This document shows positions 1-64,000 of a stretch of DNA of 64,000 bases, in pieces; position 1 is the stretch's first letter, and each line of letters begins with the position of its first letter. Below the pieces are notes generated by a model, which saw nothing but the letters and a program-made list of their open reading frames with translations, did no database searches and had not been told where the DNA came from. The position numbers were made by a program, and so were the translations under genes. The DNA lies in contig NZ_LOHX01000292.1 of assembly GCF_001559775.1 (NCBI RefSeq), forward strand, positions 1 to 64,000. Reading direction: 5' to 3'. The stretch comes from Streptobacillus felis. GTDB taxonomy: Bacteria; Fusobacteriota; Fusobacteriia; Fusobacteriales; Leptotrichiaceae.

Positions 1-2
1 TA

Positions 3-755
3 ATATTAAATGAAAAACTAGATAAATCATATATTTTTGTAAGACCTATACTACCAAATAGAAAAGCAGTTAAGAGTGTAGATGAATTACTTCCTGGAGA
101 AGAGTTAGAAGAAGTATCTGATAAAAGAAGGTCTAGAAGAAATGAGAATTTAGATATTAATTTATCATTTCCAATAAAGAATAATAAGATATATCTAAAA
201 TATAGTAATACAAGATATTTAAGAAGTATAATTACAGATAATGAAAATATCTATGATATATCGGGACTAAGTAATAGATATGAAATAAAGGTTGATAGAA
301 AGCTAAATAAATTTATAGATTTAATTAGTTCATATTCATATATAGATAGAAGATCATATGTAGAAGATGTATTAAGTAGAAGAGATAGTATACATAATTT
401 TAGCATAGGGTTAGATAGTAGGATTAAAGAAGACCATAAACTATCATTAAAATTAAATAATAAGATAGAAAATGGAAGATATATACCATCCTTTAATTTA
501 GATTATGGATATAGAGATGTATTAAGTGTTAGAAATATTATAGAGAATAAAGAAATAGATACTAGTTTAGATATAAACTTAAAGTATAAAAAACTTTATT
601 CAAAGATAGGATTTGATACAGACTATAGGTCATTTAATCCTAGGTTAAAATTTGGAATAAATTTAGACATATCAAGATTAAATATAGATTCGTCTTTAGA
701 ATACAATAAAAGATTTAGAGCACTTTTTGCTTTGAAGTTTGATATAGTAAAATAA
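3..755 (+). CDS. C-terminal part of a probable outer-membrane beta-barrel protein (5' end outside window)
   Basis: An open frame runs from the left edge to the TAA at 753-755 (about 250 residues) with no start in the window, so this is the 3' part of a longer gene. The protein is an alternation of short polar/hydrophobic strands (for example KIYLKYSNTRYL, IDLISSYSYI, SLKLNNKI, LDINLKYKKLYSKIGFD) with charged Asn/Asp/Arg turns and no hydrophobic helix, as in outer-membrane barrels of diderm bacteria. The end, RALFALKFDIVK, is strand-like but does not finish in Phe. A two-partner-secretion (ShlB-like) or other transport barrel is possible, but no family-defining motif was found, so function is open. 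Confidence 0.5.
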   Translation: MLNEKLDKSYIFVRPILPNRKAVKSVDELLPGEELEEVSDKRRSRRNENLDINLSFPIKNNKIYLKYSNTRYLRSIITDNENIYDISGLSNRYEIKVDRKLNKFIDLISSYSYIDRRSYVEDVLSRRDSIHNFSIGLDSRIKEDHKLSLKLNNKIENGRYIPSFNLDYGYRDVLSVRNIIENKEIDTSLDINLKYKKLYSKIGFDTDYRSFNPRLKFGINLDISRLNIDSSLEYNKRFRALFALKFDIVK

Positions 756-775
756 TAGAAAATATTCAAAAAAAA

Positions 776-811
776 GCTGTAATACACTATTTTAGTGATT
801 ACAGCCCATTT
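776..811. terminator. Bidirectional rho-independent terminator
   Basis: Stem GCTGTAAT plus CACT (776-788, one bulged A) pairs with AGTG plus ATTACAGC (794-805). It is preceded by an A run and followed by a T run, so it can stop transcription from both the barrel gene and the convergent ABC operon. Confidence 0.85.
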
Positions 812-812
812 T

Positions 813-1532
813 TTATTGTAATTCAAGTTTTTTATCTATTAAATATCCTGCTAAAGTTCCGAATACTAAGTTATAAAATGAAAGTATAAATACATTTAAT
901 AGTAAAACTGAAATAGAGGGTTCAGCATCGTTAAAAGGATAAATTAAAATATTTATTTTAAACAAAGCATAAAATGATAAGACCATTATAGATACAAATA
1001 TCAATACCCATAAAAAATATGTGTTTTTAGATTTAGATAAATAATGTATTAATGTAATGCTAGTATACAATATAACAGTTACATATACTATAATTAGTAT
1101 TAATAGAATAATCCCTAAAAGTAGTCTTTCATTTGTAAATAAAGAAGGAAATTTTTTTATTAGTAGTATAATATCATCAAATTGGCCCTGCATTATTGCT
1201 GTTAATATTGTCATTGGTAATAGTGCAATTGAAAATAATAAATAAAATATTACTTTACCCCAGAAATATGTATAACCAGATATAGGTAATGAAAAAGTTA
1301 AATAACCTGTATCTGAGTATAAGTCTTTTGAAAAATTTTTAATGTAATAGTACATTATTGAAAATGATGTAACTGAAGTACTAAGAGCAGTTAAAATTTT
1401 GAAAAATATATAATCATCTTCTGGTGTATTATATAATAAATTTGAAATAATAACTAAAATTAATAAAGTTATTGATACTAGAATATTAAATCTCCAATTT
1501 CTTTTGAATTCATATTTTAAAAATTTAAGCAT
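813..1532 (-). CDS. ABC-2 type transporter permease
   Basis: A 239-residue integral membrane protein with about six hydrophobic segments after a short basic cytoplasmic N-terminus (MLKFLKYEFKRNW). This is typical of the permease partner in GntR-controlled ABC-2 exporters. The start has an AAGGTGAT ribosome binding site and overlaps the end of the ATPase gene by 8 bases (ATGCTTAA), which implies translational coupling. The substrate is unknown. Relatives of the YtrA/YtrB type respond to cell-wall antibiotics or act in drug or peptide efflux, but nothing here identifies a ligand. Confidence 0.75.
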   Translation of the reverse strand: MLKFLKYEFKRNWRFNILVSITLLILVIISNLLYNTPEDDYIFFKILTALSTSVTSFSIMYYYIKNFSKDLYSDTGYLTFSLPISGYTYFWGKVIFYLLFSIALLPMTILTAIMQGQFDDIILLIKKFPSLFTNERLLLGIILLILIIVYVTVILYTSITLIHYLSKSKNTYFLWVLIFVSIMVLSFYALFKINILIYPFNDAEPSISVLLLNVFILSFYNLVFGTLAGYLIDKKLELQ

Positions 1533-2235
1533 TTATATCACCTTCTCCGAATGTTTCTTTGTATAAATCTTCTATAGTTAAGCCAAGATTTTCTCTTAGT
1601 TCATCTACAGAATGAACCTTGTCTATTTTACCATCTTTTAAGAAAGCTACTTCATCAAATATTCTTTCTATATCTCTTATTAGATGTGTTGTAACTATGA
1701 TAGTTGAATTTTCTAAAACATTATCTATTATTAAATTTAGTATTTGATCACGAGTAATCACATCTACTCCAGCAATAGGTTCATCTAAAATAAATATTTT
1801 TGCATTTCTTGATAATGTTAATATTAAGAATAGTTTTTCTTTCATTCCTTTAGATAGTGAAGCTATTTCAACATTACTATCAAGTTTCATTTCACCTAAT
1901 AATCTAATTGCTTTATTTAAATCAAAATCAAAAAAATCATTATATAAATTTATAGCTTGATATACTTTTAGTGAGTTATCTATAAAGTTTTTATCAGATA
2001 AGTAGCTTACTATAGCTTTAGTTTTTGTTGAAGGCTTCATACCTTTAATTAATATTTCACCACTATTTTCTTTAGATAGCCCTGCTATAATTTTAAGTAG
2101 AGTAGTCTTACCACTACCATTAGGCCCAAGTATTCCAACGATTTTATTTTCTTTTAATGTTAAATTTAAATTATCAAGTACAAGTTTGTTTTTAAATTTT
2201 TTATTTAAATTTTTAATTTCTAATACGTTATTCAT
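1525..2235 (-). CDS. ABC transporter ATP-binding protein (YtrB-like)
   Basis: A 236-residue nucleotide-binding subunit. Walker A GPNGSGKT is at residues 37-44, the signature is the degenerate LSKGMKEK, and Walker B with its glutamate is FILDEP, followed by the switch histidine region TTHLI. An upstream in-frame ATG exists at 2253, but GGGGAG sits just before the ATG at 2235, so the later start is chosen. It then overlaps the regulator gene by 8 bases (ATGAATAA). It pairs with the downstream permease to form an ABC-2 exporter under the GntR regulator. Confidence 0.85.
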   Translation of the reverse strand: MNNVLEIKNLNKKFKNKLVLDNLNLTLKENKIVGILGPNGSGKTTLLKIIAGLSKENSGEILIKGMKPSTKTKAIVSYLSDKNFIDNSLKVYQAINLYNDFFDFDLNKAIRLLGEMKLDSNVEIASLSKGMKEKLFLILTLSRNAKIFILDEPIAGVDVITRDQILNLIIDNVLENSTIIVTTHLIRDIERIFDEVAFLKDGKIDKVHSVDELRENLGLTIEDLYKETFGEGDINA

Positions 2236-2590
2236 TTTTTTCTCCCCTTTCATGTATTATACTTATTATTTCATCTTTTTTGTATCCTAAAGAATACATT
2301 TTTGATAGAAAATCATCCACTATTTTTTCTGAATGTTTTTTTGTTAAATTATTTAATACTTCTGTATCTTCTGTTACAAAAGTTCCTAATCCCCTTTTAG
2401 TTACAGCAATTTTATGTAATTCTAATTCTTTAAAAGCGTTTGTAACTGTATTTGGATTTAAATTATATTTACTTGAAGCTTCTCTGATAGAAATAAATTT
2501 ATCGCCTGGTTTTAATTTTCCGTTTATTATATCAGATAATAGCATTTCAAATAATTGTCTATATATTGGATATTTATTATCAAATTCCAT
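2228..2590 (-). CDS. GntR-family transcriptional regulator, YtrA subfamily
   Basis: A 120-residue protein with an N-terminal winged helix-turn-helix (PIYRQLFEMLLSDIINGKL, then SIREASSKYNLNPNTVTNAF, then a wing around GLGTFV) and only a short helical C-terminus. That is the YtrA subfamily, which lacks a large effector domain. It is the first gene of the regulator-ATPase-permease operon and has a GGGAGGTG ribosome binding site. By analogy with YtrA it probably represses its own operon through the inverted repeat lying on its promoter. Confidence 0.87.
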   Translation of the reverse strand: MEFDNKYPIYRQLFEMLLSDIINGKLKPGDKFISIREASSKYNLNPNTVTNAFKELELHKIAVTKRGLGTFVTEDTEVLNNLTKKHSEKIVDDFLSKMYSLGYKKDEIISIIHERGEKNE

Positions 2591-2608
2591 ATAAGCACCT
2601 CCCTACTG

Positions 2609-2647
2609 TTATAGTTATATAATACACTATAATTAATTTTTTGTCAA
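2609..2647 (-). promoter_or_regulatory. Promoter and candidate GntR operator
   Basis: On the minus strand the -35 TTGACA is at 2647-2642 and the -10 TATTAT at 2624-2619, with a 17-base spacer. A perfect inverted repeat, TTATAGT (2609-2615) and ACTATAA (2626-2632) separated by 10 bases, brackets the -10 box. Its position suggests autorepression by the first gene of the operon. Confidence 0.7.
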
Positions 2648-2648
2648 C

Positions 2649-2670
2649 AAAAAAAGTAGCAATGCTACTT
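2649..2670 (-). terminator. holA terminator
   Basis: Read on the minus strand, AAGTAGC, a 3-base loop and GCTACTT are followed by a run of Ts. The 5' arm contains the holA stop codon. The T run ends next to the -35 box of the following GntR promoter. Confidence 0.75.
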
Positions 2671-3552
2671 TAATAGTTCTAAAATGAAGGTTTCTACGCC
2701 ATCTTCTAATGGTAGAAGACCACTTTTTATCTTATTATCTGTTTCAAAAGAAAGATTTAATAATTCTAATATTCTTTTAGAATTATAGTTTTTTAAAAAC
2801 TGAATTTTTTTGAAAACATAATATGGACTATAGTTTTCAAAAAGAATATGATTAGAATAATTGTTTTTAAAATTATCATAACTAATTCTATCTATACCTA
2901 ATGTGCTAAGCTTATATAGTATCTCAAGATCATTGGTTAAAGATGCTAAAAGAGCCATATGTTCTTTTAGAGGGAATTCTATATTCTTTTTATTTAAAAT
3001 ATCTTCTGTAAGATTAAAAATAAAAAAATTAGTGTTTTTTGATAAAATAGGTTTTACATCATTAAATGAAAAGTTATCACCATTAAGATAATTTACTATT
3101 TTACTAACTTCATTTTTTAAAGCATAATAATCATTACCTATAATATCTAATAGATTATTAGCATCCATATGATTACATTTTAAATTTTCTTGTATATATT
3201 TAATTAATAAGTTTTTGTTTTTCTTTTCATCATATACTTCATATATTTCAAAATTTATTAGGCTATCCTTTATTTTTTTGTTTTCCTTATTAGTCTCAAA
3301 ATCTATAATAACATCTTTATTATTAAAATTATTAGCATTGACATTTTTAATTACATTATTAATGTCCTTAATCTTATTAGCATTTTTAAGTATTAATATA
3401 GTTGGTTCACTAAAAAGGGAACCGGCATTTAATTCACTAAGAAAAGAAGAAACTGTATTCTCATCAAAAAATAGTTTGTTTTTACTACTATCATTTAATA
3501 TTTTATCTATATAAATTTTTCTTGAACTTTGACCTGTAATAAAATAATTCAT
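2665..3552 (-). CDS. holA: DNA polymerase III subunit delta
   Basis: A 295-residue protein starting MNYFITGQSSRKIYIDKIL, the usual opening of the delta clamp-loader subunit (degenerate AAA+ fold; it opens the beta clamp during replication). The middle carries the family-like pattern of LLDIIGNDYYALKNEVSKI and later LNKKNIEFPL. A longer frame begins at 3624, but GGAGGT immediately before the ATG at 3552 and the family alignment favour the shorter form. The gene stands alone, is transcribed divergently from gatC and has its own terminator. As in many low-GC genomes the sequence is weakly conserved, so the call rests on length and N-terminal pattern. Confidence 0.8.
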   Translation of the reverse strand: MNYFITGQSSRKIYIDKILNDSSKNKLFFDENTVSSFLSELNAGSLFSEPTILILKNANKIKDINNVIKNVNANNFNNKDVIIDFETNKENKKIKDSLINFEIYEVYDEKKNKNLLIKYIQENLKCNHMDANNLLDIIGNDYYALKNEVSKIVNYLNGDNFSFNDVKPILSKNTNFFIFNLTEDILNKKNIEFPLKEHMALLASLTNDLEILYKLSTLGIDRISYDNFKNNYSNHILFENYSPYYVFKKIQFLKNYNSKRILELLNLSFETDNKIKSGLLPLEDGVETFILELLK

Positions 3553-3568
3553 AATTACCTCCACATAC

Positions 3569-3575
3569 CTAATTA
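3569..3575 (-). promoter_or_regulatory. Extended -10 element of the holA promoter (approximate)
   Basis: Minus-strand sequence reads TGATATAAT a short distance upstream of the holA ribosome binding site. It is an extended -10 with a poor -35 (TTTCAA) 17 bases upstream. Confidence 0.45.
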
Positions 3576-3612
3576 TATCATAAAAATAGTTAGCTTGAAA
3601 GACCAAAAATAA

Positions 3613-3641
3613 TTGAAAAAACAACCGAAATATGATATTAT
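3613..3641 (+). promoter_or_regulatory. Promoter of the gatCAB operon
   Basis: TTGAAA (3613-3618), a 17-base spacer and TATTAT (3636-3641), about 45 bases upstream of gatC and divergent from the holA promoter. Confidence 0.6.
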
Positions 3642-3686
3642 TTTAAGTAGATGAAAATAAATAAGTATCAAGAAAGTAGGTTGAAA

Positions 3687-3983
3687 ATGGTTACTAAAGA
3701 AGAAGTAGTTAAATTAGCTAAACTATCTAAATTATCATTTCAAGAAAATGAATTAGAATCTTTCCAAAAAGACTTAAATGATATATTTAAGTATATGGAA
3801 AATTTAAATGAATTAAATTTAGAAAATGTAGAACCTTTATACAATATATTAGAAAATGAAGGTAAAATATATAGACATGAACCAAAAACAGAAATGGATA
3901 AAGTAAGATTTTTAAAAAATGCTCCAAAAAGTGATGATAACTTTGTTGCTTTACCTGTAATTGTAGGTGATGGGGATGAATAA
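3687..3983 (+). CDS. gatC: Aspartyl/glutamyl-tRNA amidotransferase subunit C
   Basis: A 98-residue GatC, the small subunit that wraps around GatA and bridges it to GatB in the enzyme converting mischarged Glu-tRNA(Gln) and Asp-tRNA(Asn) to the correct amidated forms. The N-terminus MVTKEEVVKLAKLSKLSF and the region ENVEPLYNI are characteristic. A frame beginning at 3651 would add 12 residues, but the family length and alignment favour 3687. It overlaps gatA by 8 bases (ATGAATAA). Confidence 0.9.
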   Translation: MVTKEEVVKLAKLSKLSFQENELESFQKDLNDIFKYMENLNELNLENVEPLYNILENEGKIYRHEPKTEMDKVRFLKNAPKSDDNFVALPVIVGDGDE

Positions 3984-5415
3984 AATATATACTTTAAGTG
4001 CTACAGAAATAGCAAAATTAATACAAGAAGGTAAATTAACTTCAAAAGAAGCTACTCAAGCTATTTTAGATAGAATAGATGAAGTAGAGGATAAAATAGG
4101 TGCTTTTTCATCTGTGAATAGAGAAAATGCACTTAAATCAGCCCAAAAGGCAGATCAAAGTGAAAAAACTAGTTCGTTACATGGAGTACCTATAGCCTTA
4201 AAAGATAATATAGTATCTTTAGATGAGCTTACTACTTCAGCATCTAAAATTCTTGATGGATATTATGGGACTTATGATGCGACTGTAGTAAAAAAGTTGA
4301 AAGAAGCAAATGTTGTATTAGTTGGTAAAGCTAATATGGATGAATTTGCCATGGGATCTTCCAATGAAAATTCTGGGATCAAACCAGTATCTAATCCTTG
4401 GGATTTAGATAGAGTTCCTGGGGGTTCTAGTGGAGGATCTGCTGCAGCTGTAGCTGCACTTCAAGTACCTATAGCTTTAGGTACAGACACAGGTGGTTCT
4501 GTAAGACAACCTGCAGCATTAACAGGTACAGTAGGTTTAAAACCTACATATGGTAGAGTATCTAGATATGGTTTAATGGCATTTGGATCATCTTTAGATC
4601 AAATAGGAATAATAGCAAGAAATTCTGAAGATGTTGCAAAAACATTAGAAATAATTGCAGGGGAAGATATTTACGATCCAACTACTGCAGATGTACCTGT
4701 ACCTGAATACTCTAAATTATTAGATAAAGATATAAACGGATTAAGAATAGGTATAGATAAGAAGTTTTATGAAGGTTTATCAATAGAAATTAAAGAATCT
4801 ACTCAAAAAGCTTTAGAGGTTTTAGTAGGATTGGGAGCAACTATAGTTGATATTAGCCTAGATTATGCTAAATATTCTATTCCAACTTACTATATTATTT
4901 CATCAGCAGAAGCATCATCTAATCTTTCAAGATATGATGGAGTCCGTTATGGATATAGGGCAGATGCAGATAATATAGAAGATGTTTATGTAAAATCAAG
5001 AACTGAAGGATTTGGTAAGGAAGTTAAAAGAAGAATAATGATAGGTTCATATGTTTTAAGTTCAGGATTTTATGATGCTTACTACAAAAAAGCATCTCAG
5101 GTAAGAAGACTTATAAAAAATGATTATCAAAAAGCTTTAGAAAGTGTTGATGTAATAATTACACCTACTACACCTACCACAGCATTTAAAAAAGGTGAAA
5201 AATCAAACAATCCTATAGAAATGTATTTATCAGATATTTATACTGTTTCAGTTTCTTTAGCAGGATTACCAGCTATTTCTGTTCCAGTTGGTTTTGTAGA
5301 TGGATTACCTGTAGGTATGCAAATTATTTCAAATTATTTCAGAGAAGATTTATTATTAAATGTTTCGCATAAATATGAAATGGAAAGAGGAAAAATAGAA
5401 TATGAAAGAGTATGA
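3976..5415 (+). CDS. gatA: Aspartyl/glutamyl-tRNA amidotransferase subunit A
   Basis: A 479-residue amidase-signature enzyme that hydrolyses glutamine and channels ammonia to GatB. The Ser-cisSer-Lys triad is visible as K76 (ALKDN), S151 (in GGSSGGS) and S175 (GTDTGGSVRQPA). The start at 3976 is preferred over the GTG at 3967 because AGGTGA is well spaced from it and it matches the family start (MNKIYTLSATEIAKLI). It overlaps gatC by 8 and gatB by 14 bases, so the three subunits are probably coupled in translation. Confidence 0.96.
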   Translation: MNKIYTLSATEIAKLIQEGKLTSKEATQAILDRIDEVEDKIGAFSSVNRENALKSAQKADQSEKTSSLHGVPIALKDNIVSLDELTTSASKILDGYYGTYDATVVKKLKEANVVLVGKANMDEFAMGSSNENSGIKPVSNPWDLDRVPGGSSGGSAAAVAALQVPIALGTDTGGSVRQPAALTGTVGLKPTYGRVSRYGLMAFGSSLDQIGIIARNSEDVAKTLEIIAGEDIYDPTTADVPVPEYSKLLDKDINGLRIGIDKKFYEGLSIEIKESTQKALEVLVGLGATIVDISLDYAKYSIPTYYIISSAEASSNLSRYDGVRYGYRADADNIEDVYVKSRTEGFGKEVKRRIMIGSYVLSSGFYDAYYKKASQVRRLIKNDYQKALESVDVIITPTTPTTAFKKGEKSNNPIEMYLSDIYTVSVSLAGLPAISVPVGFVDGLPVGMQIISNYFREDLLLNVSHKYEMERGKIEYERV

Positions 5416-6829
5416 TATAGTAATAGGTCTAGAAGTTCACTGCCAATTAAAAACTAAAACAAAAATTTGGTGTGATGCAGATGCAAATTATGATGAAAAA
5501 GATCCTAATACTTGTATTTCACCAGTTTCAACAGGGCAACCAGGTGCTCTTCCTAGATTAAATGAAGATGTATTAGATTACGCAATTAAAGCTGCACTTG
5601 CTTTAAATTGTGATATAAATAAGGTTAGCTATTTTGATAGAAAAAATTATTTCTATCCAGATTCACCTAAAAATTACCAAATTACACAATATTTTAAACC
5701 TTATGCAGAAAATGGATATTTAGAATTTAAAAGAAATGATAAGGATGTAAAAGTATTAATAGAAAGAATACAAATAGAAGAAGATACTGCTAAAAGTATA
5801 CATACAAAACACGAATCTATACTAAACTTTAATAGAGCGAGTATACCATTAATAGAAATAGTAACTAAGCCTTGTATTACTAATCCTCAAGATGCTTATG
5901 TATATTTAAATACATTAAAAGAAAGAATAAAATATACAGGAGTAAGTGATGTTAGTATGGAACTTGGTTCACTTAGATGTGATGCCAACGTATCTATTAA
6001 AGAAAAAGATTCAGATAAACTTGGAACTAGAACAGAAACAAAAAATTTAAATTCATTTAAAGCTGTTGTTAGAGCTATAGAATATGAAGCAAACAGACAA
6101 ATGGAATTAATAGAAAAAGGTGAAAGAGTAGTACAGGAAACCAGACTTTGGGATGATGAAAAAGGTATTACAAGACCTATGAGAAACAAGGAAGAAGCTA
6201 TGGATTATAGATACTTTCCAGAACCAGATTTACCTCCTGTAATAATTACAGAAGATAGAATTAATAATCTAAAGGAAGAAATGCCAGAATTTGCTGATGA
6301 AAAGCTTTCTAGATTTATTAAAGATTACAATATGTCAGAAGTTGATGCAGGTAATTTAGTAACATCAATAGAGCTTGCAAACTATTTTGAAGAATTAGTT
6401 AAAATATCTGGTGAACCTAAACTTTCTACTAACTGGATGTTAACTGAGGTTTTAAGAGTATTAAAAGAACAATATATTACTATAGAGAAATTTAGTATTA
6501 GTAGTGAAAATTTAGGTAAATTAATAATACTTGTAAAACAAGGAACTATTAGTTCAAAAATTGCAAAAGAAGTATTTGAAATTATGCTAAATGAAGAAAA
6601 AGATCCAAATGAAATAGTAAAAGAAAAAGGTATGTTACAAATATCTGATGAAGGGGAAATTGAAAATATTGTAAAACAAGTAATACAAGAAAATCCAGAA
6701 TCAGTACAAGATTACCTAAATGGTAAAGATAGAGCTATTAAAGCTCTTATGGGACAGGCTATGAAGATATCAAAAGGTAAGGCTAATCCAAAACTTGTAC
6801 AAGATTTATTAATAAAAAATATGAAATAG
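5402..6829 (+). CDS. gatB: Aspartyl/glutamyl-tRNA amidotransferase subunit B
   Basis: A 475-residue GatB, which phosphorylates the misacylated Glu or Asp on the tRNA and amidates it with ammonia from GatA. Visible family features are the opening YDIVIGLEVHCQLKT, STGQPGALPRLN, RKNYFYPDSPKNYQITQY and the C-terminal helical YqeY-like tail ending in NPKLVQDLLIKNMK. The start lies inside the end of gatA. This completes gatCAB, which implies an indirect route to Gln-tRNA and/or Asn-tRNA in this organism. Confidence 0.97.
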   Translation: MKEYDIVIGLEVHCQLKTKTKIWCDADANYDEKDPNTCISPVSTGQPGALPRLNEDVLDYAIKAALALNCDINKVSYFDRKNYFYPDSPKNYQITQYFKPYAENGYLEFKRNDKDVKVLIERIQIEEDTAKSIHTKHESILNFNRASIPLIEIVTKPCITNPQDAYVYLNTLKERIKYTGVSDVSMELGSLRCDANVSIKEKDSDKLGTRTETKNLNSFKAVVRAIEYEANRQMELIEKGERVVQETRLWDDEKGITRPMRNKEEAMDYRYFPEPDLPPVIITEDRINNLKEEMPEFADEKLSRFIKDYNMSEVDAGNLVTSIELANYFEELVKISGEPKLSTNWMLTEVLRVLKEQYITIEKFSISSENLGKLIILVKQGTISSKIAKEVFEIMLNEEKDPNEIVKEKGMLQISDEGEIENIVKQVIQENPESVQDYLNGKDRAIKALMGQAMKISKGKANPKLVQDLLIKNMK

Positions 6830-6837
6830 GGTAAATT

Positions 6838-8832
6838 ATGAGTATTTTAAATAAAGAAAGAAATAGAAAGTTAATATATTATGGAACTTTGATAATAGTT
6901 TTAATAGCAATAATATTAAAATTATTCTTTTTCCAAATATTACATAAGGACTTTAAATTTAATGACATAAGTAAAATTAGATCATATAAAAAAGAATTAA
7001 AAGCTAAACGTGGTTCTATATTTACTAGTGATGATTTAGAATTAGCACTAGATTTGGAATATCAAGGCATAGTTATAGATCCTACATTACTAAATGATAA
7101 AGAAGAAATACATACTTTTGTAAATATAGTAAATAGTGTAATATCTAATGTTAAAGTTGATGAGACTGTAAATAAAATATTAGAATTAAAGGAAAAAAAT
7201 AAGAAATATTATGAGTTTAAAGATATATTAATAACGGTAGATCAAAAAGATGAAATTAATAAACTAATTAGTGAAAAGAAAAAAGATGGTAAATTACTTT
7301 CTAAATTTGTTTACTTTACTAAAAAGTTCAAAAGAGAATATGTAAATAACTCTGTATTTGAAACTATAGTTGGTTTTTTAAATAAAGAAGATAAGGGTGT
7401 ATATGGAATAGAACATAAGTATGAGGACATGCTTAAAGGTGAAAATGGATTATCTACAGGTACTGCACCATTTTCAGAAAAATATGCTGAATATACTTTA
7501 CCATACTTAATAGATGAAAAAATAGTAAAAAAAGCAGTAGATGGTAATGATGTAATACTAACTATAGACTCGCTATTACAGTATTCTTTAGATGATATAT
7601 TAAAAGATGCGCATGAGAAATTTGAAGCTTCAACTACTATGGGTATAGTAATGGAAAGTGATACTGGTAAAATAGTAGCTATGAGTTCATATCCTAAGGC
7701 TGCTAATAAGGCTGAGATTAAAAACCATAATATCACATCACTATTTGAGCCAGGTTCAATATTTAAACCACTTACTGTAGCTATGGCTATGAACGAAGGG
7801 ATAATAAATGAAAATACTTTAATACATTCTGATGGATATATTAAAGTTAAAAATAGAATAATAAGAGATCATGACGATAGTACTAAGGGTACTTTACCTG
7901 TATCAAAGATTATGGTACATTCAGGAAACGTAGGTCTAGTTAAAATTTCACAAATGATGAAGTCTGATACTTTCTATAACTATTTACCAAAATTTGGACT
8001 AGGTAAGAAAACGGGTATAGATACTTCTTATGAAACTGCAACTGCACTTATGACACCTAAAGAATTTACAGAAGTTAGAAGATCAAATGTATCTTTCGGA
8101 CAAGGTATAAATATGACACAATTACAAATGCTTGTAGCATTAAATTCAACTATTAATGGTGGAAATTTAATTAAACCACAATTAGTTGAAAAAATTGTAG
8201 ATAGTGAAGGTAATATAGTTAAAGAATATGAGATACAAAATAAAGGGAAAATATTAAATGATAATGTAAGTTCTAAGATAAGAAATATACTTGAAGAAGT
8301 TGTTTCAAGTGGAACTGGACGTGGAATACAACTTGAAGGTTATAGAATAGGTGGTAAAACAGGTACTGCACAAAAAGCCGGACCAAATGGTTATGAAGCT
8401 GGAAAATATTTCTCTTCATTCTTTACATTCTTCCCTGCTGATAATCCTAAATACAGTATATTAATTACAGTGGATGAACCACACGGAGCATATTATGGAG
8501 CATCAGTTGCACTACCTTTAGCTAAAGATATCTTAGATAAAATAATTAAATACAAAAATATTTTACCTAGTGAACAAATTGTTCAAAATGTATCCGAAGT
8601 TGAAGTAGTTGAAAATAAAGAAAATAGAAATAAAAAAATTAAAGAAATAGAAAAAGAATTGAATGCAAATATTATGCCAAATTTAATAGGTATTACTAAG
8701 AAAAATCTTTTAGAACTAGGAATAGATAAATATTCAGTTTCTATGAGTGGAAATGGAAAAGTAGTAAAACAATATCCAGAAGCTGGAACAAAAATTAAAC
8801 CTGGAGATAGAATTAGATTAAATTTAGAATAA
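6838..8832 (+). CDS. Penicillin-binding transpeptidase with C-terminal PASTA domain (FtsI/PBP2x-like)
   Basis: A 664-residue class B penicillin-binding protein that crosslinks peptidoglycan in the periplasm. One N-terminal membrane anchor (about residues 13-32) is followed by the dimerisation domain (RSYKKELKAKRGSIFT). The transpeptidase domain has SIFK at 307-310, SGN at 362-364 and KTG at 507-509. The end (PNLIGITKKNLLELG to GTKIKPGDRIRLNLE) is a single PASTA domain, seen in Spo VD/PBP2x-like proteins and in FtsI of some diderms. It starts 8 bases after gatB, in the same operon. Division versus elongation role cannot be decided from sequence alone. Confidence 0.92.
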   Translation: MSILNKERNRKLIYYGTLIIVLIAIILKLFFFQILHKDFKFNDISKIRSYKKELKAKRGSIFTSDDLELALDLEYQGIVIDPTLLNDKEEIHTFVNIVNSVISNVKVDETVNKILELKEKNKKYYEFKDILITVDQKDEINKLISEKKKDGKLLSKFVYFTKKFKREYVNNSVFETIVGFLNKEDKGVYGIEHKYEDMLKGENGLSTGTAPFSEKYAEYTLPYLIDEKIVKKAVDGNDVILTIDSLLQYSLDDILKDAHEKFEASTTMGIVMESDTGKIVAMSSYPKAANKAEIKNHNITSLFEPGSIFKPLTVAMAMNEGIINENTLIHSDGYIKVKNRIIRDHDDSTKGTLPVSKIMVHSGNVGLVKISQMMKSDTFYNYLPKFGLGKKTGIDTSYETATALMTPKEFTEVRRSNVSFGQGINMTQLQMLVALNSTINGGNLIKPQLVEKIVDSEGNIVKEYEIQNKGKILNDNVSSKIRNILEEVVSSGTGRGIQLEGYRIGGKTGTAQKAGPNGYEAGKYFSSFFTFFPADNPKYSILITVDEPHGAYYGASVALPLAKDILDKIIKYKNILPSEQIVQNVSEVEVVENKENRNKKIKEIEKELNANIMPNLIGITKKNLLELGIDKYSVSMSGNGKVVKQYPEAGTKIKPGDRIRLNLE

Positions 8833-8848
8833 TTAGAAAGGGGGAAAA

Positions 8849-10780
8849 ATGTTTTATCAAATATATGTTAAAAAACACATAAATACATATACTTATGAAT
8901 CAGATTTCCCTCTAACTATTGGTTCTTTTGTTGAAATCAATTTTAAAAATAAGGATGTAGTTGGAGTAGTAATTAGAGAAAGTAAAAAAGAAGAAATAGG
9001 AAACTTCAAAATAAAAAAAATAAATAGATGTTTAGACGATATAGTTGATGTTCCAGAAAGTATATTGAAAATAGCAAAATTTATTAATTCATACTATATT
9101 ACAGATTTTCATGCTAGTTTTAAATTATTAGGTCCTTATGAAAAAATGAGTAAGAAAAAATTAGAAGAAATAGAGAAAAAAGAAACTATAATAAAAAATG
9201 ATGCAATATTAAATAAAGATCAACAAAAAGCATTTGATGAAATTGTAAATAGTGATGAAAAACATTTCCTTTTATATGGTATTACAGGAAGTGGAAAAAC
9301 TGAAATATATATTAAATTAATAGAAGAAGCATTAATGAAAGATAAATCAAGTATATTTCTTTTACCTGAAATATCTTTAAGTTCTCAAATGGTAAAACGT
9401 ATAAAAAAAGTTTTTGGAGATAATGTAAGTCTAGTACATAGTAAAATGACTAGTACAAATAAGCTTAAAGAATGGTATAATATATACTCAGGTAATGTGA
9501 AAGTAATATTAGGAACAAGGTCTGCATTATTTGCTCCTGTTAAGAATTTAGGATATATAATAATAGATGAAGAACATGAAAATGCATATAAGCAAGAGGA
9601 TAATGCTAGATATCATGCAAGAAATGTAGCTATAAAAAGAGCTATGGAAGAAGGAGCTAAGGTTGTTTTAGGTAGCGCAACTCCTTCATTTGAAAGCTAT
9701 TATCTTGCAAAAAATAACTTTTTTAAATTAGTAAAGATTAATAATAGGTATAATAATTCTGAATTACCAGATATAGAAATAGTAGATTTATCAAATGAGA
9801 AATCACTATTATCTGAAAAACTATTATTAAATATTAAAGAGGTAATATCAAAGGGAGAACAGGTAATATTAATATTAAATAGAAAGTCTCACTCAGTATT
9901 AGTAAAATGTAAAGATTGTTCTACGAAAATTTCTTGTCCTAGATGTAGTCTTAATCTAAGATATTCTAAGTCAAAAAATATTTTAGAATGTTCTCACTGT
10001 GAATATAGGAGAAAAATGTATGATGTTTGTCCTAATTGTAAGAGCGAGAAGTTAGAATACTTAGGTATAGGTATAGAAAAAATTGAAGAAGAATTAGCTA
10101 ACCTTTTTGGAAATGAAAATATTTTAAGAATGGATTCAAGTACTATGACTAGTCAAAAAGATTTTGATAAGGCATATAAGGAATTTAGTGAAAATAAATA
10201 TCAAATTGCTATAGGTACTCAAATTCTTGCAAAGGGATTTCATTTTCCTAATGTAACTTTAGTTGGAGTTATAAATACTGATCAAATATTATCTTTAAGT
10301 GATTTTAGAGTTGGGGAGAAAACTTTTCAACTTGTAACACAATCAGCTGGTAGAGCAGGTAGAGGAGATAAAAAAGGTAAAGTAATTCTACAAAGTTATG
10401 TTCCTGATTCTAAATTAATACAATCAATAGTCTCAAATAATTTTGATGAATATTTTCAATATGATTTAGAATTAAGGAGATTTTTGAATTTGCCTCCATT
10501 TAGTAGGATGATAAAGATAATAGTATCTGATAAGAAGGAAGCAAGATCATATAAGAAAATTAGTGAAATATATGAAGAATTATTAGGTAATTTTGAAAAT
10601 ATATCTCATATAGAGAAAGCACCTATATATAAATTAAATGATGATTATAGATACAATATATTTATTAAAACTAACAAGGCAGAGATTGATTTAAATAAAA
10701 AACTATTAATTAAAATTAAATCATTAAGCACAAGTACAACAAGAGTTTTAGTAGATGTAGACCCTATAACCCTATATTAG
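8849..10780 (+). CDS. priA: Primosomal protein N' (replication restart helicase PriA)
   Basis: A 643-residue superfamily 2 helicase that reloads the replisome at stalled forks. An N-terminal DNA-binding domain (FYQIYVKK, SFVEINFKNKDVVGVV) is followed by Walker A GITGSGKTE near residue 147 and the DEEH box. Eight cysteines in CxxC pairs (CKDC, CPRC, CSHC, CPNC) form the two zinc sites inserted in the helicase. The later motifs AIGTQILAKGFHFPNV and QSAGRAGRG are present. It is slightly shorter than E. coli PriA, as is common in this group. AGGGGGA precedes the start. Confidence 0.96.
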   Translation: MFYQIYVKKHINTYTYESDFPLTIGSFVEINFKNKDVVGVVIRESKKEEIGNFKIKKINRCLDDIVDVPESILKIAKFINSYYITDFHASFKLLGPYEKMSKKKLEEIEKKETIIKNDAILNKDQQKAFDEIVNSDEKHFLLYGITGSGKTEIYIKLIEEALMKDKSSIFLLPEISLSSQMVKRIKKVFGDNVSLVHSKMTSTNKLKEWYNIYSGNVKVILGTRSALFAPVKNLGYIIIDEEHENAYKQEDNARYHARNVAIKRAMEEGAKVVLGSATPSFESYYLAKNNFFKLVKINNRYNNSELPDIEIVDLSNEKSLLSEKLLLNIKEVISKGEQVILILNRKSHSVLVKCKDCSTKISCPRCSLNLRYSKSKNILECSHCEYRRKMYDVCPNCKSEKLEYLGIGIEKIEEELANLFGNENILRMDSSTMTSQKDFDKAYKEFSENKYQIAIGTQILAKGFHFPNVTLVGVINTDQILSLSDFRVGEKTFQLVTQSAGRAGRGDKKGKVILQSYVPDSKLIQSIVSNNFDEYFQYDLELRRFLNLPPFSRMIKIIVSDKKEARSYKKISEIYEELLGNFENISHIEKAPIYKLNDDYRYNIFIKTNKAEIDLNKKLLIKIKSLSTSTTRVLVDVDPITLY

Positions 10781-10796
10781 AAAGAGTAGTGATAAT

Positions 10797-11297
10797 ATGA
10801 AAATATATGTATATGAAGCACCTATTTTAAGAAAAAAATCTGAAAATGTAACAGAATTTAATGATGAATTAAGAAAAACTTTAGATGAAATGGTAGAAAC
10901 TATGAGAAGTGCAAAAGGGATAGGACTTGCTGCCAACCAAGTTGGTATAGATAAGAGATTTTTTGTACTTGAAATTGAAGATGAAATATATAAAGTAGTT
11001 AATCCAGAAATAATAAAATTTGGTGATGATATAGTCGAATTTGAAGAAGGATGTTTAAGTATACCAGGTATATATAAGAAGGTATTAAGACCTGATACTA
11101 TTTTAGTTAGATACCAAGATGAAAATGGTAATTTAATAGAAAAAGAACTAAATGATGTACCTTCTCGTGCTTTTCAACATGAATTTGATCATTTAGAAGG
11201 AGTTTTATTTATAGATAAAATAAGTCCTATGAGTAGAAATCTTATAAGAAAAAAATTAGAATTAATGAAAAAAAATAGTAGACCAAGAGAATTTTAG
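10797..11297 (+). CDS. def: Peptide deformylase
   Basis: A 166-residue metalloenzyme removing the formyl group from nascent proteins. All three motifs are present: GIGLAANQVGI, EEGCLSIPG (cysteine metal ligand) and HEFDHLEG (two histidine ligands and the catalytic glutamate). It lies directly before fmt, the classical def-fmt pair that handles formylation at both ends of initiation. Confidence 0.97.
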   Translation: MKIYVYEAPILRKKSENVTEFNDELRKTLDEMVETMRSAKGIGLAANQVGIDKRFFVLEIEDEIYKVVNPEIIKFGDDIVEFEEGCLSIPGIYKKVLRPDTILVRYQDENGNLIEKELNDVPSRAFQHEFDHLEGVLFIDKISPMSRNLIRKKLELMKKNSRPREF

Positions 11298-11307
11298 AGG
11301 TGATTTA

Positions 11308-12234
11308 ATGAGAACAATTTTTATGGGTACACCAGACTTTGCCTTAGATACATTAAAATACATACATGAAAATACAGATTTATTAGCTGTATTTACAAAA
11401 GTGGATAAGGTAAATGCACGTGGAAATAAAATAATTTTTTCTCCAGTTAAACAATATGCATTAGATAACAATATAGAGATAGTCCAACCTAAGAGTCTTA
11501 GAACAGATGATGTTTATGAACTATTAAAAGAATATAATGCAGATTTAATTATAGTTGTAGCATATGGAATGATAATACCTAAAAATATTATAGATTTACC
11601 AAAATATGGAATAATTAATGTCCACTCTTCTTTATTGCCTAAATACAGAGGAGCTGCCCCTATACATGCAGCTATATTAAATGGTGATGAAAAAACTGGA
11701 GTTTCAATAATGTACATAGATGAAAAACTTGATGAAGGTGATGTAATCTGTACTTTAGAAACTGAAATTAAAAAAGAAGATAATTTAGGTACTTTACATG
11801 ATAGATTAAAAGTTTTAGGTGCAGAGGGTGTAAAACAAGCAGTTGAAATGATGAAAAATGGAACAGTTAAAGCTACAAAACAAGATCATAGTTTAGCAAC
11901 ATTTGTTAAACCAATAAAAAAAGAAGAAACTAAGGTAGATTTTAGCAAAGATAGTTTAAGTATATTTAATAAAATAAGAGGATTAAATCCATTCCCAGAG
12001 GCTTATACAACTTTAAATGGTAAGGTGTTAAAACTATATGCTTCAGATATTACTCAATATATTGGAGATGAAGAACCAGGTACTGTAATTGATTTAACTA
12101 AAGAAGGAATAGTAGTAAAAACGGGAGATGGTGCAATAATAATAAAAGAATTGAAATTAGAAGGTAAAAAGAAACAAAGTTCATTAGATTTTATTAATGG
12201 AAGACAAATAAATAAATTAGATGTGTTGAAATAA
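11308..12234 (+). CDS. fmt: Methionyl-tRNA formyltransferase
   Basis: A 308-residue enzyme that formylates initiator Met-tRNA using 10-formyl-tetrahydrofolate. The opening MRTIFMGTPDFALDTL, the catalytic segment INVHSSLLPKYRGAAPIHAA and the C-terminal OB-like domain beginning around FNKIRGLNPFPEAYT are typical. An AGAGGTGAT ribosome binding site sits 11 bases after def. The later folD gene in the same run helps supply the folate donor. Confidence 0.97.
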   Translation: MRTIFMGTPDFALDTLKYIHENTDLLAVFTKVDKVNARGNKIIFSPVKQYALDNNIEIVQPKSLRTDDVYELLKEYNADLIIVVAYGMIIPKNIIDLPKYGIINVHSSLLPKYRGAAPIHAAILNGDEKTGVSIMYIDEKLDEGDVICTLETEIKKEDNLGTLHDRLKVLGAEGVKQAVEMMKNGTVKATKQDHSLATFVKPIKKEETKVDFSKDSLSIFNKIRGLNPFPEAYTTLNGKVLKLYASDITQYIGDEEPGTVIDLTKEGIVVKTGDGAIIIKELKLEGKKKQSSLDFINGRQINKLDVLK

Positions 12235-12249
12235 GAAGGAGGAATATTA

Positions 12250-12918
12250 ATGACAAAAAAATACAGTCCCAAAGATGTTTCAGGACGTATAGTAGCAAGA
12301 CTTGCCCTTTATTTGGGTATATTAAAAGACTTAGAAAAGGTACAACCAGAAATTAATTCTATTGAATTAGCACAAAGAATGAATACTACTGCTGTACAAG
12401 TAAGAAAAGACTTATCTACTTTCGGTGAATTTGGAGTAAGAGGTAAAGGATATAGTGTTAGTGCATTAATTAGAGAAATAGAATCTATTTTAGGAATAGA
12501 TAAAGAAAATGAAGTTATATTAATTGGTTATGGACATGTTGGTAAAATGATAGCTTGTAATACTAATGTTTTAGGCAAGGGATTTAAATTAACTGCAGTT
12601 TTTGATAAAGATTCAAGAAAGATAGGAAAAGAAATACCTAATTTAAATATAAAAGTTAGTGATGCTTCTAAATGCTTAGAATATATTGAAAAAAATAAAG
12701 TACATACAGTTATTTTAGCTATAAATGCTGAATATGCACAAGTTGTAGCTAATCAATTAATACATTCAGGAGTTGAAGCTATACTAAACATGACAGCATC
12801 TAAATTAGAATTAAATTCGAATACAGCTGTAGTAAATGCTGATATTTCAGCTAAATTAAAAGAATTAAATTTCTGGAGAATTAATCCAGAATTAAGAGGA
12901 GGAATTAATTTTGACTAA
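12250..12918 (+). CDS. rex: Redox-sensing transcriptional repressor Rex
   Basis: A 222-residue NADH/NAD+ sensor. It has an N-terminal winged helix (NSIELAQRMNTTAVQVRKDLSTFG with the following GVRGKGY) and a Rossmann domain with GYGHVGK near residues 93-99. Rex normally represses fermentation and respiration genes until the NADH/NAD+ ratio rises, which fits a fermentative anaerobe. AAGGAGGA precedes the ATG. The last 8 bases overlap the TTG start of folD. Confidence 0.95.
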   Translation: MTKKYSPKDVSGRIVARLALYLGILKDLEKVQPEINSIELAQRMNTTAVQVRKDLSTFGEFGVRGKGYSVSALIREIESILGIDKENEVILIGYGHVGKMIACNTNVLGKGFKLTAVFDKDSRKIGKEIPNLNIKVSDASKCLEYIEKNKVHTVILAINAEYAQVVANQLIHSGVEAILNMTASKLELNSNTAVVNADISAKLKELNFWRINPELRGGINFD

Positions 12919-13786
12919 AAGTATATTAGATGGTAGATATGTATCGAATATACTGTATGAAAAATTAAAGTTTAAGTATGAAGAATTAGTTAAGATAGTA
13001 GGTAGAAAGGCAGGACTAGCTTTCATAAAAGTAGGTAATGATAAAGCTTCTACAATTTATCTTAACACTAAGACTAAAAAATGTAATGAAATTGGAATTT
13101 ATCAAGAAACTTTTACATTTGACGAAAATATTACAGAAGAAGAATTGATAATAGAAATTAGAAAACTAAATGAAAATAAAAATATAGATGGTATATTAGT
13201 ACAGTTACCACTGCCATCACATATTAACTATATAAAAATTATGTCAGAGATTAATCCTGATAAAGATGTAGATGGATTTCATCCTGAAAATGTAGGCAAT
13301 TTATTATTTAATGATAAAGGTATATATTCATGTACACCTCAGGGTATAATGGAACTCCTTAAATTCTATAAAATTAATGTGGGGGGTAAGGATATAGTAA
13401 TCATAGGAAGATCTAATATAGTTGGTAAACCTATGGCTTTAATGTTAATAAATGAGGGTGCAACAGTACAGGTATGTAACAGTAAAACTAAAGATTTGTT
13501 TCATAAAGTAAAACAGGCAGATATTTTAATCAGTGCGACAGGTGTTCCAAGATTAATAAAATCTGATTGTATTAAAGAGGGTGCTGTAATTATAGATGTA
13601 GGTATTTCTGAATTTGAAGGAAAATTATCAGGTGATGTGGATTTTGAAGATGTGTACAATAATTCTAGATTATCATACATATCACCAGTACCTGGTGGTG
13701 TTGGTCCTATGACTATATATTCGTTAATAAAAAATACTATAAGAGCTTTTGAACTTAATAATATACAATTGAAAAAAAATATGTGA
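12911..13786 (+). CDS. folD: Bifunctional methylenetetrahydrofolate dehydrogenase/cyclohydrolase
   Basis: A 291-residue FolD, converting methylene-THF to 10-formyl-THF. The catalytic Tyr and Lys pair is in STIYLNTKTKKC (Y50, K54). VQLPLP, DKDVDGFHPENVG, IIGRSNIVGKPMA and the final PVPGGVGPMT are family signatures. It begins at TTG, with AGAGGAGG inside the end of rex and an 8-base overlap (TTGACTAA). It supplies the formyl donor used by fmt two genes upstream. Confidence 0.96.
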   Translation: MTKSILDGRYVSNILYEKLKFKYEELVKIVGRKAGLAFIKVGNDKASTIYLNTKTKKCNEIGIYQETFTFDENITEEELIIEIRKLNENKNIDGILVQLPLPSHINYIKIMSEINPDKDVDGFHPENVGNLLFNDKGIYSCTPQGIMELLKFYKINVGGKDIVIIGRSNIVGKPMALMLINEGATVQVCNSKTKDLFHKVKQADILISATGVPRLIKSDCIKEGAVIIDVGISEFEGKLSGDVDFEDVYNNSRLSYISPVPGGVGPMTIYSLIKNTIRAFELNNIQLKKNM

Positions 13787-13797
13787 TATGATAAAAT
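13769..13797 (+). promoter_or_regulatory. Promoter inside the 3' end of folD
   Basis: TTGAAA (13769-13774), a 17-base spacer and TAAAAT (13792-13797). It would start transcripts just ahead of the CBS-domain membrane protein gene. A perfect small inverted repeat, TTTAGAAA and TTTCTAAA with a 2-base loop, lies at about 13801-13818, just before the ribosome binding site. Confidence 0.5.
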
Positions 13798-13828
13798 TAG
13801 TTTAGAAAGTTTTCTAAAAAGGAGATGT

Positions 13829-15061
13829 ATTAAGATAAGTATTAATATAATAATTGCTCTTTTAATTAATTTAATATTTTATTATATATTGGGCGCATTT
13901 GACACAAGTTTTATGTATATAAATTATATAGAAAAAAATTATTTAAAAGAAACAGAAGAAGAAAATAAAAATAAAGTTGCTAAATTTTTGAATGGATTAA
14001 TAAGATATAAAGTTACATCAAATATCATGAATCTTTTATTAATAGCAATCTATTTAAAGATATTTAATTTTAATTTTGCAATGTATTTTAAATCGAATAT
14101 TTTCTCATTCGTATTATCTGTTATCATTTTAATATTATTACAAACTTTTGTTAAAGTGATTGCAAAAAAAAATATATATAAAACATTATTATTTACTATA
14201 GATTTTATAGATGTATTATCTCTATTAATATTCCCTATAGTATTAATAGTTGAATTTTTATATAAAAAATTCAATAATATTTTTAATGATGGTGATGATG
14301 TAAATGAAAGAGATATTACTGAAGAGGATATTAGAAATATTATTAACTATGCAAATAATAATGAAGTAGAAAAAGAAGAAAAAGAAATGATACATAGTAT
14401 TTTTACATTTACAGATACTACGGTAAAAGAAATAATGACTCCAAGAACATCTATTATAGCTTATGATAAAGAAGAGACATTAGAAGAAGTATGGAATGAT
14501 ATTATAGAACATGAATTTTCACGTATACCATTATATAATGAAAGTATAGATGATATATGTGGAGTAATGTATACTAAAGATTTACTTAAATTTAAGGATA
14601 GAAAAATTAAATTAAAAGAACTGATGAAAAATATAGTATATGTTCCAGAAACAGTAACCTTAACATATATGTTAGAATTCTTTAGACAGAAACAACAACA
14701 TATGGCAATAATAATTGATGAATATGGAGGTACTTTAGGATTAATAACTATAGAAGATTTACTAGAAGAAATAGTTGGAGAAATTAGAGATGAATATGAT
14801 ATAGAGGAGGAAAACTTTAAATCTATATCAGAAAATGTTTATGAACTATTAGGTGAAACATTAGTTGATGAAATAAATGAAAAATATGGACTATCTATTG
14901 AAGAATCTGAAGAATATGATACTATTTCAGGATATATACAATATAAACTTGAGAGAGTAGCAAATGAAAATGATAAGGTTATAAATGATGGATATATTAT
15001 ACAAGTATTAAAAGTTGATAATAAGAAAATAGAAAAAGTAAAACTTATTATTAAAAGATAG
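13829..15061 (+). CDS. CNNM/CorC-type (hemolysin-family) membrane protein with CBS pair
   Basis: A membrane protein with a DUF21-like N-terminus of about three hydrophobic segments. It is followed by EIMTPRTSIIAYD, two CBS motifs (IPLYNESIDDICGVMYTKDLL and AIIIDEYGGTLGLITIEDLLEEIVG) and a C-terminal CorC_HlyC domain ending in IEKVKLIIKR. Relatives are involved in magnesium or cobalt efflux. The frame has no ATG, GTG or CTG upstream; the first usual start is TTG at 13889, which would delete the first membrane helix and has no ribosome binding site. AAGGAG at 13819-13824 and the hydrophobic codons after it point to ATT at 13829 as start (410 residues). The start is inferred and could instead reflect a base error. 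Confidence 0.85.
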   Translation: MKISINIIIALLINLIFYYILGAFDTSFMYINYIEKNYLKETEEENKNKVAKFLNGLIRYKVTSNIMNLLLIAIYLKIFNFNFAMYFKSNIFSFVLSVIILILLQTFVKVIAKKNIYKTLLFTIDFIDVLSLLIFPIVLIVEFLYKKFNNIFNDGDDVNERDITEEDIRNIINYANNNEVEKEEKEMIHSIFTFTDTTVKEIMTPRTSIIAYDKEETLEEVWNDIIEHEFSRIPLYNESIDDICGVMYTKDLLKFKDRKIKLKELMKNIVYVPETVTLTYMLEFFRQKQQHMAIIIDEYGGTLGLITIEDLLEEIVGEIRDEYDIEEENFKSISENVYELLGETLVDEINEKYGLSIEESEEYDTISGYIQYKLERVANENDKVINDGYIIQVLKVDNKKIEKVKLIIKR

Positions 15062-15069
15062 GAGATATG

Positions 15070-15600
15070 ATGGAAAAATTACAAATTCAAAAATTAGACG
15101 AAATGATCAGAAGCATACCTGATTTTCCTGAACCAGGTATAATTTTTAGAGACATTACTACGGCTTTAAAAGATAAGGAAGGTTTAAAACTTATTATTGA
15201 TGATTTTACGAATAGATATAAGAATAAAGGTATAGACTATGTATTAGGAGCAGATGCAAGAGGATTTATATTTGGAGCAGCAATAGCATATAACATAGGA
15301 GCAGGATTTGTTCCAGCTAGAAAATCAGGCAAATTACCAGCAGAAACTGTTAGAGCAGAATATTCATTAGAATACGGTAAAAATGCAATAGAGATTCATA
15401 AAGATGCATTTGAAAAAGATGCTAAAGTATTAATAGTTGATGATTTGTTAGCAACAGGTGGAACTGCTAAAGCTATGGTAGACTTAGTAGAAGAGCTTGG
15501 AGCTAAAGTTTATGAATTAGCATTTTTAATAGAATTATCTGATTTAAAAGGAAGAGATGTACTAAAAGGAAAAGACGTATATACGATATTACAATTTTAA
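15070..15600 (+). CDS. apt: Adenine phosphoribosyltransferase
   Basis: A 176-residue purine-salvage enzyme making AMP from adenine and PRPP. PDFPEPGIIFRDITT is the diagnostic N-terminal segment and VLIVDDLLATGGTA the PRPP-binding loop. Two ATGs lie side by side (15067 and 15070); GGAG ends at 15064, so the second is better spaced. It is the last gene of the plus-strand run and is followed by a terminator. Confidence 0.95.
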   Translation: MEKLQIQKLDEMIRSIPDFPEPGIIFRDITTALKDKEGLKLIIDDFTNRYKNKGIDYVLGADARGFIFGAAIAYNIGAGFVPARKSGKLPAETVRAEYSLEYGKNAIEIHKDAFEKDAKVLIVDDLLATGGTAKAMVDLVEELGAKVYELAFLIELSDLKGRDVLKGKDVYTILQF

Positions 15601-15602
15601 AT

Positions 15603-15644
15603 AAAAAAGAGTTTGTTTTATTAGATAAAGCAAACTCTTTTATT
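15603..15644. terminator. Bidirectional terminator after apt
   Basis: AAAAGAGTTTG (15605-15615) pairs with CAAACTCTTTT (15631-15641) with A and T runs on either side. It serves apt and the convergent small gene pair. Confidence 0.85.
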
Positions 15645-15861
15645 CTATTTTATCAATTAAATCAAGATAAGTATAAATTCTATTTTTCTTATTATTTTCT
15701 ATTTTTTCAAGTATGAATTTTTCTTCTATAATATTTTCCTTTTTTATTTTTTTTATAATCAAGTCTTTTATGAATTTTTCAAAATCTAAATTGTGTATTT
15801 TTAGATAAGCCTTAATAATCTTATCATTATCTTTGGATATTTTTACAGGTATTATAATCAA
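15640..15861 (-). CDS. Small ribbon-helix-helix protein (DUF6290/antitoxin-like)
   Basis: A 73-residue protein. Its first half, IIIPVKISKDNDKIIKAYLK and then NLDFEKFIKDLIIKKI, has the beta strand-helix-helix spacing of ribbon-helix-helix proteins of the type often annotated as antitoxins. The second half is Lys/Glu-rich and helical. The start is TTG with AAAGG seven bases upstream; no ATG is available. It is 9 bases downstream of a small membrane protein and probably cotranscribed with it. No known toxin family (RelE, MazF, HicA) is adjacent, so it may equally be a plain DNA-binding regulator. Confidence 0.6.
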   Translation of the reverse strand: MIIIPVKISKDNDKIIKAYLKIHNLDFEKFIKDLIIKKIKKENIIEEKFILEKIENNKKNRIYTYLDLIDKIE

Positions 15862-15870
15862 AACTAACCT

Positions 15871-16068
15871 TTAATCAACTAATTGAGATGTTTTATATAA
15901 AGCGTAATATTGTAATATGAATATAAATAATAAAAAGAAAATACCCGTAAAAGATAAATCAATTATAAAGAAAGGTACTAAATTTAATAAAAATGTAAAA
16001 GGGAAAATGTTTAGTATTCTTTCTAAAATTTCTTCTGTTCTAATTTTATTAATAATTGCTGTAATCAT
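15871..16068 (-). CDS. Small membrane protein of unknown function
   Basis: A 65-residue protein (MITAIINKIRTEEILERIL, then two hydrophobic segments, about residues 22-36 and 40-56). I do not recognise a family. The start at 16068 is chosen because GGAGGAAA lies just before it; a longer frame to 16080 has no such site. It has its own promoter, divergent from that of an XRE regulator, and precedes a ribbon-helix-helix gene by 9 bases. Confidence 0.55.
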   Translation of the reverse strand: MITAIINKIRTEEILERILNIFPFTFLLNLVPFFIIDLSFTGIFFLLFIFILQYYALYKTSQLVD

Positions 16069-16100
16069 AATTTCCTCCATTGTTTTATTTTTATAACACT

Positions 16101-16185
16101 AATATACCATATTTGTTTTAAAATTGCAACAAAAAAAATAAAAAATAAAAAAAATGTTGCTTTTTTTTAACTGTAATGCTATAAT
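16101..16185. promoter_or_regulatory. Divergent promoter pair with inverted repeat at the -35 boxes
   Basis: Minus strand: TTGCAA (16129-16124), 17-base spacer, TATATT (16106-16101), for the small membrane protein pair. Plus strand: TTGCTT (16157-16162), 17-base spacer, TATAAT (16180-16185), for the XRE gene. The two -35 boxes lie in the arms of an inverted repeat (GCAACA at 16126-16131 and TGTTGC at 16155-16160) separated by an A-rich tract. Confidence 0.65.
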
Positions 16186-16217
16186 GTGTTATATAATTAA
16201 AGCTTGGAGGGAAGTTT

Positions 16218-16583
16218 ATGATGGATTTAGGTCAAACTTTAAAAAATGCTAGAGAAAGAAAAGGGTACTCATTAAGGGAAGTTGAGAGTAAATTAAATGA
16301 AAAAGGAATAAGCTATGCACATACTAATATTAAAAGAATAGAAGATGGTGAAAGTTCTAAAACACCAATAAAAGTTTTAGCTGGACTTTGTGAAGTTTAT
16401 TCTTTAGATAAAATAAATATAATGAATTTAGCAGGTGCTAAAATTGAAGAATTTGTAGAATTGAATGATTTAGTTAAAAAAGCAACATTATTTTTTGATG
16501 ATAAAAGTGTAGATGAAGAAGACAAAAAGAAATTAATAGAAGTAATGAATGAGATGTTCTATAAATCAAAATTTGATAAATAA
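16218..16583 (+). CDS. XRE-family helix-turn-helix regulator
   Basis: A 121-residue protein with an N-terminal Cro/C1-type helix-turn-helix (LGQTLKNARERKGYSLREVE, then YAHTNIKRIEDGESSKTPI) and an acidic helical C-terminus with no enzymatic motif. GGAGGG lies six bases before the first of two adjacent ATGs. The gene is divergent from the small membrane/ribbon-helix-helix pair and has its own terminator, so local regulation of that pair is a reasonable guess. Confidence 0.85.
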   Translation: MMDLGQTLKNARERKGYSLREVESKLNEKGISYAHTNIKRIEDGESSKTPIKVLAGLCEVYSLDKINIMNLAGAKIEEFVELNDLVKKATLFFDDKSVDEEDKKKLIEVMNEMFYKSKFDK

Positions 16584-16586
16584 AAT

Positions 16587-16627
16587 AAAGTCTTAAAAGG
16601 TATTATTAGCTTTTAAGACTTTTTATA
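16587..16627 (+). terminator. Terminator after the XRE gene
   Basis: AAGTCTTAAAAG and CTTTTAAGACTT flank a short loop and are followed by TTTT. Confidence 0.85.
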
Positions 16628-16633
16628 TTTTTA

Positions 16634-16662
16634 TTGAAAAAAAATATAAAAAAAGGTATAAT
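16634..16662 (+). promoter_or_regulatory. Promoter of the M32 carboxypeptidase gene
   Basis: TTGAAA (16634-16639), a 17-base spacer and TATAAT (16657-16662), about 37 bases upstream of the ATG. Confidence 0.65.
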
Positions 16663-16698
16663 TAAATGATAGAATAATGAAAAGGAGAAGGTGATTTA

Positions 16699-18210
16699 AT
16701 GGATAAATTAATTAGATTAAAAGAAATATTAGAAAAGAATAGAGCTTATCAACATGCTATGACTATTTTATCTTGGGATTTAGAGACTGAAGCCCCTGTA
16801 AATGCTGCATTAAGTATATCTAAAACTTTAGGAGCTCTGTCTGAGCTTTCTTATTTAACTTTAGTTAATGATGAAGTAAGAGATATAGTATATGGTGTAG
16901 ATATTAATACACTAAATGAAATTGATAAAAAACTAATATTAAATTTAAGAAAAAATATATTTGATAAGATGAGTAAAATACCAGTAGATGTTTATTCTAA
17001 ATATTCAGAACTTGGAACTATGTCTACACAAAAATGGGGAGAAGCAAAGAGAACTAATAATTTAGAAATTTATGCTCCTTATCTAGAAGAAGTAATAAAA
17101 TATAATAAAGATTTTATTAAATATAGAGGTTATGAAGGACATCCATATAATCTATTATTAAGTGATTATGAAAATGAATTAACAGTAGAAATAGTTGATG
17201 AATTCTTCAAAAATATAAAAGATGAATTAACACCTTTTATTAAAGAAGTAATAACAAAGAAAAGAGAAGAATTAAAAGATATTAAAGCTAGATTTTTATC
17301 TAAACCTTATCCTATAGATAAGCAAAAAGAATTATCAAAAGAAATCTCTGAAATATTAAAATATGACTATAATTCAGGAGTTATAAAAGAAAGTGAACAT
17401 CCATTTACTACAAGTACTAGTAATAAAGATGTAAGAATAACAACACATTATTATGAAAATGATCCGCTTTCTGCAATTTACTCTACTATACATGAAACAG
17501 GACATGCACTTTATGAGCAACAAATCTCAGATGAATATCAAGATAATTTCCTAGGAAATGGAGTATCTATGGGTATACATGAATCTCAATCAAGAATTTT
17601 TGAAAACATGTTCTGTAAAAATGATAGCTTCACTAAAGTAATATATGACTTATTAGATAAATACTTTGGTGTTGAAATTACTTTAGATGAATTTAAATTA
17701 CTATTAAATGAAGTAAATACTTCATTAATAAGAGTAGAAGCTGATGAATTAACTTATCCTATACATGTAATGATAAGATATGAATTAGAAAAAGAAATAT
17801 TTAGTGATTTAGAAAAAATGGAAAATGCAGAAGAAATTGCTAAAAAATGGGCAGATAAATATGAAGAATATTTAGGTGTAAGACCTAAGACTTATTCTGA
17901 AGGAATATTACAAGATGTACATTGGTCTCAAGGTTCATTTGGATATTTCTCATCTTATGCTTTAGGTTCTGCATACTCAGCACAAATATATAAAGCCATG
18001 GAAAAAGATGTAGATATAAATAAAGATTTAGCAGATAGTAATTTTGAAAACATAAATAATTGGCTAAAAGAAAAAATTCATCAGTTTGGATCATTTAAAG
18101 ATCCTAAAGATGTAATTTTAAATGCAACGGGAGAAGAATTTAATTCTAAATATTATGTAGATTATTTAAAAAATAAATTTGCTAAGATTTATGGTGTAGA
18201 GGTGAAATAA
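16699..18210 (+). CDS. M32 family (thermostable/Taq-type) metallocarboxypeptidase
   Basis: A 503-residue zinc carboxypeptidase, cytoplasmic, trimming C-terminal residues from peptides. The zinc site HETGH is at residues 265-269 and the third ligand is in GIHESQSRIFENM (E295). The M32-specific segments WDLETEAPVNA and GVRPKTYSEGILQDVHWSQGSFGYF are present. It is the usual length for the family and has a GGAGAAGGTGAT ribosome binding region. The stop TAA shares one base with the start of the aminopeptidase gene, so the two peptidases are cotranscribed. Confidence 0.95.
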   Translation: MDKLIRLKEILEKNRAYQHAMTILSWDLETEAPVNAALSISKTLGALSELSYLTLVNDEVRDIVYGVDINTLNEIDKKLILNLRKNIFDKMSKIPVDVYSKYSELGTMSTQKWGEAKRTNNLEIYAPYLEEVIKYNKDFIKYRGYEGHPYNLLLSDYENELTVEIVDEFFKNIKDELTPFIKEVITKKREELKDIKARFLSKPYPIDKQKELSKEISEILKYDYNSGVIKESEHPFTTSTSNKDVRITTHYYENDPLSAIYSTIHETGHALYEQQISDEYQDNFLGNGVSMGIHESQSRIFENMFCKNDSFTKVIYDLLDKYFGVEITLDEFKLLLNEVNTSLIRVEADELTYPIHVMIRYELEKEIFSDLEKMENAEEIAKKWADKYEEYLGVRPKTYSEGILQDVHWSQGSFGYFSSYALGSAYSAQIYKAMEKDVDINKDLADSNFENINNWLKEKIHQFGSFKDPKDVILNATGEEFNSKYYVDYLKNKFAKIYGVEVK

Positions 18211-19547
18211 TGAATAATAAAAAGTTAAAAGATGAGTTTCACGATTTAGAAATTAAAAGTTTTGCAAGAGAAATGATAGAATTTATAGATGATTCACCTA
18301 GTACATATCATGTTGTAGGTAATTGTTCTACTATACTTACAGAAAATAGTTTTGAAAGACTTGAGCCTACAGAAAAATGGGAATTAAAAAAAGGTGGAAA
18401 ATATTTTGTCAAAAGATCAAATTCAACTATAGTTGCATTTACTATAGGTGAAAAACTAGATGTAAGTAAAGGATTTAAAATATTTGGCTCTCATACAGAT
18501 TCTCCAGGATTTAGAATCAAACCTAATCCTGTTATGACAGTAAATGGTGTAATAAGATTAAATACAGAAGTTTATGGAGGACCTATATTAAATACTTAGT
18601 TTGATAGACCTTTATCTATAGCAGGTAGAGTAGTAGTAAGAACTAATGATATTTTCAGGCCTAAAACTATGAAAATTAAAATAGATGAACCTATACTTAC
18701 TATACCTAATTTAGCTATACATCAAAATAGAGAAGTTAATAACGGAGTTAAAATAGATAGACAAAATGATACTTTACCTATAGTAGGTTTAGTAAATGAA
18801 AGTTTTGAAAAAGATGAATTCTTATTAAACTTAATTTCTGAAAAATGCAAAATAAAGAAAGAAGATATATTAGATTTTGATCTTTATGTTTATGCAACAG
18901 AAAAAGGTAGTTTAGTAGGTTTAAATCAAGAATTTATTTCAGCTCCTAAACTTGATAATTTAGTTTCTGTATATTCTGGATTATTAGGACTTGTTGAAGC
19001 TGAAAATGCTGATAACCAGATTAATGTATTTGTAGGATTTGATAATGAAGAAATAGGTTCAGCTACTAAACAAGGAGCAGATTCTAATTATTTATCTAAT
19101 GTATTAGAAAGAATAATTTATTCTTTAGGAATGGATAGAAATACATTCTTAACTATGCTTTCTTCATCATTTATACTTTCAGCAGATGGTGCACATGCAG
19201 CACATCCTGCATACTTAGGTAAAAGTGATCCTACAAATCTAGGAAAACTTAATGATGGAGTTCAAATAAAAATAAGTGCAAATCAAAGATATACATCAGA
19301 TGGTTTCTCCATATCTGTTGTAAAACAAATTATAGAAGGTACTGATATTAAAATACAATTTTTTGTAAATCAATCAAATGAAGTTGGAGGTTCAACTATA
19401 GGACCAATATCGTCAACACACTTAGATATAGATTCAATAGATTTAGGTGTACCAATGTTAGCTATGCATTCGGTAAGAGAATTATGTGGAGTACATGATT
19501 TATTTTATCTTAAAGAATTAGCTAAAGAATTTTTCAGTAAAAATTAA
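18210..19547 (+). pseudogene. M18 family aminopeptidase interrupted by an in-frame TAG
   Basis: The two halves lie in one frame and together make a complete M18 (DAP/aspartyl aminopeptidase-like) zinc exopeptidase of 445 codons. The only lesion is TAG at 18597-18599 (codon 130), exactly where the family has the Trp of NTWFDRPLS, so TGG has apparently become TAG. Catalytic regions survive on both sides: FGSHTDSPGFRI before it, and DNEEIGS, SADGAHAAHP and PMLAMHSVREL after it. The second part could be initiated at ATG 18669, but alone it would lack the first zinc ligand. Other genes here use TAG as a stop, so general recoding is unlikely. A recent nonsense mutation, a strain polymorphism or a base-calling error are the options. 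Confidence 0.88.
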
Positions 19548-19567
19548 TATGTAAAGGAGAACGATAA

Positions 19568-20671
19568 TTGGAAAGAAATGATATAATAATAAAAAATGTC
19601 TCAAAAAGTTTTGGGGGAGATAAAATATTAAAAGATGTAAGTTTAGAAATTAAAAAGGGAGAATTTTTCTCTATACTTGGACCAAGTGGATGTGGAAAAA
19701 CTACACTTTTGAGAATGATAGCTGGATTCATATATCCAGATAGCGGAGAGATAATAGTAAATAATGAAAGAATTGATAAATTACCTCCTGAAAAAAGAAA
19801 TGTTAATACGGTATTTCAAAATTATGCCCTATTTCCAACTATGTCAGTATTTGATAATGTTGCATTTCCTTTAAAACTAAAAGGTATTTCAAAAGAAGAA
19901 ATAGAAAAAGAAGTAAATAAATATTTAGATTTAGTAGGTTTATTAGAACATAAAAATAAAATGCCTGAAAATCTTTCTGGGGGACAAAAACAAAGGGTTG
20001 CAATAGCAAGAGCCTTAATAGGTAAACCTGACGTATTATTATTAGATGAGCCACTTTCAGCATTAGATGCAAAATTAAGACAAAAACTTTTAATTGAACT
20101 TGATACTATACATGATGAAGTTGGAATAACATTCGTGTTTGTAACTCATGATCAAGAAGAAGCACTTTCAGTTTCAGATAGAATAGCTGTAATGAATAAA
20201 GGTGATATTTTACAAGTAGGAACTCCTAATGAAATATATGAAAAACCAAATGATGAATTTATAGCTGACTTTATAGGTGAAACAAATTTCTTAACTGGAG
20301 AAATTACAGAAGTATTTGAAAATTATGCTTTAGCTATTTCAGATGAAATAGGAGAATTTAAAGTTGAACTTGATAAACCAGTAAAAGTAGGAGATAAAGT
20401 TAAATTAACTTTAAGACCAGAAAAAATAAAGGTTGATGTAAAAGTTCCTCGTGAAAATCCTAAATATAAGGTACTTAGAGGGGTAGTTGATGAAGTTATT
20501 TATTCAGGGTTCCAATCAAAACTATTTATAAAAGTTGAAGGTTCAAATAGAATAATTAGAGCATTTGATCAACATAGGGAATTTTTAGAAGAAGAAGAAC
20601 TATTTGAATGGAAAGAAAAGGTGTATTTCTACTGGAATTATGAAGATGCATATCTAGTGGAGGTGTTCTAA
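19568..20671 (+). CDS. potA: Spermidine/putrescine ABC transporter ATP-binding protein
   Basis: A 367-residue ATPase with Walker A GPSGCGKT at residues 38-45, the LSGGQKQRVAIARAL signature, Walker B LLLDEP and a C-terminal TOBE domain (LRPEKIKVDV to the end), matching PotA. It starts at TTG, with AAAGGAG nine bases upstream and no nearby ATG. Its stop overlaps the potB start (TAATG). It energises polyamine import with PotB and PotC. Confidence 0.93.
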   Translation: MERNDIIIKNVSKSFGGDKILKDVSLEIKKGEFFSILGPSGCGKTTLLRMIAGFIYPDSGEIIVNNERIDKLPPEKRNVNTVFQNYALFPTMSVFDNVAFPLKLKGISKEEIEKEVNKYLDLVGLLEHKNKMPENLSGGQKQRVAIARALIGKPDVLLLDEPLSALDAKLRQKLLIELDTIHDEVGITFVFVTHDQEEALSVSDRIAVMNKGDILQVGTPNEIYEKPNDEFIADFIGETNFLTGEITEVFENYALAISDEIGEFKVELDKPVKVGDKVKLTLRPEKIKVDVKVPRENPKYKVLRGVVDEVIYSGFQSKLFIKVEGSNRIIRAFDQHREFLEEEELFEWKEKVYFYWNYEDAYLVEVF

Positions 20672-21534
20672 TGGCACGTAAAGACATACTACAAGAAAAA
20701 TCTACACTAAGATATCTATATTTTTTGCCAATAACTATATGGATGAGCATATTTTTTGCAATTCCTACTGCAATAATAGTATATTTTAGTTTCTTAAAAA
20801 AAGGTGCTTATGGAGGTATTTCTAGTTATACTAATTTTACCTTAAAGGCATATAAAGATATATTTGCATCACAAGATATATTTAAAATAGTTTTAAAAAC
20901 ACTAAATTTATCTGTAATTATTACTATTATAACTATACTTATTGCAATACCAACTGCATACTTTATTTCTCGTTCAAAGAGAAAAAACCTATGGTTATTA
21001 TTAGTTGTAATACCATTTTGGACTAACTTTTTAGTAAGAATATTTTCTATAGTTGCCCTTATAGGTAATAATGGAATATTAAATAGATTTTTAGTTAAAA
21101 TATTTTTCTTAGATAAACCTTTAGATTTATTATACAATAGAAATGCTGTAATTATTATTTCTGTATATATATTCTTACCTTATGCTATATTACCGCTATA
21201 TACAGCTATAGAAAAATTCGATTTTTCACTGATAGATGCAGCAAGGGATTTAGGTGCAAGTAATTTTACTGCACATATGAAGATATTTTTACCAGGAATA
21301 AAAAATGGAATAATAACAGCTTTAGTATTAACATTTGTACCTGCAATAGGATCATATGCAGTACCAGATTTAGTTGGAGGAACAGATGGAATAATGCTTG
21401 GGAATATTATAGCTACAAGAATGTTTAGTTTAAGAGATTGGCCATCAGCATCGGCTATTTCTACTCTATTTATACTTATTACTTCAGTATTTGTATGGAT
21501 AGGAATAAAAGCAGATAAGGATGGTGATGAATAA
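20671..21534 (+). CDS. potB: Spermidine/putrescine ABC transporter permease
   Basis: A 287-residue permease with six predicted membrane segments and the cytoplasmic EAA-like loop IDAARDLGASNFTAHMKIFLPG that docks with PotA. It resembles PotB in the stretch PFWTNFLVRIFSIVALIGNNG. It overlaps potA and potC by single bases. Confidence 0.92.
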   Translation: MARKDILQEKSTLRYLYFLPITIWMSIFFAIPTAIIVYFSFLKKGAYGGISSYTNFTLKAYKDIFASQDIFKIVLKTLNLSVIITIITILIAIPTAYFISRSKRKNLWLLLVVIPFWTNFLVRIFSIVALIGNNGILNRFLVKIFFLDKPLDLLYNRNAVIIISVYIFLPYAILPLYTAIEKFDFSLIDAARDLGASNFTAHMKIFLPGIKNGIITALVLTFVPAIGSYAVPDLVGGTDGIMLGNIIATRMFSLRDWPSASAISTLFILITSVFVWIGIKADKDGDE

Positions 21535-22316
21535 TGAATGAAAAAAGAAGATTTTCTTTATTCTTTTTCGTATTAGTAATGATTTTTTTCTATTTACCAA
21601 TAATAATGTTAATATTATTATCTTTTAATTCAAGTAAAGGTTATGAATTTAAATCTTTTTCATTAAGATGGTATATAGATTTATTTACAAAATCACCAAG
21701 ACTGTGGCAAGCTTTTGGAAGAAGTATAATTATTGCAATATCTTCTTCTGCAGTTTCTGTTGCTATTGCAATACTTGGTGCAATAGGTATAAAATGGTAT
21801 AACTTTAAAGTTAAATCATATGTTAAGGTATTAAACTATATTCCTTTAGTAATACCAGATTTAATAATAGGGGTTTCATTACTTTTATTCTTTAATATGA
21901 ATTTTGCTAAAATACCTTTAGGTATGTTTACAATATTTATTGCACATACGACATTTAATATACCTTTTTCTCTATTTATATTAATGTCTAGATTATCTGA
22001 ATTTGATTTTTCTATAGTAGAAGCGTCAAGAGATCTAGGTGCAACAGAGTTTCAAACTTTAAATAAAGTAATATTACCTACCATGGTTCCAGGTATAATA
22101 TCAGCCTTTTTAATGTCTCTAACATTATCACTTGATGATTTCGTAATTACAAGTTTTGTTACAGGTACAAATTCTGATACTTTACCAATACAAATATATT
22201 CAATGCTTAAATTTGGTGTAAGTCCAACTATTAATGCATTGTCAACTATATTAATACTAGGAACTTTAGTTCTAGCACTTTCGTCAAGAAAATTACAAAA
22301 ATATATGTTGAGTTAA
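21534..22316 (+). CDS. potC: Spermidine/putrescine ABC transporter permease
   Basis: A 260-residue second permease with six predicted membrane helices and the loop EASRDLGATEFQTLNKVILP. LSLDDFVITSFVTG near the end is a PotC hallmark. It is the last gene of the transcription unit and is followed directly by a strong hairpin. The periplasmic-binding gene potD, usual at this place, is missing. Confidence 0.92.
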   Translation: MNEKRRFSLFFFVLVMIFFYLPIIMLILLSFNSSKGYEFKSFSLRWYIDLFTKSPRLWQAFGRSIIIAISSSAVSVAIAILGAIGIKWYNFKVKSYVKVLNYIPLVIPDLIIGVSLLLFFNMNFAKIPLGMFTIFIAHTTFNIPFSLFILMSRLSEFDFSIVEASRDLGATEFQTLNKVILPTMVPGIISAFLMSLTLSLDDFVITSFVTGTNSDTLPIQIYSMLKFGVSPTINALSTILILGTLVLALSSRKLQKYMLS

Positions 22317-22325
22317 ATATTTAAT

Positions 22326-22366
22326 ACTCTCTTTATTGTTTAAACAGTGAAGAGAGTTCTTTATTT
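22326..22366 (+). terminator. Terminator after potC
   Basis: Nearly perfect 32-base hairpin (22326-22357): ACTCTCTT pairs with AAGAGAGT, continuing through two G-U pairs to GTTT/AAAC, followed by a T-rich stretch. Confidence 0.8.
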
Positions 22367-22421
22367 CTAAACTTCACTTTTTGTTTTATATAACAATTCC
22401 CTTAGAATATCCATAACCATA

Positions 22422-22450
22422 TTGTAAATAATTTTTTCATTTAGTATAAT
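22422..22450 (+). promoter_or_regulatory. Promoter of the META-domain lipoprotein gene
   Basis: TTGTAA (22422-22427), a 17-base spacer and TATAAT (22445-22450), 30 bases before the ATG. Confidence 0.65.
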
Positions 22451-22479
22451 AATCTTATACAAAATATGGAGGGAATTTT

Positions 22480-23208
22480 ATGAAGAAAATTATGTTAACA
22501 GTATTATCAATAACAACGCTTTTTGCTTGTAGTAGTATAAAAACTTTAGAAGTTGAGGATAAAGACTTCGTACTTGAGAGCATACAATATACAGAAAATG
22601 ATAAAATAAATGCTTTAGGTAAAGGAATGACTTTAGAGTTTGAAAATAAAAAACTATCAGGTAAAAGTTCAGTAAACAATTTTTTTGCAGAATATAAGGT
22701 GGAAAATAACAAGTTGATAGTAGATGGCTTAGGTATTACAAGAATGGCTGGAGATCCAAAGGATATGGAATTAGAAACAGAATATTTAAATGCTTTACAA
22801 ACTAATAAACATATTAGTAAAGAAGGAGAAAAATTAGTGCTTGAATCACAAAATGGAATGAAACTTATTTATACTAAAGAAATAGATGATGATGTTTTAG
22901 AAAATAAAAGTTTTAAATTAATAAATCCTGAATTTTCAGGTGCAGAAATTACTATAGGGTTTAAAGATGATAATGTATTTGGAAAAAGTGGTGTAAATAA
23001 CTATTTTACAACATATGAAATTGAAGATAATGTATTAATATTACAAACTATAGGTTCAACATTAATGGCTGGAGATCAAAAAACAATGGATCTTGAATTT
23101 AAATACCTAGCTATGTTAAATAATGTGATAGGAATTGAATATGAAAATAACAAATTAACTCTTTATACTAAAGATAATCAAAAATTAATATTTAATGAAG
23201 TAAAATAG
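22480..23208 (+). CDS. Lipoprotein with two META (HslJ-like) domains
   Basis: A 242-residue lipoprotein. The signal peptide MKKIMLTVLSITTLFACSS has a lipobox ending at Cys17. Two META-type repeats follow: residues about 25-130 (ITRMAGDPKDMELETEYLNAL) and about 137-240 (GSTLMAGDQKTMDLEFKYLAM). Each contains the MAGD-plus-acidic pattern typical of META domains and a preceding VNN(F/Y)F block. The family includes heat-inducible HslJ, but a biochemical role is not established. It has its own promoter and terminator and a GGAGGG ribosome binding site. Confidence 0.85.
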   Translation: MKKIMLTVLSITTLFACSSIKTLEVEDKDFVLESIQYTENDKINALGKGMTLEFENKKLSGKSSVNNFFAEYKVENNKLIVDGLGITRMAGDPKDMELETEYLNALQTNKHISKEGEKLVLESQNGMKLIYTKEIDDDVLENKSFKLINPEFSGAEITIGFKDDNVFGKSGVNNYFTTYEIEDNVLILQTIGSTLMAGDQKTMDLEFKYLAMLNNVIGIEYENNKLTLYTKDNQKLIFNEVK

Positions 23209-23228
23209 TACCTAGGTACTATTTTATT
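23201..23228. terminator. Bidirectional palindromic terminator
   Basis: AAAATAGTACC and GGTACTATTTT form a perfect stem (23202-23225) overlapping the lipoprotein stop codon. On the other strand it follows the small membrane protein stop at 23224. Confidence 0.75.
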
Positions 23229-23370
23229 TTATTAATAAATATAAGACAATTACAATTATTAATAATATAAATCTATAAATTATTTTTTTGAAAATTGGAA
23301 ATATTAATGGAAGTCCATTAAGTACTATTAAAAAAGTGATGAAAATAATTAAATCTTTGTGTTCTTTCAT
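23224..23370 (-). CDS. Very small membrane protein (48 aa), unknown
   Basis: A 48-codon frame on the minus strand starts at ATG 23370-23368 with AAAGGAG five bases upstream and ends in TAA at the palindromic terminator. The product (MKEHKDLIIFITFLIVLNGL at the start, LLIIVIVLYLLIK at the end) would be two hydrophobic helices joined by a short basic turn (FKKIIYR). A plausible promoter, TTGAAT, 17 bases, TATATA with a TGA extension, lies at 23429-23401. Promoter, ribosome binding site, frame and terminator together support a real gene; no family is recognised. Confidence 0.55.
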   Translation of the reverse strand: MKEHKDLIIFITFLIVLNGLPLIFPIFKKIIYRFILLIIVIVLYLLIK

Positions 23371-23400
23371 GTTTACTCCTTTGAAAAAATATATATTTAA

Positions 23401-23467
23401 TATATATCATTTTTTAATTTACAATTCAATGTTTTTCCTATTTTTTTACATTAATCTATGGTATAAT
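23401..23467. promoter_or_regulatory. Divergent promoters
   Basis: Minus strand: TTGAAT (23429-23424), 17 bases, TATATA (23406-23401) for the 48-residue protein. Plus strand: extended -10 TGGTATAAT ending at 23467 with a weak T-rich -35, for the TPR-DUF4037 gene. Confidence 0.5.
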
Positions 23468-23496
23468 TTAAATAAATCAACTTAAAGGATGTAGAT

Positions 23497-25272
23497 ATGG
23501 TTAATAAATTTGATGAATTGATTAATGAAAGAAAAGAATTTCAAAGAAAATCAGACGGTGTGTCTGAAGTTAAAATTTTACGTGAAATAGTTAAGATGGC
23601 TAAAGATTTTTATGGTGAAATGTCAAATGAGTATATATATTATCTTAATGAATTAGGTGGTTCTGCTAAATATATAGGAGAATATGAATTAGGTATAAAA
23701 AGCTTAGAAGAAGCACTTTCTTTAATAGAAAAAAGAGAGGGTAGAAGATCGGTTGCTTATGGTACCTCTCTTTTAAATATAGCTGAAGTATATAGATTTA
23801 GAGGAGATTTAGATAAAATAGAAAAAATATATTTAGAAGTTTTATCTGTTTTTGATGAAAACAAGATGCAAAAAGAATATATTTATGCTGGACTTTGTAA
23901 TAACATTGGTATTTTTTATCAAAATACATCAAGGGTTAGTGAAGCTATATCTTATCATGAAAAAAGTTTAAATATATTAGTTGATATGCCAGAACATTTA
24001 GTTGAACTTGCAACTACATATAATAATCTAGTTATGCCATATAAAGAAATAGGAGAAATGAAAAAGGCATATTCAAATTTAGAAAATGCTTTAGAAATTT
24101 ATGCAGCTACTTTAGGTAAGAATCATTCTATGTATGGAGCAGCATTAAATAATAAGGCTATACTTAAATTTGAAGAAGGAGATTTTGTTAGTGCTTTAAA
24201 TATATTTGAAACTGCATTAGATATTACAAAAAAATCTTTTGGAGAAAATAGTTTAAATTATCAAAATCTTTTATCTAATGTTGAATATATAAGAGATTTG
24301 ATTAAGAAAACACAAAAAGAAGTTGATATAGAAGTTACTAGTGATTCAAAACTTATTGATATTTCTAGAGAATATACTAAGAAATATATATTACCAAAAA
24401 TTAAAGAGAAAAATGAGGAACTATTAAGTAAGATTACCATAGGCCTTATTGGTGAAGGTTCAGAAGTAATAGGATATGATGATGAATATTCAAAAGATCA
24501 TGATTATACTTTTATGCCCTTATTATTATTAAATAATGAAGATTATGAAAAATATTCTAAGGAATTAGAAGACATTTTACTATCTCTACCTCAGGAATTT
24601 TTAGGAATAAAACATGTTAATAATGATGTTATTGCTGAAAGACGTGGAGTAAAAAAAATAGGAGATTATTTATATAAATTTATAGGTAAAGAAGAAGCAA
24701 ACTTAACTATAGAAGATTATAGAAAAATACCAGAATATGCGTTGTTTGCATTAACTAGTGGAGAAATATTTTATGCAGGTAATGATGAATTTACATCTAT
24801 AATTCAAACTTTAATATATTATCCAAATATAATTAGAGAAAATAAGATAGCTACAGTATGTACACGTATTGCACAAAGTGGACAATATAACTATTTAAGA
24901 TTAATGAAAAGAGAGGATAAGATAGCTGCTAATATGGCTAAAAGTGTATTTATAGAAAATGTAATACATTTAGTATACTTATTAAATTCTAAATATATGC
25001 CTTTCTATAAATGGTCATCTCGTGGTCTTAAAGATTTACCTATTTTAGGTAAAGATATGGAAAAAAGAATACTTGAATTGATTGACAATACAGTACTTGA
25101 TAAGCATCAAATGTCTAATAGAATTGAAGAAATATGCTATTTCCTTGTAGAAGAAATTAAAAAACAAGGACTTAGTAAAGAAAAAGGATATTTTATGGTA
25201 AATCATGCTGCATATATACAAAAAAATATAGATGATGAATTTTTAAAATTATGGACACCTTTTGAAGATTAG
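23497..25272 (+). CDS. Tetratricopeptide-repeat protein with DUF4037 (nucleotidyltransferase-like) domain
   Basis: A 591-residue cytoplasmic protein. Residues about 30-270 are tandem TPR helices (ISYHEKSLNILVDMPEHL, YSNLENALEIYAATLG, ALNIFETALDITKKSFGENS). From about 290 a DUF4037-type domain begins, with GEGSEVIGYDDEYSKDHDY at 319-337. This resembles the GS-x-D-x-D nucleotide-binding turn of nucleotidyltransferase folds, although the usual GS is altered to GEGS. The rest is helical. The next gene, 8 bases on, encodes a DUF4125 protein, and I recall these two families as frequent neighbours. The role is unknown; a nucleotidyl-modifying activity is a fold-based guess. Confidence 0.78.
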   Translation: MVNKFDELINERKEFQRKSDGVSEVKILREIVKMAKDFYGEMSNEYIYYLNELGGSAKYIGEYELGIKSLEEALSLIEKREGRRSVAYGTSLLNIAEVYRFRGDLDKIEKIYLEVLSVFDENKMQKEYIYAGLCNNIGIFYQNTSRVSEAISYHEKSLNILVDMPEHLVELATTYNNLVMPYKEIGEMKKAYSNLENALEIYAATLGKNHSMYGAALNNKAILKFEEGDFVSALNIFETALDITKKSFGENSLNYQNLLSNVEYIRDLIKKTQKEVDIEVTSDSKLIDISREYTKKYILPKIKEKNEELLSKITIGLIGEGSEVIGYDDEYSKDHDYTFMPLLLLNNEDYEKYSKELEDILLSLPQEFLGIKHVNNDVIAERRGVKKIGDYLYKFIGKEEANLTIEDYRKIPEYALFALTSGEIFYAGNDEFTSIIQTLIYYPNIIRENKIATVCTRIAQSGQYNYLRLMKREDKIAANMAKSVFIENVIHLVYLLNSKYMPFYKWSSRGLKDLPILGKDMEKRILELIDNTVLDKHQMSNRIEEICYFLVEEIKKQGLSKEKGYFMVNHAAYIQKNIDDEFLKLWTPFED

Positions 25273-25280
25273 GAGAAGTT

Positions 25281-25895
25281 ATGGAAAGAAATGATTTGAT
25301 AAAAGAGATTATAGACAGAGAATGGGAAATGTTTACTGTTCTTAAGAATACAGGAGGACCTGCAGAATGTCAAAATAATAAACCTGAATTTATAGTTATG
25401 AGAAAAGGACAATGGGATAATTTGCCTATAAATATATTACAAAGTTACTTAATAGATTTAAAAAAAGCAGAAGAAATAGGTAGAAATTTACTTGAAGAAA
25501 AATATATAAGAATGATGGAATTTTCAGCTCCTGAAGAATTTGAAGGTGTAAAAGATTTGCTTCCTGCATTATCACCGGGTGTAGAAGTATTGATAAAAAA
25601 AATAGAAAAAACATATCTTGCATGGGGAGATGAATTTGAGGCAAAATTCCCTAAATTCTCTAAACTATGTAGACCTTTAAGAAGTGAAGGGGATCAACCT
25701 GAAAGAGCTTCAGTTCAAACGTATTTAAGAGGAGAACTTTGTAGTTATTCACTTAAAACAATACTTTTTTACTCAGATTATATAGAAGATTGTGTTAAAA
25801 AAGGAATAAATTTAATTTATGAAACACATAGTGAAGTTGTAAAAATGAAAGGATTTGAATCTATAGAAGCAGTAGAAGTGTCGCTTGTAATTTAA
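25281..25895 (+). CDS. DUF4125 family protein
   Basis: A 204-residue soluble protein with the DUF4125 pattern: IIDREWEMFTVLKNTGGPAE followed by CQNN, FIVMRKGQW, then SPGVEVLIKKIEKTYLAWG, CRPLRSEGDQP and a helical end. There is no signal peptide or membrane segment. The TAGGAG ribosome binding site overlaps the stop of the TPR-DUF4037 gene, so the two are translated together. Biochemistry is unknown; the tight coupling suggests a complex or substrate-enzyme pair. Confidence 0.75.
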   Translation: MERNDLIKEIIDREWEMFTVLKNTGGPAECQNNKPEFIVMRKGQWDNLPINILQSYLIDLKKAEEIGRNLLEEKYIRMMEFSAPEEFEGVKDLLPALSPGVEVLIKKIEKTYLAWGDEFEAKFPKFSKLCRPLRSEGDQPERASVQTYLRGELCSYSLKTILFYSDYIEDCVKKGINLIYETHSEVVKMKGFESIEAVEVSLVI

Positions 25896-25913
25896 TATGA
25901 AATATGTTAAAAT
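25885..25913 (+). promoter_or_regulatory. Promoter of the restriction-modification genes
   Basis: TTGTAA (25885-25890, inside the DUF4125 gene), a 17-base spacer and TAAAAT (25908-25913) with a TGT extension. It is the same layout as the pnp promoter. Confidence 0.5.
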
Positions 25914-25947
25914 AATACAATAAAATTAATAAATAAAGGTGATTGAC

Positions 25948-26838
25948 ATGTTGATTAATTATGAAATTTTTAAACTAAAATTAGAAAATAAAATTAAAAA
26001 AAATCAAGAATTTTACAATGAACTACTAATAAACACTTTAGATAATCCCAAAAGATATATTGGGAATTTCAGAATTAGTAGTGCAGAGACTAAATTAATT
26101 CAGAATGTCACACAGAGTAATGAAATAAAATTTGGGGATTTTTTGGAGGATATTATTACAGACTATATTTCGATTATGGGATATAATAATTTAGAAAAAA
26201 AAATTGGTTTTGGTGAAGACGGAAGTTTTCTTAGTTCAGATCAAATTTTTTTAGATAAAAATTCAATAATATATTTAATAGAACAAAAAGTTAGAGACGA
26301 TCATGATAGTACAAAGAAAAGAGGGCAGATAAATAACTTTATAAATAAAATTAATACTTTAATAGAAAAGTATCCAAACAATAATATAATTGCAAGTATG
26401 TGGTTTATTGATGATATGTTGAAAAAAAATAGAAAATATTACCAAGAGGAAATAGAAAAAATAAATTTAAATAATACAGAAATAAAATTATTCTATGGGA
26501 AAGATATTTTCGAATTTTTATTTGATAGGTTGGATGTTTGGGATGAACTTATATCACATATACTTAAATTTAAATTAGAAGAAGAAATAGCTTTAAGTAT
26601 ACCAGATTTTGATATGAGTGAAGAAATTTTTAATGCACTTAAATTTATGAAAAAAATAAGTGAAATGAGTAAAGAAGAAATAAAAAATAATAATAGATAT
26701 AAGAAGATTAAAAGATTATATAAAAATTTATTTTCAAATAAACCTGATTATGTAGAGTTAAGAAAACTATTATTTAAAAATGGATATAATTTAAATAGAA
26801 TTGAAAAATTTAAAGTGGAAGTTGATTTAATAAAATAA
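25948..26838 (+). CDS. Type II restriction endonuclease (PD-(D/E)XK type), probable HinfI-like specificity
   Basis: A 296-residue protein directly before a HinfI-like methyltransferase. D98 (in SSDQIFLDKN), 13 intervening residues, and E112-Q-K114 (YLIEQKVRDDHDSTKKRGQ) give the D-x(n)-E-x-K metal site of PD-(D/E)XK nucleases. The N-terminal and C-terminal parts are helical and Lys-rich. AAGGTGAT favours ATG 25948 over the in-frame GTG at 25939. The target is inferred from the methyltransferase (GANTC); the endonuclease itself was recognised by context and active-site pattern, not by full-length similarity. Confidence 0.75.
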   Translation: MLINYEIFKLKLENKIKKNQEFYNELLINTLDNPKRYIGNFRISSAETKLIQNVTQSNEIKFGDFLEDIITDYISIMGYNNLEKKIGFGEDGSFLSSDQIFLDKNSIIYLIEQKVRDDHDSTKKRGQINNFINKINTLIEKYPNNNIIASMWFIDDMLKKNRKYYQEEIEKINLNNTEIKLFYGKDIFEFLFDRLDVWDELISHILKFKLEEEIALSIPDFDMSEEIFNALKFMKKISEMSKEEIKNNNRYKKIKRLYKNLFSNKPDYVELRKLLFKNGYNLNRIEKFKVEVDLIK

Positions 26839-26847
26839 GGTGAAAAT

Positions 26848-27954
26848 ATGAAAAAAAATACATTTCCTATAAATAAAATAAATACAGTAAAATTAGGCGA
26901 TAGCATTGAAGAATTAAAATTAATTCCGGATAATTCAGTAGATTTAATTTTTGCAGATCCACCCTATAATATGCAATTAGATGGTATATTGAAAAGGGTC
27001 GATGGTTCAGAGTTTAAAGGTGTTGAAGGTTCTAAATGGGATGAGTTTGAAAGTATTGAAGATTATAAAAAATTTACATATGAATGGTTAAAAGAAGCTA
27101 AGCGTATATTGAAAAAAAATAAGTCTTCTTTATGGGTAATAGGTTCGTTTCAAAATATATATTTGGTTGGAAATATTTTACAAGAATTAGGATTTTGGAT
27201 AATAAATGATGTTATTTGGTCCAAAACAAACCCAACTCCAAATTTTATGGGTACAAAATTTACTAATAAACAAGAAACATTACTATGGGCAACTCCTTCA
27301 AAAAAAACAAAATATACATTTAATTATAAGACTATGAAAGAATTAAATGGTGGGAAACAAATGACTAGTATTTGGGAAATACCAGTTTCTACAGGTAATG
27401 AACGCCTTAAGGATAATAATGGAGAAAAGTTACATCCTACACAAAAACCAGAAAAATTATTATACAACATTATTATTTCTTCAACTCAAAAAGGAGATTT
27501 AATATTAGATCCTTTTTCAGGCACTGGAACTACAGCGGCTTTAGCTAAAAGATTAGGAAGGAAATATTTTGCAATTGAGAAAGATACAAAATATTATAAA
27601 TATTCAGTTGAACGTATTAATTTAGAAATAGAAAAAAGTGATGATTATATAAACGCAAAATTTGATATAAAACCACCGATTGTTAAGTTTAAGGAATTAG
27701 TAGAGAAACAATATATTTTTAATAATGAAAAAGTATATTTTAAGAAAACAGAACTTTATGCTAATATATCGGAAGAGAAAGAATTATATTATGAGGGTAA
27801 ACACTATGGTATTTCTAAATTAGGAGGTATTTTGAGTGGAATTGAATCAAATGTTAATGGTTGGGAAGTGTGGTATGTAGAAAGAAATGGGGAAAAAGTA
27901 TCCATTTCAGATATACGTGATGAATATAGAGATAAAGAATTAAATTTTAAATAA
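26848..27954 (+). CDS. Adenine-N6 DNA methyltransferase, M.HinfI/CcrM-like (probable GANTC)
   Basis: A 368-residue beta-class methyltransferase: the catalytic DPPYN at residues 37-41 comes before the AdoMet motif DPFSGTGTT at 221-229. LWVIGSFQNIYLVGN, WSKTNPTPNFMGT and HPTQKPEKLLY closely match what I remember of M.HinfI, which methylates the adenine of GANTC. The C-terminal 100 residues (KPPIVKFKELVEKQYIF to the end, with NGWEVWYVERNGEKVSISDIR) form a RAMA-like domain as in CcrM and M.HinfI. It lies 9 bases after the nuclease gene, so it protects against that enzyme. Confidence 0.9.
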   Translation: MKKNTFPINKINTVKLGDSIEELKLIPDNSVDLIFADPPYNMQLDGILKRVDGSEFKGVEGSKWDEFESIEDYKKFTYEWLKEAKRILKKNKSSLWVIGSFQNIYLVGNILQELGFWIINDVIWSKTNPTPNFMGTKFTNKQETLLWATPSKKTKYTFNYKTMKELNGGKQMTSIWEIPVSTGNERLKDNNGEKLHPTQKPEKLLYNIIISSTQKGDLILDPFSGTGTTAALAKRLGRKYFAIEKDTKYYKYSVERINLEIEKSDDYINAKFDIKPPIVKFKELVEKQYIFNNEKVYFKKTELYANISEEKELYYEGKHYGISKLGGILSGIESNVNGWEVWYVERNGEKVSISDIRDEYRDKELNFK

Positions 27955-27990
27955 TATAGATATGATAAAATTAAATAATTAGGAGGAAAA

Positions 27991-29892
27991 ATGTTAAAGA
28001 TTACTTTGCCAGATGGAGCGCTTAGAGAAGTAGAAAGCATGAGTGTTATAGAATTTGCAAAAACTATATCAACTAGCTTAGCTAAAAAAACAGTTGGAGC
28101 TTTCTTTAATGGCACGCAAGTAGATATTACATATAATTTAGATGAAGATGGTACTTTAGAATTAATAACAACAGATAGTCCTAAGGGATTAGAAATATTA
28201 AGACATAGTACAGCACATGTAATGGCAGAAGCTGTTATGAACCTGTTTCCAAGTACTAAAGTTACTATAGGTCCAGCAATAGAAAATGGATTCTATTATG
28301 ACTTTGATACTGAAAGACCTTTTACTGAAGAGGATTTAGTAAATATAGAAAAAGAAATGAAAAAATTAATTAAACAAAATGAAAAATTCTCAAGAACAGT
28401 TTGGTCTAGAGAAGAAGCTAGAAAACATTTTGAAAATGAAGGTCAAAACTATAAAGTAGAAATACTTGATTCACTTGAAGGAGAGGAATTTAGTATATAT
28501 ACACAAGGGAAATTTACAGATTTATGTAGAGGAACTCATTTACCTTCGACAGGATATATTAAAGCATTTAAATTATTAAATTCAGCAGGAGCATATTGGA
28601 GAGGTGATTCTAATAATAAAATGCTTCAAAGAATTTATGGAACAGCTTTCTATAGTCAAGATGAATTAGATGCATATATCAAACAAGTTGAAGAAGCAGA
28701 AAGAAGAGATCACAGAAAATTAGGTAAACAATTAAACCTATTCTTCTTAGATGAACATGGACCAGGATTCCCTTTCTTTATGCCTAAAGGTACTAGATTA
28801 TTCAACAGATTACAAGAATTATGGAGAATAGAACATAACAAACAAGGTTATGATGAAATAAAAACTCCTATTATGCTTGATAAAGAATTATGGGAAATCT
28901 CAGGACACTGGTTTAACTATAGAGAAAATATGTATACATCAGTTATAGATGAAAAAGTTTATGCGATTAAACCTATGAATTGTCCAGGATCTATAATAGC
29001 ATATAAGAATAATTTACATTCATATAAAGATTTACCATTAAAATATGCTGAAATGGGACATGTACATAGACATGAATTCTCAGGAGCTTTACATGGATTA
29101 ATGAGAGTTAGAGCATTTACACAAGATGATGCTCATGTATTCTGTACACCTGATCAAATTAAAGACAGTATAAAAGAAATAGTAAATCTATATGATAAAT
29201 ACTATAAATTATTTGGGTTTGATTTCCACGTAGAACTTTCAACTAAACCTGAAAAAGCAGTTGGAGATGACAAAGTATGGGAAATTTCTGAAAAAGCCTT
29301 AGAAGAAACATTGCAAGAATTAGGAATAGAATATAGAATAAATCCAGGAGATGGAGCTTTCTATGGTCCTAAGATAGATTTCAAAATGAAAGATTCTATA
29401 GGAAGAATTTGGCAAACAGGAACTATACAACTTGATATGAACTTACCTGCAAGATTTAATATGAGCTATATAGGTAAGGATGGAGAAAAACATGAGCCAG
29501 TAATGATACATAGAGCTATGTTTGGATCTCTTGAAAGATTTATGGGAATATTAATAGAACACTATGCTGGAGCATTCCCTGTATGGCTTGCACCAACACA
29601 AGTAAAAATAATGACTATTTCAGCTGAACAAGTTGACTATGCAACTAAATTACATAAGAGATTACTTGATTTAGGTATAGGGGCTGAACTTGATATTAGA
29701 GATGAAAAAATAGGATATAAGATCAGAGAAGCAAATGGAGATCAAAAAATACCTGTACAATTAGTAATAGGTAAAAATGAAGTATTAGAAAATACAGTAA
29801 ATGTTAGAAGATTTGGTTCTACTGATAGCACAACTAAAAATGTAGATGAATTCATCAAAGAATTATTAGATGAAATAAATATACAATTTTAG
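27991..29892 (+). CDS. thrS: Threonyl-tRNA synthetase
   Basis: A 633-residue class II synthetase with TGS domain (residues 1-60), editing domain with the HSTAHVMAEA zinc/editing motif, catalytic core (MNCPGSI, EMGHVHRHEFSGALHGLMRVRAFTQDD split over motif 2) and C-terminal anticodon domain starting at VWLAPTQVKIM. TAGGAGG precedes the ATG. Only about 36 bases separate it from the methyltransferase, too little for a T-box; an extended -10 (TGATAAAAT) is present there. Confidence 0.97.
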   Translation: MLKITLPDGALREVESMSVIEFAKTISTSLAKKTVGAFFNGTQVDITYNLDEDGTLELITTDSPKGLEILRHSTAHVMAEAVMNLFPSTKVTIGPAIENGFYYDFDTERPFTEEDLVNIEKEMKKLIKQNEKFSRTVWSREEARKHFENEGQNYKVEILDSLEGEEFSIYTQGKFTDLCRGTHLPSTGYIKAFKLLNSAGAYWRGDSNNKMLQRIYGTAFYSQDELDAYIKQVEEAERRDHRKLGKQLNLFFLDEHGPGFPFFMPKGTRLFNRLQELWRIEHNKQGYDEIKTPIMLDKELWEISGHWFNYRENMYTSVIDEKVYAIKPMNCPGSIIAYKNNLHSYKDLPLKYAEMGHVHRHEFSGALHGLMRVRAFTQDDAHVFCTPDQIKDSIKEIVNLYDKYYKLFGFDFHVELSTKPEKAVGDDKVWEISEKALEETLQELGIEYRINPGDGAFYGPKIDFKMKDSIGRIWQTGTIQLDMNLPARFNMSYIGKDGEKHEPVMIHRAMFGSLERFMGILIEHYAGAFPVWLAPTQVKIMTISAEQVDYATKLHKRLLDLGIGAELDIRDEKIGYKIREANGDQKIPVQLVIGKNEVLENTVNVRRFGSTDSTTKNVDEFIKELLDEINIQF

Positions 29893-29910
29893 TTCATAAG
29901 GAGGAGTTAT

Positions 29911-30597
29911 ATGTATAATGATAAAGAATTAAATGGTAGAATAGATTCAGGTATATTTGGTTCATATTTATGGATGGGTATAGGGCTTTTAATTACCTTC
30001 GGTATTATGTATGCTTCTATATATAATTTACAATTAGTACAAATTTCTTTTACTCTTAATAGATTTTCTATATTACTTATTCTTGCTATAGCAATAGGTA
30101 TGAGATTTATAATTGTAAAAGCAAATGCATTTGTATTAAAACTGGTATTTATAGGATATTCAGCATTTTTAGGTATATTATTAATCCCTATAATGTTTGC
30201 ATATGAAACAGCATCTATTATGACACTATTTGGAGCATCATCTGCAATGTTTATAGGTATGAGTGCTTATGGATATTTTACAGGTTCTAATCTACAAGGT
30301 TATTCAAAATATTTATTTGGTGGTATTTTAGGTATAATAGTAATGACATTATTAAATAACTATTTATTTAGAAACAATGCTTTAGATATAGCTATTTCAA
30401 TTATAGGTTTATTAATATTTATAATTTATACTGCAGTAGATACTCAAAGAATTAAAACTATGTTACTTGAAGCATATTATGAAGGTGAAACAGAATTAGT
30501 AGAAAAAGTTAAGATTTTTGGAGCTTTAATGCTATATCTTGACTTCATAAACATGTTCCTATATCTATTATCTTTATTTGGAAAAAGAAGAAATTAA
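29911..30597 (+). CDS. Bax inhibitor-1/YccA family membrane protein
   Basis: A 228-residue protein with seven predicted hydrophobic segments, starting with a short polar N-terminus. The sixth-seventh helix region (AVDTQRIKTM and ALMLYLDFINMFLYLLSLFG) matches the BI-1 signature. Bacterial relatives (YccA, YetJ) are pH-sensitive calcium leak channels or FtsH modulators. An AAGGAGGAG ribosome binding site lies 19 bases after thrS, and a terminator follows. Confidence 0.9.
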   Translation: MYNDKELNGRIDSGIFGSYLWMGIGLLITFGIMYASIYNLQLVQISFTLNRFSILLILAIAIGMRFIIVKANAFVLKLVFIGYSAFLGILLIPIMFAYETASIMTLFGASSAMFIGMSAYGYFTGSNLQGYSKYLFGGILGIIVMTLLNNYLFRNNALDIAISIIGLLIFIIYTAVDTQRIKTMLLEAYYEGETELVEKVKIFGALMLYLDFINMFLYLLSLFGKRRN

Positions 30598-30605
30598 TAA
30601 TTTGT

Positions 30606-30636
30606 ACATGCATCTTTTAGGATGCATGTCTTTTTA
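30606..30636 (+). terminator. Terminator after the BI-1 gene
   Basis: ACATGCATC (30606-30614), loop TTTTAG, GATGCATGT (30621-30629), then CTTTTT. Confidence 0.9.
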
Positions 30637-30637
30637 T

Positions 30638-30666
30638 TTGTAAAAGCAATAAAAATATGTTAAAAT
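30638..30666 (+). promoter_or_regulatory. pnp promoter
   Basis: TTGTAA (30638-30643), a 17-base spacer, TAAAAT (30661-30666) with a TGT extension. The expected start is about 30673, just before the leader hairpin. Confidence 0.65.
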
Positions 30667-30679
30667 ATAGAGTAATAAC

Positions 30680-30746
30680 AAGGGTGGAGTAAGTAATTTT
30701 AAAGAACTTTTATACAAGAGTTTTTTAATGTTATTTGCTCACTCTT
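30680..30746 (+). promoter_or_regulatory. Long hairpin in the pnp leader RNA
   Basis: AAGGGTG plus AGTAAGTAA (one bulged G) pairs with TTATTTGCT plus CACTCTT. Inside it AAAGAACT pairs with AGTTTTTT. The result is a stem of more than 20 pairs, including G-U pairs, placed between transcription start and the AGGAGG of pnp. There is no T run, so it is not a terminator. Its place recalls the RNase III/PNPase-controlled pnp leader of enterobacteria. Confidence 0.55.
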
Positions 30747-30769
30747 AAAATAATAAATAGGAGGACATT

Positions 30770-32965
30770 ATGTTTGATAAAAAAACTTACATTTTAAATG
30801 TATCAGGAAAAGATGTAAAAGTTGAAACAGGAGAAATTGCAAGACAAGCAGGTGGTTCAGTTGTAGTAACTATGGGTGGAACTACAGTACTTGTAACTAC
30901 AACTAGAAGTAAGGAAGTAAAAGATGGACAAGATTTCTTTCCATTAACTGTAGACTATATTGAAAAATTTTACGCTACAGGTAAGTTCCCAGGAGGGTTT
31001 ATTAAAAGAGAATCTAAACCTTCAACAGAAGAAATATTAATTTCAAGACTTATAGATAGACCTATAAGACCTTTATTTCCAGAAGGTTTCTTTAATGCAG
31101 TTCATGTAGTAATAAATGTAATTAGTTTTGATGGTATTAATATGCCAGAAGATATAGCTACTATAGGGGTATCTTTTGCATTAGAATTATCAGATATTCC
31201 ATTTAGTGGGCCTGTAGCTGGTGTTACTGTTGGATATATGAATGGAGAATATATTATTAATCCAGAAAAAGAACAAAGAGATAACATGGATATTTACTTA
31301 TCAGTTGCTGGTACAAAAAGTGCTATAACTATGGTTGAAGCTGGGGCAAATGAAGTAAGTGAAGAAGAAATGCTTAATGCAATAATGTTGGGGCATGAGG
31401 CTATAAAAAATATTTGTGAACAACAAGAAGAAATTTTAAATACTTTAGGTATAGAGAAAATGGAATTTAAAGGTATTGTATATGATGAAAGAGTAACTAA
31501 TTTCTTAGATTCATATACAGGGGATTTAAAAAATGCTATCTTAGTTCCAGGGAAATTAGAAAAATATGAAGCTATAGATAATTTATGTGATAGTTTATTA
31601 TCTAAATTTAAATTAGAAATAGCAAAAGAAATGTTATCTAAAGAAAAAACAGAAGAAGAAAGATTATTAGAATTAATAGGTGAAAATAAAACTAAGTCTA
31701 TGGATGAATTAGTTAAAGAATTTAAAAACTATTATCATGATTTAGAAAAGAAAATTGTAAGAGAATTAATAATATTTGATAAATATAGAGCAGATGGAAG
31801 AAAAATTGATGAAATAAGACCACTAAATGCTCAAATAGATGTATTAAAGATGCCACATGGTTCAGCTTTATTTACTCGTGGAGAAACACAAGCTTTAGTT
31901 GTGGCAACACTAGGTTCTAAAGAAGATGAACAAATTATAGATGGTATGGAAGGAGAGTATAATAAAAAATTCTTCTTACACTATAACTTCCCTCCATTTT
32001 CAGTAGGTGAAGCAGGATTTATGAGAGCACCAGGAAGAAGAGAATTAGGACATGGAAACTTAGCAGAAAGAGCACTTAAAGCTGTAATGCCATCAGTAGA
32101 TAATTTTCCATATACAGTAAGAGTTGTATCTGAAATAACTGAATCTAATGGTTCTTCATCTCAAGCATCAATTTGTGGAGGATCTCTTGCATTAATGGCT
32201 GCGGGTGTACCTATAAGAGGAACTGTTGCAGGTATAGCTATGGGATTAATTAAAGAAGATGAAAACTTTACTGTACTTACAGATATTCAAGGTTTAGAAG
32301 ATCACTTAGGAGATATGGACTTTAAAGTTGCTGGTACTAAAAAAGGTATAACTGCTATACAAATGGATATTAAAATAGAAGGTATAAATAAAGAAATAAT
32401 GGAAATAGCTCTTAGTCAAGCACTAAAAGGTAGAATGCATATAATAGAAGTTATGGAAGCTACAATACCAGAACCAAGACCAAACTTACCAGAAAATGCA
32501 CCTAAGATTATTAACTTAAGAATAGATCCAAGTAAGATTGCTGCATTAATAGGACCAGCAGGTAAAGTAATTAAGTCTATTATTGAAGAAACAGGAGTTA
32601 AAATTGATGTTGAAGATGATGGAAGAGTAGCAATATTTGGTATAGATCAAGATATGATGAATAGAGCTTATGAATTAGTTACACAATATACTCTTACAGT
32701 TGAATTAGATAAGGTATATAAAGGTAGAATAACTAAACTTGCTAAATTTGGAGCATTTGTTGAATTAGCACCGGGTACTGAAGGATTATTACATATATCA
32801 GAAATATCTCATAAGAGAATAAAACAAGTAGAGGACGTACTTAAAGTTGATGATATGGTTGATGTAAAAGTAATAGCTTTAGAGGATAATAATAAATTTA
32901 GTTTAAGTATGAAAGCTTTAATTGAAAAAGAGGAAGTTAAAGAAGAAAATAATGAAGGAGAGTAA
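30770..32965 (+). CDS. pnp: Polyribonucleotide nucleotidyltransferase (PNPase)
   Basis: A 731-residue phosphorolytic 3'-5' exoribonuclease. Two RNase PH domains (FPLTVDYIEKFYATGKFPGG in the first; GETQALVVATLG and GSSSQASICGGSLALMAAG in the second) flank a helical linker. KH (NLRIDPSKIAALIGPAGKVI) and S1 (VYKGRITKLAKFGAFVELAPG) domains follow. Length is standard. It has its own promoter and a structured leader, consistent with autocontrol. pgsA follows by 4 bases. Confidence 0.97.
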   Translation: MFDKKTYILNVSGKDVKVETGEIARQAGGSVVVTMGGTTVLVTTTRSKEVKDGQDFFPLTVDYIEKFYATGKFPGGFIKRESKPSTEEILISRLIDRPIRPLFPEGFFNAVHVVINVISFDGINMPEDIATIGVSFALELSDIPFSGPVAGVTVGYMNGEYIINPEKEQRDNMDIYLSVAGTKSAITMVEAGANEVSEEEMLNAIMLGHEAIKNICEQQEEILNTLGIEKMEFKGIVYDERVTNFLDSYTGDLKNAILVPGKLEKYEAIDNLCDSLLSKFKLEIAKEMLSKEKTEEERLLELIGENKTKSMDELVKEFKNYYHDLEKKIVRELIIFDKYRADGRKIDEIRPLNAQIDVLKMPHGSALFTRGETQALVVATLGSKEDEQIIDGMEGEYNKKFFLHYNFPPFSVGEAGFMRAPGRRELGHGNLAERALKAVMPSVDNFPYTVRVVSEITESNGSSSQASICGGSLALMAAGVPIRGTVAGIAMGLIKEDENFTVLTDIQGLEDHLGDMDFKVAGTKKGITAIQMDIKIEGINKEIMEIALSQALKGRMHIIEVMEATIPEPRPNLPENAPKIINLRIDPSKIAALIGPAGKVIKSIIEETGVKIDVEDDGRVAIFGIDQDMMNRAYELVTQYTLTVELDKVYKGRITKLAKFGAFVELAPGTEGLLHISEISHKRIKQVEDVLKVDDMVDVKVIALEDNNKFSLSMKALIEKEEVKEENNEGE

Positions 32966-32969
32966 TGGT

Positions 32970-33539
32970 ATGCTTAATAAAATAAATTTACCTAACAAAC
33001 TAACTTTAATAAGAATAGTATTAACACCTATCTTATTATTACTAATGATATTTAAATATGAAGCAAGTACATTAACAGTAAGTAAAGTATTATTACATAT
33101 ATTAGTAGTTCTACTTTTTGCTTCAATTGCATTAACAGATTTTTTTGATGGATATATTGCAAGAAGAGATAATTTAGTAACAAATTTTGGGAAATTACTT
33201 GATCCTATAGCTGATAAAGTATTTGTTTTTTCGGTTTTAATAGTTTTAGTAAAATATAATATGTTATCTATATGGATGGTAATAATACTGCTAGCAAGAG
33301 AATTTGTTGTAGTAGCTATTAGAATGTTAATTTTAGAAAATGGTGGAGAAGTTGTTGCTGCAAGTTCTTCAGCAAAACTTAAAACAGCAACTCAAATGAT
33401 AGCTTTATTATTTGCTTTATTATTCCCTTTTGGTAAAGTTATTAATTCTTTAGTATTATTACCTGCTGTAGTATTTTCAATCATTTCAATGTTGGAGTAC
33501 TACAACTTAGTTAAAAAATATATTGGGGAGGATATGTAA
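32970..33539 (+). CDS. pgsA: CDP-diacylglycerol-glycerol-3-phosphate 3-phosphatidyltransferase
   Basis: A 189-residue membrane enzyme making phosphatidylglycerophosphate. The CDP-alcohol phosphotransferase motif is complete: DFFDGYIARRDNLVTNFG followed by KLLDPIADK. NLPNKLTLIRIVLTPILL is the usual first helix region. The start at 32970 has GAAGGAGAG upstream; an in-frame start at 32922 inside pnp would add 16 Lys-rich residues and is rejected. Confidence 0.94.
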   Translation: MLNKINLPNKLTLIRIVLTPILLLLMIFKYEASTLTVSKVLLHILVVLLFASIALTDFFDGYIARRDNLVTNFGKLLDPIADKVFVFSVLIVLVKYNMLSIWMVIILLAREFVVVAIRMLILENGGEVVAASSSAKLKTATQMIALLFALLFPFGKVINSLVLLPAVVFSIISMLEYYNLVKKYIGEDM

Positions 33540-33540
33540 A

Positions 33541-36153
33541 TTGGAATATAAACAAAGTATTGAGGAAGTATTAAAACAACAAAGTGTAGATAGAAATATT
33601 GGTTTAAGTGAAGAAGAAGCTAAAATAAGGCTTGAAAAATATGGAGAAAATAAATTAGAAGAAACTAAGAAAAAATCACTTGTTTCAAGATTTATAGATC
33701 AATTAAAAGATGTATTAATTTATGTTCTAATCATAGCTTCTATTTTAAATGTAATTGCACATTATCCTGATGGATTTACAGAAGCTGGAATTATACTAAT
33801 GGTTGTATTAATAAATGCAGTAGTAGGTGTAGTTCAAGAAGCTAAGGCAGAAAAAACTTTAGAAGCTCTTAAAAAACTTTCTTCTCCTAAAGCATTAGTT
33901 AGAAGAGAAGGTAAAGTTTATGAAATTGATTCAAAATATATAGTTCCAGGCGATATATTAGTAATAGATGCTGGAAGATATATACCAGCAGATTTAAGAT
34001 TAATAGAAACTCAAAATTTACAAGTAGAAGAATCAGCATTTACTGGTGAATCTCATGTAGTTACTAAGGATGCAAATTTCATAACTAATGAAGATAATCT
34101 TCCTATGGGGGATAAATTAAATCTAGCTTATTCATCAACTCTTGCAACTTATGGAAGAGGAGAAGGAATAGTAATAACAACAGGTATGAATACTGAAATA
34201 GGTAAAATAGCAAAAGCTTTAAATACTGATGAAGACAGTACTACGCCTTTACAAAAAAAATTAGATAAGTTAGGGAAAACTTTAGGATATATAGCTATAG
34301 TAGTATGTTTAATAATATTTGGATTAGGTGTAATGCAAGGTAGAGGTCCTGTTGAAATGATGATTACAGCCGTATCACTTGCAGTTGCAGCAATACCAGA
34401 AGGTTTAGTTGCTATAGTTGCTATAGTATTATCTACTGGTGTTACAAGAATGACTAAAAATAAGGCTATAGTTAAAAGATTACCTGCTGTTGAAACTTTA
34501 GGTTCAGTTAATGTAATATGTTCTGATAAAACGGGTACATTAACACAAAATAAGATGACTGTAGTTAAAGATTATTCTATGGATAATAAGGAATTATTAA
34601 TGTCAGGTCTTTCATTATGTTCTGATGCTACAACTACTGTAGGAGATCCTACAGAAATAGCATTAGTTGTTTATGCTGAAAAACATGGATTAATGAAGGA
34701 TGAATTAAATAATAAAAATAAACGTATAAATGAATTTGCATTTGATTCAGATAGAAAATTAATGTCTACACTACATGAAAATGGAGATAAATATATTTCA
34801 TTTACTAAAGGTGCTATAGATAATATTATTTCATTATGTAAATATATTAAAGTTGGTAATGAAGTAGTTGAAATGACTGAAGAACATAGAAAACACATAT
34901 TAGAAAAAAGTATAGAGATGTCTAATGAAGCACTAAGAGTTTTAGGGCTTGGATATAAGGAAAGTGATGTATACTTAGAGTGTGAAGATTTAGAAGATAA
35001 TTTAATATTAGTAGGTATAGTTGGTATGATAGATCCTCCAAGAGAAGAGGTAAAAGATTCTATTTTAACTGCACAAAAAGCAGGAATTAAAGTAGTAATG
35101 ATTACAGGGGATCATAAAAATACTGCAGTAGCTATAGCTAAAGAATTAAATATAGCTAAGGACATTTCAGAAAGTATTACGGGGCCTGAAATTGATGAAT
35201 TAGATAAAGAATATTTCTATGAAAATGTAGATAAATATTCTGTTTTTGCAAGAGTTTCTCCTGAACATAAAGTTAATATAGTAGAAGCTTTAAAATTAAA
35301 AGGTAACATTGTTTCTATGACAGGAGATGGAGTTAATGATGCACCATCACTTAAAAAAGCTGATATAGGGGTTGCTATGGGTATTACAGGTACTGATGTT
35401 TCAAAAGGAGCAGCAGATATGATATTACTTGATGATAATTTTACAACTATAGTTAAGGCAGTAGAGGAAGGAAGAAATATATATAATAATATTAAGAAAA
35501 CTATTATGTTCTTACTTTCATGTAATTTAGGGGAAGTAATATGTATATTCTTTGCTACATTATTAGGTTTACCTATACCTTTAGTTGCAACACAACTATT
35601 ATGGATTAACCTTGTTACAGATACATTACCTGCTATTTCATTAGGGTTAGATCCAGGGAATAAATTAGTAATGGATGAAAAACCACGTTCTCCAAAAGAA
35701 AGTTTCTTTGCAAGAGGTGCTGCTACACGTGCATTTGTAGGAGGGACTCTAATAGGGTTATTTACATTACTTGCATTCTACATAGGTTTAAGAGAAGAAG
35801 GATTTAAAACTATTACTGAAATAAGAAGTTTAACAGAAGGTCATCCAGCTCTTATGCATGCAAGAACTATGGCTTTCATAGTTTTAACTGTTTCTCAGTT
35901 ATTCTATTCATATACTATGAGGGTAGAGGATACTACTTCATTTAAAATTGGAATATTTAGTAATAAATATTTAAATATTTCTTTTGTTATAGGATTGGTA
36001 TTACAAATATTATTAATAAATATACCTTTTGTTGCTAAAATATTTAGAGTACAAAGTTTAGGTATATTTGATTGGGATGTTGTAATAATATTAGCACTAA
36101 TTCCATTTATAGTTAATGAATTAATTAAAGTATTTATTAAATTTAAAAAATAA
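33541..36153 (+). CDS. Calcium-type P-type cation-transporting ATPase
   Basis: An 870-residue P-type ATPase of the P2 (SERCA/PMCA, PacL-like) kind. Cation_ATPase_N domain, FTGES actuator loop, PEGL in membrane helix 4, phosphorylation site DKTGT with D329, TGDHKNTA, and GDGVNDAPSLKKADIG are all present, plus a C-terminal four-helix region. It begins at TTG 33541 directly after the pgsA stop, with GGGGAGG nine bases upstream; the nearby ATG is out of frame. Ca2+ export is most likely, other cations cannot be excluded. Confidence 0.92.
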   Translation: MEYKQSIEEVLKQQSVDRNIGLSEEEAKIRLEKYGENKLEETKKKSLVSRFIDQLKDVLIYVLIIASILNVIAHYPDGFTEAGIILMVVLINAVVGVVQEAKAEKTLEALKKLSSPKALVRREGKVYEIDSKYIVPGDILVIDAGRYIPADLRLIETQNLQVEESAFTGESHVVTKDANFITNEDNLPMGDKLNLAYSSTLATYGRGEGIVITTGMNTEIGKIAKALNTDEDSTTPLQKKLDKLGKTLGYIAIVVCLIIFGLGVMQGRGPVEMMITAVSLAVAAIPEGLVAIVAIVLSTGVTRMTKNKAIVKRLPAVETLGSVNVICSDKTGTLTQNKMTVVKDYSMDNKELLMSGLSLCSDATTTVGDPTEIALVVYAEKHGLMKDELNNKNKRINEFAFDSDRKLMSTLHENGDKYISFTKGAIDNIISLCKYIKVGNEVVEMTEEHRKHILEKSIEMSNEALRVLGLGYKESDVYLECEDLEDNLILVGIVGMIDPPREEVKDSILTAQKAGIKVVMITGDHKNTAVAIAKELNIAKDISESITGPEIDELDKEYFYENVDKYSVFARVSPEHKVNIVEALKLKGNIVSMTGDGVNDAPSLKKADIGVAMGITGTDVSKGAADMILLDDNFTTIVKAVEEGRNIYNNIKKTIMFLLSCNLGEVICIFFATLLGLPIPLVATQLLWINLVTDTLPAISLGLDPGNKLVMDEKPRSPKESFFARGAATRAFVGGTLIGLFTLLAFYIGLREEGFKTITEIRSLTEGHPALMHARTMAFIVLTVSQLFYSYTMRVEDTTSFKIGIFSNKYLNISFVIGLVLQILLINIPFVAKIFRVQSLGIFDWDVVIILALIPFIVNELIKVFIKFKK

Positions 36154-36172
36154 TTAGAAAGGAGCTGAATTT

Positions 36173-37087
36173 ATGAAGAAAACTATTTTACTTTTATCTT
36201 TATTATTATTTTCATGTTCAAATAAAAGTGAAGATATAATAAATCAATTAGAAACTGATAAAAATGGTATAGAAGTTGAGATAGTTTCTGTAGATTCAGC
36301 TCACTTATCTAAATTACTAGATAGTAAAAATGAGGAAATAGCTAAGTTCTTTTCTGAAACAGATTTAAAAAAGTTTGATGAAAAAAATATAGATGCAAAC
36401 CAAGTTTTAATATATATTGAAGAAGCTAAAAATGGTGATGCAAATGCTATAAATTCACTTTCATATATATATTTTCTGTTAGGAGATAATTCTAAATTAA
36501 AGGAAATATTAGAGCTAGGTTTAAAAAATAATGTGAAGGAAGCAGTATTTAATTTAGCTTTATTAGAAATGGAAGCAAAACATTTTGATAAAGCTCTTTC
36601 GTATTTTGAAAGACTACCTAAGGATTATAAGCCTAAGGAAATAGAAAATATTAAGAAGAATATTTATTTAAATATTGCTTCAATTGCATTAAAAGATGAA
36701 AATTATGATGATGCGGTTTCAAGTTTAATTAAGGTCTATGAAATGGGAAAAAAAGAATTAGATTATGAAATTGCAAATATATATAGATTAAAAGGAGATA
36801 AAGCTAATCTAGAAAAGTGGTTAGTAGTTTCTTCAAAAGCAAAAAATATAAATGCAAAAAAAGATTTAGCTGAGATCTATTATCACAGAGGTGAAATAGA
36901 GAAATCACTTAAATTATTCGAAGAATTATATTATCTAGGTGAGATAGAATTTGCTCGTATGCTTTATTTTGTTAACTTACAATTATTAAATAACAATGAA
37001 GCACTTAAGTGGTATAAGGTATCAAGAAGTCTAGGTATAGTTGAAAAAAATAATGAAATGGAAAAATTAAAAGGTTTTTACAATTAA
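36173..37087 (+). CDS. TPR/Sel1-like repeat lipoprotein
   Basis: A 304-residue lipoprotein with the signal MKKTILLLSLLLFSCSN, so the mature protein starts at Cys15. The rest is helical repeats of TPR/Sel1 kind (ANAINSLSYIYFLLGDN, EAVFNLALLEMEAKHFDKAL, DYDDAVSSL-like segments, KDLAEIYYHRGEIEKSLKLF). It lies 20 bases after the ATPase gene and 11 before the carboxypeptidase gene. It may scaffold envelope enzymes; no specific partner is shown. Confidence 0.8.
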   Translation: MKKTILLLSLLLFSCSNKSEDIINQLETDKNGIEVEIVSVDSAHLSKLLDSKNEEIAKFFSETDLKKFDEKNIDANQVLIYIEEAKNGDANAINSLSYIYFLLGDNSKLKEILELGLKNNVKEAVFNLALLEMEAKHFDKALSYFERLPKDYKPKEIENIKKNIYLNIASIALKDENYDDAVSSLIKVYEMGKKELDYEIANIYRLKGDKANLEKWLVVSSKAKNINAKKDLAEIYYHRGEIEKSLKLFEELYYLGEIEFARMLYFVNLQLLNNNEALKWYKVSRSLGIVEKNNEMEKLKGFYN

Positions 37088-37098
37088 AAGAGGTGAAC

Positions 37099-37950
37099 AT
37101 GAAAAAAATAATAATATATACTATGTTTAGTATTTTGTCTTTTTCTTTTTCTGCAAAATTATCAGAAAATTTAAATGATGAAATGCTTAGTAGTTTATAT
37201 ACTAATCATTTAATGTATAAAAGTATGTATATTGGTGATGAAAATAAAAATACTTACTATAAATATAATGAAACAAGTACAAGACCTCTTGCATCAGTTA
37301 CAAAATTAATGACAGCAACAATAATTTTTGATGAAATAGAACAAGGGAAATATAGTTTAAATACAAAAGTGAAAGTGGATAAAGAAGCATCTAAAGTTCC
37401 ATATGGTGTTGTTTTAAAAGAAAATAAAGTATATACTGTAGAAGAATTATTACATTTATTATTGATTAATTCATCAAATTCTTCAGCATATCAACTTGCC
37501 TTGTTTTCTTCTAAAGGTAATGTGGATATGTTTATAAAAAAAATGAATGAAAAAGCAAAGGAATTAAACCTTAGATCATTAAGATTTAATACTCCTCATG
37601 GACTTCCACCTGTAGATACTAATAGAGGAATGGATGTTGGAAATGCAAGAGATATATATTTATTAGCGCTAAATGCTTTAAGTAATAAAAAACTTTTAGA
37701 AATATCTAGTAAATATACATATGAAACTTCTGATGGAATTAAAATTAAATCTACAAATTCATTAGTAAAACTTGATAATGTTTCAGGTTTAAAAACAGGA
37801 TTTCATAGAAGAGCAGGATATAATATAGTTTATTTAATAAATAATGGCGATGAGAAAATTATACAGGTAATTTTAGGATCAAATACTTCGCAAAACAGAG
37901 AAAAATTAGGGCTTAAAACTCTAGAACTTATGAAAGAGAGTGTGGAATAA
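37099..37950 (+). CDS. dacA: D-alanyl-D-alanine carboxypeptidase (serine, PBP5-like)
   Basis: A 283-residue secreted low-molecular-weight penicillin-binding protein that trims the terminal D-Ala of peptidoglycan stems. The signal peptide is about residues 1-19. The active site has S66-V-T-K69, INSSNSSA (SxN) and SGLKTGFHRRAGYN (KTG). It ends soon after the catalytic domain and lacks the PBP5 C-terminal beta domain and membrane-anchoring tail. ATG 37099 has AGAGGTGA upstream and is preferred to GTG 37093. It overlaps lgt by one base. Confidence 0.9.
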   Translation: MKKIIIYTMFSILSFSFSAKLSENLNDEMLSSLYTNHLMYKSMYIGDENKNTYYKYNETSTRPLASVTKLMTATIIFDEIEQGKYSLNTKVKVDKEASKVPYGVVLKENKVYTVEELLHLLLINSSNSSAYQLALFSSKGNVDMFIKKMNEKAKELNLRSLRFNTPHGLPPVDTNRGMDVGNARDIYLLALNALSNKKLLEISSKYTYETSDGIKIKSTNSLVKLDNVSGLKTGFHRRAGYNIVYLINNGDEKIIQVILGSNTSQNREKLGLKTLELMKESVE

Positions 37951-38819
37951 TGAAACCATATTTATTTAAAATTGGTAATTTTGAAATAAGAATTTATTCT
38001 CTTATGTATATTATTGCTTTATTTACAGCAATATTTATTGCAAAAAGAGATGAAGTTGCAGAAAAAAGAGGAATAAATAAAAATATAATTGAAGATTATG
38101 CATATTTTGCTATAGTTAGTGGTCTTATAGGGGCTAGGATATACTATGTTTTATTAAAATGGGGTTATTATAGCCAAAATGTTTCTGAAATAATAAAAGT
38201 ATGGCATGGTGGACTAGCAATACATGGAGGAATAATAGGTGGAATTTTAGGAACTATAATTTTTGCTAAAATGAAGAAAGTTAATCCTTTAGTATTAATG
38301 GATATGGCTGTAGGACCTTTAATTTTAGGTCAAGGTTTAGGAAGAATAGGAAATTTAGCAAACGGTGAAATACACGGTTTTCCAACTATTACACCTTTTT
38401 CTGTAATCTTAAAGGGTAATTTTAATTCTTGGTGGCAAGAATTTCAAAATATGCCTTTAATGAAGCAATTAGAATTTAAAGAATTAGTACCTTGGGGTAT
38501 AAAATTTCCTTTAGATAGTCCAGCAGGTTCAGAATTTCCTAATATGAAATTACATCCTGCTATGATATATGAATTGATATTTAATTTCATTGCTTTTTAT
38601 CTAATTTGGTTTGTATTTAGAAAAAAAGAATATTCAAAAGGTATATTAACTATGATATATATAATAATATATGGAATAATTAGAATAATTGTTTCTACAT
38701 TTAGAGCAGAAGACTTATTAGTATATGGTATAAGAGCTCCATATATTATTAGTTTCTTAATGATAATTATTGGTGTAGTTGGTATATTTATTATTAATAA
38801 TAAAAAAGAGATAAAATAG
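37950..38819 (+). CDS. lgt: Prolipoprotein diacylglyceryl transferase
   Basis: A 289-residue polytopic membrane enzyme that attaches diacylglycerol to the lipobox cysteine. WHGGLAIHGGIIGG and the Lgt signature GRIGNLANGEIHG are present, followed by KLHPAMIYELIFN and a final AEDLLVYG region. Its substrates would include the six lipoproteins encoded in this window. Confidence 0.96.
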   Translation: MKPYLFKIGNFEIRIYSLMYIIALFTAIFIAKRDEVAEKRGINKNIIEDYAYFAIVSGLIGARIYYVLLKWGYYSQNVSEIIKVWHGGLAIHGGIIGGILGTIIFAKMKKVNPLVLMDMAVGPLILGQGLGRIGNLANGEIHGFPTITPFSVILKGNFNSWWQEFQNMPLMKQLEFKELVPWGIKFPLDSPAGSEFPNMKLHPAMIYELIFNFIAFYLIWFVFRKKEYSKGILTMIYIIIYGIIRIIVSTFRAEDLLVYGIRAPYIISFLMIIIGVVGIFIINNKKEIK

Positions 38820-38830
38820 AAAGGATATAT

Positions 38831-39805
38831 ATGAGAAGTTTATCAGGAATACAACCTAGTGGTGTACTTCATCTAGGTAACTATTTTGGAGCGTTAAAGC
38901 AATTTGTAGATTTACAAGATAAATATGAAGGAATATATTTTGTAGCCGATTATCATTCACTTACAAGTCAAATAAATCCAGAAACTTTGAGAACTCAAAG
39001 TATAAATGTAGTAATGGATTACATAGCAGCAGGGTTAGATCCTAAAAAGTCAACAATATTTTTACAATCATCTGTACCTTTACATACAGAATTAATGTGG
39101 ATATTATCTAACTTAACACCTATGGCATTACTTGAGAGAGGACATGCATATAAAGATAAGATAGCTAAGGGAATAAAAGCTAATGTTGGATTATTTAATT
39201 ACCCAGTATTAATGGCAGCAGATATTTTACTATATGAACCTGATTTTGTACCAGTAGGAAAGGATCAAAAACAACATATAGAATTTACAAGAGATTTTGC
39301 AGTGAAATTTAATGAACTATATAACAAAGAAGTATTTAAATTACCTGAACCATTAATACTTGATAGTGTTGCAACTGTAGTAGGAACAGATGGAGAAAAA
39401 ATGTCTAAGTCTTATGGTAATATAATAAATATGTATGCTCCTGAAAAAGTATTAAAGAAACAAGTTATGAGTATAGTTACTGATTCAGCAGCTTTAGAGG
39501 AATCAAAAAATCCAGACAATAATATCACTAAACTTTATTCTTTATTTGCAGATGAAAATGAAATAAAGGCAATGAAGGAAAAATTTATGGCTGGAAATTA
39601 TGGTTATGGACATGCTAAAAAAGAATTGTTAGAAAGAATACTTGATTATTTCAAAGAACAAAGAGAAAGAAGAACTAAATTAGAAAATAATTTAGATTAT
39701 GTAAAAGAAGTATTAAGACAAGGTAGAACAAGAGCAAATGAAATAGCTACAGCAAAAATGATAGAAGTTAGAAAAGCAGTAGGGTTAGTGAGTGATGGAA
39801 TATGA
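38831..39805 (+). CDS. trpS: Tryptophanyl-tRNA synthetase
   Basis: A 324-residue class I synthetase. The HIGH-type motif appears as PSGVLHLGNYFGA, the KMSKS motif as GEKMSKSYGN, and VPVGKDQKQHIEFTRD lies between. It is the typical short bacterial length. No T-box leader is present; the gene lies 11 bases after lgt with AAAGGA upstream. Confidence 0.97.
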   Translation: MRSLSGIQPSGVLHLGNYFGALKQFVDLQDKYEGIYFVADYHSLTSQINPETLRTQSINVVMDYIAAGLDPKKSTIFLQSSVPLHTELMWILSNLTPMALLERGHAYKDKIAKGIKANVGLFNYPVLMAADILLYEPDFVPVGKDQKQHIEFTRDFAVKFNELYNKEVFKLPEPLILDSVATVVGTDGEKMSKSYGNIINMYAPEKVLKKQVMSIVTDSAALEESKNPDNNITKLYSLFADENEIKAMKEKFMAGNYGYGHAKKELLERILDYFKEQRERRTKLENNLDYVKEVLRQGRTRANEIATAKMIEVRKAVGLVSDGI

Positions 39806-40263
39806 GAAAAATAATAGCAGCAATATTTATGGGGATATTTTTAATGTCGTGTTCTAGTGTAGGGATTCCAAATTCTCTAATAAAAAGTTCTTTATCAAAA
39901 AAAGTTGATGGTAAGAAAGAATTCTATTTTTTAAAGGGAGAGACTAAAGTTAATAGAGTTTTTGTGGAAGATAAAAAATTAAATATAGAGATAGAATTAA
40001 AATTAGATAATTCTGAAAAACCTATAGTAGCTTTAATAGATACAGAATTAAAATATTATCCACCAAAACTTTATGCTACTAATACTAGAATAAAAAGTAT
40101 TAGTAATATTGTTTATGAAAAGGTAGCAACAGAAGTATTTACAAGGATAGTACAAACAATATTATTCAATAAAGAAATACTTAATGTAGGTGAAACTATA
40201 AATCCAGATAAAATTAAAGATATTTATGTTGGAGATAGTAACGTAGTAGTAGAATTTAAATAA
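39802..40263 (+). CDS. Small lipoprotein, unknown (DUF1439-like pattern)
   Basis: A 153-residue lipoprotein with lipobox FLMSCSS (mature start Cys17). A mixed strand-helix protein follows: SSLSKKVDGKKEFYF, LNIEIELKLDNSEKPIVALIDTE split over strands, and VATEVFTRIVQTILF. The start overlaps the trpS stop (ATGA). It is vaguely like DUF1439/YceB lipoproteins (VSLKKKFP-type N-terminal repeat), but similarity is too weak for a firm family. Confidence 0.65.
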   Translation: MRKIIAAIFMGIFLMSCSSVGIPNSLIKSSLSKKVDGKKEFYFLKGETKVNRVFVEDKKLNIEIELKLDNSEKPIVALIDTELKYYPPKLYATNTRIKSISNIVYEKVATEVFTRIVQTILFNKEILNVGETINPDKIKDIYVGDSNVVVEFK

Positions 40264-40283
40264 TATAATAATAGGAGGAAAAA

Positions 40284-40802
40284 ATGGGATTTTTTTGTAA
40301 ATTATTCGGAAAATGTAAAAAAGAAGAAGTGAAAAAAAGTGGTGAAATTAAAATAGTTTCTCCTTTAGATGGGAATGTAATAGCGTTAAAGGATGTACCA
40401 GATCCAACTTTTGCACAAGAATTATTAGGAAATGGTGTAGGTATAGAACCTTTAAAAAGTGGTGTAGTTAAATCACCTGTAGATGGAACTATTATACAAC
40501 TTTTTGAAACTAAACATGCATTTGTAGTTGAAACAGAAGATGGAGTCCAAGTATTAACACATTTTGGTTTAAATACAGTAAAATTAAAAGGACAAGGATT
40601 TGAAATAATAACTAAAGAAGGTTCTAAAGTAAAAGCTGGAGATCCTATAGTTAAATTTGATTATGACTTTTTAAAAGAAAATGCAGATTCAGTTATTACT
40701 CCAGTAGTAATATTAGAAACAGAAGAATATAAAGAAGTTAAGGCAGAAGAAATTGAAACTGCAGTATCAGGTGAAACAGTAATAATTACTATTGTAAAAT
40801 AA
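40284..40802 (+). CDS. crr: PTS glucose-type IIA component (EIIA-Glc, Crr-like)
   Basis: A 172-residue single-domain EIIA of the glucose family, accepting phosphate from HPr on the His in VLTHFGLNTV; the other active-site His is in FETKHAFVVE. SPLDGNVIALKDVPDPTFA and GDPIVKFDYDFL match Crr. No EIIBC is adjacent, so it probably serves several IIBC proteins elsewhere. Ribosome binding site TAGGAGG; terminator follows. Confidence 0.93.
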   Translation: MGFFCKLFGKCKKEEVKKSGEIKIVSPLDGNVIALKDVPDPTFAQELLGNGVGIEPLKSGVVKSPVDGTIIQLFETKHAFVVETEDGVQVLTHFGLNTVKLKGQGFEIITKEGSKVKAGDPIVKFDYDFLKENADSVITPVVILETEEYKEVKAEEIETAVSGETVIITIVK

Positions 40803-40809
40803 ATAAAAT

Positions 40810-40852
40810 AAGTATCTATAATCACTTTAGTATTATAGGTACTTTTTTTTGT
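40810..40852 (+). terminator. Terminator after crr
   Basis: AAGTATCTATAAT pairs with ATTATAGGTACTT (one T-G pair), followed by a run of Ts. Confidence 0.88.
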
Positions 40853-40869
40853 TTAAATAATGATATATA

Positions 40870-40898
40870 TTGATTTTTTTATCAAAAAATGATAAAAT
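40870..40898 (+). promoter_or_regulatory. pfkA-pyk promoter
   Basis: TTGATT (40870-40875), a 17-base spacer, TAAAAT (40893-40898) with a TGA extension, 40 bases before pfkA. Confidence 0.6.
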
Positions 40899-40937
40899 GT
40901 TAACGTAAATAACTGAGAATAATGAAACGGAGGAAAC

Positions 40938-41903
40938 ATGAAAAAGATAGCAATCTTAACTAGTGGTGGAGATTCACAAGGTATGAACACTGCTATAAGA
41001 GTAGTTGCTAAAACAGCTATGCATAAAGGCATGGAAGTTTATGGTATTAAAAGAGGGTATAAAGGTATTTTAGATAGAGATATTTTTAAAATGTCATTTC
41101 TTGATGTAGCAGGTTTAGCTGGAAAATGTGGAACTATGTTATTATCTGCAAGATTACCTGAATTTAAAGACCCTGAAGTTAGAACAAAGGCAGCTAACAT
41201 TTTAAAAGAATATGGAATTGAAGGTTTAGTAGTAATAGGTGGAGATGGATCATTCCATGGTGCTCACTATCTATATGAAGAACATGGAATTAAAACTGTA
41301 GGTATACCTGGTACTATAGATAATGATATAGCGGGTACTGACTACACTATAGGTTATGATACTGCATTAAATATAGTGCTAGAATCATTTAACCAAATTA
41401 GAGATACCGCAAAATCACATGATAGAACATTCTTTATAGAAGTAATGGGAAGAAATTGTGGAGATATAGCTTTAAATGCAGGTATAGCTGCAGGAGCTAA
41501 TGGAATATTAATTCCAGAAGTAGAAACTTCTATTGAAGATATAGTAAATATTATCAAAAGAAGAAGAGAAGCAGGAAAATTTTATGATGTAATAATTATG
41601 TCAGAAGGATATAAGAATAAAGACAATGTTGTTAAAGAATTAAAAGAAAGAATGCCAGAATTAGATACTAAACATGTAGTATTATCTCATATTCAAAGAG
41701 GTGGGAATCCTACAGCGGCAGACAGATTATTAGCAACAAAATTAGGAGTTAAAGCAGTAGAATTATTAATAGAAGGTCAATCAGGATTAATGGTTGGAGT
41801 AGAAAGTTCTAATGTAGTAACACATAAATTATCGTATGCATGGGAAAATTATCATAAAAAATCTCAAGCAGATTATGACATTGCAATGATGTTATCAGTA
41901 TAA
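40938..41903 (+). CDS. pfkA: ATP-dependent 6-phosphofructokinase
   Basis: A 321-residue enzyme of the committed glycolytic step. TSGGDSQGMNTAIR, GGDGSFHGA (the Gly after GGD indicates ATP rather than PPi use), PGTIDNDIAGTDYTIG and EVMGRNCGD are the substrate and catalytic loops. AQ- or AP- usually found after GGD is replaced by SQ. It lies 27 bases upstream of pyk in one operon. Confidence 0.96.
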   Translation: MKKIAILTSGGDSQGMNTAIRVVAKTAMHKGMEVYGIKRGYKGILDRDIFKMSFLDVAGLAGKCGTMLLSARLPEFKDPEVRTKAANILKEYGIEGLVVIGGDGSFHGAHYLYEEHGIKTVGIPGTIDNDIAGTDYTIGYDTALNIVLESFNQIRDTAKSHDRTFFIEVMGRNCGDIALNAGIAAGANGILIPEVETSIEDIVNIIKRRREAGKFYDVIIMSEGYKNKDNVVKELKERMPELDTKHVVLSHIQRGGNPTAADRLLATKLGVKAVELLIEGQSGLMVGVESSNVVTHKLSYAWENYHKKSQADYDIAMMLSV

Positions 41904-41930
41904 ACATAATATATATTTAGGAGGATTTAA

Positions 41931-43370
41931 ATGAAAATTAAAATGACTAAGGTAGTATGTACTATTGGACCAAAAAGTGAAAAGAAAGAAGTATTAAAAC
42001 AATTAATCTTAAGTGGAATGAATGTTATGAGATTAAACTTCTCACATGGAGATTTTGAAGAACATGGTGCAAGAATTAAAACTATAAGAGAAATATCACA
42101 AGAAACAGGAAAACACGTAGCTATATTATTAGATACTAAAGGACCAGAAATTAGAACAGGTTCTCACGCTGAAGGAGACGTTAAATATGATTTAGTTGAA
42201 GGTCAAGACTTCGTAGTTACTACAGATTATGAATTCAAAGGAACACCTGAAAAAATTTCAGTTTCTTACCCTAACATGACTAAAGATTTAAAACCTGGAG
42301 ATACTATCTTAATAGATGATGGATTAATAGGATTAGAAGTTAAAAGAATTGAAGGACAAGAAATTTTCTGTAAAGTTAAAAACTCAGGTGCTTTAGGACA
42401 AAAGAAAGGTGTTAACTTACCAGGAGTTTCAGTTTCTTTACCAGCATTAGCTGAAAAAGATAAAGGAGATTTAAAATTTGGATGTGAAGTTGGAGTTGAC
42501 TTTATAGCTGCATCATTTATAAGAAAAGCTTCAGATGTTGCAGAAGTTAGAAAAGTATTAGATGAAAATGGTGGAGAACACATTAAAATAATTTCTAAGA
42601 TTGAAAACCAAGAAGGTATAGATAACTTTGATGAAATCTTAGAATTATCTGACGGAATAATGGTTGCAAGAGGAGATTTAGGAGTAGAAATTCCAGTTGA
42701 AGAAGTTCCATTTGCACAAAAAATGATGATTAAAAAATGTAATGCAGCTGGTAAACCAGTAATTACAGCTACTCAAATGTTAGATTCAATGCAAAAAAAT
42801 CCAAGACCTACAAGAGCAGAAGCAGGAGACGTTGCTAATGCGATCTTAGATGGAACAGATGCAGTAATGTTATCAGGAGAATCTGCAAATGGTAAATATC
42901 CAGTAGAAGCTGTTAGAACTATGGCAACTATATCAGCTAAAACAGATGCTTATGGAGTACCAAAAATCTACTACAGCCACGATGTAACAATTACAGAAGC
43001 TGTATCAAAAGGTGCTGTAGAAGCTGCTGAAAACTTAGGTGCCAAATTAATAGTTTGTTGGACAAAAACTGGAAGAGCAGCTAAGATGATAAGAAAATAC
43101 AACCCAACAATGCCAATTATTGCTTTAACTGATTCAGATGTTACTGCAAGACAATTAGCATTAGTTAGAGGAGTTAGAGCAGTAGTTGCTACAGACTTAG
43201 ATAACGCAGAACACTTCTTTGCTAAAGCTTTAGAAGTTGCAGCATCAAATGCATCAACAACTGAAGATGAAGCATACACAGGATTCAAAAAAGGTGATTT
43301 AGTAGTATTAGTTACAGGTATATCTGAAACAGGAACTACAAACACTTTCAAAGTTGCAAGAATAGGATAA
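41931..43370 (+). CDS. pyk: Pyruvate kinase
   Basis: A 479-residue enzyme converting PEP to pyruvate with ATP formation. [35 protein letters not shown], the active-site [12 protein letters not shown] and TATQMLDSM are complete. The C-terminal allosteric domain ends at FKVARIG without the extra PEP-utiliser domain seen in Bacillus. GGAGGATT ribosome binding site. Base usage is visibly richer in C-ending codons than neighbours, as expected for a highly expressed gene. Confidence 0.97.
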
Positions 43371-43382
43371 TTAAATATTAAA

Positions 43383-43416
43383 TAGAAAAAGAACTGATAT
43401 TTCAGTTCTTTTTCTA
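43383..43416 (+). terminator. Hairpin after pyk (probable terminator)
   Basis: TAGAAAAAGAACTGA (43383-43397), loop TATT, and the exact complement TCAGTTCTTTTTCTA (43402-43416). GAACTGA/TCAGTTC followed by TTTTT can act as a terminator, while the full 15-pair stem extends further. Confidence 0.7.
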
Positions 43417-43430
43417 TGAAAGGTAATGTT

Positions 43431-44033
43431 ATGAAAAAAATTGACGAATTAGTGCAAGTATTATCTAATTTAAAAGGTATAGGAAAGAAAAATGCTACAA
43501 GAATAGCCTTTGATCTATTATCTAAAGATGAAGATGATGTTAATTATCTAATATATACTATTAAAAGCTCTTATGATACTATAAAACCATGTAATGTATG
43601 TCATAATCTTACTGATTTAGGTACTTGTGATATTTGTACTTCTAGTAATAGAAATAGGAGTATAATTTGTGTAGTTGAAGATACTAGGGATATTTATGCA
43701 TTTAATAAAGCTAGTTCATATAACGGACTTTTTCATGTACTAGGTGGTAAAATAGATCCTTTAAATGGTATAGGAATAGATGAATTAAATATAGATAGTT
43801 TACTAAAAAGAATAGATGAAAATGTAAATGAGGTAATTCTTGCACTAAACCCCGATTTAGAAGGAGAGACTACTATATTATATTTAACTAAATTATTAAA
43901 TAATATGAATGTTAAAGTAAGTAGAATAGCAAGTGGTATTCCTATAGGTGGGAATATAGAATATTCTGATAGTGCAACTCTTATTAAGTCATTAGAGGGA
44001 AGAATAATAATAAATGAAGGAGAAAAAGAATAA
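43431..44033 (+). CDS. recR: Recombination mediator RecR
   Basis: A 200-residue DNA-repair protein. Helix-hairpin-helix ([17 protein letters not shown]), the C4 zinc finger CNVC with CDIC, and a Toprim domain ([14 protein letters not shown] to [15 protein letters not shown]) are in order. It loads RecA with RecF/RecO at gaps. ATG 43431 with AAAGGTAA upstream is preferred to ATG 43416, which lies in the preceding hairpin. One-base overlap with metK. Confidence 0.95.
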
Positions 44034-45184
44034 TGGAAAAAATATATTTTACATCAGAATTTGTATCACCAGGTCATCCAGATAAAATTTGTGATCAAAT
44101 TTCAGATGCTGTACTTGATGCTTGTTTAGCAGAAGATGAAAATTCTAGAGTAGCATGTGAAACATTTGCTACTACAGGCTTTGTTTTAGTAGGTGGTGAA
44201 ATTACAACAAATACTTATGTAGATGTACAAAAATTAGCTAGAGATAAAATTAAAGAAATAGGATATATACCAGGATTAGGGTTTGACTATGATTGTGGAG
44301 TAGTAAATATGATACATTCACAATCACCTGACATAGCACAAGGTGTTGATGTTGGAGGAGCAGGGGATCAAGGGATTATGTTTGGTGGTGCAGTAGATGA
44401 AACACCAGAACTTATGCCTCTTGCTTTAACTTTAGCAAGAAATATAATATTCAAGTTAACAACTTTAACTAGAAATAATACTTTAGCTTGGGCAAGACCT
44501 GATGCTAAGGCTCAAGTAACTTTAGAATATGATAAAAATGGTGTAGTACAAAAAGTTAATTCAGTTGTATTATCTGTACAACATGATGAAGAAGTAACTC
44601 TTGATACTATAAAAAAAGATTTAAAAGAGTTAGTAATAAAACCTGCTTTAGAAGAATATGGAAGAGATATATCAGAAGTAGAACATTTCTATATTAATCC
44701 AACAGGACGTTTTGTTATAGGTGGTCCACATGGAGATACAGGACTTACAGGAAGAAAAATTATAGTTGATACATATGGTGGATACTTTAGACATGGTGGT
44801 GGAGCTTTCTCAGGAAAAGATAGTTCTAAAGTTGATAGATCAGCAGCTTATGCAGCAAGATGGATAGCTAAAAATATAGTAGCATCTGGTATAGCCAAAA
44901 AATGTGAAGTACAATTATCTTATGCTATAGGTGTTGTTGAACCAACTTCTATTTTAGTGGATACTTTTGGTACTTCAAATATAGATGATGTTAAAATTGC
45001 AGAAGTTGTAAAAGAAATATTTGATTTAACTCCACGTGGTATAGAAAACTCTTTATCTTTAAGAAAACCATCTTTTAGATATCAAGATTTAGCTGCATTT
45101 GGTCATATAGGTAGAAAAGATATAGATTTACCTTGGGAAAGATTAGATAAGGTAGAAGAAATAAAAAATAAATTAAAAGGTTAA
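44033..45184 (+). CDS. metK: S-adenosylmethionine synthase
   Basis: A 383-residue enzyme making AdoMet from Met and [23 protein letters not shown], the [10 protein letters not shown] loop, and [18 protein letters not shown] are present with all usual binding residues. Start overlaps the recR stop (TAATG). Confidence 0.98.
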
Positions 45185-45191
45185 GGTAAAT

Positions 45192-46682
45192 ATGAAAAAA
45201 ATAGTAAGAAGTATTATATATGTTTTTGTATTTATTTCTTTCTTTATATCTTGTGGTAAAGAAAAAATAAATGATGAAGATAAGGTATTAGTATATAACC
45301 TATTTTCAGCTCCAAGAACATTAGATCCACATAAATATAATGATAATATATCTATGCAGATATCTAATTCAATTTATGAAGGATTATTAAGATTTGATGA
45401 TAAAGGCGAAATAATAGGAGGATTAGCAAAAAGCTATCTTAAAGAAGGTAATAAATATTCATTTGAATTAAGAGATAATTTAAAATATTCAGATGGTAGT
45501 GATATAAAAGTAGAAGATGTAGAAGCGTCTTTATTAAGAGCACTTGATAAAGAATTTCTTTCTCAATTTGCCTCACAACTTTTTGTAATAAAAAATGCAA
45601 AAGAATATTATGAAGGGAAAGTCTCAAGAAAAGATTTAGGTATTAAAGTTGAAAATAATTTATTAGTAATAGAATTAGAAAAAGACTATAACTATTTCCC
45701 ATATTTAATGACTTTACCCATTACAGCACCTTTTAAAGAAGGTAAGTATAATGGACCATATAAGTTAGAATTACAAACAGAACAAGAAGTATTAGTATCT
45801 AAAAATGATAATTATTGGAGAAGTTCAGAAGTGCATGTAGATAGAATTAAGTATGTGTATTTTAAAGATTTTTCTGTAGTAAATAATTTAATTAAAAATG
45901 AAGATATAGATATCTCAAGAGTAGATGTAGAGTTATTAAATAAGAATATTAACTCATATTTTGATGGAAGAATATGGTATTTAGATTACAATTTAATAAA
46001 TAATGAAATGTTAAAAAATATACATTTAAGAAAAGCTATTTCATTGGCTATAGATAGAAATATATATATGAAGATAAAAAATGATGGTTCAAAAGTGGCA
46101 CTTAATTTAATTAATGAAATTTTTGAGTATATTCCTACATATACTATAGAAGATGTTAATGTTGAACTTGCAAATTTTGAATTAGAACTTGCAAAAAAAG
46201 AATTGGGTGTAGAAAAATTTAATATAGAATTATTATCTGGAAACACGCCTATAGAAGTTAAAGAAATTCAATTTATACAAGAACAATTAAAACAAAACTT
46301 AGGTATAGAGGTTAGTGTTAAGACAGTTCCTTATAGTGATAGATTAGCATTAATTAAGGATAATAAATATGATATAGCTTTAAATACTTGGTCAGCAAAG
46401 TATAAAGATCCATTAGCTATATTAGATAGATTCCAATTTAAAAATAAGAAAATAGAGGTATTTGAATTAGAAAAATATAAGGAAATATTAGAAGAAGCAA
46501 GAATCTTTACTTTAGATAGAAAAGAAAAGATTGCCTTAGCAGAACAGATGTTACTTGAAAACTTAATAGTTTCACCACTTTATTTTTCTATAGAAAATAA
46601 GTTTGTAAGTGATAGAGTAACAAGTATAGTAAATAATCCTATAGGAAATGTAACAGACCTGTCATATGCAAGATGGAAATAA
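45192..46682 (+). CDS. Oligopeptide-type ABC transporter substrate-binding lipoprotein (OppA-like)
   Basis: A 496-residue SBP_bac_5 family protein with lipobox SFFISCGKE (mature start about Cys19). AFS-like opening LFSAPRTLDPHKYNDNIS, IYEGLLRFD and the central KNDNYWRSSEVHVDRI are family features. Peptide ligands are the usual choice. No permease or ATPase genes are adjacent, so it must use a transporter encoded elsewhere. It follows metK by 7 bases and ends at a bidirectional terminator. Confidence 0.9.
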   Translation: MKKIVRSIIYVFVFISFFISCGKEKINDEDKVLVYNLFSAPRTLDPHKYNDNISMQISNSIYEGLLRFDDKGEIIGGLAKSYLKEGNKYSFELRDNLKYSDGSDIKVEDVEASLLRALDKEFLSQFASQLFVIKNAKEYYEGKVSRKDLGIKVENNLLVIELEKDYNYFPYLMTLPITAPFKEGKYNGPYKLELQTEQEVLVSKNDNYWRSSEVHVDRIKYVYFKDFSVVNNLIKNEDIDISRVDVELLNKNINSYFDGRIWYLDYNLINNEMLKNIHLRKAISLAIDRNIYMKIKNDGSKVALNLINEIFEYIPTYTIEDVNVELANFELELAKKELGVEKFNIELLSGNTPIEVKEIQFIQEQLKQNLGIEVSVKTVPYSDRLALIKDNKYDIALNTWSAKYKDPLAILDRFQFKNKKIEVFELEKYKEILEEARIFTLDRKEKIALAEQMLLENLIVSPLYFSIENKFVSDRVTSIVNNPIGNVTDLSYARWK

Positions 46683-46684
46683 AA

Positions 46685-46719
46685 TAACGAGTAGTTTTTT
46701 GACTACTCGTTTATATTTT
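46685..46719. terminator. Bidirectional terminator
   Basis: AACGAGTAGT (46685-46694) and ACTACTCGTT (46701-46710) form a perfect 10-pair stem between the convergent OppA-like and ruvX genes. Confidence 0.88.
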
Positions 46720-47139
46720 TCCTCTATATTTGTCTAAAAAGTTTTGTAATATTATTTGAGCTGCGACCATGTCTACAACTTTTCTTCTTTCTTTTCCATT
46801 TTTTTTAGAAAAGTTTTTTAAATAATATTCTGCTTCTTTAGTTGTATATCTTTCATCTATATAGAATATAGGAAATTTTTCAGATATGAAAGGTTTTAAT
46901 TCTTCTACAAATTTTTCTATTTTTTCAACCTGTATAGCATTTTGACCATCTTTAGTTTTTGGTTGTCCTATTACTAGGCCAACTATTTTTTCCTCATCTA
47001 TAATTTTTTTTATTCTCTCAAAAGGATTAGTAATATTTCTGTCTATAACTTCATAACTAGATGCAAACATTCCTAACCCATCAGATTTTGCAACTCCTAT
47101 TCTTACATCACCTATATCAAGGCCTAAGTATATTTTCAT
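46711..47139 (-). CDS. ruvX: Holliday junction resolvase-like nuclease RuvX (YqgF)
   Basis: A 142-residue RNase H-fold protein. YLGLDIGDVRIGVAKSD carries the first catalytic Asp, GLVIGQPKTKDG the middle strand, FYIDERYTT the Glu, and VVDMVAAQIILQNFL the final Asp. It acts in pre-16S rRNA 5' maturation and possibly recombination. It begins one base after the alaS stop; alaS-ruvX linkage is frequent in bacteria. Confidence 0.94.
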   Translation of the reverse strand: MKIYLGLDIGDVRIGVAKSDGLGMFASSYEVIDRNITNPFERIKKIIDEEKIVGLVIGQPKTKDGQNAIQVEKIEKFVEELKPFISEKFPIFYIDERYTTKEAEYYLKNFSKKNGKERRKVVDMVAAQIILQNFLDKYRGKI

Positions 47140-47140
47140 A

Positions 47141-49738
47141 CTATATTCCTTTTATAAATTCTAAAGTTTTTTCTAATGCTTCTTTTACTTTGCTACCATC
47201 TTTTCCACCAGCTTGAGCAAAATCAGGTCTTCCTCCACCATTACCATCAGCAATAGTAGCAGCGTTCTTAACTATATTACCCGCATGATATTTAGATGTT
47301 AAATCCTTAGTTACTCCTGAAACAAATACTGCTTTTTCGTTATTTGAACCAAATAGTATTACACAAGATTTAAGTATGTCTTTAGCTCTATCCACTAAAT
47401 CTTTTAATTCATTTACATCTTTATCTTTAAAAGATTTAACTAATACTTTTACTCCATTTATCTCTATAGCTTCATTAGTTAGAACATTAATTTCAAATTT
47501 AACTAATCTTCTTTGTAAATCTTTAATAGTATTTTCTTGTACTTTTACTTCTTCTCTAAATTTATTAATTGCTGGTAATAAGTTAGCTGGAGAAGTTTTA
47601 AATTTATTAGATATGTCGTTTATATCTTTTTCTAGACTATGTACATATTCTAAACTCTTATATCCAGTAATAGCTTCTATTCTTCTTACACCAGATGCCT
47701 TTCCTTGTTCTGATTTAATTTTAAATAAACCTATTTCTCCAGTTGAAGAAACATGTATTCCTCCACAAAGTTCTAAAGATACACCTGAGATATCTACAAC
47801 TCTGACTACATCTCCATATTTATCACTAAATAATGCCATAGCACCTTTACTTATAGCATCATTAATATTTTCATAATTAATAAATACAGGTAAGTTTTCA
47901 AGTATTAACTCATTTACTCTATTTTCTATTTTTTCTACTTGTTCAGGACTTACTTGTTCATAATATGAGAAGTCAAATCTAAGACCTTCTTCGTTTACTA
48001 AAGATCCAGCTTGTTCTACAGTAGTTCCTAAAATTTCTCTTAATGCCTTATGTAGTAAATGTGTTGCAGTATGATTTTTCTTTATATCATTTCTAATTTT
48101 CTTATTAACCTCTAGTGTGTATTCTTTATTTAATTCTAGTTTATCACCAGAAATGTAGTGTATGAATACATCTGATTTTTTAGCTACATCTTTAACTTCT
48201 GCAACTATTTTATCATCTAATTTAATTACACCTCTATCAGCAACTTGTCCTCCACCTTCTGCATAAAATGGAGTTCTATCAAATATTACTTCATATAGTC
48301 CATTTTCTAAATCTTTGAAGTGTAAAACTTTACCATAATCGTTTAAAGTATCATAACCAGTAAATAAAGTTTTACCATTTTCTTTATAGAACTTATCTAC
48401 AAATTCATCTTTAATCATATCAGAATTTTTAACTCTTGAGTCTTGAGATCTTTTTACTTGTTCTTCAAGTTTAATGTTAAATTCTTCTTCAGATACTTCC
48501 ATTTGATTGTTTTCTACTATTAACTTAGTAAATTCAAATGGGAATCCATATGTATCATATAGTTTAAATGATACTTCACTAGATAATTTAGTTTTATTTT
48601 CTTTTTTACATTTTTCTATTTCTTCAAATAAGATTTCAGTACCAGATTTTAAAGTTCTAGAGAATTTATCTTCTTCAGATTTAATGATGTTTTTAATATA
48701 TTCTCTTTTTTGCTCTAATTCTGGATATGCTTCCTTCATATTTTCAATAACAGCATCTACTATTTCATGTAAGAAAGTAAGAGAGTTATCAAAAATATCA
48801 CGGTTTTCAACTGCACCTGCACCGTATGCTCTTCTAATTAATTTTTTAAGGATGTATCCACGTCCTTCATTTGATGGTAAAACACCATCACAAATTAAAA
48901 ATGTTGATGCTCTAAGATGGTCTGCAATTATTTTTACTGATACAGAAATTTTCTCTTCTTTAATATCTAATGTTTTTTTAATATTTTCAATAATTGGAGT
49001 AAATAAGTCAGTTTCAAAGTTATTTACTTTGTTTTGTACTACAGATGCTATTCTTTCAAGTCCTGCACCAGTATCTATATTTTTTTCTGGAAGTGGAACT
49101 AAAGATCCGTCCTCTAATCTATTCCATTCAGTAAATACAAGATTCCAAATTTCTAGGAATCTATTTCCTTCATCACCAGGTTTAGAGTTAATTTCTTCAT
49201 TATTTTCACCCATAATTTGAGTATCGTAATATATTTCAGAACAAGGACCACATGAACCTATAGGACCTGCTGACCACCAGTTATCGTCATCTCCTAGTCT
49301 TACCATATGATCTTCAGGTACTCCAACTTCTTTAGTCCATATGTCATATGCTTCATCATCTGTTAAATATACAGATACATATAGTCTATTAGAATCTAAT
49401 TTTAATACTTCTGTAATATATTCCCATGACCATTTAATAGATTCTCTTTTGAAATAATCTCCAAATGAAAAGTTACCTAACATTTCAAAGAAAGTATGAT
49501 GTCTTGGAGTAACTCCAACATTTTCTAAGTCATTAGTTCTAATACATTTTTGATATGTTGTTATTCTACTATATGGTGCTTTTTTTTCTCCTAAAAAGAA
49601 AGATTTGAAAGGTACCATTCCTGCTACTGTTAAAAGTAAAGTTTTATCATCAGGGATTAATGAAGCACTTTCAAAATGTTTATGTTCTTTAGATTTGAAA
49701 AATTCTATAAAGCTTTTTCTTAATTCATTTCCAGTCAT
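47141..49738 (-). CDS. alaS: Alanyl-tRNA synthetase
   Basis: An 865-residue class II synthetase: catalytic core (VAGMVPFKSFFLG, RHHTFFEMLGNFSFGDYFK), tRNA-recognition helices, and the editing domain with the zinc motifs HTATHLLHKAL and CGGIHVSSTGEIG. The C-Ala domain ends in GGRPDFAQAGGKDGSKV. All regions are in the usual order. AAAGGTGAT precedes the ATG; its own promoter lies upstream. Confidence 0.97.
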   Translation of the reverse strand: MTGNELRKSFIEFFKSKEHKHFESASLIPDDKTLLLTVAGMVPFKSFFLGEKKAPYSRITTYQKCIRTNDLENVGVTPRHHTFFEMLGNFSFGDYFKRESIKWSWEYITEVLKLDSNRLYVSVYLTDDEAYDIWTKEVGVPEDHMVRLGDDDNWWSAGPIGSCGPCSEIYYDTQIMGENNEEINSKPGDEGNRFLEIWNLVFTEWNRLEDGSLVPLPEKNIDTGAGLERIASVVQNKVNNFETDLFTPIIENIKKTLDIKEEKISVSVKIIADHLRASTFLICDGVLPSNEGRGYILKKLIRRAYGAGAVENRDIFDNSLTFLHEIVDAVIENMKEAYPELEQKREYIKNIIKSEEDKFSRTLKSGTEILFEEIEKCKKENKTKLSSEVSFKLYDTYGFPFEFTKLIVENNQMEVSEEEFNIKLEEQVKRSQDSRVKNSDMIKDEFVDKFYKENGKTLFTGYDTLNDYGKVLHFKDLENGLYEVIFDRTPFYAEGGGQVADRGVIKLDDKIVAEVKDVAKKSDVFIHYISGDKLELNKEYTLEVNKKIRNDIKKNHTATHLLHKALREILGTTVEQAGSLVNEEGLRFDFSYYEQVSPEQVEKIENRVNELILENLPVFINYENINDAISKGAMALFSDKYGDVVRVVDISGVSLELCGGIHVSSTGEIGLFKIKSEQGKASGVRRIEAITGYKSLEYVHSLEKDINDISNKFKTSPANLLPAINKFREEVKVQENTIKDLQRRLVKFEINVLTNEAIEINGVKVLVKSFKDKDVNELKDLVDRAKDILKSCVILFGSNNEKAVFVSGVTKDLTSKYHAGNIVKNAATIADGNGGGRPDFAQAGGKDGSKVKEALEKTLEFIKGI

Positions 49739-49773
49739 TTTTTATCACCTTTATTTAATATTTTTATTCTAAA

Positions 49774-49802
49774 ATTATATCATAAAAATGTATTTATTTC
49801 AA
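49774..49802 (-). promoter_or_regulatory. alaS promoter
   Basis: Minus strand: TTGAAA (49802-49797), a 17-base spacer, TATAAT (49779-49774) with a TGA extension. No T-box or other long leader is present. Confidence 0.7.
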
Positions 49803-49883
49803 TAAATTTGGAACATGTGAAATAAATAAAAATATGATAATTTCAAGACTTATATACAATGTTTAAGTATATATGAAAAAAAC

Positions 49884-49938
49884 TATGCAATTTTTTTGCA
49901 TAAATGGTATTGAAAAAAGTAATAAATGGTAGTATACT
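49884..49938 (+). promoter_or_regulatory. Promoter of the maltodextrin regulator with an upstream inverted repeat
   Basis: TTGAAA (49910-49915), a 17-base spacer, TATACT (49933-49938). Just upstream, TATGCAA (49884-49890) and TTGCATA (49896-49902) form a perfect inverted repeat of the same TTGCAW half-site found in the malE operator, but with a 5-base T spacer instead of a central CG. Confidence 0.5.
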
Positions 49939-49974
49939 TTTTATTGAAAATGCTTGCACAAAAAAGGAGTATGT

Positions 49975-50979
49975 ATGAAAAAGATTACAATAAAAGATGT
50001 AGCAAAAAAGGCAAATGTAAGTGAAGCAACAGTTTCAAGGGTTATGTCAAATAGTCCATTAATTAGTGATAAAACAAAAAGAAAGGTTTTAAAAGTTATT
50101 AAAGAGTTAGATTATTTTCCTAATTCAGCTGCAGTTTCTCTTACTAAGAGTAGTAGTAGAATTTTAGGTATAGTAATTGAAGATCAAAATGACAATCCTT
50201 TACAAAATGATTTCTTTACAGAAACATTATCATATATTAGTGCATATGCATTAGAAAGAGGATATTACATATTATATATTCATTCTAAGGATAATGAAGA
50301 ATTACATGAAAATATTGAAAGATTAATTAAGACAAATAGGATAGATGGACTTGTATTTTTAAACTTAGTTGAAAATGATAGAAATATTAATTATTTAAAA
50401 GAGATTAAATTTCCATATGTAGTATTAGGTACACCAAAAGAGCTTGATAAAGGTTTATGGGTAGATAATGATAATATTAAAGCAACAAGAGAAGTTACAA
50501 AAAGAATGATACAAAAGGGTTATACTAATTTTACATTCCTTTCTGGACCTACAAATTTAACTGTGTCTAATTATAGGAAAGAAGGATACACTATTGCTTT
50601 AAAAGAAGCTAAAATAAAAAGTATGTATCAAATATCTTCTGATTTTGATTCTTATGAAGCTTATCATACTACTAAGGAATTACTGATGCAAAATAATCAG
50701 ATAGAAGTTATAATAACTACAGATGATATTTTAGCTATAGGTGCTATAAGAGCTATAGAAGAACTTGGTAAAAAAGTTGAAGTTACTGGATTTAATAATT
50801 CTAAATTAAGAAGATACCTTAAACTTAACTTTACAACAGTAGATATTCGTTATGAAGAACTAGCGAATAAGTCTGTAAATATATTAATAGATAATATAGA
50901 AAATGTAAAAAGAGAAAAGAACTTTGTAATAGTTCAAGCTGATATTATAGAAGGAGAAAAAAATGGAACAAAACTTTGA
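49975..50979 (+). CDS. LacI-family transcriptional regulator (MalR-like)
   Basis: A 334-residue regulator. The LacI helix-turn-helix and hinge helix lie at residues about 4-55 (TIKDVAKKANVSEATVSRVM, then DYFPNSAAVSL), followed by a periplasmic-binding-like effector domain (RILGIVIEDQ, GLVFLNL, WVDNDNIKA, TGFNN). ATG 49975 with AAAGGAGT upstream is chosen over in-frame TTG at 49954. The last 17 bases overlap the glucanotransferase gene. Position and the operator before malE suggest a maltose/maltodextrin-responsive repressor. Confidence 0.9.
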   Translation: MKKITIKDVAKKANVSEATVSRVMSNSPLISDKTKRKVLKVIKELDYFPNSAAVSLTKSSSRILGIVIEDQNDNPLQNDFFTETLSYISAYALERGYYILYIHSKDNEELHENIERLIKTNRIDGLVFLNLVENDRNINYLKEIKFPYVVLGTPKELDKGLWVDNDNIKATREVTKRMIQKGYTNFTFLSGPTNLTVSNYRKEGYTIALKEAKIKSMYQISSDFDSYEAYHTTKELLMQNNQIEVIITTDDILAIGAIRAIEELGKKVEVTGFNNSKLRRYLKLNFTTVDIRYEELANKSVNILIDNIENVKREKNFVIVQADIIEGEKNGTKL

Positions 50980-52459
50980 TTATAAACACATTAATAAAAA
51001 TAGAAAAAGCGCAATAATAATGCATATTTCTTCTTTATGGAGCGAATATGGGATAGGTAATTTAGGTAAAGAAGCATATGAATTTGCTGATTTTTTAAAG
51101 GAATCAGGACAATTTTATTGGCAAATACTGCCTACAGGACCAACAGGTTATGGGGATTCACCTTATCAAGCGTTTTCATCATTTGCAGGTAATCCATATT
51201 TTATAGACTTTAGAATATTAAAAGAAGAAGGATTATTAAAAGAAGAAGATTATTCTAATTTAGATTATGGGAATAATCCAGATAGAGTAGACTTTGGTAA
51301 AATATATGTTACTAGAAAAGAAGTATTATCTAAAGCTTTTGAAAACTTTAAATTAATAAAAGATGAAAAATTTGAAGAATTCTTAGATGAAAATTCTGAT
51401 TGGATTAATGATTATGCTTTATTTATGTCTTTAAAAGAACATTTTGGTAATATATCTTGGGAAGATTTTCCTGAAAATATTAAAAATAGGGATACAGATG
51501 AATTGGAAAAATTTGAAGTATTACTTAAAAATAAAATAGATTATCAAAAATTTATACAATATAAGTTTTTTGAACAGTATAAAAAATGGAAAGAATATGT
51601 TAATTCATTAGGAATAAAAATTATAGGTGATATGCCTATTTATGTTTCTCCAGATAGTTTGGAAGTTTGGAAAGATAGAGAGCTATTCTTAGATGACATA
51701 GTAGGAGGTTGCCCACCAGATGGATTTAGTGCAGGAGGACAAAAATGGGGAAATCCTGTATATAATTGGGAAAAACATCAAGAAACTGGATTTAAATGGT
51801 GGATAAATAGAATAGAAAAAACTATGAAATATATAGATGTATTAAGAATAGATCATTTTAGAGGTTTTGAATCATATTGGGCAGTACCAAAATTTGATGA
51901 AGATGCAAGTAATGGTAAGTGGGTTAAAGCACCTGGAATAAAACTTTTTGAAGCAGTTAAAGAAGCTTTAGGAGAAATTGATATAGTAGCTGAAGACTTA
52001 GGTTATACTACTATAGATGTTGTAGAATTTAGAGAAAAAACAGGTTTTCCAGGTATGAAGATGTTACAATTTGCATTTAATCCTGATAATGAAAGTGATT
52101 TTTTACCACATCAAACAGAAAGAAACTGGGCAGTATATACTGGTACACACGATAGTGATACAGTTAAAACATGGTTTGAAAAAGCAAATCCTGTGGAAGT
52201 TGAATTTGCTAAAAAATACTTACATTTAATAGATCCAAAAGATTATGTTAAAGGATTTATTAGAGCTGCTTGGTCATCAGTTGCAAATCTTGCAGTTGCA
52301 CAAATTCAAGATTTCCTAGAATTAGGTGATGAAGGTAGAATGAATACACCTTCAACTTTAGGTAATTGGTCTTGGAGAGTAAGAAAAGAAATGTTAACTA
52401 AAGAATTAAGCGATGAAATTTATGATTTAACAAAAATATATTTTAGATTAAATAAATAA
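50963..52459 (+). CDS. malQ: 4-alpha-glucanotransferase (amylomaltase)
   Basis: A 498-residue GH77 enzyme that disproportionates maltodextrins in the cytoplasm, releasing glucose and longer chains. The opening HISSLWSEYGIGNLG and WQILPTGPTGYGDSPYQ are family marks. The nucleophile D297 is in VLRIDHFRGFESYW, the acid/base E344 in VAEDLGY, and the third Asp in GTHDSDTV. It starts inside the regulator gene behind AAGGAG, implying coupled translation. No signal peptide. Confidence 0.97.
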   Translation: MEQNFDYKHINKNRKSAIIMHISSLWSEYGIGNLGKEAYEFADFLKESGQFYWQILPTGPTGYGDSPYQAFSSFAGNPYFIDFRILKEEGLLKEEDYSNLDYGNNPDRVDFGKIYVTRKEVLSKAFENFKLIKDEKFEEFLDENSDWINDYALFMSLKEHFGNISWEDFPENIKNRDTDELEKFEVLLKNKIDYQKFIQYKFFEQYKKWKEYVNSLGIKIIGDMPIYVSPDSLEVWKDRELFLDDIVGGCPPDGFSAGGQKWGNPVYNWEKHQETGFKWWINRIEKTMKYIDVLRIDHFRGFESYWAVPKFDEDASNGKWVKAPGIKLFEAVKEALGEIDIVAEDLGYTTIDVVEFREKTGFPGMKMLQFAFNPDNESDFLPHQTERNWAVYTGTHDSDTVKTWFEKANPVEVEFAKKYLHLIDPKDYVKGFIRAAWSSVANLAVAQIQDFLELGDEGRMNTPSTLGNWSWRVRKEMLTKELSDEIYDLTKIYFRLNK

Positions 52460-52469
52460 GGAAGTATAT

Positions 52470-54278
52470 ATGATAACTAGAAAAATAGATAATGATTTAA
52501 GAAATTTAGGTTTAGATTTAAGATATAGATATGATGGAAAATTAGGAATAGAATACTCAAAAGATGCTACTATTTTTAGAGTATTCGCTCCTACAGCTAC
52601 TAGAGTTCAATTATTAATTAATAATGAAAATTTAGAGATGATAAAAGATGAGTCTAAAGGTATTTTTGAATTAAAAGTAGATGGAGATTTAGATAAAGTA
52701 GGATATATGTATAAAACTTTTTTTGAAGGTGAAGTTTTTGAAACAGTAGATCCTTATGCTATAGCAAGTGAAGCTAATTCAGGAAAGTCTGTAGTTGTAG
52801 ATTTATCTAAAACAATTAAAGGTGAAAGAATGCCTAAATTTAATATGCTAGATTCAGTTATATATGAACTACATATTAGAGATTTTACATTAAAAGCTAA
52901 AAATAAAGGTAAATATTTAGGGGTTGTAGAGGAAGAACAATTAAATTATTTAAAAAAATTAGGAATAACACATGTACAATTACTACCTATTTATGATTAT
53001 TCTACTGATTCAGTTGATGAATTAAATCCTGATTTAAGATATAACTGGGGTTATGATCCTGTAAACTATAACGTACCTGAGGGTTCATATTCATCTGACC
53101 CTAAAAATCCTTATTCAAGAATTAATGAATTAAAACAAATGATAGAAGTATTACATGAAAATGGAATAAGAGTAATTATGGACGTTGTGTATAACCATGT
53201 TTATGATGCTTTAGCACACTCTTTATCTAAAACTATACCAAACTATGCATTTAGAAAAACTGAGTATTTCCATTTTAGTAATGGAACTGGTTGTGGAAAT
53301 GACGTTGCTAGTGAAAGATATATGATAAGAAAATATATAGTAGATAGCGTTAAATATTGGGCTAGTGAATTTAATTTAGATGGATTTAGATTTGATCTTA
53401 TGGGTATATTAGATGTTGAAACTATGAATGAGATTAGAACTGAACTAGATAAAATTGATAAGAGTATAATAGTATTGGGAGAAGGTTGGGATCTTGCGAC
53501 TTCTTTAAGTGATGATTTAAAAGCAAATCAGCTTAATGCAAATAAAATGCCTAATATAGCTTTCTTTAATGATGACATTAGAGATAGTCTAAGAGGTTCA
53601 ACATTTGAGAAATTAGGAAATGGATATGTTAGTGGTGGAGAACTTGAAGAAAGATTATTGCTAAGTATACAAGGTGGTAAAGGGTTAAAAACATATATTT
53701 CACCTAATCAGTTAATACAATATATTGAAGCACATGATAACAATACTGTATATGATCATATTGAAATTACTAATAATGAAGAAAATGTAGAAAATAGAAT
53801 TAGAATGCAATCTATAGCAACAAGTATAGTTATGCTTTCTCAAGGTGTACCATTTATACATGCTGGACAAGAATTTTTTAGAACTAAAGATGGTGTAGAA
53901 AATTCATATAAGTCTAGTGAAGAAATAAATAAATTTGATTTTGAAAGAGCGAAGCAATATGAGAAATATGTAAATTATTTATCAGATTTAATTAAATATA
54001 GAAAAGAAAATAAAGTGTTAAGATTAGAAACATTTGAAGAAATAAAAAATGTATTTAACTTAATACATGCAGATGATGATACTTTAGTTTACTCTTTTGA
54101 TAATATATATATTTGTGCTAATGTAAGTAAAGAAGAAAAAAATATATTATTAAGTGAAGGTCAATATTGCATAAAATTTGACGATTTTTCTAAAGTTGAA
54201 GATAAAAAAATTAATATTGTAAATGAATATAAAATGAATCCATTAAATATTTTAATATTAGAAAAAATAAATAGATAA
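52470..54278 (+). CDS. pulA: Type I pullulanase (GH13_14)
   Basis: A 602-residue debranching enzyme hydrolysing alpha-1,6 bonds. An N-terminal CBM48-like domain (TIFRVFAPTATRVQLLI) precedes the barrel. The pullulanase I motif YNWGYDPVNYNVPEGSYS is present. Catalytic residues are D309 (DGFRFDLMG), E338 (LGEGWDL) and D423 (EAHDNNT). No signal peptide or surface anchor, so it works on imported branched dextrins. It is 10 bases after malQ. Confidence 0.95.
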   Translation: MITRKIDNDLRNLGLDLRYRYDGKLGIEYSKDATIFRVFAPTATRVQLLINNENLEMIKDESKGIFELKVDGDLDKVGYMYKTFFEGEVFETVDPYAIASEANSGKSVVVDLSKTIKGERMPKFNMLDSVIYELHIRDFTLKAKNKGKYLGVVEEEQLNYLKKLGITHVQLLPIYDYSTDSVDELNPDLRYNWGYDPVNYNVPEGSYSSDPKNPYSRINELKQMIEVLHENGIRVIMDVVYNHVYDALAHSLSKTIPNYAFRKTEYFHFSNGTGCGNDVASERYMIRKYIVDSVKYWASEFNLDGFRFDLMGILDVETMNEIRTELDKIDKSIIVLGEGWDLATSLSDDLKANQLNANKMPNIAFFNDDIRDSLRGSTFEKLGNGYVSGGELEERLLLSIQGGKGLKTYISPNQLIQYIEAHDNNTVYDHIEITNNEENVENRIRMQSIATSIVMLSQGVPFIHAGQEFFRTKDGVENSYKSSEEINKFDFERAKQYEKYVNYLSDLIKYRKENKVLRLETFEEIKNVFNLIHADDDTLVYSFDNIYICANVSKEEKNILLSEGQYCIKFDDFSKVEDKKINIVNEYKMNPLNILILEKINR

Positions 54279-54374
54279 TAGTAAAATAAACATGAATATA
54301 GTAAAATCGATATTTTAATATAAAGGTATGAAGTCAAGGTTAATAAAATACTAAAAAAAATATATATTTGTGTA

Positions 54375-54429
54375 TTGACTTTATAGATTATTGAGGTATA
54401 ATAATAATGTAAATTGCAAACGATTGCAT
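54375..54429 (+). promoter_or_regulatory. malE promoter and LacI-type operator
   Basis: TTGACT (54375-54380), a 16-base spacer, TATAAT (54397-54402). TTGCAAACGATTGCAT at 54414-54429 is a near-palindrome with a central CG, the typical shape of LacI-family sites (MalR/CcpA class). It lies just after the predicted transcription start, where a bound repressor would block elongation or clearance. The intergenic region 54279-54467 otherwise holds only an AT hairpin near 54303. Confidence 0.7.
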
Positions 54430-54467
54430 AAATACAAATAAATTAAAGAAGTAGGAGTGAAAGAATT

Positions 54468-55769
54468 ATGAATTTCAAAAAACTTGCGACAAGTGCATTT
54501 TTAATGTTCTCTTTATTGCTTTCTTGTGGAGCTAAAGAAGAAGCAAAAGCTGAAACTGGAGAAGCTTTAACTGGTCATATAGTTGTACAAGCTGAAGAAA
54601 CTTGGGTACCTTATTATGAAGCTGCAATAGCTAGAGTTAAAGAAAAAAATCCTGAAGCTACAATTGATTTAAAAGTTATAGGAGCTTTCGATCATATGAA
54701 AGTTATCGAAGAAACTAATGCTGAAAATGAAGATGTTGCTGACGTATTCACTATTCCATTAGACAGAATTGAATCATTACATGGAAAAGATTTATTAGCT
54801 TCATTTGATGCAAAAGCATTAGGTGAAAAAATTGGAGGATTTGGAGATTTTGATAAAGGTCTTGGAGGACAATTAATGTTCGATGGATCATACTTTGGAT
54901 TCCCTTTCAATATTGAAACTTTATTCTTAGGAATAAACACTAAAAACGTTGAAGCAAATGGTGTAGATTTAGCTAATTTAGATTTCGCTGAATTAGGACC
55001 AGAAGTTGCAATGATACCTGTATTCAATGCATGGTGGGGTGTTGCAATAACTAATGCTTTCGGTTTTGAGTTATTAGCTAAAGATGGAGATAAATTTGTT
55101 TCTGATTTAACTAAAGAATGGGCAGAATTATCACCTGAAGTTCAAAATATGTTTGCTGGATTACATAAATATTGGCAAGCTTCAAATGAGAAAAAACTTC
55201 CTATGTTTGACTCATCTGCAGTTTATGGATTTATGGATGACAACTTCAAAACTGGAAACAAAGGTTCTGTAAGAATTTCTGGACCTTGGGACTTAACTGC
55301 TTGGTCAGGATTAGTTGGAGAAGATTTAGAAGTTGCTGGATTAAATCAAGCTAAATTTGCTGGACAAGAATTAAAACACTGGAAAGGTGGATGGGCTTTA
55401 GTAGTTAATGTAAGAAATGAAGAAGCTGCTGATAAATTAGCTTTATCTGAAGCTGTTATTGCTGAAATTATGAACCCTGCATACGCAGCAGATTTCTATA
55501 AATTAACAAGTAAAATCATGCCTAACGTTTCTAAAGAAGAATATGCTAAACTTGATTTATCTGACTTAGATAAAAAAGCTATTACTTCAGTAATCGAAGG
55601 TTATGAAGGAGCAGTTTCTAGACCATTATTCCAAGAATGGGGACAAGTATGGGGAACATGGGAAAATGCTTTACTTTCATGGGAAGCTAAAAAACCTGCA
55701 ACTCCAGAAGATGCATATAAAGAAATACAAGCAAGCTTTAAAGCACTGTTAACAAATTTAGGACAATAA
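54468..55769 (+). CDS. malE: Maltose/maltodextrin-binding lipoprotein
   Basis: A 433-residue SBP_bac_1 family protein with lipobox LLLSCGAKEE (mature start Cys20), anchoring the sugar-binding subunit to a membrane. The body matches maltodextrin-binding proteins: ETWVPYYEAAIARVKEKNP, FPFNIETLFLGINT, GSVRISGPWDLTAW, KHWKGGWALVVNVRN. The codons are C-richer than those of neighbours, suggesting high expression. It is separated from the permease genes by a strong hairpin. Confidence 0.94.
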   Translation: MNFKKLATSAFLMFSLLLSCGAKEEAKAETGEALTGHIVVQAEETWVPYYEAAIARVKEKNPEATIDLKVIGAFDHMKVIEETNAENEDVADVFTIPLDRIESLHGKDLLASFDAKALGEKIGGFGDFDKGLGGQLMFDGSYFGFPFNIETLFLGINTKNVEANGVDLANLDFAELGPEVAMIPVFNAWWGVAITNAFGFELLAKDGDKFVSDLTKEWAELSPEVQNMFAGLHKYWQASNEKKLPMFDSSAVYGFMDDNFKTGNKGSVRISGPWDLTAWSGLVGEDLEVAGLNQAKFAGQELKHWKGGWALVVNVRNEEAADKLALSEAVIAEIMNPAYAADFYKLTSKIMPNVSKEEYAKLDLSDLDKKAITSVIEGYEGAVSRPLFQEWGQVWGTWENALLSWEAKKPATPEDAYKEIQASFKALLTNLGQ

Positions 55770-55776
55770 TAAAATT

Positions 55777-55808
55777 GAGTAAGTGTTAAAAGCACTTACT
55801 CTTTTTTT
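55777..55808 (+). terminator. Terminator/attenuator after malE
   Basis: GAGTAAGTG (55777-55785), a 7-base loop, CACTTACTC (55793-55801), then seven Ts. The next gene starts only 15 bases later with no room for a promoter, so some transcription must pass; this would give excess binding protein over permease. Confidence 0.85.
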
Positions 55809-55823
55809 AAAAAAAGAGGTTTT

Positions 55824-56231
55824 ATGAAACTAGATAAAGTAACATTAAATAAATATTTACTTATGGTTTTGTTTATAATGATATTTGAGAGTTTAAGCAG
55901 TATGTATGCTGTAAAAAGTATAGATATTTTTAATAAGGTACATATTGAAACAGGAATATCACTGAATGATTATATCACTATTGAAATGATAAAATATTTT
56001 AGTTCAGTATCAATATTTATTATTTTTTCAATATATACATATATTACTTATAAACATTATAAAATAAATAGTTTATATAAGGGAGTATGGACGTTATTTA
56101 TTATTGCAAATATACTTTTTAAAATATTTGTATTTAAGCAAGACACGATATTTTACTATTTAAGTATAATAGTGCAATTTATCTTGGTTGTTTATATTAT
56201 TAAATTTAAAGAAAAAGAAAGAGAGGAATGA
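55824..56231 (+). CDS. Small membrane protein between malE and malF, unknown
   Basis: A 135-residue protein with four predicted hydrophobic segments (about residues 10-26, 54-70, 87-101 and 108-126) and a charged end, KEKEREE. No family recognised. It shares the malE transcript, has AGAGG as ribosome binding site within a palindrome next to the malE terminator, and its stop is within a few bases of the malF start. Its position suggests an accessory role in the maltodextrin transporter, but this is context only. Confidence 0.75.
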   Translation: MKLDKVTLNKYLLMVLFIMIFESLSSMYAVKSIDIFNKVHIETGISLNDYITIEMIKYFSSVSIFIIFSIYTYITYKHYKINSLYKGVWTLFIIANILFKIFVFKQDTIFYYLSIIVQFILVVYIIKFKEKEREE

Positions 56232-56233
56232 TC

Positions 56234-58252
56234 ATGAATCATAAAGTCTATGATAGTTTAGATAATCCTCATGCAAGGAAAAATCTTTATTTAAAAGATG
56301 TAGCTGATGGTATTACTACAAACAAAGCTTCACATGCATATAATGTGGAAATGAAAAAGTTACTTGAAGAAGAAAAAATATACCTTTCTGCATTAAATAA
56401 ATTAAAAGCATCTGAGAAAACTACTTTATTATCAAAATATGATAAAAAAGAAGCAAGTTTAAGATTAGAATTATTTGAAGCAGAAAAAATAGGTACTTTT
56501 TATGTAGGTAAAGAGGATAAAAGTTATGACTTTGAATTAGAATCAAAGAAAAACAAAATAAAAATAGATAGATTACCTAGTATAATAGAATTATACAGTG
56601 ATTCAATTAGAGAAAAGAAAGACTTACAACTAAAGTTATCAACTCTTTCAAAACAAGATGACGAATTAAAAGTCAAAGAGTTTGAATCTAAAAAGTCAAA
56701 ATTGACTGAAGAATTTAAATCTAATGTTGACAAATTAAAAAATAGTCATAGTGAAGGTTTAATTTCTAAAAAAGCATTAAAAACTCAAATAGAACAATTG
56801 AAAATGGAATTAAAAGATAAGCTAGAAGTATTAAAACTTGATATTCCTAGTGAAGCAATAAAAAGTAGAATAAGTGTTTTAAATTATTTATCTACTGTAG
56901 AAGTTAAATCAAGATATAAGATTATGCAACAAGATATTGCAGATTTATATAGAAAAATACCAGTAGAAATAGAATCAATTAATAAAACACCTGCACTATT
57001 ATCAATATTATTCCCAGGACTAGGACAATATCATAATAAACAATACTTTAAGGCAGCATTATTCTTTATAGGATTATTATTTATATATTTTGTTGCTATT
57101 CCTTATACTCTAGGATATGGAAACTATAGAGGTGAGGGAATAAGAGGTTTAATGACACTAGCAAAAAATGGTAAAAAATTAGATAAATCTATCATATTCA
57201 TGATAGAAGGTATAATTTCAATTATTTTAATATTATTTACTATAACTATTTCTTTATTATCATATAAAGATGCAAAAGATGTAATGGTAGATAAATTAAG
57301 AGGAGTTAGACCAAGAACAGCATTTGAAACTATAGAATCATTAAAAGAAGATGGATTCCCTTACATAGTTTCTATAAGTTCATTTATATTATTAATATTT
57401 GTTGTTATTTTACCTATAATGACTACAATATTACTTTCATTTGCAGGTATGGATCCTAATAATCAATCTAAATTTAGTTGGATAGGACTTGAAAACTATA
57501 AACTATTACTTACAGGAACAGGTATAGCAGGAGGACCTTTCTGGTTAATCTTAGGATGGACATTAATTTGGACATTATTTGCAACAACACTTGCAATTAC
57601 TGTAGGATTTGGTCTTGCATTACTTGCAAATAACGAAAGAATTAAAGGTAAAACATTATATAGAACTATTTATTTATTACCATGGGCCGTTCCAGCATTT
57701 ATTACAATAATGTTCTTTAGTATTATGTCTTCTAGAACAGGTCAAATAACTAAAATGCTTGAATTTATACTGGGTGGAGACTGGGCTATTAAAAATAGTA
57801 CAACTTTAACTAGAATAGCTTTAATTTCATTACAAACATGGCTTGGAAGTTCATATGTATTCCTATTATCAACAGGTGTATTACAAGGTATACCTTCAGA
57901 TTTATATGAAGCTGCAGATATAGATGGTGCAACAGCTTGGCAAAAATTATCAAGAATTACTATACCTCTAGTATTATTCCAAACAGCTCCATTATTAATA
58001 GGACAATATACATTTAACTTTAATAATTTCTCTATAATTTATCTATTTAATGGTGGAGGTCCTTTTGATCCATCTAAATATGGTAACTTAGCAGGAAGTA
58101 CAGATTTATTAATTTCATATATATATAAATTAACTATAGAAAAACAATATCAATCTATAGGGGCTGCAATAACAGTATTTATATCTATAGGATTAATGTT
58201 TGTAGCATATTTAGGATTTAAAAACTCTAAAGCTTTCAAGGAGGGTAAATAA
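56234..58252 (+). CDS. malF: Maltodextrin ABC transporter permease with coiled-coil N-terminal extension
   Basis: A 672-residue MalF-type permease, far longer than the 290-450 residues of related Gram-positive proteins. Residues about 1-240 are highly charged and helical, probably coiled coil (KLKASEKTTLLSKYDKKEA, LTEEFKSNVDKLKNSHSEG). At about 255-270 comes a TM2/GLGQ-like segment, LFPGLGQYHNKQYFKAALFF, then extra helices. The transport domain (about 375-665) ends the protein, with the EAA loop EAADIDGATAWQKLSRITIP and LLPWAVPAFITI. ATG 56234 fits AGAGG better than ATG 56228. One-base overlap with malG. Confidence 0.93.
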   Translation: MNHKVYDSLDNPHARKNLYLKDVADGITTNKASHAYNVEMKKLLEEEKIYLSALNKLKASEKTTLLSKYDKKEASLRLELFEAEKIGTFYVGKEDKSYDFELESKKNKIKIDRLPSIIELYSDSIREKKDLQLKLSTLSKQDDELKVKEFESKKSKLTEEFKSNVDKLKNSHSEGLISKKALKTQIEQLKMELKDKLEVLKLDIPSEAIKSRISVLNYLSTVEVKSRYKIMQQDIADLYRKIPVEIESINKTPALLSILFPGLGQYHNKQYFKAALFFIGLLFIYFVAIPYTLGYGNYRGEGIRGLMTLAKNGKKLDKSIIFMIEGIISIILILFTITISLLSYKDAKDVMVDKLRGVRPRTAFETIESLKEDGFPYIVSISSFILLIFVVILPIMTTILLSFAGMDPNNQSKFSWIGLENYKLLLTGTGIAGGPFWLILGWTLIWTLFATTLAITVGFGLALLANNERIKGKTLYRTIYLLPWAVPAFITIMFFSIMSSRTGQITKMLEFILGGDWAIKNSTTLTRIALISLQTWLGSSYVFLLSTGVLQGIPSDLYEAADIDGATAWQKLSRITIPLVLFQTAPLLIGQYTFNFNNFSIIYLFNGGGPFDPSKYGNLAGSTDLLISYIYKLTIEKQYQSIGAAITVFISIGLMFVAYLGFKNSKAFKEGK

Positions 58253-59145
58253 TGGCTAAGAAAAGTAAAAATACTAATTTATATTTATCAGATAAACCAC
58301 CTTTGAATTTTGCGGGAAAAGTTGGGTTAGCACTTAGTTATATTATTTTAACTATCTGGGCTTTATTAATTATAGTGCCATTAGTTTTCATGGTAGTGGC
58401 ATCATTTAATGGTGAACAAGAAAAATACCTAATTTTAGGATCAACTTTTAAATTTTCACTAAAACATTATGGAATATTATTTAGCAAAACATTATTCTTA
58501 AGATGGGTTGTTAATACTATTGCGATAGCAACAGCTACAGCTTTATTTACATTATTAATAGTATCTTTCACAGGATATGTATATTCAAGATTTAGATTTA
58601 AAGGTAAAAAGGTTTCATTAATGGCTATAATGTTAATACAAGTTATACCTGCATTTGCTGGGATAGCTGCATATTACACTATGCATCAAATTATAGTTTC
58701 AATATTTCCTTTCTTTACAAGAACTTTAATGTTAATTTCTATTTATGCAATAGGTGGTATTGCAGGAAATACATTTATACTAAAAGGATATATTGATTCA
58801 ATTTCGCCTGAGTTAGATGAAGCAGCTAGAATGGAAGGTTCATCTAATATGCAAGTATATAGATTAATCATTATGCCTATAGCAAGACCTATGCTTGCAA
58901 TTATAGCTTTATGGTCATTTATAGGTCCATTTATGGATTTCTTATTACCAAGAATATTACTTACAAATCCTAAACAATATACACTTGCAGCTGGTTTATT
59001 TACATTAATTTCTGATGATAGAACAAGACTAGAACCAGTATTTGCTGCAGGAGGAATTTTAACAGCAATACCTATAGTACTATTATTTATAGTACTACAA
59101 AAACAATTAGTATCTGGATTAAGTAGTGGATCAGTGAAAGGATAG
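58252..59145 (+). CDS. malG: Maltodextrin ABC transporter permease
   Basis: A 297-residue permease with six predicted membrane helices. The ATPase-docking loop is EAARMEGSSNMQVYRLIIMP, and PFMDFLLPRILLTNPKQYTLAAGL near the end is typical for MalG. It starts on the last base of the malF stop (TAATG). It forms the channel with MalF. Confidence 0.95.
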   Translation: MAKKSKNTNLYLSDKPPLNFAGKVGLALSYIILTIWALLIIVPLVFMVVASFNGEQEKYLILGSTFKFSLKHYGILFSKTLFLRWVVNTIAIATATALFTLLIVSFTGYVYSRFRFKGKKVSLMAIMLIQVIPAFAGIAAYYTMHQIIVSIFPFFTRTLMLISIYAIGGIAGNTFILKGYIDSISPELDEAARMEGSSNMQVYRLIIMPIARPMLAIIALWSFIGPFMDFLLPRILLTNPKQYTLAAGLFTLISDDRTRLEPVFAAGGILTAIPIVLLFIVLQKQLVSGLSSGSVKG

Positions 59146-59153
59146 GAGAATAT

Positions 59154-60233
59154 ATGAAAGTAGAATTAAAAAATGTAGGAAAAAAATATGAAGGAAATGA
59201 TGTATATACATTAGAAAATATTAACTTAGAAATAGAAGACAAAGATTTTTGTGTTATCTTAGGTCCATCAGGATGTGGTAAATCGACTTTACTAAGAATG
59301 ATAGCAGGATTAAATTCTATAACAACAGGAGAATTATTATTTGATGATAAAATCATGAATAAAGTACATTCAAAAGATAGAAATATAGCTATGGTTTTCC
59401 AAAGTTATGCACTTTATCCACATATGACAGTTTATGATAATATGGCATTCTCATTAGCTATGAGAAAAATGGATAAAAAAATGATACATGAAAGAGTTTT
59501 AGAGGCAGCAAAAATTTTACAAATTGAAAAATATCTTTATTCAAAACCTTCTGATATTTCTGGAGGACAAAGACAAAGGGTTGCATTAGGACGTGCAATA
59601 GTTAGAAAACCAGCAGTATTCTTAATGGATGAGCCTTTATCTAACTTAGATGCTAAGTTAAGAGAACATATGAGAATAGAGTTAGTTAAAATACATAGAA
59701 ATTTAGACACTACAACTATATATGTTACTCATGACCAAACTGAAGCTATGACTATGGGAACTAGAATAGTATTAATGAATAATAGTGTTATTCAACAAGT
59801 TGGTAAACCAGAAGAATTTTACAACAAACCACAAAATATATTTGTAGCTAAATTTATAGGGTCACCTACTATGAATATTATGGAAGGATATATAAAAGAT
59901 GCTCACTTCATTTCAAATTCTGAAGAGGTAGTTATTAAAGCTAACGATATAGATAAAGAAAGATTAAGAGAATATGAAGGTAAAAAAGTATCTTTAGGTA
60001 TTAGATCTGAAAGATTCTTAAGTGGTGAAGGACATGAAAATAGATTTGCTGCTACTATAGAAGTAATAGAAATGTTAGGAAAAGAAAAATTACTTTATTG
60101 TAAATTAACTGACGGAACTAACTTAGTAGTTACAATGCCAGGACATTATAACTATGAAATAGGAGAAGTACATAACTTCGGATTTGATACTGAAGCATTA
60201 CACTTCTTTGATGAAAACGGAAATAGAATATAG
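59154..60233 (+). CDS. malK: Sugar ABC transporter ATP-binding protein (MsmK/MalK/UgpC type)
   Basis: A 359-residue ATPase. Walker A GPSGCGKS at residues 37-44, FQSYALYPHMTVYDN (Q loop), ISGGQRQRVALGRA (signature), FLMDEPLSNLDAKLR (Walker B/D loop) and a C-terminal TOBE/MalK regulatory domain (GIRSERFLSGEG). Such ATPases often serve several sugar importers; its place after malG makes it the maltodextrin ATPase here. TAGGAGA ribosome binding site; hairpin follows. Confidence 0.95.
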   Translation: MKVELKNVGKKYEGNDVYTLENINLEIEDKDFCVILGPSGCGKSTLLRMIAGLNSITTGELLFDDKIMNKVHSKDRNIAMVFQSYALYPHMTVYDNMAFSLAMRKMDKKMIHERVLEAAKILQIEKYLYSKPSDISGGQRQRVALGRAIVRKPAVFLMDEPLSNLDAKLREHMRIELVKIHRNLDTTTIYVTHDQTEAMTMGTRIVLMNNSVIQQVGKPEEFYNKPQNIFVAKFIGSPTMNIMEGYIKDAHFISNSEEVVIKANDIDKERLREYEGKKVSLGIRSERFLSGEGHENRFAATIEVIEMLGKEKLLYCKLTDGTNLVVTMPGHYNYEIGEVHNFGFDTEALHFFDENGNRI

Positions 60234-60243
60234 TAGTAATAAT

Positions 60244-60269
60244 AAAAAGAGGGTCAACCCTCTTTTTAA
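60244..60269 (+). terminator. Terminator after malK
   Basis: AAAAAGAGGG (60244-60253), loop TCAA, CCCTCTTTTT (60258-60267). Only 21 bases separate it from the next start codon, with no recognisable promoter, so it may be a partial terminator or an mRNA-stabilising structure. Confidence 0.85.
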
Positions 60270-60288
60270 GTAAAAGAAAAGGTGGTAT

Positions 60289-61983
60289 ATGATTAATAAA
60301 GCAGGATTTTATCATGAGCCTGTATCAAGATATTGCTTTGCAATAAATGATAATGAATTAGTTATAAGGCTTAGAATAGATAAGAAAGATAAAAATAAAG
60401 AGGTATATTTTATCTATGGGAAAAAATATGACTTTTATTTAAAAAGAAATGAAAAAAGAATTTATGTAAAATATGAAGATGATACCTATGCCTATTTTGA
60501 ATTTAATATTAAATTAGAAGATGTTAGACTAGCATATGTTTTTAAAATGGTAGATGGAGAAAAAGAATATTATTATAGTGAAGATGGAGTAACAGAAGTA
60601 TATGATTTTAAACTTGCATATTATAATTTTTTTCAAGTTCCATACATCAATAAAAATGATGTTATGCCTACCATAAATTGGTGTAGAAGTGCTATATATT
60701 ATCAAATATTTGTTGATAGGTTCTATAAAGGTAAGGAAAAAGATGAAACATATATTAATTTGAAGTGGGGTAATAAACCAAAACCAACATCTTTTGCAGG
60801 AGGGGATTTAGAAGGAATAAGAAAAAAAATTCCACATTTAAAAGACTTGGGTATAAATGTAATTTATTTAACTCCTATTTTTTCTGCAGAAACAAATCAT
60901 AAATACGATACTTTAAATTACTTTGAAATAGATAAACAATTTGGTGACAAGGAAGATTTTAAAAAGTTAGTAGATGATATACATGCTAATGGGATGAAAA
61001 TAGTTTTAGATGCAGTATTTAATCATATAAATATGAATAGTAAAGAATTTATGGATGTTAGAAAAAAAGGTAGTGATTCTAAATATTATGATTGGTTTGT
61101 AATTAAAGGTGAATATCCTGATATTAAGAAAATTAATTATGAATGTTTTGCCTCGGTAAGAGAAATGCCTAAATTAAATACAGTTAATAAAGAAGTGCAA
61201 GATTTTTTAATTACAGTAGGGAAATATTGGATAGAAGAATTTGATATAGATGGTTGGAGACTTGATGTTGCTGATGAAATATCTTATGAATTTTGGAGAA
61301 GGTTTAGAACTGAAATTAAAAATATAAAAGATGATGCTGTATTAATAGGTGAAAGTTGGCACGATGGATATCCTTTTCTTAAGGGGGACCAATATGATGG
61401 TATAATGAATTATGGATTTACAAAAGCAGTACTTGATTATGTCGCTAAAGATAGGATAGATTCAAATGGACTATGCCATAGTTTGACTAGATTATTAATG
61501 AGAAATTTAGGTCAGGTAAATATTATGAATATGAATCTTTTAGATTCTCATGATACTGTTAGATTTTTAACTGATGTAAATGGGTCTAAGGATAAATTAT
61601 TGATGGCTCTTTCTCTATTATTTACGTTTATTGGAACACCATGTATATATTATGGAACTGAAATACTTATGGAAGGTTATTCTGATCCTGATTGTAGAAG
61701 ATGTTTTAATTGGAATGAAAAAAAATGGGATAGTATGTATTTATCAAAACTTAAAGAATTAATATCTCTTAGAAAAGAAAAAATAATTCAATATGGTGAT
61801 GTTAAATTTGAAGTGGTAGAAAGTATGTTTAAAATGACGAGATATTTAGGAGATAAAGAAATAATTTTAATCTTAAATATGAGTAAAAATGATAAAATCC
61901 TTTCTTTAGGAGATGTTATTTCTAGTAATAAATATGAAAATAATATTTTAAAACACGAGGGATATATAGTATATAGAAGGTAG
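60289..61983 (+). CDS. Cyclomaltodextrinase/neopullulanase-type glycosidase (GH13)
   Basis: A 564-residue alpha-amylase family enzyme. An N-terminal CBM34-like beta domain (residues about 1-125) precedes the barrel, whose start IYYQIFVDRFYKG and GGDLEGIRKKIPHLKDLG mark the neopullulanase/cyclomaltodextrinase group. Catalytic residues are D326 (DGWRLDVADE), E355 (IGESWHDG) and D422 (DSHDTVRF). No signal peptide, so it hydrolyses imported (cyclo)dextrins in the cytoplasm. AAAGGTGG precedes the ATG. Confidence 0.93.
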   Translation: MINKAGFYHEPVSRYCFAINDNELVIRLRIDKKDKNKEVYFIYGKKYDFYLKRNEKRIYVKYEDDTYAYFEFNIKLEDVRLAYVFKMVDGEKEYYYSEDGVTEVYDFKLAYYNFFQVPYINKNDVMPTINWCRSAIYYQIFVDRFYKGKEKDETYINLKWGNKPKPTSFAGGDLEGIRKKIPHLKDLGINVIYLTPIFSAETNHKYDTLNYFEIDKQFGDKEDFKKLVDDIHANGMKIVLDAVFNHINMNSKEFMDVRKKGSDSKYYDWFVIKGEYPDIKKINYECFASVREMPKLNTVNKEVQDFLITVGKYWIEEFDIDGWRLDVADEISYEFWRRFRTEIKNIKDDAVLIGESWHDGYPFLKGDQYDGIMNYGFTKAVLDYVAKDRIDSNGLCHSLTRLLMRNLGQVNIMNMNLLDSHDTVRFLTDVNGSKDKLLMALSLLFTFIGTPCIYYGTEILMEGYSDPDCRRCFNWNEKKWDSMYLSKLKELISLRKEKIIQYGDVKFEVVESMFKMTRYLGDKEIILILNMSKNDKILSLGDVISSNKYENNILKHEGYIVYRR

Positions 61984-61988
61984 GAAAT

Positions 61989-63968
61989 ATGATATTTAAA
62001 TATAGAAGAGGAAATCCAATTAAAACTGATAGCACAGTTATGTATATAGAGAGTAATAATGAATTGGATTTTTTCAATAAAACAATAAAAGATAAAAAAA
62101 TTTTATTTGATATAGATGAAAATACTTTTGTTTATGGTTTAGGTGGTAGTAATAGAGGTATAAATAAAATTGGATATACATATACATCTTATTGTAGTGA
62201 TGATCCCGTACATACAGAAGACAAGACTTCTTTATATGCAGCACAGAATTTTTTTGTGATAAAAAATAAAAAAGATATATTTGGGATATTTATAGATAGT
62301 CCATCTAAAATAACTTATGATGTAGGGTTTACAGAAATAGATAAATTTAATATAGAAATTGAAAGTGAAGATTATGATATCTATTATATTAAATCAAAAA
62401 CAATTTTAGATATTGTTAAAGAATTTAGGAAATTAGTAGGAAGAAGTTATATACCTCCTAGATGGGCCTTTGGATACGGGCAAAGTAGATGGGGATATAT
62501 GAATGAAGAAGATATAGTCAGAGTTTATGATAAACATTATGAAAATAATATAGGATTAGATATGATTTATTTAGACATAGATTATATGGATAATTTTAAA
62601 GATTTTACAATAAATAAAGAAAGATTTCCTGATTTAGAAAAATTAGTTAAAAATTTAAAAAATAAAAATGTAAGACTTATACCTATTATTGATGCTGGAG
62701 TAAAAATAGAAAAAGGTTATGATGTATATGAAGAAGGTGTGAAAAAAGGTTATTTTTGTAAAGATGAAAAGGGGAATGATTTTGTGGGTTCAGTTTGGCC
62801 GGGTTTAGTACATTTTCCAGATTTTTTAAATAAAGATGCAAGAGAATGGTTTGGTATGAAATACAAATACCTTATAGATAAAGGTATTGAGGGCTTTTGG
62901 AACGATATGAACGAGCCAGCTATATTTTTTACAGATAGAGGAATAGAAAATATGTTTTCTAAAATTGAAAAATATAGAGGTAAAAAGGATATAGGTGTAT
63001 TTGATTTATGGGAAATGAAAGATTCTTTCATGGAAATGAATAATTCTGACTTAGATTATAAAAAAATGTATCATAATTTAGATGGTAATATTATTAATCA
63101 CTATAATGTACATAATTTATATGGATATAATATGACTAGAAGTGCGGGTGAAATGATAGAAAAAATTTCTCCTGAAGAAAGAAAATTGTTATTTTCTAGA
63201 GCATCATTCATAGGTATGCATAGATATGGTGGTATATGGACAGGAGATAATTTTTCTTGGTGGTCACATATATTATTATCTATGCAACAAATGGTTGGAT
63301 TAAATATGTGTGGTTTTATGTATATAGGGTCTGATATAGGTGGATTTAGTGGTAATTGTAGTGAAGATTTAATGATGAGATGGCTAGAATTTGCAACTTT
63401 TACCCCACTGATGAGAAATCATTCTGCAATAGGAACTAGAAATCAAGAATTATATCAGTATAAAAATATTAATAAATTAAGTAGTATTATTGATATAAGA
63501 TATAGATTATTACCATATATATATAGTACTTTTATGAAATGTGTACTTAGAGATGAAATGTATTTTAAACCTTTAGCATTTGAATTTGATGATGAAATTT
63601 CAATTCGAATTGATGATCAATTGTTAATAGGTGATGAAATAATGATAGCACCAGTGTATAAAGCAAATCAAAATGGAAGAATAGTATATTTACCTGAAGA
63701 GATGAAAATGGTTAAATTTAAAGAAAGTAATGTTTTATGTGAAGAGATTTTAGAAAAAGGACATCATTATATTAAAACAGAACTAGATGAATTTTGTATA
63801 TTTATTAGAAAAGGGAAAAAGATACCTTATGCTAATATAGCTAAAAATGAAAGTGAAGTAAATTTTGATGTATTTAATTTCTTAGGTTATGATAACGCAA
63901 CATATGAATATTATAATGACAATGGAATAGTAAGAAAAGTATCTGAAAAGTATATTAAAACAATATAA
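61989..63968 (+). CDS. GH31 family alpha-glucosidase
   Basis: A 659-residue retaining alpha-glucosidase. The N-terminal beta domain is followed by PPRWAFGYGQSRWGY, the nucleophile D306 in GFWNDMNEPAIFF, and the acid/base D420 in WTGDNFSWWSH, followed by MCGFMYIGSDIGGFSG and MRNHSA. It probably releases glucose from short maltodextrins. No signal peptide. It is six bases after the GH13 gene and is followed by a palindromic terminator, closing the operon. Confidence 0.95.
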   Translation: MIFKYRRGNPIKTDSTVMYIESNNELDFFNKTIKDKKILFDIDENTFVYGLGGSNRGINKIGYTYTSYCSDDPVHTEDKTSLYAAQNFFVIKNKKDIFGIFIDSPSKITYDVGFTEIDKFNIEIESEDYDIYYIKSKTILDIVKEFRKLVGRSYIPPRWAFGYGQSRWGYMNEEDIVRVYDKHYENNIGLDMIYLDIDYMDNFKDFTINKERFPDLEKLVKNLKNKNVRLIPIIDAGVKIEKGYDVYEEGVKKGYFCKDEKGNDFVGSVWPGLVHFPDFLNKDAREWFGMKYKYLIDKGIEGFWNDMNEPAIFFTDRGIENMFSKIEKYRGKKDIGVFDLWEMKDSFMEMNNSDLDYKKMYHNLDGNIINHYNVHNLYGYNMTRSAGEMIEKISPEERKLLFSRASFIGMHRYGGIWTGDNFSWWSHILLSMQQMVGLNMCGFMYIGSDIGGFSGNCSEDLMMRWLEFATFTPLMRNHSAIGTRNQELYQYKNINKLSSIIDIRYRLLPYIYSTFMKCVLRDEMYFKPLAFEFDDEISIRIDDQLLIGDEIMIAPVYKANQNGRIVYLPEEMKMVKFKESNVLCEEILEKGHHYIKTELDEFCIFIRKGKKIPYANIAKNESEVNFDVFNFLGYDNATYEYYNDNGIVRKVSEKYIKTI

Positions 63969-63994
63969 TTTAAGGGCAATTAATTGCCCTTAAA
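63969..63994. terminator. Palindromic terminator after the GH31 gene
   Basis: TTTAAGGGCAATT and AATTGCCCTTAAA form a perfect 26-base palindrome just after the stop codon. The downstream T run is weak (TTAAATTAATA). Confidence 0.7.
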
Positions 63995-64000
63995 TTAATA

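Follow-up and report, generated by a model that had tools for sequence, protein, structure and literature searches.

Two protein families without an assigned function, DUF4037 and DUF4125, are encoded side by side in the genome of Streptobacillus felis, which raises the question of what such a gene pair does for its host. Here, we analysed the pair within a window of 64,000 nucleotides (the whole stretch of DNA under study, contig NZ_LOHX01000292.1). Gene A (23497..25272, plus strand) encodes a protein of 591 amino acids composed of TPR repeats, a nucleotidyltransferase (NTase) and DUF4037, and gene B (25281..25895, plus strand) encodes an all-helical DUF4125 protein of 204 amino acids; both assignments are based on the open reading frame, Pfam and an AF2 model. 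The open reading frame coordinates agree with the original prediction of two genes 8 bases apart, counted from the stop of gene A to the start of gene B. The TPR part of gene A (residues 1-270; 23497..24306, plus strand) matches TPR_12 (2e-27) and has a kinesin-light-chain-like TPR fold. Its DUF4037 domain (PF13228; residues 408-506; 24718..25014, plus strand) was recognised by Pfam with 3.4e-30 and 105.2 bits (cut-off 22.1) and contains a KYMPFYKW motif at residues 499-506. Gene B matches DUF4125 (PF13526) over residues 5-199 with 3.3e-69 and 232.9 bits (cut-off 25). We consider this domain make-up well supported, and the proposed fusion of TPR repeats to an NTase/DUF4037 protein followed by a DUF4125 gene is thereby borne out. 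Both genes occur in single copy in this genome, and among named relatives Streptobacillus notomytis is the closest (83% identity). An extended -10 promoter element TGGTATAAT (23459..23467, plus strand; TGGTATAATTTAAATAAA, with TATAAT at 23462-23467) lies 29 bases 5' of the gene A ATG, and a conserved TG-N-TATAATTTAAATAAA precedes the gene A equivalent at three other Streptobacillus loci (L003, L084, L086). An automatic promoter scan was uninformative by itself (50 found, 38 expected). The idea of a single promoter common to both genes is plausible, and it gains the conserved element as an argument.

Is the central part of gene A a genuine NTase? In the motif region (residues 312-337; 24430..24507, plus strand), supported by positions that are invariant or at least 90% conserved in 41 relatives and by pol-beta homology, G321-S322-x11-D334-H335-D336 fits the canonical hG[GS]x9-13DxD motif of the pol-beta NTase superfamily. 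In the 41 relatives, residues G319, G321, S322, G326, D328, D329, S332, H335 and D336 are invariant and D334 is nearly so. The catalytic motif GS-x11-DHD is intact in 99 of 107 relatives, and its conservation is likewise well supported; the turn had been described as altered, a view that we had to abandon since this is a normal pol-beta motif. Real departures from the canon are found elsewhere in the protein. No acid is conserved in the gene A family at the strand expected to carry the third metal-binding carboxylate, and residue 427, an Asp in 94 of 107 relatives, is Ala in gene A and Ser in S. notomytis. The canonical third Asp is not universal across the pol-beta NTase superfamily. In MntA, the third catalytic carboxylate is D71 (PMC7641770). 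Because the third carboxylate is unconserved and A427 replaces the usual Asp, catalytic activity of gene A is likely, but not certain.

Searched directly against the PDB, the gene A-type NTase profile (A3) gave no match. Alignment with hhalign connected A3 over 241 columns to a second, shorter DUF4037 family, A4 (probability 96.9, E = 1.5e-10). An A4 member scores over the Pfam cut-offs for NTP_transf_2 and Polbeta, and A4 matches the AMPylating antitoxin MntA (E = 0.0016), Tue1 and the lincosamide NTase 3jyy (E = 0.0079) in the PDB, along with weak matches to aminoglycoside NTases. Since A3 aligns with A4 and A4 matches accepted NTases, the gene A domain is, judged by homology, a pol-beta-type NTase. 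Members of A4 (GGSRAGENYDEKSDYD; L163:6916-7692, L164-L179) are short classical NTases unlinked to DUF4125, hosted by Leptotrichiaceae, other Fusobacteriota and Clostridia. The AF2 model of gene A (pLDDT 93.2) has a flexible joint at residues 275-278; nearly all of its 50 listed PDB matches are TPR or other helical-repeat proteins, without a single NTase, as TPR matches swamp the search.

The pair had been called undescribed, which turned out to be too strong. According to a study by Aravind and co-workers from 2013 (PMC3710099), DUF4037 is a HEPN-like C-terminal domain of NTases with occasional TPR fusion. Gene A shares with these PF13228 NTases the same domain, the TPR fusion and a HEPN-like C-terminal domain without RNase motif, whereas the DUF4125 partner, the three-module unit and the metabolic context described below are absent from the table of that study. 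In addition, a paper from 2025 (PMC12583861) reports LrcL (DUF4125) and LrcM (DUF4037) as expressed from a limonene-degradation operon of Syntrophobacteraceae LiM6, with a glycyl radical enzyme at the centre of the study. The same two families thus share one operon there as well, but in a different phylum, and the passage on the pair gives no function and leaves a TPR module unmentioned.

Comparison across genomes changed the picture of a two-protein system. In most other Leptotrichiaceae, a separate TPR gene encoding about 280 amino acids lies directly upstream of the NTase gene, and its product is 40-45% identical to gene A residues ~7-269. TPR-NTase fusions occur in Streptobacillus, in genomes G003 (L092) and G049 (L156), in Peptoniphilus and in others, and three genomes of the class Clostridia encode TPR, NTase and DUF4125 in one protein of 800-930 amino acids (L124, L125, L126). 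As most Leptotrichiaceae encode the TPR part separately and triple fusions exist, the unit consists of three parts, split over three genes in most relatives, and these probably form a complex. Both families are present in 28 of 28 near-complete Leptotrichiaceae genomes, and among 98 sampled Fusobacteriota strong DUF4037 and DUF4125 matches fall into the identical 32 genomes, limited to Leptotrichiaceae and one other genus. Among 293 Clostridia, DUF4125 was found in 12 genomes, strong DUF4037 in 28 and both in 11 (hypergeometric 9e-12, uncorrected for kinship; neither the fusions nor the arrangement repeated on the tree depend on such probabilities). Co-occurrence, adjacency and fusions elsewhere hence agree with the claimed non-random association; we regard the pairing as real on these genomic grounds, and an obligate association of the three modules as well supported. 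The sole DUF4125 genome without DUF4037 among the 12 (G289) has a TPR gene adjoining its DUF4125 (L127). The NTase occurs without DUF4125 and DUF4125 almost always with DUF4037, which marks DUF4125 as the dependent partner of the NTase. Moreover, 17 of the 28 Clostridia with strong DUF4037 do without DUF4125, which therefore cannot be the sole substrate across the family. A second, diverged DUF4125 copy lies across the TPR gene at L030, L035, L040, L043 and L059; where aligned, the copy at L043 lacks an otherwise near-invariant CQ. Co-occurrence, operon order and gene fusion thus tie two Pfam families of unassigned function into one three-module unit, and the two DUFs become a defined biochemical question.

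How could such a unit work? Our best guess is that the unit acts as a house-keeping switch which nucleotidylates a protein linked to fermentation, and in which DUF4125 is the obligate partner or the substrate. We assign a probability of roughly 45% to the full reading, in which the products of genes A and B make up a vertically inherited core complex of three modules that nucleotidylates a protein, the client most likely being a fermentation enzyme. The TPR part would serve as scaffold or sensor for an active pol-beta-type NTase acting with its DUF4125 partner, and the HEPN-like DUF4037 would be the substrate-binding domain of the NTase. Most likely, the GS-x11-DHD site would transfer an NMP (AMP, in all probability) from an NTP to a protein side chain. 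The target might be (i) DUF4125 itself, via its invariant tyrosines Y56, Y75 and Y148, or (ii) a client recruited by the TPR part, in which case DUF4125 would be a subunit for specificity or control. Such a client would most likely be an enzyme of anaerobic fermentation, i.e. a glycyl radical enzyme, its activase or a member of the acyl-CoA/aldehyde branch. Of the originally predicted nucleotidyl-modifying enzyme with TPRs for recognition and a partner protein, the NTase with TPR module and obligate partner has held up; its chemistry and target are what we infer. GlnE and GlnD regulate by nucleotidylating proteins. In them, as in the aminoglycoside NTases and the unit, a HEPN-like helical domain comes after the pol-beta NTase, but no sequence match to the unit was found here beyond the NTase core, and they possess neither TPR nor DUF4125.

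An NTase could also modify small molecules. The unit would then adenylylate a metabolite or antibiotic, with TPR and DUF4125 as stabilising subunits. Aminoglycoside and lincosamide NTases have an equal layout of NTase and helical C-terminal part, the related family A4 matches enzymes of both kinds, and PMC3710099 groups DUF4037 with the aminoglycoside-NTase C-terminal domain. The distribution argues in another direction, as the gene is core to a whole bacterial family rather than sporadic, and together with DUF4125 it was found in one 'plasmid' record only (NZ_CP084075.1, 1137942-1140534), an entry of 2.1 Mb from Fusobacterium vincentii that is possibly mislabelled; among the 98 sampled Fusobacteriota, the pair is confined to Leptotrichiaceae and one other genus. 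Resistance NTases do not usually come with a TPR module or an obligate second protein either. Taken together, we judge an enzyme for small molecules to be unlikely, at about one chance for every four against it.

The suggestion of a fermentation enzyme as client for the nucleotidylating complex comes from gene neighbourhoods, defined as regions within 8 kb around loci that were grouped into 58 clusters at 60% identity. The commonest neighbours (about 100 loci) were genes for microcompartment shell proteins, for glycyl radical enzymes with their activases, and for CoA-linked aldehyde dehydrogenases or AdhE. In 14 of the 58 clusters, a gene for a glycyl radical enzyme or for a microcompartment shell protein was present, rising to 18 when class III ribonucleotide reductase, itself a glycyl radical enzyme, was counted; by our own estimate, a few percent would be expected by chance, since there are few such genes per genome of 2-3 Mb. 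The association is recurrent, not constant. Such neighbourhoods surround DUF4125 in four of the 12 Clostridia genomes (G193, G232, G307, G356), an unbiased sample, and with at least 16 changes of neighbourhood state on the NTase tree they were met repeatedly. In particular, the choline TMA-lyase CutC was identified by the NCBIfam cut-off at L048 and L093, a PFL2-3 family radical enzyme at L004, L010 and L153, and AdhE just upstream at L094, L100 and L101. Both the activity proposed for the unit (nucleotide transfer) and its context among anaerobic radical enzymes can be tested; in some genomes, this context is the gut locus for the TMA-forming choline lyase. An uninterrupted run of TPR, NTase, DUF4125, activase, glycyl radical enzyme and a second TPR gene was observed at L131 (4532-11867). 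Genome-wide, shell genes were found in 7 of 12 DUF4125 genomes of the Clostridia compared to 77 of 293, a weak enrichment (p = 0.017). The comparison of PFL-like genes with the pair across Fusobacteriota was uninformative, as most of these genomes carry PFL-like genes with or without the pair. In the microcompartment reviews examined, the main text names neither DUF4037 nor DUF4125.

The same neighbourhoods would suit a non-catalytic chaperone or assembly factor, in which TPR and DUF4125 assist the folding or loading of glycyl radical enzymes or microcompartment cargo and the NTase domain has turned into a structural nucleotide sensor. The missing third carboxylate and the loss of a DHD residue in a few members (L014, L041, L132, L143) are consistent with this possibility, but retention of DHD and GS in 99 of 107 relatives is above expectation for a dead enzyme, and we hold it to be just as improbable as the enzyme for small molecules. 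Somewhat less probable still is a switch devoted to nucleotidylating glycyl radical enzymes, activases or microcompartment cargo, including choline TMA-lyase. If true, the DUF4125-TPR-NTase unit would inactivate or shield fermentation enzymes that are sensitive to oxygen by covalent modification, a control layer for glycyl radical enzymes and microcompartments without description in the literature examined. As 40 of the 58 clusters, Streptobacillus included, lack such a neighbour, the connection to fermentation may be a single, recruited use of a more general module rather than its basic function, and for Streptobacillus itself this connection is an inference.

But could DUF4125 be a toxin that is neutralised by nucleotidylation, as in HEPN/MNT (type VII) toxin-antitoxin systems? 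In MntA/HepT, the NTase AMPylates a conserved tyrosine of its partner (PMC7641770). The likeness is evident: the NTase gene precedes the partner gene in both cases, the GS-x11-DHD of gene A resembles the GSX10DXD motif of MntA (PMC7641770), and DUF4125 offers its invariant tyrosines. However, among 30 DUF4125 sequences there is no conserved R..H as in the RX4HXY signature. The AF2 model of gene B (pLDDT 94.5) found neither a HEPN fold nor any other PDB match with E <= 0.001 (best E = 1.5), and profile searches gave no DUF4125 homologue in the PDB. As its partner lacks the HEPN signature, the unit is not a member of the MntA/HepT system, from which it also differs by an NTase with its own HEPN-like and TPR domains and by its status as a core gene set. 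Presence in all 28 near-complete family genomes, a fixed arrangement, vertical inheritance and the absence of DUF4125 from phage and viral contigs also speak against a toxin, and DUF4125 can lack an adjoining NTase gene, with no DUF4037 at all in the genome of L127. We thus consider a toxin-antitoxin function improbable, clearly more so than the readings above.

A restriction endonuclease gene (25939-26838) and a DNA methyltransferase gene (26848-27954) lie directly downstream of gene B in the window, and a role in defence had been envisaged for the pair. In the interval between DUF4125 and thrS (25896-27990), these genes are present in this genome only; at the four other Streptobacillus loci (L003, L084, L085, L086), thrS follows DUF4125 after about 50 bases, and we thus interpret the restriction-modification genes as a local insertion. 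An anti-phage pair in a defence island is largely refuted and highly improbable, as its neighbour is local, PADLOC matched neither gene A nor gene B, phage and viral collections hold no DUF4125 record and the pair is core across the whole family, which removes a false lead. An origin from phages or plasmids was rejected as well: besides the missing phage or viral DUF4125, NTase-like matches were confined to one unannotated 'Bacteriophage sp.' record of 114 kb and nine plasmid records, and were mostly remote.

Two further observations concern the surroundings of the pair. At the four other Streptobacillus loci, an open reading frame of about 1000 amino acids lies between a META-domain gene and gene A, and the corresponding interval in the window (23209-23496) has none. 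Further upstream, at 18210-19547, consecutive open reading frames of 129 and 292 amino acids in different frames resemble a single broken aminopeptidase gene, and the break looks like a frameshift or an assembly error.
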